Positions 1 to 48,545 of a stretch of DNA of 48,545 nucleotides are shown piece by piece. Numbering within the stretch: the first letter of the stretch is position 1; every line of letters begins with the position of its first letter. The stretch is taken from contig JAHYJI010000006.1 of NCBI GenBank assembly GCA_019429145.1, positions 1 to 48,545 on the forward strand, given 5' to 3'. The position numbers and the translations under genes were made by a program. The stretch comes from Coriobacteriia bacterium (lineage in GTDB: Bacteria; Actinomycetota; Coriobacteriia; Anaerosomatales; SLCP01). The notes under the pieces were generated by a model. It made no database searches and had not been told where the DNA came from. It saw only the letters and a list, made by a program, of their open reading frames with translations.

Positions 1-435
1 CGTCTCGAGGAGCCCGACGCCGGCAAGGGATTCATCCTCGACGGCTTCCCCCGCACCGACGGCCAGGCCGAGGCACTCGACCGCGAGCTGGACTCGCTCG
101 GCCGCTCGATCGACGCCGCGATCAGCATCGACGTCGACCGCGATGTGATCGTCAAGCGGCTCACCTCGCGTCGCACCTGCAGGTCGTGCGGCAAGATCTA
201 CAGCCTCATCGTCGACCCGCCTGCCGACCCGGCCGTGTGCGACGTGTGCGGTGGCGAGCTCTACCAGCGCGACGACGACACCGAGGCCACCGTGCGCAAC
301 CGCCTGGCTGTGTACGACCGGTCGACGGCTCCGCTCGTCGACTACTACCGCTCGAAGGGTGTTCTGCACGCCATCGACGGCGATCGCCCCGTGGACGAGG
401 TCTTTGCCGACGTCCGACGCATCGTCGAAGGGTAG
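1..435 (+). CDS. adk: Adenylate kinase, C-terminal part (5' end outside window)
   Basis: Adenylate kinase interconverts ATP plus AMP and two ADP in the cytoplasm. The gene is open from base 1, so the P-loop end lies upstream of the window. Visible parts are the core motif GFILDGFPRT near fragment residue 10 and a zinc-type LID with cysteines at fragment residues 60, 63, 80 and 83 (CxxC-x16-CxxC). The C-terminal helix ends in a TAG stop. It sits 10 bases before map, the usual secY-adk-map-infA order. Identity is secure; only the N-terminus is missing. Confidence 0.95.
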   Translation, partial: RLEEPDAGKGFILDGFPRTDGQAEALDRELDSLGRSIDAAISIDVDRDVIVKRLTSRRTCRSCGKIYSLIVDPPADPAVCDVCGGELYQRDDDTEATVRNRLAVYDRSTAPLVDYYRSKGVLHAIDGDRPVDEVFADVRRIVEG

Positions 436-445
436 CGCTGAGCGA

Positions 446-1192
446 GTGATCATCCGCAAGTCCGTCTCAGAGCTCGCGACCATGCGCGAGGCGGGTCGCA
501 TCACCGCCCGCGCGCTGCGGCTGGTGGGAGAGGCGGTCGTGCCGGGAGTGACGACCGCCGAGCTCGATGCCATCGCCGAGGAGGCCATACGCTCCGCCGG
601 AGCCGTTCCGGCCTTCAAGGGATACCACGGCTTCCCGGGAACGATCTGCTCGTCCATCAACGACCAGGTCGTGCACGGCATTCCGGGAGCGGTGCCTCTG
701 CGCGAGGGCGACATCATCTCGGTGGACGTCGGTGCGATCGTGGAGGGCTACTTCGGCGACAGCGCGAGAACCTTTGCGGTCGGGGCGATCAGCGGCGACG
801 CCCGGGCGCTGATGGACGCGACCCGCAGCGCGCTGGAGGCCGGCATCGCCGAGTGCGTGCCCGGTCGGCGTCTCTACGATATCTCGCACGCGGTTCAGTC
901 CGTTGCCGAGGCAGCGGGATTCTCGGTGGTGCGCGAGTACGTCGGGCACGGGATCGGCCGCGCGATGCACGAGGATCCCCAGCTCCCCAACTTCGGAGCT
1001 CCCGGCCAGGGTCCCACGCTGGCATCCGGGATGGTCTTCGCTATCGAACCGATGGTGAATTCCGGCCAGGCGGCGGTACGCTCGCTTGAGGACGGGTGGA
1101 CCGTGGTCACCGAGGACGGATCGCTCTCGGCGCACTTCGAGCACACGGTGGCCGTCACGGACGACGGGCCGCTCGTGCTGACATTGGAGTAG
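446..1192 (+). CDS. map: Methionine aminopeptidase, type I
   Basis: It removes the initiator methionine from nascent proteins. The 248-residue length is normal for a type Ia enzyme without an N-terminal extension. The five metal ligands expected for the family are visible as D94 (SVDVG), D105 (GDSARTF), H168 (GHGIG), E201 (AIEP) and E232 (FEHTV). I chose the GTG at 446 because the family-typical start (IIRKSVSELATMREAG) follows at once; the same frame is open further upstream but there overlaps adk. It lies between adk and infA and is probably co-transcribed with adk. Confidence 0.95.
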   Translation: MIIRKSVSELATMREAGRITARALRLVGEAVVPGVTTAELDAIAEEAIRSAGAVPAFKGYHGFPGTICSSINDQVVHGIPGAVPLREGDIISVDVGAIVEGYFGDSARTFAVGAISGDARALMDATRSALEAGIAECVPGRRLYDISHAVQSVAEAAGFSVVREYVGHGIGRAMHEDPQLPNFGAPGQGPTLASGMVFAIEPMVNSGQAAVRSLEDGWTVVTEDGSLSAHFEHTVAVTDDGPLVLTLE

Positions 1193-1200
1193 AACGCCCC

Positions 1201-1229
1201 TAGACGGACGGTAGCAGGATAGGTATACT
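1201..1229 (+). promoter_or_regulatory. Putative sigma70-type promoter for infA
   Basis: TAGACG (1201-1206), a 17-base spacer and TATACT (1224-1229) lie in the short map-infA gap. The -35 matches TTGACA at 4 of 6 positions and the -10 is close to consensus. It would let infA and the downstream ribosomal genes be transcribed independently of adk-map. This is seen in the sequence; activity is inferred. Confidence 0.5.
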
Positions 1230-1273
1230 GCTCATTTGCGGCCAGAGTCGCCCGAGGAGGAAACGGACACCAC

Positions 1274-1495
1274 GTGAGCAAGCGTGAAGACGCGATAGAG
1301 ATGGAGGGCACGGTTGTAGAACCGCTGCCCAACGCTATGTTCCGGGTGGAGCTCGAGAACGGGCACAAGGTACTGGCTCACATCTCCGGCAAGATGCGCA
1401 TGCATTACATCCGTATCCTGCCGGGAGACAAGGTCGTGGTCGAGCTCTCGCCCTACGACCTCTCGCGTGGCCGCATCACGTACCGCTACAAGTAA
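1274..1495 (+). CDS. infA: Translation initiation factor IF-1
   Basis: IF-1 binds the 30S A site during initiation. The 73-residue product is a single OB fold with the family hallmarks [29 protein letters not shown] and [16 protein letters not shown], ending RGRITYRYK. The start is a GTG preceded by GAGGAGGAAA about 10 bases upstream. It sits at its standard position between map and rpmJ. Length and sequence are ordinary. Confidence 0.97.
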
Positions 1496-1519
1496 GGTAG
1501 CGTTGCCGGTAGGCGGTGG

Positions 1520-1537
1520 ACACGCCCGGAGGCGTGT
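1520..1537 (+). terminator. Short hairpin between infA and rpmJ
   Basis: ACACGCC, a CGGA loop and GGCGTGT form a perfect 7-bp stem followed by only a short T stretch. It could be a weak attenuator or an mRNA processing element separating infA from rpmJ-rpsM. There is no long U-tract, so full termination is unlikely. Confidence 0.35.
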
Positions 1538-1613
1538 TTGCCGGATGACACTGAAGAATCGCACCTGCGGCTGGGTGTGTAGATAGATCGAATCACGCCG
1601 AAAGGGTTTCGTA

Positions 1614-1727
1614 ATGAAAGTCCGACCTTCGGTCAAGAAGATGTGCGACAAGTGCAAAGTGGTCCGCCGCCACGGGCGCGTCCTCGTGATCTGCGAGAAC
1701 CCGCGTCACAAGCAGCGGCAGGGCTAG
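1614..1727 (+). CDS. rpmJ: 50S ribosomal protein L36 (zinc-type)
   Basis: This 37-residue protein starts at the ATG at 1614 ([15 protein letters not shown]) and ends HKQRQG before TAG. It is the zinc-binding (C+) form of L36: C11, C14, C27 and H32 make the CxxC-x12-CxxxxH site. AAAGGG about 10 bases upstream can act as ribosome binding site. Its position between infA and rpsM is the classical one. Only the zinc paralogue is visible in this window. Confidence 0.96.
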
Positions 1728-1746
1728 GTAGGGAGGGAGCAGGTCT

Positions 1747-2121
1747 GTGGCCCGTATATCAGGCGTCGATCTTCCGCGCGAGAAGCGCGTAGAGATCGGA
1801 TTGACCTACATTTACGGCATCGGGCTGACCACCAGCCAGGCCATCCTGCGCGATACCGGGATCGATCCGGACACGCGCGTTCGCAACCTGACCGAGGAAG
1901 AGGTCGTTCGTCTCCGTGAGGCGATCGATCGCAACCTCAAGGTTGAGGGTGACCTGCGCCGCGAAGTCGGCCAGAACATCAAGCGCCTGATGGAGATCGG
2001 CTGCTACCGCGGTCTCCGTCACCGGAGAGGCCTGCCCGTTCGCGGTCAGCGCACTCACACCAACGCACGCACCCGCAAGGGCCCGCGTCGCCAGATCGGC
2101 GCTAAGAAGAAGGGCAAGTAA
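1747..2121 (+). CDS. rpsM: 30S ribosomal protein S13
   Basis: S13 sits in the 30S head and contacts the P-site tRNA and the 50S subunit. The 124-residue product shows the N-terminal [20 protein letters not shown], the YIYGIG turn and the conserved C-terminal basic tail [19 protein letters not shown]. Translation starts at GTG 1747 after GGGAGGGAG. The gene leads the alpha-operon order rpsM-rpsK-rpsD-rpoA-rplQ. Confidence 0.97.
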
Positions 2122-2124
2122 CGC

Positions 2125-2526
2125 ATGGCTGTCAAGAAGAAGACCGCTAAGACGCGCCTGCGCCGTAGTGAGCGCAAGAACATCGCGGTTGGTCAGGCGC
2201 ACATCAAGAGCACGTTCAACAATACGATCATCACGATCACCGACCCTCAGGGGAACGTGATCGCGTGGCAGTCCGCCGGCACGGTGGGCTTCAAGGGCTC
2301 TCGCAAGTCGACGCCGTTCGCCGCCCAGATGGCGGCCGAGGCGTGCGCGAAGATGGCTCAGGAGCATGGCGTTCGCAAGGTCGCCGTGTTCGTCAAGGGT
2401 CCGGGCTCGGGCCGGGAGACGGCGATCCGTTCGCTCCAGGCTGCCGGGCTCGAGATCTCGAGCATCCAGGACCGCACCCCTGTTCCGCACAACGGCTGCC
2501 GGCCGCGCAAGCGCCGCCGCGTGTAG
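2125..2526 (+). CDS. rpsK: 30S ribosomal protein S11
   Basis: S11 forms part of the 30S platform at the mRNA exit. The 133-residue protein contains [16 protein letters not shown], the [14 protein letters not shown] segment and the diagnostic C-terminus [19 protein letters not shown] 2125 follows the rpsM stop by three bases, so the two genes are probably translationally coupled. Length and motifs are normal. Confidence 0.97.
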
Positions 2527-2547
2527 CATTTCGGGAGGACAACCGAT

Positions 2548-3174
2548 ATGGCACGTTATACCGGGGCGGACTGCAGACTGTGCCGCCGCGAAGGAATCAA
2601 GCTTTTTCTCAAGGGAGACCGCTGCTACAGCGACAAGTGCGGTGTAGAGCGTCGTCCCTACCCGCCGGGTCAGGCCGGTAAGCGGCGCCCGCGCGACAGC
2701 GAGTACCGCGGCCAGCTTCGTGAGAAGCAGAAGGCCAAGAGGATCTACGGGCTGCTCGAGAAGCAGTTCCGCAGCTACTACGAGCTCGCCAACCGCCAGC
2801 AAGGCATCACCGGCGAGAACCTGCTGCGGCTGCTCGAGAGCCGTCTGGACAACGTGGTGTACCGCCTCGGCTTTGCCAAGTCTCGCGACGAGGCACGCCA
2901 GATCGTGCGGCACAACCACATCATGGTGAACGGCCGCAGGGTGAACATCCCTTCGTACCGCGTTCGACCGGGTGACACCATCGCGATCGCCGGGAAGTCC
3001 AAGGACCTTCTCGTCATCAAGACCGCGCTCATCTCCTCGGAGAAGATCGAGGTCCCGGGCTGGCTCGAGGTCGACATCGAGAAGCTGTCCGGCAAGGTGC
3101 TGTCGGTGCCCGAGCGCGACCAGATCGACGCGCCCGTGCACGAGCAGCTCATCGTCGAGCTGTACTCGAAGTAG
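2548..3174 (+). CDS. rpsD: 30S ribosomal protein S4 (zinc-type)
   Basis: S4 is a primary 16S rRNA binder and in many bacteria the translational repressor of the alpha operon. The 208-residue protein carries an N-terminal zinc knuckle with C9, C12, C26 and C31, so it is the C+ form. The S4 RNA-binding domain follows at about residues 97-160 ([23 protein letters not shown], split here by function only). GGGAGGA precedes the ATG. It lies in the standard order between rpsK and rpoA. Confidence 0.97.
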
Positions 3175-3209
3175 CGAGACGGCACCGGACGAGCCAAGGA
3201 GGCTTTTGC

Positions 3210-4148
3210 ATGACTGAGTTCATGAGACCACAGGTGACCGTAGACCAGCTCGACGAGCGGGTCGCTCGGTATACCGTTGAGCCGCTCGAGCGTGGCTTCG
3301 GCTACACGCTCGGCAACTGCATGCGCCGCGTGCTGCTCTCCTCGCTGGAGGGCGCAGCCGCCACCTCGATCCGTATCGAGGGCGTGCAGCACGAGTTCAC
3401 CGCGATCGACGGCGTCCGGGAGGATGTCACCGACATCGTGCTGAACGTCAAGCAGCTGGTGTTCCGCGAGACCGGTGTCGGCGCTGCCGACGCGGTCGCC
3501 ACGCTGAACTCAAGCGGGCAGGGCACCGTTACCGGTGCGGACCTCAAGGTACCGTCCGAGTTCGAGCTGGTGAACCCGGAGCAGCTTATCGCCACCCTCA
3601 ACAAGGGTGCGAAGCTCGAGATGGGCATCCGCGTAGGCGTGGGACGCGGGTACGTTTCCGCCGACCGCAACAAGCGGGCCGAGGACCCGATCGGTGTGAT
3701 CACCGTCGACTCCCTCTTCAGCCCGGTAGCGCGCTGTACCTACGTTGTGGAGAACACACGTGTCGGTCAGCGCACCGACTACGACAAGCTGATCCTGGAG
3801 GTCGAGACCAACGGCTCGGTCGATCCGGGTGACGCGGTGGCGCGTGCCGGCCACATTATCGACGAGCACATGATGCTCTTCACAGAGCAGGCCGCAGGCC
3901 CGCTCGGCGAGGGCGAGATCTTCGCTGCTCAGGTAGACGAGGGCGAGAGCGTTCTGGACACGCCCATCGAGGAGCTGGACCTGACCGTCCGCTCGTACAA
4001 CTGCCTCAAGCGCCAGGGGGTCAACACCATCGGCGCGCTCACTGAGTGCTCCGAGGCTGACCTTCTCAACATCCGCAACTTCGGCGCGAAGTCCATCGAA
4101 GAAGTGAAGGACAAGCTGCAGGCCATGGGCCTCGGCCTCAAGCAGTAG
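3210..4148 (+). CDS. rpoA: DNA-directed RNA polymerase subunit alpha
   Basis: The 312-residue alpha subunit dimerises to nucleate RNA polymerase assembly and contacts activators and UP elements. The N-terminal dimerisation domain shows [19 protein letters not shown] near residue 28. A linker follows and then the C-terminal domain with [18 protein letters not shown] and [22 protein letters not shown] lies 8 bases before ATG 3210. Length and gene position are standard. Confidence 0.98.
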
Positions 4149-4164
4149 TAGGAGAGCGCACACT

Positions 4165-4518
4165 ATGAGACACCTCAAGAAGGGCCGGAAGCTCGGCACG
4201 GATGCGAGCCACACCAACGCTATGCTCCGCAGCCTCGCGATCGCCCTGTTCGAGCACGAGCGCATCAAGACGACCGAGACCCGGGCCAAGGAGGTCCGCA
4301 CCCTGGTCGACAAGGTGATCACGTGGGGCAAGCGCGGCGACGTTCACTCGCGCCGCCTCGCCATCTCCGCGCTCGGCAACAAGGAGATCGTCTACAAGGT
4401 ATTCGATGACATCGCTCCGCGTTTCGAGAGCCGTGAGGGCGGGTACACCCGCATCCTCAAGCTCGGCCCGCGCAAGGGCGACGCTGCACCGATGGTCATC
4501 ATGGAGCTGGTCGAGTAG
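4165..4518 (+). CDS. rplQ: 50S ribosomal protein L17
   Basis: L17 lies near the peptide exit tunnel. The 117-residue product starts [20 protein letters not shown] and retains the helical [18 protein letters not shown] segment and the C-terminal [19 protein letters not shown]. The start has a GGAGAG upstream, 16 bases after rpoA. It is the last gene of the alpha operon and is followed by two hairpins before the transporter genes. Confidence 0.97.
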
Positions 4519-4560
4519 GAACGCACGGCCAGAGCCGGAGCAACGGCATGGAATCAAGAA

Positions 4561-4623
4561 CGAGGAGGGTCTCGACCACGCGGTCCGGGCCCTCCTCGCG
4601 CGTAAGGGTGCCGACGGGCACCC
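4561..4623 (+). terminator. Two tandem hairpins between rplQ and ecfA1
   Basis: The first stem pairs CGAGGAGGG (4561-4569) with CCCTCCTCG (4590-4598) across a 20-base loop. The second pairs GGGTGCC (4606-4612) with GGCACCC (4617-4623) across a GACG loop. Neither has a U-tract. They fill the 119-base gap after the alpha operon and could attenuate read-through into ecfA1 or protect the upstream mRNA 3' end. Confidence 0.45.
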
Positions 4624-4637
4624 GGGGGTCTTGAGGG

Positions 4638-5450
4638 ATGATCGAGTTCATCGACGTGGCATACGAGTACCGCACGGCCGGCGGCAGCGTTCCCGCTCTC
4701 CGGGGCGTGAGTACCACGCTTGCCCCGGGCGAGCTCGTCACGGTCCTCGGTCCCAACGGTTCGGGCAAGTCGACGCTCGCCCGGCTCGCCAACGGCCTGC
4801 TTCATCCGTCGGAAGGCCGGGTCGTGGTCGACACCATCGACTCGACCGACGCTGCGCGGGTGTGGGACGTCCGCTCCCGCGTGGGCCTGGTCTTCCAGAA
4901 TCCCGACAACCAGATCGTCGCGACCACCGTCGAGGAGGACGTCGCCTTCGGCCCGGAGAATCTCGGGGTCGAGAGGGAGTCGATGCACCAACGCGTCCGC
5001 AATGCGCTCGCGACGGTGGGCCTGTCCGGTCTCGAACAGCGGGAGCCGCACACCCTCTCCGGGGGTCAGAAGCAGCGGCTCGCGATTGCCGGAGCGCTCG
5101 CGCTTGCTCCGGCCTACCTCGTGCTCGACGAGCCGACGGCGATGCTCGACCTGCAGGGACGCGCGGACGTCATCGACGTTCTCGGGCGTTTGCGTGATGC
5201 AGGCACCGGCATCATGCACATCACCCACCATCTCGCCGACGCGGCCGCCGCCGACCGCGTGCTCGTTCTCACGGGCGGATCGGTCGTCTACGACGGCGTT
5301 CCCGCAACGTTGCTCGCCGATACGCGGCTGATGCAGCGCTGCGGTCTGACGCTGCCGCCCGTCGGCCGTCTGGCCGAGGAGCTGCGGGCAGCCGGCGTAG
5401 ACGTGCCGCCGGACGCCCTGACCGCGGAGAGCGTGGTGGCAGCGCTGTGA
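4638..5450 (+). CDS. ecfA1: ECF transporter ATPase, EcfA1
   Basis: This is one of the two ATPases of an energy-coupling-factor transporter, which powers uptake of vitamins or metal ions through exchangeable S components. The 270-residue protein has Walker A GPNGSGKST at 38-46, the Q-loop at Q87, signature LSGGQKQR from 140, Walker B LVLDEPTAMLD at 161-171 and an H-loop ITHH. Start ATG 4638 follows GAGGG. Its stop overlaps the ecfA2 start by four bases. No S component is adjacent, as expected for a shared (group II) ECF module. Confidence 0.93.
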   Translation: MIEFIDVAYEYRTAGGSVPALRGVSTTLAPGELVTVLGPNGSGKSTLARLANGLLHPSEGRVVVDTIDSTDAARVWDVRSRVGLVFQNPDNQIVATTVEEDVAFGPENLGVERESMHQRVRNALATVGLSGLEQREPHTLSGGQKQRLAIAGALALAPAYLVLDEPTAMLDLQGRADVIDVLGRLRDAGTGIMHITHHLADAAAADRVLVLTGGSVVYDGVPATLLADTRLMQRCGLTLPPVGRLAEELRAAGVDVPPDALTAESVVAAL

Positions 5451-6289
5451 GTCTGACGCTCGCGGGTGTGAGACACACCTACGCCGCCGGCACCGCGTTC
5501 GCAACAGATGCCCTTGCGGGGGTCGATCTGTCGTTCGAGCCGGGCGAACTCGTCCTCGTGCTGGGGGCGACCGGATCGGGCAAGTCCACGCTCCTGCGTG
5601 TGGCCGCCGGGCTGCTCACTCCTCTGTCCGGGTCGGTCGAGATCGACGGGCGATCTGTCGACGGACCGCTTGCGGTGGTCGAGCCCGGGGTCGGGTTCGT
5701 CTTCCAATCCCCGGAGATGCAGCTGTTCGCCGAGACGGTCGAGGCAGACGTCCGATTCGGGCCGCTGAACCAGGGCCTCACCGAGGACGAGGCACACCAC
5801 CGCGCGACGCGGGCCCTCGAGGCTGTGGGGCTGGGGGCGGAAGAGTTCGGATCCCGGTCGCCGTTCACTCTCTCGGGTGGCGAGGCGCGTCGCGCCGCCA
5901 TCGCAGGCGTGCTGGCGATGGACCCGGGCTACCTGCTCCTCGACGAACCCACGGCGGGCCTGGACGTCGAGGGCCGTGAGGCGGTTCGCGAGATCGTGGC
6001 CAGATCTCGCAGGCGAGCCGGCGTGGTCGTGGTGACCCATGATGCCGAGGAGTTTCTCGGCAGCGCGGACCGCGTGATCCTGCTCTGTGCCGGACGCGTC
6101 ACCTTCGACGGGCCGGCGGACGAGCTCGTCCAGAGCCCCGAGCGCTTCGCCGAGGCGGGCCTCAAGGCGCCGGAGATGCTCCTGGCGCAGATGCTCGCGC
6201 GGGATGCGGGGCTGAAGCTCGCGCGCCTCTCGCTCGACCCGGCTGAAGCAGCGCTGCTGATCGCCCGAGCCCGGGAGGGCGCGCGATGA
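5447..6289 (+). CDS. ecfA2: ECF transporter ATPase, EcfA2
   Basis: This second ATPase pairs with EcfA1. The 280-residue protein shows Walker A GATGSGKST at 40-48, a variant signature LSGGEARR, and Walker B YLLLDEPTAGLD followed by VTHD. The start is GTG 5447 inside a GTGA overlap with ecfA1, and its own stop overlaps ecfT by ATGA, so the three proteins are probably made in coupled amounts. The C-terminal tail after the H-loop is typical of EcfA proteins. It could be labelled CbiO by some pipelines. Confidence 0.92.
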   Translation: MSLTLAGVRHTYAAGTAFATDALAGVDLSFEPGELVLVLGATGSGKSTLLRVAAGLLTPLSGSVEIDGRSVDGPLAVVEPGVGFVFQSPEMQLFAETVEADVRFGPLNQGLTEDEAHHRATRALEAVGLGAEEFGSRSPFTLSGGEARRAAIAGVLAMDPGYLLLDEPTAGLDVEGREAVREIVARSRRRAGVVVVTHDAEEFLGSADRVILLCAGRVTFDGPADELVQSPERFAEAGLKAPEMLLAQMLARDAGLKLARLSLDPAEAALLIARAREGAR

Positions 6290-7083
6290 AGGCTCCGGTA
6301 CCCTTCGGTCAGTTCTATCCCGGCGATTCTCCCGTGCACCGCCTCGAGCCCCGGGCGAAGATGGGCCTGGTTGCGGCGTTCATGGCTATGCTCTTCACGG
6401 TGGACGGCTTCGCGGGCCTTGCAGCCGCCACTGCGGTGGCGGCTGTTGCGGTTGCCGTCTCGTCGGTCCCGCCCCGGCTGGTGCTGCGGGGCATCCGGGC
6501 AGTGTCGATCATCCTCGTGTTCACCCTGCTGGCGCACGGGCTGCGGTGGAATCCGGCAACCGTGACGCTGCTCCGGGTCGGCCCCGTCGCGCTCGATGCA
6601 CAGGGCGTGGTCACGGGTCTGTTCTTCGTGGTGAGGATCGTTCTGCTGGTGGTCGGCACCTCACTTCTCACGCTCACGACCTCACCGGTGCGCCTTGCCG
6701 ACGGGCTGGAGCGGCTCATGCGTCCGCTCGAGGTTCTCCGCTTCCCTGCAGGCGAGGTAGCGATGATGCTGACCGTGGCACTGCGTTTCATCCCGACCAC
6801 CGCCGAGGAGGCCGAGAAGATCGTGGTCGCGCAGGTGGCGCGCGGTGCACGCTTCGACACTGGGGGTCTGCTCAAGCGTGCGCGGGCGTACGTCCCCGTC
6901 CTCGTGCCGCTCTTCGTGAGCCTCTTCCGACGTGCCGATGAGCTTGCCACCGCGATGGAGGCCCGGTGCTATCGTGGCGGTGCGGGGAGGACCCGGTTCA
7001 CCGAGAGCAGGATGACGCGTGCCGATAGGGCGGCACTGCTTGTGGGTGCGGCTGTGATGATCCTGGTAGGGGTGGTGTTGTAG
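6286..7083 (+). CDS. ecfT: ECF transporter transmembrane subunit EcfT
   Basis: EcfT is the membrane scaffold joining the S component to the two ATPases. The 265-residue protein begins with KAPVPFGQFYPGDSPVHRLEPRAK, a classic EcfT start, followed by several hydrophobic segments between about residues 28 and 135 and one at the C-terminus. Two Ala-Arg coupling motifs are visible: VARGA near residue 185 and a variant ARCYRGG near residue 226. It overlaps ecfA2 by four bases and abuts truA without a gap. Confidence 0.92.
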   Translation: MKAPVPFGQFYPGDSPVHRLEPRAKMGLVAAFMAMLFTVDGFAGLAAATAVAAVAVAVSSVPPRLVLRGIRAVSIILVFTLLAHGLRWNPATVTLLRVGPVALDAQGVVTGLFFVVRIVLLVVGTSLLTLTTSPVRLADGLERLMRPLEVLRFPAGEVAMMLTVALRFIPTTAEEAEKIVVAQVARGARFDTGGLLKRARAYVPVLVPLFVSLFRRADELATAMEARCYRGGAGRTRFTESRMTRADRAALLVGAAVMILVGVVL

Positions 7084-7875
7084 ATGGACTCTGCGAGACA
7101 GCCGTGCGGCGCTCTTGCCCTGACCGTCTCCTACGATGGCGCGCCCTTCTCGGGTTTCGCGCGCCAGCCCGGGCGTGAGACCGTCCAGGGCAGGATCGAG
7201 CAGGCGCTCGCGGTCGCCCTGCGGCGCGAGGTCGTCACGGTGGGTGCGGGGCGCACGGACGCAGGTGTCCACGCGCTCGGGCAGGTCGTCTCCTTCGAGA
7301 GCGACGGGAGCGAGCCCGAGCTCCGGGCGCTCGTGCGCTCGCTCAACGCGCTCGTCGGCGACGGGATCGTCGCCACCGGCGTGCGCCGTGCTGCGGCCGG
7401 ATTCTCGGCCCGGTTCGACGCGGAAGCGCGCGAGTACCGCTACCGGCTCGTTCCCGGCCCGACCCCCCCGCTCTTCCTCGACGGGGTCGCCTGGTGGGTC
7501 CGGCACACCCTGGACCTGGGCGCGATGCGCCTGGCGGCGGCCGCACTCGTCGGCGAGCACGACTTCCGGTCCTTCTGCGTCGCCGAGAGCGCCGGGGGCC
7601 GCAGCACGCACAGGAGCATCGAGCTGGTGGAGATCGTTCCCGAGGAGCACCTCGGCGAGCACTGCGTGACGGTGCGTATCGTGGGTAACGCGTTTCTTCA
7701 CTCGATGGTCAGGGTGATCGCCGGCTCGCTCGTGGAGGTGGGGATGGGACGACGTGACCCCGAGTGGATCGCCGAGGCGCTGGCCGCGTGCGACCGTTCC
7801 GCAGCAGGGCCGACGGCCCCGGCCGGTGGACTGACGTTGTGGCACGTGAGCTACCCGGAGGAGTGCTGGCTCTGA
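7084..7875 (+). CDS. truA: tRNA pseudouridine(38-40) synthase
   Basis: TruA isomerises uridines 38-40 in the tRNA anticodon arm. The 263-residue protein has the catalytic aspartate D59 in GRTDAGVHA and the later family blocks FSARFDAEAREYRY, GEHDFRSFC and GNAFLHSMVR. The ATG follows the ecfT stop directly. The ecfA1-ecfA2-ecfT-truA order downstream of rplQ is widespread in Gram-positive bacteria. Ordinary length and motifs. Confidence 0.95.
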   Translation: MDSARQPCGALALTVSYDGAPFSGFARQPGRETVQGRIEQALAVALRREVVTVGAGRTDAGVHALGQVVSFESDGSEPELRALVRSLNALVGDGIVATGVRRAAAGFSARFDAEAREYRYRLVPGPTPPLFLDGVAWWVRHTLDLGAMRLAAAALVGEHDFRSFCVAESAGGRSTHRSIELVEIVPEEHLGEHCVTVRIVGNAFLHSMVRVIAGSLVEVGMGRRDPEWIAEALAACDRSAAGPTAPAGGLTLWHVSYPEECWL

Positions 7876-7956
7876 GGGCTCGTATCGCGTTTCCGTATGC
7901 CGGACGGGTCCTCCCGATGACCCCGAGGCATGGACACGCCCGGGTGCGTGGACAAG

Positions 7957-7985
7957 TTGACAGCGGTCGGGGTGGTGGATAGAGT
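7957..7985 (+). promoter_or_regulatory. Sigma70-type promoter for rplM-rpsI
   Basis: A perfect TTGACA (7957-7962), 17-base spacer and TAGAGT (7980-7985) lie 71 bases before rplM. A small hairpin, CACGC (7935-7939) with GCGTG (7946-7950), sits just upstream and may be a weak truA terminator. This is one of the best promoter matches in the window. Confidence 0.7.
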
Positions 7986-8055
7986 GTAAGGGTTCGCTTC
8001 CGGGCCCCGTGACTCCCGACTCGAACACCGGACGATAGAAGCGTTTGGAGGACCA

Positions 8056-8490
8056 TTGAAGACCTACCATGCCAAGCCCGGCGAGGTCGAGCGCGAGTGG
8101 CTCGTGGTCGACGCGACCGATATGGTGCTGGGCCGGCTGGCCAGCCAGGTTGCACAGATCCTCAAGGGGAAGCATAAGCCGCAGTACACGCCCCACGTGG
8201 ACACCGGCGATTTCGTGATCGTGCTCAACGCGAGCAAGATCCGGCTCACCGGCAACAAGATGGCCACCAAGACCAACTACCGCTATAGCGGGTACCCTGG
8301 TGGACTGAAAGAGGTCTCGATCGCCACGATGCTCGAGAAGCGCCCCGAGCGCGTCATCGAGCTGGCTGTCAGAGGCATGCTTCCGAAGAACACCCTGGGC
8401 AGGGCCATGGGCAAGAAGCTCAAGGTCTACGCCGGGTCTGAGCATCCGCATCAGGCCCAGCAGCCCCGCGAGATCACCCTGGAGGGTTAG
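8056..8490 (+). CDS. rplM: 50S ribosomal protein L13
   Basis: L13 is an early-assembling 50S protein. The 144-residue product shows [37 protein letters not shown], the [11 protein letters not shown] block and [13 protein letters not shown]. The start is an uncommon TTG at 8056, set by GGAGGA eight bases upstream; no in-frame ATG or GTG precedes the conserved N-terminus. It forms the usual rplM-rpsI pair, three bases apart. Confidence 0.97.
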
Positions 8491-8493
8491 CGC

Positions 8494-8892
8494 ATGGCTG
8501 AGAACAAGGCTGTCTACCAGGGCACCGGTCGCCGTAAGACCTCGGTGGCACGTGTCCGTATCACCCCGGGTACCGGCGTCATCACCGTCAACGGCAAGCC
8601 GGCAGCCGACTACTTCGGCCGCGAGGCTCTCGTGACCTACGTCGAGACGCCCTTCAAGGCGACCGAGACCGCCGGCCGCTTCGATGTCATCGCCAAGATC
8701 CACGGTGGTGGCGTGACCGGTCAGGCCGGGGCGCTGCGCCACGGCATCGCCCGCGCGCTGCTTGAGGCCGGCGATGAGTACCGCGGCGACCTGAAGCGCG
8801 CCGGACTGCTGCGCCGCGACCCGCGTATGGTCGAGCGCAAGAAGTACGGCCTGAAGAAGGCGCGCAAGCGCCCGCAGTTCTCCAAGCGCTAG
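8494..8892 (+). CDS. rpsI: 30S ribosomal protein S9
   Basis: S9 reaches the P-site tRNA with its basic C-terminal tail. The 132-residue protein has [14 protein letters not shown], the [16 protein letters not shown] block and the terminal [15 protein letters not shown] 8494 follows the rplM stop by three bases. A strong intrinsic terminator follows within 30 bases of its stop. Confidence 0.97.
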
Positions 8893-8919
8893 CTCGCGAG
8901 GACGCGCCGATGCATCCCG

Positions 8920-8954
8920 ACAGGGCCCGCCTTCGTGGCGGGCCCTGTGTGTTT
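8920..8954 (+). terminator. Intrinsic terminator after rpsI
   Basis: ACAGGGCCCGCC (8920-8931), a TTCGT loop and GGCGGGCCCTGT (8937-8948) form a perfect 12-bp GC-rich stem followed by GTGTTT. The glmM ribosome binding site (GGAGGA, about 8960-8965) begins only a few bases later. glmM must therefore rely on read-through or a promoter hidden near the hairpin. Confidence 0.8.
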
Positions 8955-8970
8955 GACTGGAGGAAGACGT

Positions 8971-10308
8971 ATGACGCGGCTCTTCGGCACTGACGGGGTA
9001 CGCGGGATAGCCAACGCCGACCTGACCCCGGAACTCGCCTTTCGTCTCGGCGAGGCGGCCGGCCACTTCCTCGGTGAGAAGGGCAGAGGACGCATCGTCG
9101 TCGGCAGGGACACGCGGCGATCCGGCGAGATGCTCGAAGCCGCGATGGTTGCAGGCTTGTGCTCCGGTGGCGCCGACGCGTTGGTGGCAGGTATCGTGCC
9201 GACGCCGGCGGTCGCCTACCTGGCCCGCGAGCTCGGTGCCGATGGCGGCGTTGTGATCTCGGCGTCGCACAACCCCGCGACCTACAACGGGATCAAGCTC
9301 TTCAACCGCGACGGATTCAAGCTCCCCGACGAGCTGGAGGACGAGATCGAGGAGTTCATCGTCTCGGAGAGGGAGTGGGAGCGGCCGACCGGCGCCGGCG
9401 TAGGCCGTTCGATCAAGGTGGACGACGCAGTCGCCCGCTACGTCGCGCACGCGCTGGATGCCGTCGATCACGACCTCACGGGCATGACGATCGCGGTCGA
9501 CTGCGGCCACGGGGCTGCGAGTGTGGCGACGCCCCGGGCTCTGAAGGAGCTGGGCGCGACGGTGGTCAGCCTCAACTGCGAGTGGAACGGCATGGACATC
9601 AACGACGGCTGCGGGTCGACGGACCTCGGACCCCTCACCGAGATGGTGAAGTCGCATCAGGTCGACTTCGGGATCGCCCACGACGGTGACGCCGACCGCG
9701 TGCTTGCAGTCGACGGCAACGGTGAAGAGGTGGACGGCGATCTCATCATGGCGATCTGTGCCGTCCAGATGAAGGAGCAGGGTCTCCTCGCCGGCGACAC
9801 GGTCGTGAGCACCGTGATGTGCAACCTCGGCTTCGAAGTGGCGATGCGCGAGCATGGCATCAACGTCATCAAGACCAGAGTCGGGGATCGCTACGTCCTC
9901 GAACAGATGCGGTCGTCAGGCGCCTCGCTCGGCGGGGAGCAGTCCGGGCACGTCATCTTCCTCGAGCACAACACCACCGGCGACGGGCTCGTCACGGCCC
10001 TCCATCTCGCATCCGCGATCAGGCGTTCCGGAAGCCCGCTGACACAGCTGCGCACGGTCATGAAGCGCTACCCCCAGGTGCTGGTCAACGTCGAGGTCAA
10101 GGACAAGGGGCTGCTCGGAGCCAGCGCGGCGGTCGCCGCGGCGGTTCGCGAAGCCGAGGAGGCTCTCGGCGACACGGGCCGCGTGCTCGTGCGGGCGAGC
10201 GGGACCGAGCCGCTCGTGCGCGTGATGGCAGAGGCCTCGGACGGGGATGTCGCCGCAGCGATCGTAGAGCGGCTGGTGGAGGTCGTCCGCACCGAACTCG
10301 ACGGCTAG
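8971..10308 (+). CDS. glmM: Phosphoglucosamine mutase
   Basis: GlmM converts glucosamine-6-phosphate to glucosamine-1-phosphate on the path to UDP-GlcNAc. The 445-residue protein begins RLFGTDGVRGIAN, has the phosphoserine loop ISASHNP with S99, the metal loop DGDADR and the C-terminal RASGTEPLVRVM phosphate-binding loop. I chose ATG 8971 because GGAGGA lies just upstream and the family start follows; the frame is also open upstream across the terminator. glmS follows after a riboswitch leader. Confidence 0.95.
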   Translation: MTRLFGTDGVRGIANADLTPELAFRLGEAAGHFLGEKGRGRIVVGRDTRRSGEMLEAAMVAGLCSGGADALVAGIVPTPAVAYLARELGADGGVVISASHNPATYNGIKLFNRDGFKLPDELEDEIEEFIVSEREWERPTGAGVGRSIKVDDAVARYVAHALDAVDHDLTGMTIAVDCGHGAASVATPRALKELGATVVSLNCEWNGMDINDGCGSTDLGPLTEMVKSHQVDFGIAHDGDADRVLAVDGNGEEVDGDLIMAICAVQMKEQGLLAGDTVVSTVMCNLGFEVAMREHGINVIKTRVGDRYVLEQMRSSGASLGGEQSGHVIFLEHNTTGDGLVTALHLASAIRRSGSPLTQLRTVMKRYPQVLVNVEVKDKGLLGASAAVAAAVREAEEALGDTGRVLVRASGTEPLVRVMAEASDGDVAAAIVERLVEVVRTELDG

Positions 10309-10336
10309 CGCCTCGGGCGGTCTGTGCACGTCCGCC

Positions 10337-10345
10337 TGGTATACT
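10337..10345 (+). promoter_or_regulatory. Extended -10 promoter for the glmS ribozyme leader
   Basis: TGGTATACT is a TGnTATACT extended -10 element, 58 bases before the predicted ribozyme cleavage site. A -35 at 17-base spacing (GCGGTC) is poor, which extended -10 promoters tolerate. It would place the transcript start near 10352 and the whole ribozyme in the leader. Confidence 0.5.
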
Positions 10346-10401
10346 CGTCACGAACCGATGTCGGCAGAAAGGGGTCGCCGCACACGCTGAACGCAGTACC
10401 A

Positions 10402-10570
10402 AGCGCCCGGACTGGGAGCGCCTCATGCCTTCCAGTTGACGAGGAGAGAGCTTATCGAAGGATTCGGCGGATGGCTCTCCGGCTTGACCGGGGTCGTGAC
10501 GGCATCGACAAACCCTGCGGGCGACCGCGGAGACAAAGCGATGTCGCACCGGTGACTCACCTTCTCAGGA
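10402..10570 (+). ncRNA. glmS ribozyme: glmS ribozyme (GlcN6P-activated self-cleaving riboswitch)
   Basis: The conserved core is readable: AGCGCC-GGACTG near the cleavage site (between 10402 and 10403), then TTGACGAGG, TTATCGA and ATTCGGCGGATGG. Helices can be drawn. P1 is ACTGG (10411-10415) with CCAGT (10432-10436). CGCC (10404-10407) can pair with GGCG (10466-10469). P3 is CCGG-CTTGA-CCGG (10479-10491), whose loop can pair with TCAGG (10565-10569) as the P3.1 pseudoknot. The ACAAACC...AGACAAAG internal loop closed by GCATCG/CGATGT matches P4. The family senses glucosamine-6-phosphate as cofactor and cleaves the glmS mRNA, lowering GlmS output. Confidence 0.92.
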
Positions 10571-10588
10571 GCTGTTCCGGCTCCGCTC

Positions 10589-10645
10589 CCCGACACGTTG
10601 TATCGTCGGGCATCAACCACGTACATGCAGCGCACGCCTGTGCGC
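10589..10645 (+). other. Two hairpins between the ribozyme and glmS
   Basis: CCCGAC (10589-10594) pairs with GTCGGG (10605-10610), and GCGCAC (10630-10635) pairs with GTGCGC (10640-10645) across GCCT. They lie downstream of the ribozyme core and just before the glmS ribosome binding site (AGAGG near 10660). They are not part of the known ribozyme fold. They could shape the cleaved mRNA 5' end or the start site; no U-tract is present. Confidence 0.4.
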
Positions 10646-10670
10646 CGTCAAGGAAGACAGAGGTATCCCT

Positions 10671-12497
10671 ATGTGCGGAATCGTCGGATACATCGGTCCA
10701 CGCCAGGCGAGTGACGTCCTCATCGGCGGCCTCGCCCGGCTCGAGTACCGTGGCTATGACTCGGCAGGCATCGCGATCTTGAGCAGTGCGGGCCTTGACG
10801 TGGTTCGCCGTCTCGGCAAACTCGTGAACCTGTCCAACGCCGTGAGCGAGTCGCCTGTGCCGGGCACGCTCGGCATCGGTCACACCCGCTGGGCCACCCA
10901 CGGGCGGCCGAGTGAGGAGAACGCGCATCCTCACATCGACTGTACCGGCCGGATCGCCGTCGTGCACAACGGCATCATCGAGAACTACCTGGAGATGCGC
11001 GAAGAGCTCTCGGCAACCGGACACATCCTCCGCTCGGAGACCGACACGGAGACCATCGCGCACCTCGTCGAGGCCTACTACGACGGCGACCTGGCCGCAG
11101 CGGTCAGCCGTGCCATCAAGCGGCTCGACGGCAGCTACGCGCTCGGCGTCGTGCACCTGGATCATCCGGATGTGCTGGTGGCGGCGCGCAAGGATTCGCC
11201 GCTGATCATCGGCATCGGTGAAGGCGAGAACGTGGTGGCCAGCGACATCCCCGCCGTGCTCGAGTACACGCGCGAAGTGCTGGTACTGCACGATGGCGAG
11301 GTCGCGATCGTCACCGCCGACGGCGTGCGCGTCCGGACGCTCGAGGGGGCTGACGTGAGCGATCCTGAGATGATGCACGTCGAGTGGGACCTCGCAGCAG
11401 CCGAGAAGGGCGGATACGACGATTTCATGCTCAAGGAGATATTCGAGCAGCCCAAGGCGATCCGGGAGACGCTGCGCGGCAGGATGTGCAACGGCGAGAT
11501 CCAGCTCTCCGAGCTCGACATGAAGCCCGAGCAGGTGGCGGGGATCGACCGGGTCTTCATCATCGCGTGCGGCACCTCGTATCACGCCGGGATCGTGGCC
11601 AAGACACTGATCGAGCAGTGGGCGCGCATCCCGGTGGAGGTCCAGGTCTCCTCCGAGTTCCGCTACGCTGACCCCATCGTCGACGACGACACCCTCGTTG
11701 TCGCGATAACGCAGTCCGGGGAGACGGCCGACACGCTGGCAGGTGTGCGCGAGGCGCGCGAGCGCGGCGCGAAGGTCATCGCGATCACCAACGTGGTGGG
11801 CAGCCGGGTCACGCGCGAGAGCGATGGCGTCATCTACACGCATGCCGGCCCCGAGATCGGGGTCGCGGCAACCAAGACCTTCACAGCGCAGATCGCGGCC
11901 CTCTACGTGCTCGCGTTGAAACTGGCACAGGCCAAGGGCACGGTGCAACAGGAGCGCATCGAGCACCTGTGGTCAGAACTCTCCCGCATACCCGACCTCG
12001 TTGCCACCATTCTCGAGGACATCGATGGTCTCAGGGAGTGCGCGGACGAGTACATCGGTGCGCGGTCCTCGCTCTTCCTCGGCAGGGGCATCGGCGTGCC
12101 CATCGCGATGGAGGGCGCACTCAAGCTCAAGGAGATCTCCTACATACACGCCGAAGCGTATCCCGCCGGCGAGATGAAGCACGGTCCCATCGCGCTCATC
12201 ACCGAGGAGGTCCCGGTGGTGGTGGTTGCCACGCAGGGACACACCTACGAGAAGGTCGTGAGCAACATACAGGAGGTCCGTGCCCGCGGGGCACAGGTGA
12301 TCGCGGTCGCCACCCACGGCGATGAGGAGATCCGCCGCCACGCCGAGCACGTCCTGTACATACCGGCCACGACCGAGTCACTCTCGGCCATTCCCGCGAC
12401 GATCCCGCTCCAGCTGCTCGCCTACTACATCGCCAAAGCGCGCGGCTGCAACGTCGACCAGCCGCGCAACCTCGCCAAGTCAGTGACGGTAGAGTAG
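10671..12497 (+). CDS. glmS: Glutamine-fructose-6-phosphate aminotransferase (isomerizing)
   Basis: GlmS makes glucosamine-6-phosphate from fructose-6-phosphate and glutamine, the first committed step to amino sugars. The 608-residue protein starts MCGIVGYIG, so Cys2 becomes the N-terminal nucleophile of the glutaminase domain (about 1-235). Two SIS sugar-isomerase domains follow, with ACGTSYHAG and TQSGETADT in the first. It ends NLAKSVTVE, the conserved tail. The ribozyme upstream gives product feedback. acpS follows by four bases. Confidence 0.97.
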   Translation: MCGIVGYIGPRQASDVLIGGLARLEYRGYDSAGIAILSSAGLDVVRRLGKLVNLSNAVSESPVPGTLGIGHTRWATHGRPSEENAHPHIDCTGRIAVVHNGIIENYLEMREELSATGHILRSETDTETIAHLVEAYYDGDLAAAVSRAIKRLDGSYALGVVHLDHPDVLVAARKDSPLIIGIGEGENVVASDIPAVLEYTREVLVLHDGEVAIVTADGVRVRTLEGADVSDPEMMHVEWDLAAAEKGGYDDFMLKEIFEQPKAIRETLRGRMCNGEIQLSELDMKPEQVAGIDRVFIIACGTSYHAGIVAKTLIEQWARIPVEVQVSSEFRYADPIVDDDTLVVAITQSGETADTLAGVREARERGAKVIAITNVVGSRVTRESDGVIYTHAGPEIGVAATKTFTAQIAALYVLALKLAQAKGTVQQERIEHLWSELSRIPDLVATILEDIDGLRECADEYIGARSSLFLGRGIGVPIAMEGALKLKEISYIHAEAYPAGEMKHGPIALITEEVPVVVVATQGHTYEKVVSNIQEVRARGAQVIAVATHGDEEIRRHAEHVLYIPATTESLSAIPATIPLQLLAYYIAKARGCNVDQPRNLAKSVTVE

Positions 12498-12501
12498 CGC
12501 C

Positions 12502-12999
12502 ATGTCGATCACTGGCCTGGGAGTGGACATCGTCGAGATCGAGCGGATGCGGCGCGCGCTGGAGCGGCGCCCGGCGATGAAGGAGCGCATCTTCTCCGCC
12601 AGCGAGCGCGCCTACTGCGAAGCCCGCAACAAGCCCGAGATCCACTACGCGATGCGCTTTGCCGCGAAAGAGGCGGTGCTCAAAGCGCTCGGCACCGGCT
12701 TTTCCGGCATGCGATTCACCGATGTCGAGGTCGAGCGCGACGAGCGTGGGCGGCCGGTCCCGAAGTTGTCGGGTCGCGCTGCGGAGATCGCCGATGAGCG
12801 AGGCATCGTGGAGATGCATCTCTCGCTCTCGTTCACGCACACCAACGCGGTCGCCTCGGCCGTTGCCATCACCGAGGAGGCGCGACCCCGCCCGAAGCTG
12901 ATGCCGCCCGACCCGATGGCCGAGTTGGCCGCGTCGTTCAAAGACGCCAGGGCACTGCTCGACGACGTCGAGGTGGGGGATACACCAGACGAGGAGTAA
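12502..12999 (+). CDS. acpS: Holo-[acyl-carrier-protein] synthase with C-terminal extension
   Basis: AcpS transfers 4'-phosphopantetheine from CoA to acyl carrier protein. The protein has the two magnesium-binding blocks GVDIVEIERM (D9) and RFAAKEAVLKALG (E57), and SLSFTHTNAVASAVA closing the trimer domain. At 165 residues it is about 40 longer than the usual 120-130: a Pro- and acid-rich tail (after ITEEARPRPK) has no counterpart I recognise. It lies between glmS and nnr, a common neighbourhood. Confidence 0.93.
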   Translation: MSITGLGVDIVEIERMRRALERRPAMKERIFSASERAYCEARNKPEIHYAMRFAAKEAVLKALGTGFSGMRFTDVEVERDERGRPVPKLSGRAAEIADERGIVEMHLSLSFTHTNAVASAVAITEEARPRPKLMPPDPMAELAASFKDARALLDDVEVGDTPDEE

Positions 13000-13001
13000 G
13001 T

Positions 13002-13023
13002 GACGACCCCTGACGGGGTCGTC
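13002..13023 (+). terminator. Hairpin between acpS and nnr
   Basis: GACGACCCC, a TGAC loop and GGGGTCGTC form a perfect 9-bp stem directly after the acpS stop. No U-tract follows and nnr starts 20 bases later, so it may be an attenuator or mRNA stabiliser rather than a full terminator. Confidence 0.45.
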
Positions 13024-13042
13024 CCGCAGGGATGGAGCCCCC

Positions 13043-14575
13043 GTGATCCACGCACTGACCGCCGCCGCGTCACGTGCGGCAGAGGAGCGGGCCGTCGCCG
13101 AGACCGGCGTCGCGCTCGCAGAGCTCATGGAGTGTGCCGGAAGTGCCGTCGCTCGTGAAGTCGAGAGCCGCCAGCCATCGGGACCCGTCGCTGTCATCTG
13201 TGGCGGCGGGAACAACGGCGGCGACGGGTGGGTGGCCGCACGCGAACTTCTGCGGGCCGGGCGAGAGGTCTCGGTCTTCACCTCCGCAGCGCCCGATGCC
13301 CTGACGGGGATAGCAGGCGAAGCGGCACGCGCCGCAGTGGCCGCGGGTGTCGGCGTCGTCGAGCCCGATCGAGAGCTGCTCGAGGCCGGCGCGCTCGCCG
13401 GCTTCCCGGTCGTGATCGACGCGCTGTTCGGGGTCGGGTTCGGCGGGGCGGTGCGCCCGCCCTACGACAGCTGGATCGGGGCGATCAACGCGTCGGGTGC
13501 GTACGTGGTCGCTGTCGACGTCCCCTCGGGAGTCGATGCTTCGACGGGAGGGACGGCAGCCGAAGCGGTGCGTGCGAACGTCACGGTGACGTTCTCGGCG
13601 CCGAAGACGGGCATCATCCTCTATCCCGGAGCAGGACTGGCCGGGGAGCTCGTCGTGGCCGACATCGGGATCGGGCACGAGTACCTCGGGTCGTCGGGCG
13701 ATCCCGAGATTTGGGACGCCGATGACTACCGGGCACTGCTGCCGCGTCCCGCCCCGGACGCCCACAAGAACAGCCGCGGCCGCGTCTTGATCGTCGCGGG
13801 TTCAGGAGCGTTCCCCGGCGCGGCGGCGCTCGCGGCGATGGGTGCCCAGCGCATGGGGGCCGGCTACGTCACGGTGGCCGTTCCCGCGTCGGTCGTGGGG
13901 GTATTGCAGTCCAAGCTCACCTCGGCGGTCGTGATGGGGCTTCCCGAGAATCCCTCTCAGACGCTGGCATCCAAGGTCACCGATGCGCTGCTCGACATCT
14001 CCCGGGAGTTCGACGCGGTGGTGCTGGGTCCGGGAATGACCGTTGCTCACGGCGCGGTGCACGTTGCGCGAGAGCTCGTCGGCTCGCTTGACGTCCCGCT
14101 GGTGGTCGACGCAGACGGCCTGAACGCGCTCGTCGACACGGTTGACACGATCACCGGCCGGGCTGCCCCCACCGTCATCACGCCGCACCCCGGCGAGCTC
14201 GCGCGTCTGCTGGGGATGACCCCCGCCGAGATCCAGGCCGACCGGCTGGTCCACGGACGCCAGCTGAGCGGGCCGCATCTTGCCTGTGTGCTGAAGGGGG
14301 CGCACACCGTGGTGAGCGGTGCGGGACGCCAGGTCGTCACCCTGGCGGGAAACCCCGGACTCGCGACCGCGGGAACCGGAGACGTGCTTGCCGGCATGGC
14401 GGGTGCGCTGCTCGCCCAGGGGCTCGACCCGTTCGAGGCCGGCGCACTCGCCGTTTACCTGCATGCCCGGGCCGGCGACCATGCTTCCGCGGATCTGACG
14501 ACGCTCGGCGTGGTGGCCGAGGACGTTCCGGCGTATCTACCGGTCGCGATCCGCGAGCTTGATAGTACTATCTAG
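13043..14575 (+). CDS. nnr: Bifunctional NAD(P)H-hydrate repair enzyme (epimerase + ADP-dependent dehydratase)
   Basis: It repairs damaged NAD(P)H: the N-terminal half epimerises R- to S-hydrates and the C-terminal half dehydrates S-hydrates using ADP. In the 510-residue protein the epimerase domain covers about 1-210 with GGGNNGGDGW near residue 55 and DVPSGVDAS near 160. The dehydratase domain covers about 225-505 with ITPHPGELARLLG and AGTGDVLAG near residue 445. The start is GTG 13043 after a GGATGGAG. Length and order match the YjeF/Nnr fusion family. Confidence 0.94.
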   Translation: MIHALTAAASRAAEERAVAETGVALAELMECAGSAVAREVESRQPSGPVAVICGGGNNGGDGWVAARELLRAGREVSVFTSAAPDALTGIAGEAARAAVAAGVGVVEPDRELLEAGALAGFPVVIDALFGVGFGGAVRPPYDSWIGAINASGAYVVAVDVPSGVDASTGGTAAEAVRANVTVTFSAPKTGIILYPGAGLAGELVVADIGIGHEYLGSSGDPEIWDADDYRALLPRPAPDAHKNSRGRVLIVAGSGAFPGAAALAAMGAQRMGAGYVTVAVPASVVGVLQSKLTSAVVMGLPENPSQTLASKVTDALLDISREFDAVVLGPGMTVAHGAVHVARELVGSLDVPLVVDADGLNALVDTVDTITGRAAPTVITPHPGELARLLGMTPAEIQADRLVHGRQLSGPHLACVLKGAHTVVSGAGRQVVTLAGNPGLATAGTGDVLAGMAGALLAQGLDPFEAGALAVYLHARAGDHASADLTTLGVVAEDVPAYLPVAIRELDSTI

Positions 14576-14623
14576 GGTATGGAGGGCTCCGGCGACGGGC
14601 CGGACGAGAAGGAGGGACACGAG

Positions 14624-15088
14624 ATGGCGGAGCACACGGTGCGCGACATCATGACAGCCGATCCGGTGGTAGTCGGGCCGGATATGACGGTGACCGGGGC
14701 CGCGCACCTCATGGTCGATCGCCGGATCGGTGCGCTTCCCGTTGTCGACGAGGGTCGTCTCATCGGCATCGTCACCGAGGGCGACCTCATCATGCAAGAC
14801 GTCAAGCTGGAGTTCCCGACCTACCTTCACCTGCTCGACGGCTACATCCTCTACCCGCCGTCGACCGCCCGGTTCGAGAGCGAACTGAAGAAGGCGGTCG
14901 CGGCGTCGGTTCGCGACGTCATGACCCGGGACCCGATCACAATAGCGGCGGATGCTTCCGTCGAGGACGCGGCGACGCTTCTCGTGGAGCGGGACGTGAG
15001 CCGCCTGCCCGTGCTCGACGGGGGGCGTGTTGTCGGGATCGTCAGCAAGTCCGACGTCGTGCGCTCGCTTGTCGGGAAACAGGAGTAG
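14624..15088 (+). CDS. CBS-domain pair protein
   Basis: A 154-residue cytoplasmic protein made of two CBS motifs (about 8-60 and 93-150), each beginning with VRDIMTADPV or VRDVMTRDPI and ending in GIVTEGDL or GIVSKSDV. CBS pairs generally bind adenosine nucleotides or similar ligands; no catalytic domain is attached. I chose ATG 14624 because AAGGAGGG lies 8 bases upstream, whereas an in-frame ATG at 14579 has none. It sits between nnr and alr. The ligand and target cannot be told from sequence. Confidence 0.88.
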   Translation: MAEHTVRDIMTADPVVVGPDMTVTGAAHLMVDRRIGALPVVDEGRLIGIVTEGDLIMQDVKLEFPTYLHLLDGYILYPPSTARFESELKKAVAASVRDVMTRDPITIAADASVEDAATLLVERDVSRLPVLDGGRVVGIVSKSDVVRSLVGKQE

Positions 15089-15093
15089 TCTCG

Positions 15094-16212
15094 GTGGCGT
15101 ACGAGCGGTGGGCGCGGGTCGTTGTCGACCTGGATGCGGTCGCTCACAACGTGAGGATGCTGAAGGCGCGCACGCGTCCGGGGACGTTGTTCATGGCGGT
15201 TGTCAAGGCCGATGGCTACGGGCACGGTGCGGTGCAGGTCGCCCGAACGGCACTGAAGGCGGGGGCGGACCGGCTCGGTGTGGCTACCGTCGACGAGGCG
15301 ATCGAGCTCCGGGAGGCGGGAATCGACGCACCGCTACAGTTGCTTTCCGAGCCGCCGGCGTCCGCGGTCGACCTGGTGGTCGAACACGATCTCGTACCCA
15401 CCGTGACGACCCCGGCGTTCGCACGCGCCCTCGCACGCGTGGCTGCTGCCGCGGGACGCGAGGTGCGCTTCCATCTGAAGGTTGACACAGGCATGAACCG
15501 CATCGGTGTCCGGGCCGAGGACGCTCCCGGGATCGCGTCTGAGCTTGCCGCTCTTCCGGGGCTGCGCATAGAGGGCGTGTTCACGCACTTTGCGACGGCC
15601 GACGTCGCAGGCGACTGGGACTTCGAGGCCCAGGTTGCCCGCTTTGCAGACGTCGTAGCGCGCACGCGCGATGAGGGCGTGTCGTCTGTGATCGTCCACG
15701 CGTGCAACAGCGCCGGAACGATCATGCACCCGGAGGCGCACCTCGACATGGTGCGCTGCGGCATCGCGATCTACGGGTTGCACCCGGCGCCATCCACCTA
15801 TGGCCTGGTCGATCTGCGCCCGGCCATGTCCGTCGTCGCGCGGGTCACACTGGCAAAGCGCATCGGGATGGGGGAGGGCGTGAGCTACGGGCTCACATGG
15901 CGGGCGGCTGCCCCCACGACCATAGCGACGTTGCCGCTCGGCTACGCCGACGGTGTGCACCGCCTGCTATCGAATCGCATGGAGGTCCTGATCGGCGGCG
16001 TGCGGTGCGCGCAGGTCGGCAGAGTATGCATGGACCAGATGATGGTGGAGGTCCCCCGTAACCAGGAGGTCTCAGAGGGCGACGAGGCCGTTCTTGTCGG
16101 CACCCAGGGCGAGCAGCGGATCCTTATGGATGAGCTTGCAGAGTCGGCCGAGACGATCAACTACGAGCTCGCATGCGCGCTGGGGATGAGGATGCCCCGC
16201 GTCTACCGCTGA
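15094..16212 (+). CDS. alr: Alanine racemase
   Basis: PLP enzyme converting L- to D-alanine for peptidoglycan. The 372-residue protein has the PLP lysine K38 in VVKADGYGHG and the second catalytic base in GEGVSYGLTW (the Tyr near 266). It also has CNSAGTI, GIAIYGLHP and the C-terminal GRVCMDQMMV block. It starts at GTG 15094 after CAGGAG at the end of the CBS gene. The neighbourhood glmS-acpS-nnr-alr ties it to wall precursor supply. Confidence 0.95.
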   Translation: MAYERWARVVVDLDAVAHNVRMLKARTRPGTLFMAVVKADGYGHGAVQVARTALKAGADRLGVATVDEAIELREAGIDAPLQLLSEPPASAVDLVVEHDLVPTVTTPAFARALARVAAAAGREVRFHLKVDTGMNRIGVRAEDAPGIASELAALPGLRIEGVFTHFATADVAGDWDFEAQVARFADVVARTRDEGVSSVIVHACNSAGTIMHPEAHLDMVRCGIAIYGLHPAPSTYGLVDLRPAMSVVARVTLAKRIGMGEGVSYGLTWRAAAPTTIATLPLGYADGVHRLLSNRMEVLIGGVRCAQVGRVCMDQMMVEVPRNQEVSEGDEAVLVGTQGEQRILMDELAESAETINYELACALGMRMPRVYR

Positions 16213-16343
16213 GAACTCAGGGGAAAGACTCTCGTTTTTTCAGAAGGAACGGCCTCCCACAAGCAGAAGGAAACCTCTGGAGGGCCGTTCGCGTCTCTTG
16301 CGAGCGTGCCCTGCTCCCAAGTCGGTGAAACAGGGGGTGGATA
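16213..16343 (+). promoter_or_regulatory. Leader region of the V/A-ATPase operon with one hairpin
   Basis: After alr a T6 run (16235-16240) could mark the end of the alr transcript, though no good stem precedes it. GAACGGCCTCC (16247-16257) then pairs with GGAGGGCCGTTC (16279-16290) with one bulged G. I find no clear -35/-10 pair. The stretch probably holds the operon's promoter or an upstream attenuator, but I cannot place it precisely. Confidence 0.3.
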
Positions 16344-16712
16344 GTGGACGAGAAGGTCCTCGAGGAGTTCCAGTTCCACAAAGACACGGTGGTAGCGGAT
16401 GTCAACTCGCCGCTCCACCTTATCCGCGAGAAAGAGATGGAAATCTCGGGGCGGGTCCTCGCTGCCAAGAAGGAGGCGGAGGACATCGTCGCTTCCGCGC
16501 GCCGTAAGGCGGTCGAGATCGTCCGGAAATCCGAGGCGGAGGGCGAGATGCTCTCGACCAAGGAGGAGGAGCGTGCGGCCGCCGAGGTCGAGCGCGAGGT
16601 CGCACGGATAGCGGAAGACGGGGAGCGCGAGGTCGTCGAGCTCCGCGAGAGTATCGGCGAGCGCGTAGATGGCGCCGTCGATCACATCGTTGGGGTCGTC
16701 ACGCGCGTCTAG
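16344..16712 (+). CDS. ntpF: V/A-type ATPase peripheral stalk subunit (G/H-like, NtpF)
   Basis: This 122-residue, highly charged helical protein is the expected small peripheral-stalk partner of subunit E. Almost the whole chain from about residue 20 to 110 is Ala/Glu/Lys/Arg-rich with coiled-coil character (EMEISGRVLAAKKEAEDIV, RRKAVEIVRKSEAEG). It starts at GTG 16344 after AGGGGGTGG. It is the first gene of the order F-I-K-E-C-G-A-B-D known from Enterococcus hirae ntp. Assignment rests on position and coiled-coil nature because these subunits diverge fast. Confidence 0.8.
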   Translation: MDEKVLEEFQFHKDTVVADVNSPLHLIREKEMEISGRVLAAKKEAEDIVASARRKAVEIVRKSEAEGEMLSTKEEERAAAEVEREVARIAEDGEREVVELRESIGERVDGAVDHIVGVVTRV

Positions 16713-16764
16713 CGGGCGGTTCAGCTCCAACGGGTCCAACGGTTGAAGCCGGGGGGTGTCGCAA

Positions 16765-18786
16765 GTGCTGGTTCCGATGGCGAAGATCGAGATCATCGGC
16801 CCGAAGAACGATTTCTTCGAGGTAGTGAGCTTGCTGCATGAGCAGGGCAAGCTACATATCGAGGATCTCTCCCGCAAGATCAGTTCGGGTGAGGTGCCTC
16901 TGCAACGCATGGAGGTCTACGAGACCCAGCAGCAGGACCAGGAGCAGATGGAAGAGCTTCTGATCCGAGTGCGCGCGATCGTCAAAGCGCTTCACCGCGA
17001 CGACCTTCACCTCGATCCCGCGGCTCGCCGTACTCAGTACAGCGAGCTGTTCGCAAAGGATGCAGGCGAGCTGGCCAACGAGGTCACCGCGGTGATCGAG
17101 GAGGTCGAGGATCGGACGGCCGAGCTGGCTACCTCGCGAACGAGCCTGGAGTCGGAGCTCTCACTTCTCGCCCGCTACGAGCCGATCCTTCAGAAGATCC
17201 AGCCGCTCGCGAAGCAGATCGTCACGACCGGTGCGTACGAATCGGTCGCGCTGCTGGTCGAGCGCCGCTATAAGTCCGCTCTCGAGCTTCTCAAGGAGGA
17301 GCTCGACAAGATCACGCACAAGCAGTGCGAGATCGTTTCGACCGACGTCGACGAGAACACCACTGCGGTCATCGTCGTGTTCAGCAAGACCTACTCCGAG
17401 CCGGTTCACAAGTTCCTCGCGATGGAGAACGTCAACCAGATCCGTCTTCCCTCCTCCTTCGAGGACATGCCGTTCGATGCAGCATACGAGAGCCTCAAAG
17501 AGCGGCAGGGCCATCTGCCCGCCGAGCTCGAGAAGGTCTCGATCGAGCTCGAGGAGATGTCTAAGGCCTGGTATCTGCGCTTGATGACGATCCGTGACGT
17601 GCTCATCGACAAGATCGAGGAGATATCGGCGATCCCGAAGTTCGGTCGCACTGACTATGCGTTTGTCATCAACGGGTGGATTCCGGTGAAGGACGTTGAA
17701 GAGCTACGGCAGGGTATCTCATCGAAGTGGGGCGACGACATCATCGTCACCCAGACCGAGGTCACCGAGGCCGAATACGGCGACACGCCCGTCGCGACCA
17801 AGAACCCCAAAGCGATCGCTCCCTTCGAGAAGATCATCGGGGTGCGGGGTGTCCCGCGCTACGGTACCGTCGATCCGACCTGGCTGCTCTTCATCTTCTT
17901 CCCGCTCTTCTACGGGATGATCGTTGGAGACGTAGGATATGGCACCATCATGCTCTCCGTGATCGTCTGGCTACGCCTGAAGTTCAAGCAGAACGAAGTG
18001 ATCCAGATGGCGACATCCATCATCGGACCGGCGGCTACCATGGTCATCGCCTTCGGCGTCGCCTACGGAGAGCTCTTCGGCGACCTGCCGTCCAGAGCGG
18101 GCTGGGTCTATCCGGTCACGGGTTCGGCGTACGCATGGTTGGCGGATGGCACGTACGCCTGGTTCGGGATCCTGCCTATCTTCCACCGCGTGGCCGAGAT
18201 TCTGCCGTTCATGCTCATCGCGATCGCGGCCGGAGTGGTTCACGTGCTCCTCGGCTTGGTCCTCGGCGTCATCAACGCTGTCAGGACCGGTCAGAAGAAG
18301 CATCTCAAGGAGCGCGGGGGCATCCTTATGATGCTCCTGGCGATCCTCATCCTGGTCGGTGTGGGTCAGCTCGCGGTTCTGAGCGGGACCGGTGAGATTG
18401 CATTCCAGCTCGCTGTTGCCGCAATAGCGATCGCCGGTTTCGTGTACGCGATCAAAGGTGGGGGTGTCATGGGCGTCGTCGAGACGCTGGAGTCCTTCAC
18501 CCACATGGCAAGCTACATCCGTATCATGGCCGTGGGCCTGGCAGGCGCATTGTTCGCCGACGCGATCAACCAGATCGTTGTCATCTTGAGCCCGCCGGGC
18601 AGCATCTCGATCGTCGGAATCCTGCTGGGAGTCATACTGCACTCGCTGCACGTCGTCATGGCATCCTTCAGCCCGATGATCCACGCACTGCGTCTCAACT
18701 TGCTGGAGTTCTTCAGCAAGTTTTACGAGACCGGCAATCAGCCGTACAGTCCGTTCACGAAAACCGGAGGTGAAGAGCGCGTATGA
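16765..18786 (+). CDS. ntpI: V/A-type ATPase membrane subunit I
   Basis: Subunit I is the membrane stator holding the two ion half-channels beside the K ring. The protein is about 673 residues: a soluble N-terminal half (to about 350) with long helices, then a C-terminal half with some seven hydrophobic segments. Visible signatures are PLFYGMIVGDVGYG and the later GVVETLESFTHMASYIRIMAVGLAG, which holds the ion-translocating Arg. GTG 16765 has GGGGGG 8 bases upstream; GTG 16756 is an alternative. The stop overlaps ntpK. Confidence 0.93.
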   Translation: MLVPMAKIEIIGPKNDFFEVVSLLHEQGKLHIEDLSRKISSGEVPLQRMEVYETQQQDQEQMEELLIRVRAIVKALHRDDLHLDPAARRTQYSELFAKDAGELANEVTAVIEEVEDRTAELATSRTSLESELSLLARYEPILQKIQPLAKQIVTTGAYESVALLVERRYKSALELLKEELDKITHKQCEIVSTDVDENTTAVIVVFSKTYSEPVHKFLAMENVNQIRLPSSFEDMPFDAAYESLKERQGHLPAELEKVSIELEEMSKAWYLRLMTIRDVLIDKIEEISAIPKFGRTDYAFVINGWIPVKDVEELRQGISSKWGDDIIVTQTEVTEAEYGDTPVATKNPKAIAPFEKIIGVRGVPRYGTVDPTWLLFIFFPLFYGMIVGDVGYGTIMLSVIVWLRLKFKQNEVIQMATSIIGPAATMVIAFGVAYGELFGDLPSRAGWVYPVTGSAYAWLADGTYAWFGILPIFHRVAEILPFMLIAIAAGVVHVLLGLVLGVINAVRTGQKKHLKERGGILMMLLAILILVGVGQLAVLSGTGEIAFQLAVAAIAIAGFVYAIKGGGVMGVVETLESFTHMASYIRIMAVGLAGALFADAINQIVVILSPPGSISIVGILLGVILHSLHVVMASFSPMIHALRLNLLEFFSKFYETGNQPYSPFTKTGGEERV

Positions 18787-19121
18787 ACAAGAATCGGCTC
18801 GCAAAGTGGGTGTTCGGCAGTACGTTCCTGGTGACAATGCTCGTTCCGGCCATGGCGTTCGCTGCTGAGGCGGAGGCAGTCGTCGGCGAGTGGCAGTCCT
18901 ACGTCGCCAAGGCCCTGGCTGCCGGTCTTGCAATGAGCGTATCCGCGCTCGCAGCAGGCTATGCCCAGGCGAAAATCGGTTCTGCAGGCGCTGGCACGCT
19001 CGCCGAGCGTCCTGAGGCCTCCGTGTGGGTCATCGTTCTCCAGGCGCTTCCGGAGATCATCGTCCTGCTGGGCTTCGTTGCCTCCATCCTGATCGTCAAC
19101 ATGCCCGTCACGCCCGCCTAG
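18783..19121 (+). CDS. ntpK: V/A-type ATPase rotor subunit K
   Basis: K forms the ion-carrying membrane ring. The 112-residue protein has a cleavable-looking signal sequence (MNKNRLAKW, hydrophobic core, then AMAFA|AEAEA near residue 28). One helical hairpin follows, with ARSIG-type turn residues AQAKIGSAG and the ion-binding glutamate in VLQALPEIIVLLGF, about residue 93. A single hairpin with a signal peptide resembles Thermus AtpK rather than the duplicated Enterococcus form. The residue after the Glu is Ile rather than Ser/Thr, so sodium coupling is not indicated but not excluded. Confidence 0.9.
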   Translation: MNKNRLAKWVFGSTFLVTMLVPAMAFAAEAEAVVGEWQSYVAKALAAGLAMSVSALAAGYAQAKIGSAGAGTLAERPEASVWVIVLQALPEIIVLLGFVASILIVNMPVTPA

Positions 19122-19167
19122 GCGTGTTGGCACTGACGGCGAGACACAGGAAAGAGGTCCAGGTCCC

Positions 19168-19746
19168 ATGGCCCTAGAAGATATCTTCCGCGCACTAGAC
19201 GAGCAGGCAGACAAGGAGTGCGAAGACATCCTCGCTACTGCTCGGGCGCAGGCCGAGGCCATCCTGGCTGACGCCGAGGAGCAGGCCGCGGGCATCTGTT
19301 CGGCGTGCGTCGAGCACACCGAGTCAGCGATGCAGCGAAAGACGGCCAAGCAGACCAATGCGGCGCGCCTCGAGGGCAAGAAGAAGGTCGCCTCCGTGAA
19401 GGAGGCAGCGGTCAGCGATGCCTTCGAGAAGTCCGCGGAGCGCCTGGCATCAATCCGCACCCGCGACACGTATCCGGGGATCTTCAAGTCTCTGGTATCC
19501 GAGGCCTTCGCCGGTGTATCCGGTGACATGGTGCTGCTGGTCGACCCGTCTGACGAGGCGCTCGCACGCCAGGCCCTGGATGAGCTCGGGGTCGACGCTG
19601 AGGTTCGGACGGAGCTCAGCACGAGCGGCGGGGTGGCGGTGCTGACCGGGAACGGTCGGATCATGCGCCGCAACACGCTCGAGGACCGGCTCGACAAGGT
19701 GCGCAACTTCATTCAGTCAGACGTTGCGGAGATCCTGTTCTCATGA
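19168..19746 (+). CDS. ntpE: V/A-type ATPase peripheral stalk subunit E
   Basis: Subunit E pairs with the G/H-like subunit to form the peripheral stalk. In this 192-residue protein, residues 1-85 are a charged helix (ALEDIFRALDEQADKEC, ATARAQAEAILADAEEQA). The C-terminal globular part contains GGVAVLTGNGRIMRRNTLEDRLD, the typical E-subunit ending. Four cysteines in the N-terminal helix are unusual but I infer no function. ATG 19168 follows AAAGAGG. Its stop overlaps ntpC. Confidence 0.9.
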   Translation: MALEDIFRALDEQADKECEDILATARAQAEAILADAEEQAAGICSACVEHTESAMQRKTAKQTNAARLEGKKKVASVKEAAVSDAFEKSAERLASIRTRDTYPGIFKSLVSEAFAGVSGDMVLLVDPSDEALARQALDELGVDAEVRTELSTSGGVAVLTGNGRIMRRNTLEDRLDKVRNFIQSDVAEILFS

Positions 19747-20840
19747 GTGTGACGACCACGTCATCACGCAACCGCAGCCCTGCGTCCCCAAAGGACTACG
19801 GGTACGCCAATGCCCGCATCCGGGGCATGCGTTCTCGGCTGCTGAGCAGGACGTTCCTTGACGGCCTTATCGCAGAGCAGAGCGTTCAGCGCCTCGTGCA
19901 GGAGATGGACGGTACGGAGTACACGTCGGACCTGGAAGACGCACTGATCCACGGGATCGACGCGACGAGCGTCGACGTCGCCCTGCGCAACAACATGGTG
20001 CAGACCTTCCAGAAGATCATGAGCTTCCTGAATGCCGAGGCCGAGTATCTGGTGACGACGCTGCTCGGCAGGTGGGACATCTTCAACCTGAAGACGATCC
20101 TGCGTGCCAAGCACATGCACCTGCCGCTGGACGAGCTGAAGGACGGCTTGTTGCCTGCGGGTCAGCTGACCCCGGTCGACCTGGAAGCCCTTGCTGCGGC
20201 CGAAGACGTGCGAACGGTAGTCGACATCGCCGTCACCTGGGGCCTGCCGATGGCGTCTGCCCTGCGTGAAGGGCATGCGGAGTTCATGCGTACGGGGGAG
20301 CTCGCATCATTGGAGCTCGCGCTGGACCGATACTACTCGGAGTGGGCGAAGGCCCGGCTGTCCCGTCGGGGGGCCAACATGCGCATGGCGCGTAAAGTCC
20401 TGGCCACCCAGGTGGACGTCGCCAACCTCGTGATGGTCCTGCGCCTGCAGAGTGCCGACATCGAGACCATCGATGTCGATCAGTACTTTCTTGAGGGCGG
20501 CGCGGACATCACACGTGAGCTGTACATGGTTCTCTCCAAGATGTCCGATATCGACGAGGTCCTCGAGCGCCTCCGGGGCACTCCGTACGGCAGGGCTCTG
20601 GACGATGTCTCGATCAAGTACCTCGAGCAGAACTCGATCTCGGTCTTCGAGCGGGCACTCGAGGATCTCTTCATGCGGCGCACGCTCGGCATCGCGAAGG
20701 GCGACCCGCTCGGTATCGGCGTGGCGGTCTCGTACCTGTGGGCCAAGCAGAACGAGATCACCAACCTGCGCATCATCGTCAAGGGCAAGGCCGTAGGGAT
20801 GCCGGAGGACCGTGTGAGAGAGGAGCTCATCCTTGTATAA
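19743..20840 (+). CDS. ntpC: V/A-type ATPase subunit C (d-like socket)
   Basis: Subunit C links the central stalk to the K ring. The 365-residue helical protein shows the family features YGYANARIRGMRSRLL at the start, a middle block with WDIFNLKTILRAKH and the late NEITNLRIIVKGKAVGMPEDRVREEL. It starts at ATG 19743 in an ATGA overlap with ntpE and ends by overlapping the next gene by 8 bases. Length is near that of other bacterial C subunits. Confidence 0.9.
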   Translation: MSVTTTSSRNRSPASPKDYGYANARIRGMRSRLLSRTFLDGLIAEQSVQRLVQEMDGTEYTSDLEDALIHGIDATSVDVALRNNMVQTFQKIMSFLNAEAEYLVTTLLGRWDIFNLKTILRAKHMHLPLDELKDGLLPAGQLTPVDLEALAAAEDVRTVVDIAVTWGLPMASALREGHAEFMRTGELASLELALDRYYSEWAKARLSRRGANMRMARKVLATQVDVANLVMVLRLQSADIETIDVDQYFLEGGADITRELYMVLSKMSDIDEVLERLRGTPYGRALDDVSIKYLEQNSISVFERALEDLFMRRTLGIAKGDPLGIGVAVSYLWAKQNEITNLRIIVKGKAVGMPEDRVREELILV

Positions 20841-21165
20841 GCTCGTCGTCCTCACCGACTCCGACACCGCGGACGGTTTCAGGCTCGCCGGCGTGGATGT
20901 GATGGTGGCTGAGTCGGAAGAGGAGTCGCGCAAGGCGCTCAACTCGCTGCTCGATGATGAAGGGAGCGGCATCATCGCGGTCAACGAGAAGATGATGGCC
21001 GCCATCGACGAGCGCACGCAGCGCAAGATAGACAACAGTTACCGTCCGATTGTCATCTCGCTTCCCATCAGGGAGCAGCTGGCGATGGGCGAGGACCACC
21101 GGGCGTACCTGGCACGCCTGATCAGAAGAGCAATCGGATTCGACATAACACTGAGGCGAGGCTGA
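20833..21165 (+). CDS. ntpG: V/A-type ATPase central stalk subunit F (NtpG)
   Basis: Subunit F is the small Rossmann-like part of the rotating central stalk. The 110-residue protein starts [22 protein letters not shown] and contains [10 protein letters not shown] and RPIVISLP, the classic F-subunit blocks. The start codon is TTG 20833, inside the end of ntpC (8-base overlap), which implies coupling. The stop TGA shares one base with the ntpA start (TGATG). Confidence 0.9.
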
Positions 21166-22916
21166 TGATTGCAGGGACTATCTCGAAAATCACCGGACCG
21201 GTGGCCGTCGCATCGGGCATGACCGGGTCCAAGATGTATGACATCGTGCGCGTCGGCAACGAGGGCCTGATGGGAGAGATCATCAGGCTCGAGGGCGACC
21301 GCTCGACGATCCAGGTCTACGAGGACACCTCCGGTCTGAAGGTCGGCGACCCTGTCGAATCGACTGAAGGCCCGCTCCTCGTGGAGCTCGGACCGGGGCT
21401 GCTCTCCTCGATCTACGATGGCGTGCAGCGCCCGTTGCCTGTCGTTGCGCAGAGCGGCGACTACATCCAGCGCGGTACCGTTGCCTCGGCACTGGACCGG
21501 GAGAAGCTGTGGGACTTCACCCCCATCGCGACGGTGGGCCAGGAGGTCGTCGGCGGCGACGTCATCGGCTCCACGCCCGAGGGTCAGACCATCATCCACA
21601 AGGTCATGGTCCCGCCTGACGTCAAGGGCAAGATCAAGAAGGTCGTGCCCGCCGGCCGGTACAACGTAGACACGGCGGTGGCCCAGCTCGAGGACGGTAC
21701 CGAGATCAAGATGTCGCAGTGGTGGCCGGTCCGTCAGGGCCGCCCCTACGAGCGCAAGCTCGATCCGACGCACCCGTTCACGACAGGCACGCGCATCCTC
21801 GACACCTTCTTCCCGATCGCGATGGGTGGCAACGCCATCATCCCGGGTGGCTTCGGGACGGGTAAGACGGTCACGCAGCAGTCGCTCGCCAAGTGGGCCG
21901 ACGTCGACATCATCGTCTACGTCGGCTGTGGTGAGCGCGGCAACGAGATGACCGAGGTCCTCGTCGAGTTCCCCGAGCTGGAGGACCCGCGCACGGGCGC
22001 GCCGCTCATGGACCGCACCGTGCTCGTCGCCAACACCTCGAACATGCCGGTGGCCGCGCGCGAGGCCTCCATCTACGTGGGTGCTACGCTCGCCGAGTTC
22101 TATCGCGACATGGGCTACAGCGTCGCGATGATGGCCGACTCCACCTCCCGGTGGGGAGAGGCGCTCCGAGAGGTCTCCGGTCGTCTCGAGGAGATGCCGG
22201 GTGAGGAAGGCTATCCCGCATACCTCGCGACGCGACTCGCGGCCTTCTACGAACGTTCTGGCCGCGTTCGTCCGATCGGATCGGACGACGAGCGCGTCGG
22301 TTCGGTCACCATGGTGGGTGCGGTCTCGCCGGCAGGCGGAGACATGTCCGAGCCCATGACCCAGAACTCCCTGCGAGTCTCCGGTGCCTTCTGGGCGCTG
22401 GACACCTCGCTTGCACAGCGCCGGCACTTCCCGGCCATCTCATGGACGAAGTCCTACACGCTCTTCCTCGGACAGGTTAGCGGTTGGTACGAGGAGAACG
22501 TCGCGTCGGACTGGCACGTTCTGCGCGACCAGGCGATGTCCATTCTCCAGAAGGAGACGGAGCTCCAGGAGATCGTCCAGCTCGTCGGGCCGGACGCTCT
22601 GCCCGAGTCCGAGAAGATCATTCTCGAGGTCGCGCGCATGTTGCGTGAGGACTTCCTGCAGCAGTTCGCGTTCCACGAGATCGACGCCTACTGCCCGCCC
22701 AAGAAGCAGTACCTGATCCTGAAGGCGATCCTCTCGTTCCACGAGGCCGCCGCGTCGGCACTCAACAGAGGCGTCTCGCTGAGACAGATTCTCGAGATGC
22801 CATTCAGGGACGAGATCTCCATGCTGAAGACGACCCCGCACGAAGAGGCGATGGAGGCGATTCCGGGATTCTGCACCCGGGTCGCCGAGGAGATCGCCGG
22901 AATCGAGGTGTACTAA
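21165..22916 (+). CDS. ntpA: V/A-type ATPase catalytic subunit A
   Basis: Catalytic subunit of the A3B3 head, hydrolysing or making ATP. The 583-residue protein has the N-terminal barrel ([13 protein letters not shown]) and the long A-specific insertion. The P-loop GGFGTGKT lies near residue 230 with a GERGNEM block after it. Walker B and catalytic regions include [15 protein letters not shown] and [14 protein letters not shown]. It is clearly the A subunit and not an F-type beta subunit because of the insertion and the GFGTGKT loop. Translation is coupled to ntpG. Confidence 0.97.
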
Positions 22917-22917
22917 C

Positions 22918-24354
22918 GTGACGCCAGAGACGATGACGCCCCCCATGGCGCCGAAGGCCCGTCCGCTGGTCTCGACGGACTACCGGACCCTGAGCTACGT
23001 GACGGGCCCGCTCATCTTCGTCGAGAACGTGCACGACGTGGCCTACGACGAGATGGTTGCCATCCGGATGCCGGACGCCAGCCGTCGCAGCGGCCAGGTA
23101 CTCGAGGTCAGCGGCACCACCGCAGTCATCCAGGTCTTCGAGGGCACGCGCGGCATCGATGTCGACGCCACCGAGGTGCGCTTCCTCGAGGAGGTCGCCC
23201 GCATCGACGTGTCGCCCGACCTGCTCGGCCGCGTGCTGAACGGCACGGGCGCTCCGATCGACGGTGGCGCGCCCATCATCCCGGAGCGTCGCCTGTCGAT
23301 GACCGGTGCACCCATCAACCCGTACACGCGCGAGAAGCCGGCGGACTTCATCGAGACCGGCATCAGCGCGATCGACGGGCTGAACACGCTCGTACGCGGG
23401 CAGAAGCTGCCGATCTTCTCGGGTTCCGGTCTGCCGGCCAACGAGCTCGCCGCACAGATCATCCGGCAGGCGCGCGTCAAGAGCGGCGAGGACTTCGCCA
23501 TCGTGTTCGGCGCGATGGGCATCACCCACCGCGAGTCCGCCTACTTCATGAACCAGTTCGAGAGCACCGGCGCACTCGAGCGAGTCGTCTTCTTCCTGAA
23601 CCTGGCCGACGACCCCACGGTCGAGCGCCTGCTCACCCCCAAGGCGGCGCTGACGGTTGCCGAGTACCTCGCGTTCGAGAAGGACATGCAGGTCCTCGTC
23701 GTGCTCTCCGACATGACGAACTACTGCGAGGCGCTGCGCGAGGTTTCGACGGCTCGCGAAGAGGTTCCTGGTCGACGTGGCTATCCCGGATACATGTACA
23801 CCGACCTTTCGATGATCTACGAGCGCGCGGGTCGCATCAAAGGCCGCAAGGGTTCCGTGACTCAGCTGCCGATCCTCACCATGCCTGACGACGACATCAC
23901 GCACCCGATTCCCGACCTTACCGGCTACATCACCGAGGGTCAGATCGTGCTCTCACGCCAGCTCCATCGTCGCGCGGTCTACCCGCCCATCGACGTGTTG
24001 CCGTGCCTGTCGCGACTGATGAACCTGGGTATCGGCGAGGGCAAGACGCGTGAGGACCACCGCGAGGTCGCCAACCAGCTCTACGCGGCGTACGCGCAGG
24101 GCCGCGACCTCCGTAAGCTGGTCGCGATCGTCGGTGAGGAGGCCCTGTCGGACAACGACCGCTCCTACCTCCGCTTCGCGGACGAGTTCGAGAAGCGGAT
24201 CGTGGGACAGGGCGAAGAGGGACGCACTATCGAAGACACGCTTGCCATCAGCTGGGAGCTCATGGCGGGTCTGCCGATGGGCGAGCTCAAGCGCGTCCGC
24301 GACTTCATCGACAAGTACCATCCCAACGCCGAGCAGGCCTCCGACGAGGCCTAA
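22918..24354 (+). CDS. ntpB: V/A-type ATPase regulatory subunit B
   Basis: Non-catalytic partner of A in the head. The 478-residue protein has an N-terminal barrel ([16 protein letters not shown]) and, in place of a true P-loop, [15 protein letters not shown], as in other B subunits. The block [23 protein letters not shown] is split across the nucleotide interface. It starts at GTG 22918, one base after the ntpA stop region, and ends nine bases before ntpD. Confidence 0.96.
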
Positions 24355-24363
24355 GGGGAGACG

Positions 24364-25014
24364 ATGGAGGAAGTACGCCCAACACGTTCAGAGCTACTCG
24401 AGCGCCGCGAGCAGATCAAGCTTGCCGAGCAGGGCATGGATCTGCTCAAGCAGAAGCGCGATGCGCTGCTTATCGAGTTCATGGGCGTCATGGACGAGAC
24501 ACTGCGTCTTTCGGAGTCGCTGCAGAAGAACGTCGCCGAGGCGCAGTACGCCCTTGCCGTCGCGAAGGCCGTCGACGGCACGGTGGCGCTGCGCTCGGCC
24601 GGTATGGCCACGCAGAGCGAGATCGTCGTCGACATGACGGGCACGCGCATCATGGGTGTCTCCGTCCCGGTGGTCACCAAGGGCGAGAGCCCGATCCGCT
24701 CGTCGTTCACGCGTGGCTACTCGGTTACGGGTGTTTCATCCCGAGTCGATGAGACCGCGGACAAGTTCGAGCGGATCCTCGATGTCATCATCGAGTACGC
24801 CGATATCGAGACGCGACTCAAGCGCCTCGGCGAGGAGATCCAGAAGACCAACCGTCGGGTTAACGCGCTGGAGCAGGTGACCGTTCCCGCGCTCAGGGAG
24901 CAGGTCAGCTATATCCGGCAAACGCTCGACGAGCGCGCGCGCGAGGACCTCTTCCGGCTGAAGAAGGTCAAGAAGAAGATCGAGAGCAAGAAGGCTGCTC
25001 AGGCGCGAGGGTAG
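24364..25014 (+). CDS. ntpD: V/A-type ATPase central stalk subunit D
   Basis: D is the coiled-coil rotor shaft inside the A3B3 head. The 216-residue protein starts EEVRPTRSELLERREQIKLAEQG and contains the typical LLKQKRDALLIEFMG helix. A second long helix ends in FRLKKVKKKIESKKAAQARG. RBS GGGGAG precedes the ATG. It is the last gene of the operon and is followed by a strong hairpin, so I see no NtpH or NtpJ homologue here. Confidence 0.94.
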   Translation: MEEVRPTRSELLERREQIKLAEQGMDLLKQKRDALLIEFMGVMDETLRLSESLQKNVAEAQYALAVAKAVDGTVALRSAGMATQSEIVVDMTGTRIMGVSVPVVTKGESPIRSSFTRGYSVTGVSSRVDETADKFERILDVIIEYADIETRLKRLGEEIQKTNRRVNALEQVTVPALREQVSYIRQTLDERAREDLFRLKKVKKKIESKKAAQARG

Positions 25015-25075
25015 TTCGGCGCCTGTACTTTCGCAACGAGTCCCCGCGGCGCACGTGCGGACACACGATACGTAA

Positions 25076-25109
25076 GAGGCCGCCTGCCCGGGATCCGGGC
25101 GGCGGCCTC
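25076..25109 (+). terminator. Terminator after the V/A-ATPase operon
   Basis: GAGGCCGCC (25076-25084) pairs with GGCGGCCTC (25101-25109), and the inner GCCCG/CGGGC extends the stem, giving about 14 bp. No U-tract follows. It closes the plus-strand operon and may also work for the convergent minus-strand gene. Confidence 0.65.
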
Positions 25110-25115
25110 CGCGTT

Positions 25116-25137
25116 ACGGGGAACCCCCGAACCCCGT
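25116..25137 (-). terminator. Hairpin at the 3' end of the minus-strand small gene
   Basis: ACGGGG (25116-25121) pairs with CCCCGT (25132-25137), two bases beyond the stop of the minus-strand gene. It lacks a clear U-tract. It fits convergent transcription between the ATPase operon and this gene. Confidence 0.4.
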
Positions 25138-25138
25138 G

Positions 25139-25480
25139 TCACGCCCTATCGGCAACGACCTGCTTCATATCGGCCAGGATGTCGACCGCGTTGCGGGTGT
25201 GCTTGCGCAGCTCCCGTCCGAGGAGCAGCAGCTTTCGGACGTCGTGCATCTGCAGGTGCCCGAAGCGCAGGGACTCCCACTCATCGCGGGCGGTGTATCC
25301 CCACACCTCACCGAGGACCCACTCGAACTCCTCGATCTCATGATCGGTGAGGGCCGCCCACTCGCGACCGAGGTTGTGCCTGATTCGCTCTATCTCACGC
25401 TGTACCGCCTGAGCCCGGCGCAGTTTGTGCGTGCGGATGCCGAGTTCCTCGTCGGTAACGTCGGGTCGCTTGCTGTTCAT
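25139..25480 (-). CDS. Uncharacterised 113-residue helical protein
   Basis: I do not recognise this family. The protein starts [20 protein letters not shown] and is highly charged and Leu/Arg-rich, with no membrane segment, signal peptide or cysteine pairs. Aromatic residues cluster in the middle ([27 protein letters not shown]). The last 30 residues look like an amphipathic helix ([18 protein letters not shown]). A perfect-looking AGGAGGTGAG (about 25487-25496 on the minus strand) precedes the ATG, so it is very likely translated. It stands alone, convergent with ntpD and divergent from the nitroreductase gene. Confidence 0.75.
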
Positions 25481-25577
25481 GGGCTCTCACCTCCTGGATA
25501 CGATATTCTCTGCGGGACGCCCCGTTCCTTGTTCTAGAATACCCGTGTAGCCCCCCGTGAGTTGCGGAAGGAAGCCG

Positions 25578-26093
25578 ATGGAATTCTCCGACGTCCTCGC
25601 CCGGCGACGCAGTGTGCGCCACTTCAACTCCCGCCTCGCTGTGAGCGACGAGGACGTCCGCGCCCTGCTCTTGGCAGCCGTCAGCGCTCCGAGCGCGGGA
25701 AACATCCAGCCCTGGCGCTTCACGGTCCTGCGCACCGAGGCCGCGCGCGAGAGGCTCGCCGCCGTGCTCGGGCAGCGGTGGGCGACTGCGGCACCCGTCG
25801 TCATCGTGGTCTCTGTGGACCCGCGTCCCTGCGCCGCGCGCTACGGCGACCGCGGGGAGATGCTCTACTCCATCCAGGACACTGCCGCCGCGGTGAGCAA
25901 CATCCTGCTCTCTGCGGTCGATCGCGGCCTGGCGTCCTGCTGGATCGGCGCGTTCGACGAGCGCGCGGTGCGCGACGCCCTCGGGATCCCGGCGCCCATC
26001 ACGCCCATCGCCATCCTGCCGGTCGGTCACTCCGCCGAGTCCTCGGCCAAGCCCGCCCGCAGGCCACTCGAGGAGGTCACGACGTGGCTGTGA
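25578..26093 (+). CDS. Nitroreductase family protein
   Basis: FMN-dependent oxidoreductase of the nitroreductase superfamily. The 171-residue protein begins [19 protein letters not shown] (FMN phosphate contact) and shows [16 protein letters not shown]. Later come [28 protein letters not shown] and [11 protein letters not shown], matching the short NfsB-like group. ATG 25578 is preceded by GGAAGGA; an upstream GTG (25557) lacks a binding site. A TAGAAT at about 25534 could be its -10. The substrate is unknown. It overlaps nothing but lies four bases from udg. Confidence 0.88.
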
Positions 26094-26097
26094 GGCC

Positions 26098-26691
26098 ATG
26101 GACAGCCTGAGCGAGCTCCAGGAGTTCATCGGCGAGTGCCACCGGTGCCCGCTGGGCGACACGCGTACGACCCTGGTGTTCGGAGTCGGGCGGGCCGATG
26201 CCGACCTCATGTTCGTCGGTGAGGCTCCCGGTCGCAACGAGGACTTGAAAGGCGAGCCGTTCGTGGGCGCGGCGGGCAAGCTACTCGACGAGCTGCTCGC
26301 CTCGATCGGGCTGCACCGGTCGGAGGTCTACATCGCCAACATCCTCAAGTGCCGACCCCCGGGTAACCGCAACCCGCAGGCGGACGAGATCGAGACGTGC
26401 ACCCCCTTCCTGAGGGAGCAGGTGCGCCTCATCGACCCGAAGGTGATCGTCACGCTCGGAAACTTCGCCACCCGGTTCGTGCTCAAGACCTCGACCGGCA
26501 TCACCGGCCTGCGCGGCTCGCTCCATCGCGCGGGCCGTTTCACGGTGCTGCCGATCTTCCATCCGGCCGCCGCCCTCTACGATGCCACCAAGCGCAACGT
26601 GCTGATGGCCGACTTCGCTCTTCTCGGTGAGGTACTGGCGGCGCCTGACGAGCAGCACGAGCCCCTCCAGGCGGAGCTGTTCGAGTCGTGA
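26098..26691 (+). CDS. udg: Uracil-DNA glycosylase, family 4 (Fe-S)
   Basis: It removes uracil from DNA to start base-excision repair. The 197-residue protein has the family 4 active-site motif GEAPGRNED at 41-49, the distal motif FHPAAAL near 154 and four cysteines C14, C17, C85 and C101 placed for a [4Fe-4S] cluster. ATG 26098 is the first codon giving the [14 protein letters not shown] start. Its stop overlaps tsaE (GTGA). The same superfamily includes SPO1 polymerase-like proteins, but motifs favour UDG. Confidence 0.92.
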
Positions 26692-27206
26692 GCGCCCTGT
26701 CGTTCGTGATGGAGACGGATTCGGCCGCCGCAACGAGGCGTGCGGGTGCCGCGCTCGGGGCTGCTGTGCACGCGGGAGACGTCGTCATCCTCACAGGCGA
26801 CCTCGGTGCCGGCAAGACCGTGATCGCGCAGGGGGTGGCGTCGGCGCTTGGCGTCAGCGGCCACGTGACGAGCCCGACCTTCAACATCCTCGTCGTGCAC
26901 CGGGGAAGCGTGGGCCTCGCCCACTTCGACCTCTACCGCCTCGAGCGCGCGGAACAGCTCGAGGACATCGACTTCTGGGGCGTGGTCGAAGGGGATGTGG
27001 TGAGCCTGATCGAGTGGGGCGACCGGTTCCCCGAAGCGCTTCCCGCGGACGTGCTGACGCTTACCCTCGAGATCACCGGTGACGAGAGCAGGCGTATCGC
27101 GGTGTCCGCGTCGGGCGAACGCAGCGGCGCGCTTGCCGGGTCGTGGCGCTCCGCGTGCGCCGGGCTCGACGGCGTGGCGGTTCCCGGGGGGAGAGCACCA
27201 CGATGA
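26688..27206 (+). CDS. tsaE: tRNA t6A biosynthesis ATPase TsaE
   Basis: TsaE is the ATPase that drives turnover of the TsaB-TsaD complex making N6-threonylcarbamoyl-adenosine-37 in tRNA. The 172-residue protein has the P-loop GDLGAGKT at 37-44, SPTFNIL and DLYRLERAEQLEDIDFW. LIEWGDRFPE, the conserved Walker B/Trp block, follows. It starts at GTG 26688 in a GTGA overlap and ends in ATGA overlap with tsaB. The last 35 residues are a poorly conserved tail. Confidence 0.94.
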   Translation: MSALSFVMETDSAAATRRAGAALGAAVHAGDVVILTGDLGAGKTVIAQGVASALGVSGHVTSPTFNILVVHRGSVGLAHFDLYRLERAEQLEDIDFWGVVEGDVVSLIEWGDRFPEALPADVLTLTLEITGDESRRIAVSASGERSGALAGSWRSACAGLDGVAVPGGRAPR

Positions 27207-27949
27207 GCCGCCTCGTCCTTGCGTTCGACACGGCCACGGACCGCTGCGCTCTCGCACTCGGACGCTGGGCCGTCGAGCACGTCGAGACGATCGCCACTGC
27301 CGACTTCGATGCTCCCCGTGCGGCGCTCGGCCGACTGCTGCCTGCCGTGCGCGACCTGCTCATCTCCGAGGGGCTTGCTCCCGGAGATCTCTGCGAGGTC
27401 GTCGTGGGCAGGGGGCCGGGTTCGTTCACCGGCGTCCGGATCGGCGTGGCCACCGCCAAGGGGCTTGCACACGGGCTGGGGACGCCGCTCTTCGGCGCGG
27501 GAACACTCGATGCCATCGCGTGGGCCTGCGCCGGGCGCTTCTCTGGCGTTCTCGGGGTCGTTGGCGACGCGATGAGGGGCGAGGTCTACCCTGCGCTCTT
27601 CGAGCTGGCAGACGGCACTGCACGGCGCCTCACGGACGACCGCGTGGCACACCCGGCGGATGTTGTCGCCGAGTGGTCCGCACGCGCCGCGCCGTTGCTC
27701 CTCGCCGGTGGAGGCCTGCGCAAGCACGCGGCGGCTTTCCGGGCGCTGGAGCAGGCCGGAGCGCAGCTCCTTCCCGAGGACCTCTGGCTTCCGGGGGGAG
27801 CGGGGCTCCTCGCGGCGTATGGTGCGGCGCGGGCCGCTGACCATGCGGGCGATGGCCATCCCCAGACGCTGTTGCCGATCTACACGAGACTCTCCGATGC
27901 CGAGGAGAACGAGCGGCTGCGCGCAGGCGGGCAGGGGGAGCAGCCGTGA
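27203..27949 (+). CDS. tsaB: tRNA t6A dimerisation subunit TsaB
   Basis: TsaB dimerises with TsaD to form the t6A transfer complex. The 248-residue protein begins LVLAFDTATDRCALALG and contains VVGRGPGSFTGVRIGVATAKGLA, split here by the ASKHA fold's second strand. GDAMRGEVYPALF follows. ATG 27203 lies in the tsaE stop and has GGGGGAGAG upstream; an in-frame upstream GTG would only extend into tsaE. Its stop overlaps the next gene (GTGA). Confidence 0.94.
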   Translation: MSRLVLAFDTATDRCALALGRWAVEHVETIATADFDAPRAALGRLLPAVRDLLISEGLAPGDLCEVVVGRGPGSFTGVRIGVATAKGLAHGLGTPLFGAGTLDAIAWACAGRFSGVLGVVGDAMRGEVYPALFELADGTARRLTDDRVAHPADVVAEWSARAAPLLLAGGGLRKHAAAFRALEQAGAQLLPEDLWLPGGAGLLAAYGAARAADHAGDGHPQTLLPIYTRLSDAEENERLRAGGQGEQP

Positions 27950-29424
27950 CGGTTCGACTGCGCCACTTCGCTCCCTACGACCTGCAGGCGGCTCTCGAGA
28001 TCGAGCGCGCGTCCTTCCCCGAGCCGTGGTCGCCCGCGATGTTCCTCGGCGAGCTGCGTCGCTCCGACCGCATCTGGCTCGTGGCCGAGCACGCGGGCGG
28101 ACGGGTCGTCGGCTACGGCGGCGTGATGATCGTCGGCGACGAGGCGCACCTCATGAACCTTGCGGTCGCGGCGGGGGAGCGCGGGAGCGGGGTGGGCCGG
28201 GCACTCTACGACGAGTTGGCGGCGCGTGCCGCTCGCGCGGGAGCGCGCCGGATCACGCTCGAGGTCAGAGACGACAACGGGGCGGCGGTGGAGTTCTACC
28301 GCGGCGCCGGTCTCGAGGTCGAGGGCGTGCGTCCCGGTTACTACCGCAGCGGCACCGACGCGCTCATCATGTGGGGCGACCTGCCCGAGGCGGTGCATCA
28401 CCTGCCGGCATCCGGCACCGAGGTGGTCCTCGCGATCGAGACGTCGTGCGACGAGACGGCCGCCGCCGTCATGCGCGGAGGCACCGAGGTGCTCTCCAGC
28501 GTGGTTGCAAGCCAGGTGGACTTCCACTCCCGCTTCGGGGGCGTGGTACCCGAGATCGCGTCGCGCAAGCATGTCGAGGCGATCGTCGGCGTGGTCACCG
28601 AGGCGCTGGACCGGGCGGGCCTCACGCTCGCGCACGTGGATGCGATCGCGGTCACGCACGGCCCGGGGCTCATCGGCGCGCTCGTCGTCGGCCTCGCCTA
28701 CGCCAAGGGCCTCGCGCTCGCCACCGGGCTGCCGCTCGTCGGTGTCAACCACCTCGAAGGCCACATCTTCGCCAACATGCTCATCGATCCCGATATCACA
28801 CCTCCGCTCATCGCGCTCGTGGTCTCCGGGGGCCACACCTCGCTCATCCACGTGCCCGAGTGGGGGGTCTATCACACGCTCGGCGAAACGCTCGACGACG
28901 CTGCGGGAGAGGCGTTCGACAAGGTCGCCAAGGTGCTCGGTCTCGGCTATCCCGGGGGGCCGATACTCTCGAAGCTCGCTGCCGAGGGTGACCCCGAGGC
29001 CATCGCCTTCCCGCGGGCCATGATGCGCTCGGGCGACTACCGTTTCTCGCTCTCCGGCCTCAAGACCGCCGTCATCAACCACATCCGCCACGAGCGGGAG
29101 GCCGGCCGGGAGATCGATCTGCCCGATCTCGCCGCGTCGTTCCAGGCGGCCGTCGTGGATGTCCAGGTGGCCAAGACGCTGCGGGCCGCCGAGGAGCACG
29201 GCGTCAAGACCGTGTGTCTCGCGGGCGGAGTGGCGGCAAACCCGTCGCTTCGCGAATCGCTGCGCTCGGCACTGGCCGAGAAGGGGATCGCGCTCAGCGT
29301 GCCCGACATCGGCCTGTGCACGGACAACGCCGCGATGATCGCGGCGGCCGGTACGTGGCGCCTGCGCCGCGGTGACCTACTCGGACTCGATGCCGAGGCC
29401 GTTGCTGACCTGCGGCTCGACTAG
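27946..29424 (+). CDS. tsaD: RimI-TsaD fusion: GNAT acetyltransferase + tRNA threonylcarbamoyltransferase
   Basis: A 492-residue two-domain protein. Residues 1-148 are a GNAT domain like RimI, which acetylates the N-terminus of ribosomal protein S18 in E. coli. Acetyl-CoA loop ERGSGVGRAL is at 78-87, and the likely catalytic E106 (LEVR) and Y132/Y133 (RPGYY) are present. Residues 160-492 are a full TsaD/Kae1 domain with AIETSCDETAAAV, metal histidines H269 and H273 (HLEGH) and CTDNAAMIA near the end. Both parts look catalytically intact and there is no frameshift. It starts at GTG 27946, coupled to tsaB. Confidence 0.93.
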   Translation: MTVRLRHFAPYDLQAALEIERASFPEPWSPAMFLGELRRSDRIWLVAEHAGGRVVGYGGVMIVGDEAHLMNLAVAAGERGSGVGRALYDELAARAARAGARRITLEVRDDNGAAVEFYRGAGLEVEGVRPGYYRSGTDALIMWGDLPEAVHHLPASGTEVVLAIETSCDETAAAVMRGGTEVLSSVVASQVDFHSRFGGVVPEIASRKHVEAIVGVVTEALDRAGLTLAHVDAIAVTHGPGLIGALVVGLAYAKGLALATGLPLVGVNHLEGHIFANMLIDPDITPPLIALVVSGGHTSLIHVPEWGVYHTLGETLDDAAGEAFDKVAKVLGLGYPGGPILSKLAAEGDPEAIAFPRAMMRSGDYRFSLSGLKTAVINHIRHEREAGREIDLPDLAASFQAAVVDVQVAKTLRAAEEHGVKTVCLAGGVAANPSLRESLRSALAEKGIALSVPDIGLCTDNAAMIAAAGTWRLRRGDLLGLDAEAVADLRLD

Positions 29425-29439
29425 CCCGGGCCCTCGGGC
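29424..29439 (+). terminator. Weak hairpin at the tsaD stop
   Basis: GCCCG (29424-29428) pairs with CGGGC (29435-29439) across GGCCCT, starting in the stop codon. The short stem lacks a U-tract. It may help end the tsa operon before groES. Confidence 0.3.
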
Positions 29440-29510
29440 GAGCGCGGCCACGCCGCACGATGTGAGTCGAGTGCACTCAACCCCTCTCGAAAAATACCTG
29501 CTAGATACTG

Positions 29511-29539
29511 TTGATTGACTCGGGCACTCACGGTAGAAT
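29511..29539 (+). promoter_or_regulatory. groESL promoter
   Basis: TTGATT (29511-29516), a 17-base spacer and TAGAAT (29534-29539) form a good vegetative promoter. The CIRCE operator starts ten bases after the -10, so bound HrcA would cover the initial transcribed region. Confidence 0.7.
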
Positions 29540-29548
29540 CCGACAGGG

Positions 29549-29575
29549 CTGGCACTCGGCAGATGTGAGTGCTAG
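29549..29575 (+). promoter_or_regulatory. CIRCE element (HrcA operator)
   Basis: CTGGCACTC, nine bases, GAGTGCTAG matches the CIRCE consensus TTAGCACTC-N9-GAGTGCTAA with exact N9 spacing and only outer-base deviations. HrcA represses class I heat-shock genes through this site. hrcA itself is not in the window. A leader of about 125 bases separates it from groES. Confidence 0.9.
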
Positions 29576-29700
29576 CAGGCGCATGGTCCGGCTGCGAACG
29601 GGGTACATACTCAATCGTGGCCCGGTGGAGCACTCGCCGGAGGACCGCGCAACCACCATGTCATCAGTACGGTCGGACGGACGCTATAGGAGGGCAGCAG

Positions 29701-29991
29701 ATGAATCTCAAGCCGTTGGGCGATCGCGTGATCGTCAAGCCGGCGGAGGCCGAGGAGCAGACCAAGAGCGGTCTGTTCATCCCGGACACCGCCAAGGAAA
29801 AGCCGCAGCGCGGTGAGGTCGTGGCCGTGGGCGACGGCAAGCTCAAGGACGATGGCACCCGCGTGCCGATCGACGTGAAGGTCGGAGACACGGTCATCTA
29901 CAGCAAGTACGGCGGCTCGGAGGTCAAGATCGACAGTGTCGAGTACAAGATCCTGGACGCCGAGCGCGACATCATCGCCGTCGTCGTCTAG
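29701..29991 (+). CDS. groES: Co-chaperonin GroES
   Basis: The 96-residue lid of the GroEL cage. It begins [18 protein letters not shown] and contains the mobile loop [16 protein letters not shown] and the roof turn [21 protein letters not shown] (29688-29694) lies six bases before ATG 29701; the same frame is open upstream without homology. It is co-transcribed with groEL 44 bases downstream and controlled by CIRCE. Confidence 0.97.
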
Positions 29992-30035
29992 GCGACCGGC
30001 AATCCGAACGATCCCGTAAGGAGGAGATAGCTTAG

Positions 30036-31670
<1,635 letters not shown>

Positions 31671-31695
31671 CACCGCTGCACCACATGTGCTGACC

Positions 31696-31729
31696 GAGGG
31701 GCCCCGCGATGCGGGGCCCCTCTGCGTTT
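31696..31729 (+). terminator. Intrinsic terminator after groEL
   Basis: GAGGGGCCCCGC (31696-31707), a GAT loop and GCGGGGCCCCTC (31711-31722) form a perfect 12-bp stem followed by TGCGTTT. A second small stem, TCGGGC/GCCCGA (31740-31754), lies just after it. Confidence 0.85.
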
Positions 31730-31818
31730 GCGGCGACCCTCGGGCCAGGCCCGATGTGCAACAATGCGAGCTGTCCCGTCCGGTTTCGACACGCCCACAC
31801 TCCCGGGAGGTATCGCGG

Positions 31819-34353
31819 ATGTCCGATGACGCCCCGCGCCGGCGCGTGCTCGTGCTCGGGTCTCACCGGCATCTCGGCGCCCACCTTACGACCCTGCTCA
31901 AAGACGCCGGTCACGAGGTGCACGGTCTCGGCGACGAGGACCTCGCAAACCTGCCCCCCGATCTGCCCGCCTACGACCTCGTCTACTTCTGCGGTGCGGA
32001 GACCTTTCCGGCAGACGCCGTCCCCAAGGCGAAGCTCGATGAACTGGAGTCCGAGGCGGACCTGCTCGGGCAGGTGCTCTCGGCGCACCCTCGGCGCCTT
32101 GTTCTGACGTCCTCGGCAAGCGTGTACGCCCCGACCGACGAGGCGCTGCTGACCGAGGGGAGCGGCCTGGGACCCACTTCTGTTCCCGGACAGCACGCTC
32201 TCGTGCTCGAGCAGGCGCTGACGGCCGCTGCCGAGGCCAGCGGAGTTCCCCATGCGATCCTGCGCTGCGCCGCCCTCGCTGGCAGGCCGCCGCTGGGCCT
32301 GAAGCCCGTGCGCAGGCTCAAGCGCGGTCTCGTGCTCCACGGTCTGAAGGCGAAGGCACGCTATCCGGAGGTGCGGCTCCGCCTGCACTCGCCGGACGTG
32401 CCGGATCACGCCCGGGTCGCCGATATCGTGCACGTCAGGGAGGCGGCGAGAGCCCACGTGCTCGCGGGTGCCCACCTCATGGAGGGCGGGGAGAGTCTCG
32501 TGCTCAACGTCGGCTCGGGCGTCCCGCTTACCCGGGCCGAGGTTCTGGCAGCGGCAGCCGAGGTCGACCAGATCAAGGCCGCGGTCGATGAGGCAGTGGC
32601 CGCGAGAGAGCCGGCAGGCGCGGTGACCGCGCTCTCGGTCGCCAGCGCGCAGCAGCGGATCGGATGGACGGCGAGCGAGACGGGGCGCCGGGCGGCTGTC
32701 GTCGAGGAGTTGACGGGTATCGCGAACGTGGTACTTCGCAAACGACGGCTGCGAGACGGTATCGAGATCGAGCACCGCTTCCTCGGGTCGTGGCTCTCGC
32801 GGAGATGGTTCTCCGTCGCGGGCCTGCTCACGGTCGCCGACACGACCGGCACGTTCTCCGGCAAGGGGGTGCGCTTCGAGGTCGGCGGGAAACTCCACCG
32901 GCCGCGACTCACATCGCGGATAGGTGTTCGACACCCGTTCAAGCGTGCCCGCCTCGTCCCTTACGTGCTGCGCGTTCCGAGATCCGACCTCCAAACCCTG
33001 CCGACGAGCAACCCGGTACGCTTCGTGCACCTCGACCCGTCGGGCGCCTGGATGAAGGTCGCCCTGCCGTACTCCTCCTCGGCCGAGGAGAATGCCCACC
33101 GCAGGGGGCGCATCCACCGGATGCGCGAGTCCGGGTTCGTCGTCTACGTACGCCAGGGCATATCCAACCTGTACCTGGGCGTGCGGCCGCGGAACCGCAC
33201 CGACTCGCTGTTCCTCGCGCCCGTGATACGCGCCGCAGAGATCGCCGCCCGCCTACGGCCTGCCGACACCATCCTGCTCTACGAGAAGCACGCTTCGACC
33301 TACGAGGAGAGCGCGTCGGTGCTCTTCGAGGCGCTCGTGCACCGCGGCTACCGCACCGCACGCTTCGTGCTGCCACGCGAACGCTTCGCGGAGGTCCCTC
33401 AGGTGTTCAGGCCCTACGTCGTACCCCGGCACTCCTTCCGCCACTTCTATCACTACTTCTCGGCGAAAGCGCTGCTCGGGACCGAGCGCATCTTCCACGC
33501 CACCGAGGCGAGCACCGCGAGCAGGCCGCTGCTGCAGCGGATGGACTCGGGCTGCTTCCGCTACGTGTTCCTGCAGCACGGCGTGATGTACATGGTCTCC
33601 CTCAGCGCCACTCAGCGGAAGTGGTTCCGCTCCCGGGGAGTCCCCGGCTCCAAGGGCGTGCCCGACGGCAGTAAGGTCGTCTGCTCGTCGCAGCTCGAGG
33701 TGCGGCACTTCGTGGAACTCGGCGGATACCGGCCCGAAGACCTCTACGTCACCGGTCTGCCGAAGTACGACCGTGCGACCAGGGACGCGGATGCCGACCG
33801 GGTACTCATCATGCCCACGTGGCGACCGTGGGAGTACAACCTGGTGCGTATCGATCCCGACACGGCGCCGTATGTGCGGATGCTGAAGGAGCTGCTGGCT
33901 GCCGTGCCGCCACGGCTGCGCGACCGGACGTACGTGCTGCCCCACCCGCTCATCAGGTCGGGACTGCTCTCAAGCGAGCTCGCCCCGTACCTGTGGCCGA
34001 ACGACTCCTACGACGATGCACTGCGGACGTGCGCGCTGCTCATCACCGACTACTCGTCGATCTCCTACGATGCCTTCTACCGCGGCGCCAACGTCGTCTT
34101 CTGGTGGAAGGAGAAGGACGAGTGCATGCGGCGGTACGGGGCCGATCTGATGATTGACGAGGACACGGCCTTCGGTCCCGTCTGCAGGGACGGCGCCGAA
34201 CTCACGAGGCTCATCGAGGCATCCTACCGGGTGCCCCAGGATGCCGAGTACGCCCGCCGGTACCGCCGGATCGTCGAGTTCCACGACAACCGCAATACCG
34301 AGCGGCTGATCGGGATGCTCGAGCGCGACGGCATCATCACCCCGCCGTCCTGA
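31819..34353 (+). CDS. Fusion of degenerate SDR epimerase domain and TagB/TagF-type CDP-glycerol glycerophosphotransferase
   Basis: An 844-residue protein. Residues 9-300 resemble an extended SDR/NAD-epimerase, but the nucleotide loop is G14-SHRHL-G20 (middle Gly missing). The TSSASVY strand (97-103) remains, while the YxxxK pair is replaced by P123 and A127. This domain is therefore probably non-catalytic. Residues about 440-835 match CDP-glycerol:polyglycerophosphate transferases: LYEKHASTYEESA, the catalytic-type His in FLQHGVMYM (~584), MPTWRPWEY (~665), HPLIR and TDYSSISYDAFY (~743). No signal peptide; membrane association would be peripheral. GGGAGG lies 8 bases before ATG 31819. It probably acts on a surface glycerol-phosphate polymer; acceptor unknown. 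Confidence 0.85.
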   Translation: MSDDAPRRRVLVLGSHRHLGAHLTTLLKDAGHEVHGLGDEDLANLPPDLPAYDLVYFCGAETFPADAVPKAKLDELESEADLLGQVLSAHPRRLVLTSSASVYAPTDEALLTEGSGLGPTSVPGQHALVLEQALTAAAEASGVPHAILRCAALAGRPPLGLKPVRRLKRGLVLHGLKAKARYPEVRLRLHSPDVPDHARVADIVHVREAARAHVLAGAHLMEGGESLVLNVGSGVPLTRAEVLAAAAEVDQIKAAVDEAVAAREPAGAVTALSVASAQQRIGWTASETGRRAAVVEELTGIANVVLRKRRLRDGIEIEHRFLGSWLSRRWFSVAGLLTVADTTGTFSGKGVRFEVGGKLHRPRLTSRIGVRHPFKRARLVPYVLRVPRSDLQTLPTSNPVRFVHLDPSGAWMKVALPYSSSAEENAHRRGRIHRMRESGFVVYVRQGISNLYLGVRPRNRTDSLFLAPVIRAAEIAARLRPADTILLYEKHASTYEESASVLFEALVHRGYRTARFVLPRERFAEVPQVFRPYVVPRHSFRHFYHYFSAKALLGTERIFHATEASTASRPLLQRMDSGCFRYVFLQHGVMYMVSLSATQRKWFRSRGVPGSKGVPDGSKVVCSSQLEVRHFVELGGYRPEDLYVTGLPKYDRATRDADADRVLIMPTWRPWEYNLVRIDPDTAPYVRMLKELLAAVPPRLRDRTYVLPHPLIRSGLLSSELAPYLWPNDSYDDALRTCALLITDYSSISYDAFYRGANVVFWWKEKDECMRRYGADLMIDEDTAFGPVCRDGAELTRLIEASYRVPQDAEYARRYRRIVEFHDNRNTERLIGMLERDGIITPPS

Positions 34354-34437
34354 GTGCCTGAGGTCTTCCTGGCGCGGAAGGGTAGGAATAGGTAGCGGAC
34401 TGCTCCCAGCTGCCGCCCGGTGAGAAGGAGATGCCAC

Positions 34438-34824
34438 ATGGTTCAGACCGAACAGTCGAACGAACGCGTCGTCGTGCGCAAGTCCCGGTCGTCGGGAAAT
34501 CGTGCGATCGCCGGTGTCATCTCGTGGGTCGCGGGTGCGATAGAGGTGATTCTCGCGTTCCGGTTCGGTCTGCTGCTCTTCGGGGCGAACCCCGAGGCGG
34601 CGTTCGTGGACTTCATCTATCGCATTGCCGCGCCGTTCATGGTCCCGTTTGACGCCGTCTTCGGGGTCACCGAGACCCAGATGGGCTCGATCTTCGACTG
34701 GAGCACGTTGCTCGCGATCCTCGTCTATGCGGTCGTCGCCTGGGGTCTTACGTCGCTCATCCGGAACGTGGGGTACTCGTCGTCAACGACGGTCGAGAGG
34801 GCGGAACGAGAGTCCCGCGAATAG
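34438..34824 (+). CDS. YggT-family membrane protein
   Basis: A 128-residue small membrane protein. After a basic N-terminal stretch of about 25 residues (RVVVRKSRSSGNR) comes a hydrophobic helix (IAGVISWVAGAIEVILAFRFGLLLFG), written here as one segment of about 26 residues. A loop with FIYRIAAPFMVPFDAVFG follows, then a second membrane segment (STLLAILVYAVVAWGL). The R-x-[FLV]-AAPF-type loop is the YggT hallmark. AAGGAG lies 8 bases before ATG 34438. YggT proteins are linked to division or osmotic functions in some bacteria; role here unknown. Convergent with the next gene. Confidence 0.82.
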   Translation: MVQTEQSNERVVVRKSRSSGNRAIAGVISWVAGAIEVILAFRFGLLLFGANPEAAFVDFIYRIAAPFMVPFDAVFGVTETQMGSIFDWSTLLAILVYAVVAWGLTSLIRNVGYSSSTTVERAERESRE

Positions 34825-34842
34825 GCCGCCCCACCCGGCGTG

Positions 34843-36003
34843 CTACTCGGCCTCGACGTGCCCGACCCGCTTTGCCATGAGTCGCGTGTAGTGGCCGAGC
34901 ATCTCATCGGCCATGATGCGCACGTCGTAGCGCGCGGCGGTCGTGCTGGCGGTGGCCGCCAGGCGCTCCCGCAATGCGCGGTCGGCGGCGATCTCGGCCA
35001 TGCGCGCCGCGAAGGCCCCTGCGTCCTCCGGCGTGAGAAAGCCGGTGACCCCGTCCTCGACGATGTCACTCACACCCGGTGAGTGGATGCCGACGGCCGG
35101 AAGACCTGCGGCGAACGCCTCCATGATCACCAGCGGGTGGACCTCGGAGACCGATGCGGTGGCGAACACGTCGGCGGCGGCGAGGTAGTCCGGCACCTCG
35201 GCATAGGGCGTGAGACCGGCGAAGTGGACGCGGTCGCCGAGCCCTGCCTCCTGGAAGCTCTTCTTGGTGTCGGCGAGAGCGGCCCCCTCACCGAGGACGA
35301 GCAGGCAGATGTCCGGAGCCTCGCCGGCGGCACGGATGAAGGCCCGCGTCAGGAGACCCATGTTCTTCTCGGCGCTCACGCGGCCCAGGTAGCAGAAGAC
35401 CACGGAGTCGGCCGGAAAGCCGAACTCCTCGCGGGAACGCGGTGCGGCGGGATGCCGGAATGGCTCGGTGTCCACGCAGTTGGAGAGCAGCACGCTCTCG
35501 TCGGTCACCCCGAAGTCGGAGAGCCAGTCCTTGATGCCCGGCGACGGTGCGATGACGAGATCGATGTCGCCGGCGAACTCTTTGAGATAGCGCCTGATGT
35601 AGCTGTAGCGCATCGTCTTGGGCATGAACCAGGCGTAGGTGTCCGAGTACAGGTCGTAGCGGGTGTGGTTCGTGAAGACGATGGGGATGTCGGCGGGCTG
35701 GCAGTACTCGAGCGCCACGCGTCCCGAGACGAAGGGATGGTGGACGTGGGCCACGTCGAGCGTGGGGATGATGCGCTTGGCTTCAGAGGTGAGCACGAGG
35801 CCCATCTGCCACCCGGTGTCACCCCAGGGGATGGCGGGGGAGCGGACCACCCGCTGTTCGTCGTCGAGGTACTCGGTGTGCCCGAAGGTGAAGACCCAGA
35901 CCTCGTGGCCGAGCTCCTCGAAGCGGCGCTTGTAGAGCGAGATGTAGTTGGTCACGCCGCTTAGATGGGGCTTGTACATGTCGGCGAACATGCCGATTCG
36001 CAA
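34843..36003 (-). CDS. Glycosyltransferase, GT4 family (GT-B fold)
   Basis: A 386-residue retaining glycosyltransferase. The N-terminal acceptor domain starts RIGMFADMYKPHLSGVTNYI, the pattern seen in diacylglycerol and phosphatidylinositol glycosyltransferases. The donor domain has YLGRVSAEKNMGLLTRAF (~215) and the catalytic EX7E block SEVHPLVIMEAFAAGLP (~300). No membrane helix is visible. Its start lies about 100 bases from the divergent ychF gene. Together with the TagF-like neighbour it may build a glycolipid anchor, but the substrate is inference. Confidence 0.88.
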   Translation of the reverse strand: MRIGMFADMYKPHLSGVTNYISLYKRRFEELGHEVWVFTFGHTEYLDDEQRVVRSPAIPWGDTGWQMGLVLTSEAKRIIPTLDVAHVHHPFVSGRVALEYCQPADIPIVFTNHTRYDLYSDTYAWFMPKTMRYSYIRRYLKEFAGDIDLVIAPSPGIKDWLSDFGVTDESVLLSNCVDTEPFRHPAAPRSREEFGFPADSVVFCYLGRVSAEKNMGLLTRAFIRAAGEAPDICLLVLGEGAALADTKKSFQEAGLGDRVHFAGLTPYAEVPDYLAAADVFATASVSEVHPLVIMEAFAAGLPAVGIHSPGVSDIVEDGVTGFLTPEDAGAFAARMAEIAADRALRERLAATASTTAARYDVRIMADEMLGHYTRLMAKRVGHVEAE

Positions 36004-36103
36004 CGGGTCCTCCTCATTGGTGGCGGGGGTCTGGTGCCTCGAGTAGAGTACGAACGATGTTCTGCGCCCACAAGGCTAACAGTACCCATCTGAGGAGTCA
36101 TCA

Positions 36104-37168
36104 GTGGCACTTTCCATAGGAATCGTAGGACTTCCCAACGTGGGCAAGTCGACGTTGTTCACAGCGCTCACTCGCAAGGGAGGCGTGTCGGCGAACTACC
36201 CGTTCACGACCATCGACCCCAACGTCGGTGTGGTGGTGGTGCCCGACCGGCGGCTCGATCGCATCGTAGAGCTCGCTCCACCCGAGCGGGTCGTCCCGGC
36301 CACCGTCGAGTTCGTCGACATCGCCGGCCTGGTGAAGGGCGCGAATCAGGGCGAGGGACTCGGCAACAAGTTCCTCGCCAACATCAGGGAGACGAACGCG
36401 GTGTGCGAGGTGGTCCGCTACTTCTCCGATCCCGATGTCGTGCACGTGAGCGGTGAGGTGGACCCCGATGACGACGTGGAGACCATCCGCACCGAACTCG
36501 TGCTGGCGGACCTCGCAACCGTCGAGAGGGCGATCCCCAGGCTCGAGAAGGAGGCCAAGCGCGACACGGCGGTCGAGCCGGTGCTCGCGATGACCCGGCG
36601 GGTCGGCGAGTGGCTCGGTGAGGGTCATCGCGCTGGCCGGATGGCGATGACAGCCGGGGAGCAGTCGCTCCTGCGCGATCTGCACCTACTGACGATGAAA
36701 CCGATGCTCTACGTCGCCAACGTCGACGAGGACCGGCTCCACGACGAACTTGCCCCCATCGACGGGGTGGCACCGATCAAGATCTGTGCGAAGGTCGAGG
36801 CAGATCTGGCCGAGCTCGCTGCCGATGAAGCCGCCGAGTACCTCGGCGCCATCGGTCTAGAGGAGCCGGGCCTCAACGCGCTCATCCGCGAGGCATACCG
36901 GCTTCTCGGCCTACAGAGCTTCTTCACCCACGGACCGAAGGAGGCGCGCGCCTGGACGGTGCCGATAGGTGCCACGGCGCCGGAGGCGGCGGGCGTCATC
37001 CACACCGATTTCCAACGCGGTTTCATCAAGGCCGAGGTGGTCTCGTTTGCGGATTACGACAGGTACGGAGGCGAACAGGGCGCGCGGGCAGCAGGCACGT
37101 GGCGCATCGAGGGCAAGGACTACGTGGTCCGGGACGGCGACGTCATCCACTTCCGGTTCAACGTGTGA
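36104..37168 (+). CDS. ychF: Ribosome-binding ATPase YchF/Obg-like
   Basis: YchF is an Obg-family P-loop NTPase that prefers ATP and binds ribosomes. The 354-residue protein shows G1 GLPNVGKST at 9-17, the switch ANYPFTTIDPNVG and G3 DIAGLVKGANQGEGLGN. The NVDE block follows near residue 205 and a C-terminal TGS domain ends FIKAEVVSFADY and VRDGDVIHFRFNV. GAGGA lies upstream of GTG 36104. Ordinary length; single gene. Confidence 0.96.
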   Translation: MALSIGIVGLPNVGKSTLFTALTRKGGVSANYPFTTIDPNVGVVVVPDRRLDRIVELAPPERVVPATVEFVDIAGLVKGANQGEGLGNKFLANIRETNAVCEVVRYFSDPDVVHVSGEVDPDDDVETIRTELVLADLATVERAIPRLEKEAKRDTAVEPVLAMTRRVGEWLGEGHRAGRMAMTAGEQSLLRDLHLLTMKPMLYVANVDEDRLHDELAPIDGVAPIKICAKVEADLAELAADEAAEYLGAIGLEEPGLNALIREAYRLLGLQSFFTHGPKEARAWTVPIGATAPEAAGVIHTDFQRGFIKAEVVSFADYDRYGGEQGARAAGTWRIEGKDYVVRDGDVIHFRFNV

Positions 37169-37216
37169 GGTGTCCCGGCTCGCCGCAGGTTTGAGCGCCG
37201 TGCCCTTGGAGGCGGC

Positions 37217-37617
37217 TCAGAGAATCGAACGGTAGAGCTTCTCTGTCTGATCAGCGACACGGTCCCAATCGTAGTCCCGCATCGCCTGCTCCCGGCGCTG
37301 GAGCGCTTTCTCCTTGAGCGTGTCAAATGGGGCAGGAGATCCGCAAGGCGCTCCATAAGCGATTCCACGCTGCCTGCGGCGAAAAAGGCCCCATGGTTCC
37401 CTGCAGCCTCAACGTTTGGCGCAATGTCGCTCGCGAGCACCGGGACTCCGTAGGCCATGGCCTCAAGGAGGACGATGGGCAGACCTTCCAGATCGGAAGG
37501 CAACACGAATAGGGCGGTGTGGCGAAAGAGCGTCGCAAGTCTGGTTCCATACACGTGGCCAGTGAACTGAACATCGCCGCCCATGCCGCGCAGAGAGTCG
37601 ACGTAGTCATCCGTAGC
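37217..37617 (-). pseudogene. Remnant of a GT4 glycosyltransferase (5'-truncated and frameshifted)
   Basis: On the minus strand an open frame from 37617 encodes DDYVDSLRGMGGDVQFTGHVYG and LFVLPSDLEGLPIVLLEAMAYG, the donor-domain half of a GT4 enzyme. A TAG lies directly upstream (37618-37620) and the first ~230 residues are absent. Near 37338-37350 the frame breaks: the typical C-terminus (DTLKEKALQRREQAMRDYDW, then VADQTEKLYRSIL and TGA at 37217-37219) continues in another frame. It is unrelated in position to the intact GT4 gene at 34843. The remnant fills most of the gap between ychF and guaB3. Confidence 0.8.
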
Positions 37618-37625
37618 CTAAGCGG

Positions 37626-37654
37626 TTCACGTTACGGACTGAAACGCCTAGAAT
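37626..37654 (+). promoter_or_regulatory. Putative promoter for guaB3-guaA
   Basis: TTCACG (37626-37631), 17 bases, TAGAAT (37649-37654) give 4 of 6 matches at -35 and 5 of 6 at -10. The leader to the guaB3 ATG would be about 165 bases; I see no recognisable riboswitch in it. The stretch 37618-37826 holds no gene I can support. Confidence 0.4.
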
Positions 37655-37826
37655 ACGAAGACCGAGTGCGGCGGTCGGACGCCGCGGTCCAGGATACAGC
37701 CCAGACCAGACCAGGCAATGCGCTCGCCAGCGTGTCTCGGGCGCGATGTGCTTGGTCTTACTCATAGGATTGGACGCCGTTCGCGTGGGCGACAGGCGAC
37801 ACGGATACGAGGAGGCTGCGGGATCC

Positions 37827-38999
37827 ATGGAGATTGAAATCGGACGGGGCAAGACTGCACGCAGGGCGTACGGTTTCGACGACATCGCGATCGTGCCGTC
37901 ACGCCGCACGCGCGACCCGAGGGACGTGGACATCACCTGGTCGTTCACCTTTCGCGACAGGGAGTACTCCTTCCCGCTTCCGGTCCTCGCCTCGGCGATG
38001 GACGGCGTGGTCGACCCGGGCTTCGCGATCACCATGGGCAAGCTCGGAGGACTGGCGGTGCTCAACCTCGAGGGCATCCAGACCCGCTACGAGGACCCCG
38101 CCCCTCACCTCGACGCCATTGCTTCCTTCTCCAAGGAGGAGGCGACCCGCAAGATGCAGGAGATCTACCGCGAGCCGGTCAAGCCCGAGCTGATCACGCA
38201 GCGCGTACGTGAGATCAAGGACGGCGGCGTGCTGGCGGCTGCAAGCCTCACGCCTCAGAACGTCGACGCCTACATCGAGGCCGCGCTCGCCGGCGGACTC
38301 GATCTCCTCGTCATCCAGGGAACGGTCGTCTCGGCCGAGCACAAGTCCTCCTACGCCGAGCCGCTCGACCTCAACGCGTTCGTGCGCGACATCGACATCC
38401 CGTGCATCATCGGCGGCTGCTGCTCCTACCAGGGCGCGCTGCACCTGATGCGCGCTGGCGCGGTCGGCGTGCTCGTGGGCGTGGGCCCGGGACACGCGTG
38501 CACCTCGCGCCGCGTGCTCGGCATCGGAGTGCCGCAGTGCACCGCTGTCGCGGATGCCGCCGCCGCGCGGATGCGCCACCTCGATGAGACCGGCTACTAC
38601 GCTCACGTGATCGCGGACGGAGGCATGCGCACCGGTGGCGATCTGGCCAAGGCGGTCGCCGTGGGTGCCGACGCCGTCATGATCGGCTCGCCGCTCGCCG
38701 CCGCTTCCGAGGCTCCCGGCCGCGGTTACCACTGGGGCATGGCGACCTTCCACCCCGACCTGCCGCGGGGCACGCGCGTGCGGGCCGGAGTCAAGGGTTC
38801 GCTCGAGGAGATCCTCCTCGGCCCGGCCCACGAGAACGACGGTACCCTGAACCTGCTCGGCGGGCTTCGCACCTCGATGGCCACGACCGGCTACGAGAAC
38901 CTCAAGGCGTTCCAGAAGGCCGAGGTCATGGTCGCGCCCTCACTGCAGACGGAGGGCAAGTTCCTCCAGCAGTCGCAGGGCGTAGGCATGGGCCGTTAG
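37827..38999 (+). CDS. guaB3: GuaB3 family IMP dehydrogenase-related protein
   Basis: A 390-residue IMP dehydrogenase/GMP reductase-type TIM barrel without the CBS insert. It shows [30 protein letters not shown], the active-site loop [18 protein letters not shown] with C225, and [17 protein letters not shown]. These features match GuaB3, common in Actinobacteria and Cyanobacteria beside canonical GuaB. ATG 37827 has GAGGAGG about 14 bases upstream, rather far. Directly upstream of guaA, so a role in guanine nucleotide supply is likely. Canonical guaB is not in the window. Confidence 0.88.
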
Positions 39000-39009
39000 G
39001 GGAGTGACG

Positions 39010-40563
39010 TTGACGCACACCTACCACGAGGAGCAGCCGACCGTCCTCGTCCTGGACTTCGGCGCGCAGTACGCGCACCTGATCGCCCGCCGCGTGCGTG
39101 AGGCGCGCGTCTACTCCGAGATAGTCCCGTACGACATCACCGCCGAGGAGGTCGCGCGACGAGGGCCCGCCGCTCTCATCCTCTCGGGCGGTCCGGCCAG
39201 CGTGTACGCCGAGGGCGCACCGCACATGGACGCGGGGCTCCTGGAGCTCGGGATCCCGGTGCTCGGGTTCTGCTACGGCATCCAGGAGATGGCGCTGCAG
39301 CTCGGCGGGGCGATCCCGAAGACGGACATCGGCGAGTACGGTTTCGCCGAGCTGACGATCGTCGAGCCCGAGTGCGAGCTGCTCGCCGGGGTCCCGGAGG
39401 TCTCGCAGTGCTGGATGAGTCATCGTGACAGCGTCGGCACCGCTCCTACGGGCTTCACCGTCACCGCGCGCACCGCGACCACCGCAGTCGCGGCGATGGA
39501 GGATCCCGCGCGGCGCCTCTACGCGACCCAGTTCCATCCCGAGGTCGCACACACGGAGTTCGGCCAGCAGGTCATCCGCAACTTCCTCCACGAGATCGCC
39601 GGCATCCCCCCGGTGTGGACGATGGTCAACATCATCGACGAGACCGTTGCGCTCGTGCGCGAGCAGGTGGGCGAGGACCGGGTCATCTGCGGGCTTTCCG
39701 GAGGGGTGGACTCGAGCGTGGTCGCCGCGCTGCTGCACCGCGCGATCGGCGACCAGCTCACCTGCGTCTTCGTCGACCACGGGCTGCTTCGCCTCAACGA
39801 GGCCGAGCAGGTCGTGCGCACCTTCCGCGACCAGTTCCACATCGACCTCGTGCACGTCGAGGCCGAGGAGCGCTACCTGTCGCTGCTCGCCGGCGTGACC
39901 GACCCGGAAGAGAAGCGCCGCATCATCGGCGAGGAGTTCTGGAAGGTCTTCTTCGAGGAGGCCACCACGCTCGAGGGCGTGACCTGGCTCGCGCAGGGGA
40001 CCCTCTATCCCGACGTCATCGAGTCGGGCAGCAAGACCGCCGCGAAGATCAAGAGCCACCACAACCTCATCCCGTTCCCGCAAGGCGTGCACTTCGACCT
40101 GATCGAGCCGCTCAAGCACCTCTTCAAGGACGAGGTCCGCGCGGTGGGGGCCGAGCTCGGTCTGCCGGACGAGATCGTCCACCGGCAGCCGTTCCCGGGG
40201 CCGGGGCTTGCGGTGCGCATCATCGGTGACATCACCCACGAGAAGCTCGAGCTGCTCCGGCTCGCCGATGCGATCGTTCGCGAGGAGATCTCGGCGTGGG
40301 ACCGCGACCGCGAGGTCTGGCAGTACTTCGCGGTGCTGCCCGACATCCGCTCCGTGGGCGTGATGGGCGATGAGCGCACCTACGGGCGACCGATCATCGT
40401 GCGGGCGGTCGCCTCGGCCGATGCGATGACGGCTGACTGGGCGCGCCTGCCGCACGAGCTGCTCGCGCGGATGAGCAACCGGATCATCAACGAGGTCGAC
40501 GGCATCAACCGCGTGGCCTACGACATCACGAGCAAGCCGCCGGGCACCATCGAGTGGGAGTAG
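39010..40563 (+). CDS. guaA: GMP synthase (glutamine-hydrolyzing)
   Basis: GuaA aminates XMP to GMP using glutamine and ATP. In the 517-residue protein the glutaminase domain has C88 in GFCYGIQEM and the HPE of FHPEVAHT near 176. The ATP-pyrophosphatase domain has the PP-loop [10 protein letters not shown] near 228, and the C-terminal dimer domain ends [12 protein letters not shown] 39010 has AGGGGAG five bases upstream; GTG 39004 overlaps that site and is the alternative start. It follows guaB3 by a few bases. Confidence 0.96.
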
Positions 40564-40590
40564 CGCGGGAGCATTCGGCACGACGCGGCT

Positions 40591-41649
40591 CTACAGCGCG
40601 ACCGCACCCTCGATCCCCGCTGACTCGACCGGCCCGTTGATCGCCACGGCCCTCATCATCGGTCCGCTCTGGTAGCGATCGATGTGGCGCTTCATGCGTG
40701 CTCGCTGGCCCCGGGTCAGCAGGCCCTTCTCCTTCTCGATCCATGTACCGTAGAAAGGGCGGAACGCGACGCCCTGGAAACCCGCGCGCCTGAGGAGGCG
40801 CGTCAGAGTCGCGGGCTCCCAGAAGATGAGGTGGTTCTTGACGAAGGCGGGCCACGCGGGGCCATACGCTTTGAGTTCAAGTGATTGCGCGTTGACTGTG
40901 TATATCAGCAGCATGCCGTCCGGCGCGAGGAGAGAACGGATCTCCTCCAACTGTCTGACGGGCTCCGCGAAGTGCGCGAGCACCGACCAGAGCGTGATCA
41001 CGTCGAACCCGCCACCGGCCAGTTCCGGGACCTCGAGGGGGTTTCCGGCGTACGCCCGGTCGGAGCCGAGTCGCTCTCTCGCGACCTGGACGGCGTCGGG
41101 CGAGAGGTCCACCCCGACCGCATCGAACCCGCGCCCGAGGGCAAGGTCGACAAAGTTGCCGGTCCCGCAGCCGAAGTCCAGCAGACGGCGGCCCTGGCCG
41201 TCGTCGAACAGCGGCGCGAACGTCGCCATGGTGAGCTTGTACTGCGTGCGGCGCCCCTTCTGGTAGCCCCCCTCGAGGAACTTCGCGTAGTCGCCGCCCG
41301 TGTAGAGGTCAGTCACCCGCTCGGGCTTGATCGCGGGAACGCGGTAGAGTAAGCCGCACCCGGGGCAGCGTCCTCCCCGATAGCCCCACAGAAGGGCGCG
41401 GTGCATCAGCCGCACCTCCCGGGCGCCGCACAAAGGGCAGGGTCGGTGCTCCTCCATCTCGTTCGGGGGCAGCTTCTTCTCGAGTTCCTCGAGCGAGCGT
41501 ACCCGATGCATCCGCCTTCGCACCGTCTCGATCTGCTCGAGCAGCCCGGGTACTCCGGGAATCGCGTACGGCGCGAACTGCCGCAGCGAACGGAATCGCA
41601 CCGTACGGGCGAGGAGTGGCTTGAGTCTGGCGGTCAGCGGGTGCTTCAT
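40591..41649 (-). CDS. SAM-dependent methyltransferase with N-terminal zinc ribbon
   Basis: A 352-residue protein. After an N-terminal helical region comes a zinc-ribbon-like pair CPLC (C71, C74) and CPGC (C95, C98). A class I methyltransferase domain follows with LLDFGCGTGNFVD at 156-168, VDLSPDAVQVARERL, and LWSVLAHFAEPVRQLEEI. The arrangement is like Methyltransf_11/23 proteins found in sugar or surface-polymer clusters. GGAGGA lies 8 bases before ATG 41649 on the minus strand. The substrate is unknown. It is divergent from the chorismate mutase gene. Confidence 0.82.
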   Translation of the reverse strand: MKHPLTARLKPLLARTVRFRSLRQFAPYAIPGVPGLLEQIETVRRRMHRVRSLEELEKKLPPNEMEEHRPCPLCGAREVRLMHRALLWGYRGGRCPGCGLLYRVPAIKPERVTDLYTGGDYAKFLEGGYQKGRRTQYKLTMATFAPLFDDGQGRRLLDFGCGTGNFVDLALGRGFDAVGVDLSPDAVQVARERLGSDRAYAGNPLEVPELAGGGFDVITLWSVLAHFAEPVRQLEEIRSLLAPDGMLLIYTVNAQSLELKAYGPAWPAFVKNHLIFWEPATLTRLLRRAGFQGVAFRPFYGTWIEKEKGLLTRGQRARMKRHIDRYQSGPMMRAVAINGPVESAGIEGAVAL

Positions 41650-41760
41650 CGTCAGGTCCTCCGGGGCCGACGCTCCTTGCCAGCGTATCATGGCCGCAGC
41701 TGCCGCCCGTGGCCAGGAGCACGCCGTTCGGCATTTCGCATACCAGGTCCGCGCCGGTAG

Positions 41761-41769
41761 TGCGATAAT
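41761..41769 (+). promoter_or_regulatory. Possible extended -10 promoter for aroQ-aroF
   Basis: TGCGATAAT matches TGn plus GATAAT, 55 bases before the chorismate mutase start. The corresponding -35 is poor. The 175-base divergent gap must hold promoters for both flanking genes. Confidence 0.35.
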
Positions 41770-41824
41770 GGCAGACCACCGGTTGACCGAGCCCGCCGAT
41801 GCGGGACCTAAGGGGGCGTGTGAC

Positions 41825-42106
41825 ATGCCAGATACCCCACTCGAGGCCCAGCAGCGGATCGCAGAGCTCCGGGCGCAGATGGATGAACTCGATTGCCAGC
41901 TCGTCAAGCTGCTCAACGAGCGAGCGGCGATCGCACTGGACATACGGACCCTGAAGCCCGATGCCAACCTGGGTCTGTACGACCCAAAACGCGAGGAGGA
42001 GATCTTCGCCAACCTCGCGCGCTGCAACGAGGGACCGCTCTACGCGGAGAACCTGCGCGAGATCTACGAGGCGATCCTCCACGTGATGAAGGAGCTGAGA
42101 GGATGA
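41825..42106 (+). CDS. aroQ: Chorismate mutase, AroQ class
   Basis: Converts chorismate to prephenate for Phe/Tyr synthesis. The 93-residue all-helical protein shows [29 protein letters not shown] and [13 protein letters not shown], quoted in parts by function; the Arg in ELRAQ and NERAA and the Lys/Glu of PKREEE fit AroQ active-site positions. I chose ATG 41825 because AAGGGGG lies 8 bases upstream; an in-frame ATG 57 bases earlier has none. The stop overlaps the aroF ATG by four bases. Confidence 0.88.
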
Positions 42107-42912
42107 GCGGCGGGGAGGGCCAGGCCAGGCCGTCGGCGGTCGGCGCCGTGACGCGCGACGGCGACGTCACGATCATCGCGGGCCCGTGTTCGGTCGAGAG
42201 CCGCGAGCAGATGCGGGAGGTTGCCGCTGCGTGCTCCGAGCTCGGCATCCGTGTTCTGCGCGGGGGCGCGTACAAGCCGCGGACCTCGCCCTTCTCGTTC
42301 CAGGGACTCGAGGCCAAGGGCCTGGAGTTGCTCCGGGAGGCCGCTGACGAGTACGGTTTGCTGGTCGTCACCGAGGTCACCGACTCGGCACACGCCGAGG
42401 TGGTCGCCGAGTACGCCGACATGCTCCAGATCGGGACGCGCAACATGGCGAACTTCAGTCTCCTCAGGAAGATCGGAGAGGTGACCGCCGACTCACGCAA
42501 ACCGGTCCTCTTCAAGCGCGGGATGGCCGCCACCATCGAGGAGTGGCTGCAGGCGAGCAACTACATCACCATGAACGGCAACGAGAACGTGATCCTGTGC
42601 GAGCGCGGCATACGAACCTTCGAGACATCGACGCGGTTCACGCTCGACATCACCGCGGTCCCCGTCGTCAAGAAGCTCTCCCTGTTGCCGATAGTAGTTG
42701 ATGTGTCCCATCCGACGGGTTCAGCGGACCTGGTACCTGCGGTCTCTCGTGCGGCTGTGGCCGTGGGGGCCGACGGCATCATGGTCGAAGCGCATCCCGA
42801 CCCGCGTGCGGCACTCTGCGACGGGCCGCAATCGCTCGACCTAGAAGGATTAGCGAACCTTATTGTCGAACTGAAGCCCGTAGCGGAGGCAGTCGGCAAA
42901 CGGCTCGCCTGA
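42103..42912 (+). CDS. aroF: 3-deoxy-7-phosphoheptulonate synthase, type I beta
   Basis: DAHP synthase, first step of the shikimate pathway. The 269-residue protein has [55 protein letters not shown] and the metal-binding VDVSHPTG. The short form without an ACT or mutase domain is the I-beta subgroup. It starts at ATG 42103 inside the chorismate mutase stop, so the two are coupled. In Bacillus the same two activities are fused; here they are separate but adjacent. Confidence 0.94.
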
Positions 42913-42925
42913 GCCCGAGGAATAC

Positions 42926-42941
42926 CGGACCTTCAGGTCCG
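42926..42941 (+). terminator. Small hairpin after aroF
   Basis: CGGACC, TTCA loop, GGTCCG is a perfect 6-bp stem 14 bases after the aroF stop. No U-tract follows, and the next gene starts 40 bases later, so it may be an attenuator. Confidence 0.4.
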
Positions 42942-42980
42942 ATTGCGTGAGTGACGATCGATGTCCGGAGGTCTGCAACG

Positions 42981-43187
42981 GTGAGCGCCGTGGGGGGTGC
43001 CGCGAAGTTCTGCCCGCACTGCGGGGCGTTCGGCGCCCCGCGTCTCGGCTCGTGCAACGTGTGCCGCCTGTCCGTGTGCGAGAAGTGCGGCAACTACCAG
43101 CACATCAAGGGCGAGCGGACCGTCATCCACAACGAGTGTCTTCGCAACTCGGGCGACTCCTTCTCGATGATCAAGTTCGTCAAGTAG
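42981..43187 (+). CDS. Small eight-ligand zinc-ribbon protein, function unknown
   Basis: A 68-residue protein with four metal-binding pairs: C11/C14 (CPHC), C25/C28 (CNVC), C33/C36 (CEKC) and H50/C53 (HNEC). These are enough for two zinc sites in a compact double knuckle. The rest is Lys/Gly-rich with a hydrophobic C-terminus (FSMIKFVK). GTG 42981 is preceded by GGAGG nine bases upstream; an earlier GTG (42951) has no binding site. No catalytic motif is visible and I do not recognise the family. It lies between aroF and pcrA. Confidence 0.72.
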   Translation: MSAVGGAAKFCPHCGAFGAPRLGSCNVCRLSVCEKCGNYQHIKGERTVIHNECLRNSGDSFSMIKFVK

Positions 43188-43272
43188 CACCCTGTCCCCG
43201 GCCACCGGCTGCTCCGTCTCGCCTGCGCGTGCCATGGCTCCGACACCCCCGAAGGGCTAGACTGAACGCTCT

Positions 43273-45510
43273 ATGACTGTGGACCTCTCCGATCTGAATC
43301 CCGCGCAGCACGACGCCGCCACCACGACCGAGGGCCCGCTCCTCGTACTCGCCGGGGCCGGCTCGGGCAAGACCCGCGTGCTCACTTACCGTATCGCACA
43401 CATCGTCGGCGATCTCGGTGCCTCGCCTGCGGAGATTCTGGCGATCACGTTTACCAACAAGGCTGCCGGGGAGATGCGCTCACGCCTCGGCGGACTGTGC
43501 GGTGCCGGAGTCCGTGCGATGTGGGTACTGACCTTCCACGCGATGTGCGTGCGCATGTTGCGTACGGATGCCGAGCTGGCGGGTCTCACACGATCGTTCA
43601 CCATCTACGACGCCGACGACGCCAAGCGCATGGTCACCTCGGTCATGAAGGACCTCGAGCTCGACCCTAAGCGCTACCCACCCAACGCCATCGCAGCGCG
43701 CATCTCTGCCGCGAAGAACGAACTCATCGAGCCGGCCGAGTTCGCTTCGACCGCGGTGAGCCCGATGGACAAGGCGGCCGCGAAGGTCTTCCCGCGCTAC
43801 CGGGCCCGCGTGCGAGAGGCAAACGCGCTGGACTTCGATGACCTGCTCGTCGAGGCCCACCGGCTGCTTGCCGAGCACCCCGACGTGCTCGAGGCGTACC
43901 AGGACCGCTTCCGATATGTGCTCGTGGACGAGTACCAGGACACCAACCACGCGCAGTACCGCATCGTGAACCTGCTCGCGGCCAAGCGCCGCAACCTGAT
44001 GGTGGTCGGCGACGACGACCAGTCGATCTACTCGTGGCGTGGCGCGGACATCCGCAACATCCTCGAGTTCGAGCGCGACTATCCTGATGCGACCGTCATC
44101 CGCCTGGAGCAGAACTACCGCTCCACCGCGACCATCCTTGCCGCGGCCAACGCGGTGGTCGCCAACAACCGGGGCCGCAAGCCCAAGACGCTCTGGACCG
44201 CGAACGTGGGCGGCGAGGCGATCAGCCGCTACTACGCGACCGACGAGCGCGACGAGGCTCGCTTCGTAGCCACCGAGATCGAGCGGTTGCTCCGGGAGGA
44301 GGGCCGCTCCTACGCCGATATGGCGGTCTTCTACCGTACCAACGCGCAGTCACGTGTGCTGGAAGACGTCTTCCTGCGGACCGGCGTGCCGTACCAGATC
44401 GTCGGGGGCACGCGCTTCTTCGACCGGGCCGAGATCCGTGACGTGATGGCCTACGTGAAGACCGCGGTCAACCCGGCCGACGAGATCGCGCTCAAACGCA
44501 TCATCAACAAGCCCAAGCGCGGGATCGGCGACAGCACGGTCGCTACCGTCGAGTACGAGGCCGCCAAGCAACAGATGAGCTTCGAGGCCGCGCTCCGGCT
44601 GGCGGCCGGGGAGGACGGTGTGCTCGGCACGGGCCCACGCACGCGCGTGGCAGCCTTTCTCGAACTCCTCGACGAGATCCGTGCGGAGGCGGCCTCCGGT
44701 GGGAGCCTTCGGGAACTCGTGGAGGAGGTCGTCGCCCGCTCGGGGCTCGTGTCTGCGCTCGAAGCCGAGCGGAGCATCGAGGCCGACGGCCGCGTGGAGA
44801 ACATCCGCGAGCTCTTCGGCGTCGTCGACGAGTTCGCCGCCGCCCACGAGGACGCCGACCTGCCCGCGTTCATGGAGTGGGTCGCGCTGCGCACCGACAT
44901 CGACACGCTGGTGGCAGGCGAGCGAGCGGTCACGATGATGACGGTGCACACTGCCAAAGGGCTCGAGTATCCCGTCGTCTACATCGTCGGGCTTGAGGAC
45001 TCGATCTTCCCGCACGCGAACTCGATGTTCGACGAGTCGGGGCTCGAGGAGGAGCGCCGGCTGGCATACGTCGGCATCACGCGCGCCCGTGAGCGCCTCT
45101 ATCTGACGCACGCGCACTCGCGCAGCCTCTTCGGGTCAACGCAGCACAACCCGCCCAGCCGCTTCATCGGCGAGATCCCCGAGGAGCACGTCGTTGCTGC
45201 CGGCTTGGGCTCTGCGGGGGTGTCGGGAACCGGCTTCACGCGGCGCGGCGCGGCCTCGCGCGGCTCGATGGCGGGTGTGGGTAAGGCTGAGCCGGGCGGC
45301 GGCCGCGTCTTCGGCTCGGGTCAGCCGCGCGCGGCCAAGCCGGTCGAGGAGCGGGAGAGCTTCGCGGCAGGCGACATCGTCGACCACAAGGTGTTCGGCC
45401 TGGGGACCGTCACCGGCGTTGAGGGCGACAAGATCAGCGTGTCGTTCAAGACGGCCGGCACCAAGAAGCTGCTCGCGGGTTTCGCCCCGCTGCGCAAAGT
45501 GCGAGACTAA
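43273..45510 (+). CDS. pcrA: ATP-dependent DNA helicase PcrA/UvrD
   Basis: Superfamily 1A 3'-5' helicase acting in repair and replication-conflict removal. The 745-residue protein has Q-motif LNPAQHDAA, Walker A AGAGSGKTR near 27-35, FTNKAAGEMRSR, Walker B VDEYQDTN, DDDQSIYSWRGA and QNYRS. The late motif TVHTAKGLEYP and VGITRARERLYL are also present. The C-terminus after a Gly-rich linker is a PcrA-type Tudor fold (HKVFGLGTVTGVEGDKI). Start ATG 43273. All helicase motifs are intact. Confidence 0.96.
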   Translation: MTVDLSDLNPAQHDAATTTEGPLLVLAGAGSGKTRVLTYRIAHIVGDLGASPAEILAITFTNKAAGEMRSRLGGLCGAGVRAMWVLTFHAMCVRMLRTDAELAGLTRSFTIYDADDAKRMVTSVMKDLELDPKRYPPNAIAARISAAKNELIEPAEFASTAVSPMDKAAAKVFPRYRARVREANALDFDDLLVEAHRLLAEHPDVLEAYQDRFRYVLVDEYQDTNHAQYRIVNLLAAKRRNLMVVGDDDQSIYSWRGADIRNILEFERDYPDATVIRLEQNYRSTATILAAANAVVANNRGRKPKTLWTANVGGEAISRYYATDERDEARFVATEIERLLREEGRSYADMAVFYRTNAQSRVLEDVFLRTGVPYQIVGGTRFFDRAEIRDVMAYVKTAVNPADEIALKRIINKPKRGIGDSTVATVEYEAAKQQMSFEAALRLAAGEDGVLGTGPRTRVAAFLELLDEIRAEAASGGSLRELVEEVVARSGLVSALEAERSIEADGRVENIRELFGVVDEFAAAHEDADLPAFMEWVALRTDIDTLVAGERAVTMMTVHTAKGLEYPVVYIVGLEDSIFPHANSMFDESGLEEERRLAYVGITRARERLYLTHAHSRSLFGSTQHNPPSRFIGEIPEEHVVAAGLGSAGVSGTGFTRRGAASRGSMAGVGKAEPGGGRVFGSGQPRAAKPVEERESFAAGDIVDHKVFGLGTVTGVEGDKISVSFKTAGTKKLLAGFAPLRKVRD

Positions 45511-45546
45511 AGAGCACGTACGCACCGAGGAGTGAGGGACGAGCCT

Positions 45547-47172
45547 ATGGGTCCTGTCCTGGTCTTTGGCCACAAGAACCCCGACAACGACTCCATCTGT
45601 TCGGCGGTGGCCTACGCACACCTGAAGAACCTGACCGACACGGAGGGCGTCTACGTTCCCGCGCGCCTCGGACCGTTGCCCCCGGAGACGTCATGGGCAT
45701 TCGATCGCTTCGGGGTCCAGGTGCCCGAGGAGATCGAGCACGTCTTCACCCGCGTCCGCGACGTCATGACCGAGGGCGTGGTGACCGTCGACAGCGACCA
45801 GACGATGCTCGAGGCGGGTCGGATCATGCGCGAGCGCGGCGTCCGCGCGCTGCCCGTGCTGGACAACGGTACGGTCCGCGGGCTCATCAACCAGACGATC
45901 CTTGCCGAGGCCTACCTGGGCGAGATCGAGATGCGCGGTTTCGAGGGTGTGCCCGTGGCGGTGAAGCGCCTGGTCGCGGTGCTCGATGGCGCGCTACTCG
46001 CGGGAGATCCGGAGATGGAGCTCTCGGGAGGGGTTCTCATCGGTGCGATGGAGCCCGAGACGATGATCGGCTACATCAACCCGGGCGACACGCTCGTGGT
46101 CGGTGACCGCAGGCGCTCCCAGCCGATGGCGCTCGAGGCAGGAGTCGCCTGCCTGATCGTCACCGGTGCAAGCCGTCCGGAGCCCGCGGTTCTCGAGCTG
46201 GCTCGCGAGAAGGGGGCGGCCGTTATCTCGACGTCGCACGCGACCTTTGCCGCCGCGCGTCTGGTCAACCTCTCTCATACGGTCGCCGACGTGATGGACG
46301 GCGAGGTGCTGCTCTTCGACCCGGAGATGCTGCTCTCCGAGGCGCTCGAAGACCTGCTCGGCTCGACGCATCGCGAGGCGGTCGTCGTCGATGCGGACAA
46401 CCGGCCCGTCGGCATGATCACCCGCACGAACATCGCGCGCGGCACGCGGCGCAGGGTCATTCTCGTCGATCACAACGAGACGGCGCAGTCCGCGCCCGGG
46501 ATCGAGGAGGCCGAGGTGGTCGAGGTCGTCGACCATCACCGTATCGGCGACGTACAGACCTACGGGCCGATCCTCTTCCTCAACATCCCGGTGGGCTCCA
46601 CTGCCACGGTGGTTGCTATGCGCTACGAGGAGCTCGGCGTCCCTGTCCCCGAGCCCATGGCCGGGATACTGCTCTCGGCACTGCTCAGCGACACCGTGCT
46701 GCTGAAGTCACCCACAACGACGGAGACGGATCACCGCATCGCCGCTCACCTCGCGGCCCTGCTGGGTCTGGATCCGCTCGCCTTCGGGCTCGAGATGTTC
46801 AGGGCCCGTACCGCCGGCGAGGCGTTCTCCGCGGAGCGCGCGGTCAAGGCCGACCTCAAGGAGTACCGTGCGGGCGATACGCTGGCCGCCATCGGACAGG
46901 TCGAGACGGTCGATCTGGAGGCGGTCATGGAGCATGCCGACGAATTGCGGACCGTGATGGATTCGTTACGGGAGGCGAGAGGGTACGATCTCGTGCTCCT
47001 GATGGTGACCGACGTCGTCCGGGAGGGGAGCGAGATCATCGCGGTAGGCAAGCTTCGCCTCGCCGAGCGTGGGCTCGGGGTTTCGCTCGCCGAGGGATCC
47101 GCCTGGATGCCGGGTGTTCTGTCGCGCAAGAAGCAGATAGCTGCCCAGCTCGTCGACGCGGCGGGAACGTAG
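45547..47172 (+). CDS. ppaC: Manganese-dependent inorganic pyrophosphatase, family II, with CBS-DRTGG insert
   Basis: Hydrolyses pyrophosphate. The 541-residue DHH-superfamily protein has the metal motif GHKNPDNDS (H9, D13, D15). Two CBS motifs follow (VRDVMTEGVVTV near 75 and the later EALEDLLGSTHREA) flanking a DRTGG-like domain. VDHNE and VVDHHRIG then continue the catalytic DHH domain, with a DHHA2 domain at the end (SAERAVKADLKEY). This regulated form is known to be controlled by adenine nucleotides. ATG 45547 has GAGGG 8 bases upstream; GTG 45532 overlaps a binding site and is less likely. Confidence 0.93.
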   Translation: MGPVLVFGHKNPDNDSICSAVAYAHLKNLTDTEGVYVPARLGPLPPETSWAFDRFGVQVPEEIEHVFTRVRDVMTEGVVTVDSDQTMLEAGRIMRERGVRALPVLDNGTVRGLINQTILAEAYLGEIEMRGFEGVPVAVKRLVAVLDGALLAGDPEMELSGGVLIGAMEPETMIGYINPGDTLVVGDRRRSQPMALEAGVACLIVTGASRPEPAVLELAREKGAAVISTSHATFAAARLVNLSHTVADVMDGEVLLFDPEMLLSEALEDLLGSTHREAVVVDADNRPVGMITRTNIARGTRRRVILVDHNETAQSAPGIEEAEVVEVVDHHRIGDVQTYGPILFLNIPVGSTATVVAMRYEELGVPVPEPMAGILLSALLSDTVLLKSPTTTETDHRIAAHLAALLGLDPLAFGLEMFRARTAGEAFSAERAVKADLKEYRAGDTLAAIGQVETVDLEAVMEHADELRTVMDSLREARGYDLVLLMVTDVVREGSEIIAVGKLRLAERGLGVSLAEGSAWMPGVLSRKKQIAAQLVDAAGT

Positions 47173-47179
47173 GGAACGC

Positions 47180-47854
47180 ATGCGTCCGTCGAGCACACAT
47201 CCCTGGAGCCGTGACCCCACTCCGGGTATCGCGGTGGTCGTCACCGGGATCGCGCTGGCGGGCTTCTTCGTGCTCACGGCTGCGCTGCTCTTCTTCCCGG
47301 CGTTCCAGGACGTCGATGCTCGCATCTCGCAGGCCATGCGCGGGGTGGGCGGTCCTGTCCTCGAGGCGCTCGCACGCGGGCTGAGCTTGCTCGGCTCGGG
47401 CTGGGTGATGGCGGCGCTCACGGTTCTCGGCTCGGTGTGGCTGCTTGTTCTCGGCAGGCGTGGCGAGGCCGTGCTGTTGGCCGCGACCATGGCGCTGGGG
47501 ACCCTGGCGGGCAACGCACTGAAAGCACTGGTCGAGCGGGCCCGGCCCGGACTCGAGGTCGCCCGCATCCCCGTTCCGGAAAGCTACAGCTTCCCATCGG
47601 GGCACGCGCTGGCTGCGCTGCTGTTCTTCGGGACCGCGGCGTTTCTCTTCTTCGTGCTGGCGCGCTCCGTGCGTGTGAAGATCTGGGCCCTGCTCGCGTG
47701 TTGGGCGTTGGCGTTCGGCGTGGCGATATCGCGCGTCTACCTCGGGGTCCACTACCTCGGCGACATCATCGCCTCGTGGATGTTGGGCTGCGCGTTTATC
47801 CTCGTAGCGATCGGGCTCTATGTTTCGTGGGTCACTCGCGACCGGACGGCATGA
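47180..47854 (+). CDS. PAP2-family membrane phosphatase
   Basis: A 224-residue membrane protein with about six hydrophobic segments. The three phosphatase motifs are present: KALVERARPG (KX6RP), SFPSGHALA (PSGH) and SRVYLGVHYLGD (SRX5HX3D). Members dephosphorylate undecaprenyl pyrophosphate or lipid phosphates at the outer face. It starts at ATG 47180, seven bases after ppaC, and ends ten bases from a convergent kinase gene. Undecaprenyl-PP recycling is plausible, but the substrate is not determined by sequence. Confidence 0.88.
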   Translation: MRPSSTHPWSRDPTPGIAVVVTGIALAGFFVLTAALLFFPAFQDVDARISQAMRGVGGPVLEALARGLSLLGSGWVMAALTVLGSVWLLVLGRRGEAVLLAATMALGTLAGNALKALVERARPGLEVARIPVPESYSFPSGHALAALLFFGTAAFLFFVLARSVRVKIWALLACWALAFGVAISRVYLGVHYLGDIIASWMLGCAFILVAIGLYVSWVTRDRTA

Positions 47855-47863
47855 TCGGCTCCG

Positions 47864-48545
47864 TCACGCGCGCTGGAGCGTGACGACGAAGGTCGTGCCC
47901 GATCCCACCTCGGAGGACACCTCGACCGTCCCGCCCGAGCGCTCCACGACGTGCCTGACGAGCGCGAGCCCGAGGCCGGTGCCGCCGCTTCGCCGCGACC
48001 GCGCGCGGTCGACGCGGTAGAAGCGCTCGAAGATCCGGGGCAGGTCTCCCTCGGGGATGCCGGGTCCCGTGTCGGCGACGATGATGAGCACGTGCTCCGG
48101 GTCCGCCTCGACGCGCACGGTGACCGAGCCGGCTTCGGTGTAGTTGATGGCGTTGTCGAGGAGATTGTCCAGGGCTATAGCGAGGTCGGTGGGGTCGGCC
48201 TTCGCGAACACGTCGACCCCGGTGACCGCGCGGGTGTCGGTGATGAGCTCCAGTCCGCCCTCTGCCGCCGAGGGCCCGTGGCCGAGAACCGTGTTGGCGA
48301 TGGCCTGCCGGACGTCGACGATGCTGTCCGGTGCGGGCGTGGACTCGAGCCGCGAGAGATCAAGCAGGTCGCTCACGAGCCGGCTGAGGCGCGCGGACTC
48401 CTGCTCGATCTGCAGCGCGAAGGAGAGCGCAACATCGGTGTCGCCGTCCTCGGCGGCGTTGGCGGCCGACTCCGCGAGCAGATGGATGGCGGCTGTGGGC
48501 GTCTTGAGTTCGTGGCTCGCGTTGGCGACGAAGTCCCGGCGGACG
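47864..48545 (-). CDS. Sensor histidine kinase, C-terminal part (5' end outside window)
   Basis: The minus-strand frame is open to the window edge and gives about 227 residues. It includes the H-box NASHELKTPTAA (phospho-acceptor His), a dimerisation helix ending RLVSDLLDLSRLE, the N-box ALDNLLDNAINYTEAG, G1 ADTGPGIPEGD, F-box RIFERFYRVDRARSRRSG, G2 GTGLGLALV and the terminal strand GTTFVVTLQRA. This is a PhoR-like HisKA/HATPase kinase. The sensor domain and any response regulator lie beyond 48545. Convergent with the PAP2 gene. Confidence 0.93.
   Translation of the reverse strand, partial: VRRDFVANASHELKTPTAAIHLLAESAANAAEDGDTDVALSFALQIEQESARLSRLVSDLLDLSRLESTPAPDSIVDVRQAIANTVLGHGPSAAEGGLELITDTRAVTGVDVFAKADPTDLAIALDNLLDNAINYTEAGSVTVRVEADPEHVLIIVADTGPGIPEGDLPRIFERFYRVDRARSRRSGGTGLGLALVRHVVERSGGTVEVSSEVGSGTTFVVTLQRA

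Follow-up and report, generated by a model that had tools for sequence, protein, structure and literature searches.

In this coriobacterial genome, a glmS ribozyme of the conventional kind occupies the gap between glmM and glmS, as part of the 5′ leader of glmS. We give the whole explanation, in which glucosamine-6-phosphate (GlcN6P) would trigger self-cleavage and RNase J would degrade the cleaved message, a probability of about 95%. glmS ribozymes are self-cutting RNA switches that shut down the amino-sugar gene glmS. Across the window, by which we mean the whole 48.5 kb stretch of DNA analyzed, Infernal returns a single Rfam match, RF00234 at 10391–10556 on the forward strand (96.5 bits against a gathering score of 37; E = 9.5e-23 on the local stretch). 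The alignment spans the full model (1–167 of 167), and the 2.07 Mb assembly contains one copy genome-wide. An earlier note made from the letters alone had called a glmS ribozyme here and proposed the search with the Rfam model; the full-length match, the complete set of helices, the invariant core, and the covariation described below bear that call out, and we confirm a real and ordinary member of the class, typical of its order. The note placed the element between glmM and glmS, as the protein family matches on both sides also do, and its cleavage position agrees with the site predicted by the RF00234 alignment. The ribozyme itself begins at G10403 and closes near U10553 with the 3′ strand of P3.1, so the note's end at 10570 lies about 15 nt too far, inside a distinct hairpin further downstream. 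The controlled gene matches its family at equivalog level and encodes the sole full-length GlmS in the genome.

8968–10308, forward strand: glmM, phosphoglucosamine mutase (TIGR01455, 558 bits)
10402–10403, forward strand: predicted self-cleavage site A-1/G1, A10402/G10403 (RF00234 alignment; AGCGCC invariant in 48 sequences)
10403–10553, forward strand: glmS ribozyme RF00234, P1 to P4 with pseudoknots (Infernal, alignment, covariation)
10671–12497, forward strand: glmS, glutamine-fructose-6-phosphate transaminase, the controlled gene (TIGR01135, 856 bits)

The structure is carried by comparison among relatives. We aligned 48 relatives by sequence only (35 of them belong to the same order, 13 to other lineages) and mapped eight helices onto the alignment. 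Paired cells amount to 92.8%, versus 31–45% when partners are slid by 1–3 columns, and the covariation score is 0.451 versus at most 0.127 in the slid controls; because both values lie far above these controls, the structure exceeds chance. Both sides change in 30/41 pairs, and most of the covariation falls in P1, P3.1, P4, and P4a (12/13 pairs change on both sides in P4 and P4a together). Single-sequence folding energy was not significant (z = −1.08) and was dropped as evidence for the ribozyme. All helices were found, including the P2.1/P2.2 double pseudoknot, and the P1, P3, P3.1 pseudoknot, and P4 pairings that the note had drawn by eye are all present on the alignment.

10404–10407 with 10466–10469, forward strand: P2.2 pseudoknot (CGCC/GGCG invariant, 48/48)
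10410–10416 with 10431–10437, forward strand: P1 (97% of cells paired; both sides change in 6/7 pairs)
10438–10444, forward strand: core GACGAGG, active-site strand (invariant in 48 sequences)
10446–10450 with 10475–10479, forward strand: P2 (82% of cells paired, sequence-only alignment)
10480–10484 with 10492–10496, forward strand: P3 (88% paired)
10487–10491 with 10549–10553, forward strand: P3.1 pseudoknot, ACCGG with CCGGU (85% paired; both sides change in 5/5 pairs)
10500–10506 with 10540–10546, forward strand: P4 (95% paired)
10515–10520 with 10525–10530, forward strand: P4a, closed by the GNRA loop GCGA at 10521–10524 (97.5% paired)

The active-site segments AGCGCC, GACGAGG, UCGGCGG, and ACAAA are invariant in the 48 sequences and intact in the window; P2.2, being invariant, adds no covariation. 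The predicted partners for docking of the GNRA loop on P1 are likewise invariant across the 48 (the C10412–G10435 pair and the loop G and A). Some of the misses in P2 and P3 arise because the aligner shifts Rubrobacter-type rows by one base. P3 in the window also has two weak pairs (G–U and U–G), which we count against the preferred explanation. P1 and P3 had been described as GC-rich, compensated versions of AT-richer helices; compensatory change in P1 is real, but G–C pairs make up only 3/7 of P1 and 3/5 of P3. It is barely credible that the element is a degenerate or inactive relic: such relics do occur in the family (at locus L159, below), but here the core positions are all intact and the score is typical of the order, whose carriers range from 78 to 111 bits. 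The P1 loop (10417–10422) contains another AGCGCC, with the same letters as the cleavage-site strand, that could, judged by sequence, compete for GGCG, the P2.2 partner.

For the cleavage, its ligand, and the route of decay we infer the following course. Transcription would start near 10352 from a TGG-TATACT promoter. As the GlmS product GlcN6P accumulates, it would bind the preformed pocket and serve as cofactor for cleavage at A10402/G10403. The cleaved glmS mRNA would keep a 5′-OH, RNase J would degrade it, and GlmS would fall, by the mechanism of B. subtilis, where RNase J1 degrades the 5′-OH product of glmS self-cleavage (PMC3997798). A homologue of RNase J (546.8 bits) is present at another place in the genome. 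TATAAT-like hexamers occur in 45/49 carriers of the order at a median of 65 nt upstream of the cleavage site; upstream of the extended −10 element we found no match to the −35 consensus.

10337–10345, forward strand: putative promoter −10 element of the extended type, TGG TATACT, TGGTATACT (sequence)

The ribozyme is the usual arrangement in the order, which we infer to be Anaerosomatales (formerly OPB41), and not an oddity of this genome. It is carried by 32/41 sampled relatives of the order. A class-wide sample gave 55 matches in 300, five of them in genomes of a single other family and nearly all the rest in the same order; a phylum-wide sample gave 75 in 397 genomes across several families. 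With 32/41 and 75/397 carrying it, the earlier suggestion that this copy extends the known range, or samples a thinly represented part of it, holds only weakly. Where a relative with the ribozyme has a name, it is labelled Coriobacteriia or Actinomycetes, in keeping with the high-GC actinobacterial genome that had been proposed. Horizontal arrival in the lineage of the window alone was rejected, since a GlmS tree groups its GlmS with those of the order's other carriers.

Compared with known members of RF00234 (B. subtilis, Thermoanaerobacter tengcongensis, B. anthracis), the copy in the window shares the core GCGCC, GACGAGG, and UCGGCGG, the double pseudoknot, P3.1, P4 with its GNRA loop, and the site upstream of glmS. 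It differs in lying in a high-GC genome of the coriobacterial class, in having two conserved hairpins within the roughly 117 nt that separate it from glmS, and in a leader element resembling a Shine–Dalgarno (SD) sequence. Within the phylum, a Rubrobacter-like family (f36, which we take to be Rubrobacter) and families f42, f26, f51, and f18 have the same ribozyme family in the same place before glmS. In f36, P1 begins GGACUCC versus GGACUGG here, P2 is out of register by one base, and most leaders lack the purine-rich element.

The ribozyme has been lost in some relatives. Four genomes (G004, G013, G019, and G033) have a glmS 76–85% identical to that of the window behind a short leader without the ribozyme; it is therefore dispensable, since close relatives in the order live without it. 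In G005 (L159) a P4-like arm alone (CGGGTGACTGCAGGGCCGAAGCGG) is left between promoter and glmS, as expected if an element that once worked has decayed. Genera g33, g38, and g39 of family f12 have a distant GlmS (about 50% identity). At loci L152–L155 of the same order (in G113, G054, G083, and G081), where GlmS is likewise only about 50% identical, the gene upstream is a different one and the ribozyme is missing. These distant enzymes point to probable gene replacement.

Only two points were unexpected, the conserved leader element and the hairpins downstream of the ribozyme. The purine motif of the leader occurs in 35/35 training loci of the order; it lies about 29 nt past the start of the −10 element and about 35–36 nt short of the cleavage site.

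10366–10379, forward strand: purine-rich, SD-like leader element AGAAAGGGGTCGCC, with no start codon at a usable distance and a putative function (purine motif, anti-SD energy)

Anti-SD energy is −8 kcal/mol or lower in 31/35 training and 13/14 held-out carriers (44/49 in total), in a zone chosen on the training loci and among loci related by descent. In a narrower zone 78% of the 49 carriers reach this value versus 10% of stretches drawn at random from those loci, and the zones on either side of it in these leaders score at background level or close to it. Family f18, of the same class, has the element in 4/5 leaders, versus 1/11 Rubrobacter-type leaders. By analogy, the order's ribozyme might also cut off a 5′ stabilizer like the STAB-SD of cry3A mRNA, making a two-part decay switch: the element would bind 30S subunits and so block RNase J on intact mRNA, and cleavage would both strip this ribosome-bound guard and expose the 5′-OH end. 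We consider this possible though rather unlikely. Frequency and position of the motif speak for it, as do the rarity of a start codon at SD distance among training carriers, the RNase J homologue, the canonical anti-SD found in one relative, and the block of RNase J1 by STAB-SD in cry3A, whose 5′ end likewise has an SD-like sequence nearby and no start codon to go with it (PMC4113751). The likeness to cry3A, which has no known coupling to a ribozyme, is a functional analogy only; of the STAB-SD hallmarks, the putative element in the window displays anti-SD complementarity and position. Against the stabilizer reading, the element of the window pairs only moderately well (−8.0), the homologue L131 does equally well without having a ribozyme, the scoring zone was picked on training loci that share descent, and NTG directly follows the purines in about half of loci, so that a leader ORF is possible in some. 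A conserved leader peptide after the purines was rejected: most loci have no start codon there, and the reading frame is not kept. Our literature search found no description of a two-part decay switch for glmS ribozymes.

The same purines might instead pair with the P2 3′ strand in place of its normal partner, switching the ribozyme off. By sequence the leader GGAGNYGCC is able to pair with that strand (GGCUCUCC), but native pairing energies (−18.2) are matched by swapped ones (−18.4) and approached by shuffles (−17.3); swap and shuffle tests thus lend the pairing no support, and we rejected it as very unlikely.

The second unexpected point, the pair of hairpins, lies in the spacer between ribozyme and glmS.

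10568–10584, forward strand: hairpin H1 (compensatory change in 19 relatives)
10589–10610, forward strand: hairpin H2 (both sides change in 4/6 pairs)

On 19 aligned loci from part of the order, 83.6% of H1 and H2 cells are paired versus 42–54% in slid controls. Both hairpins lack a U-tract. An intrinsic terminator between ribozyme and glmS was rejected, the sole terminator-like site being on the minus strand, inside the ribozyme.

For this mostly uncultured, high-GC order, glmS ribozymes are standard equipment, and about 50 diverse sequences are now usable for refining the RF00234 family. The order also supplies a clear example of a decaying ribozyme and of gene replacement, and with its conserved leader element a specific decay mechanism can be tested.
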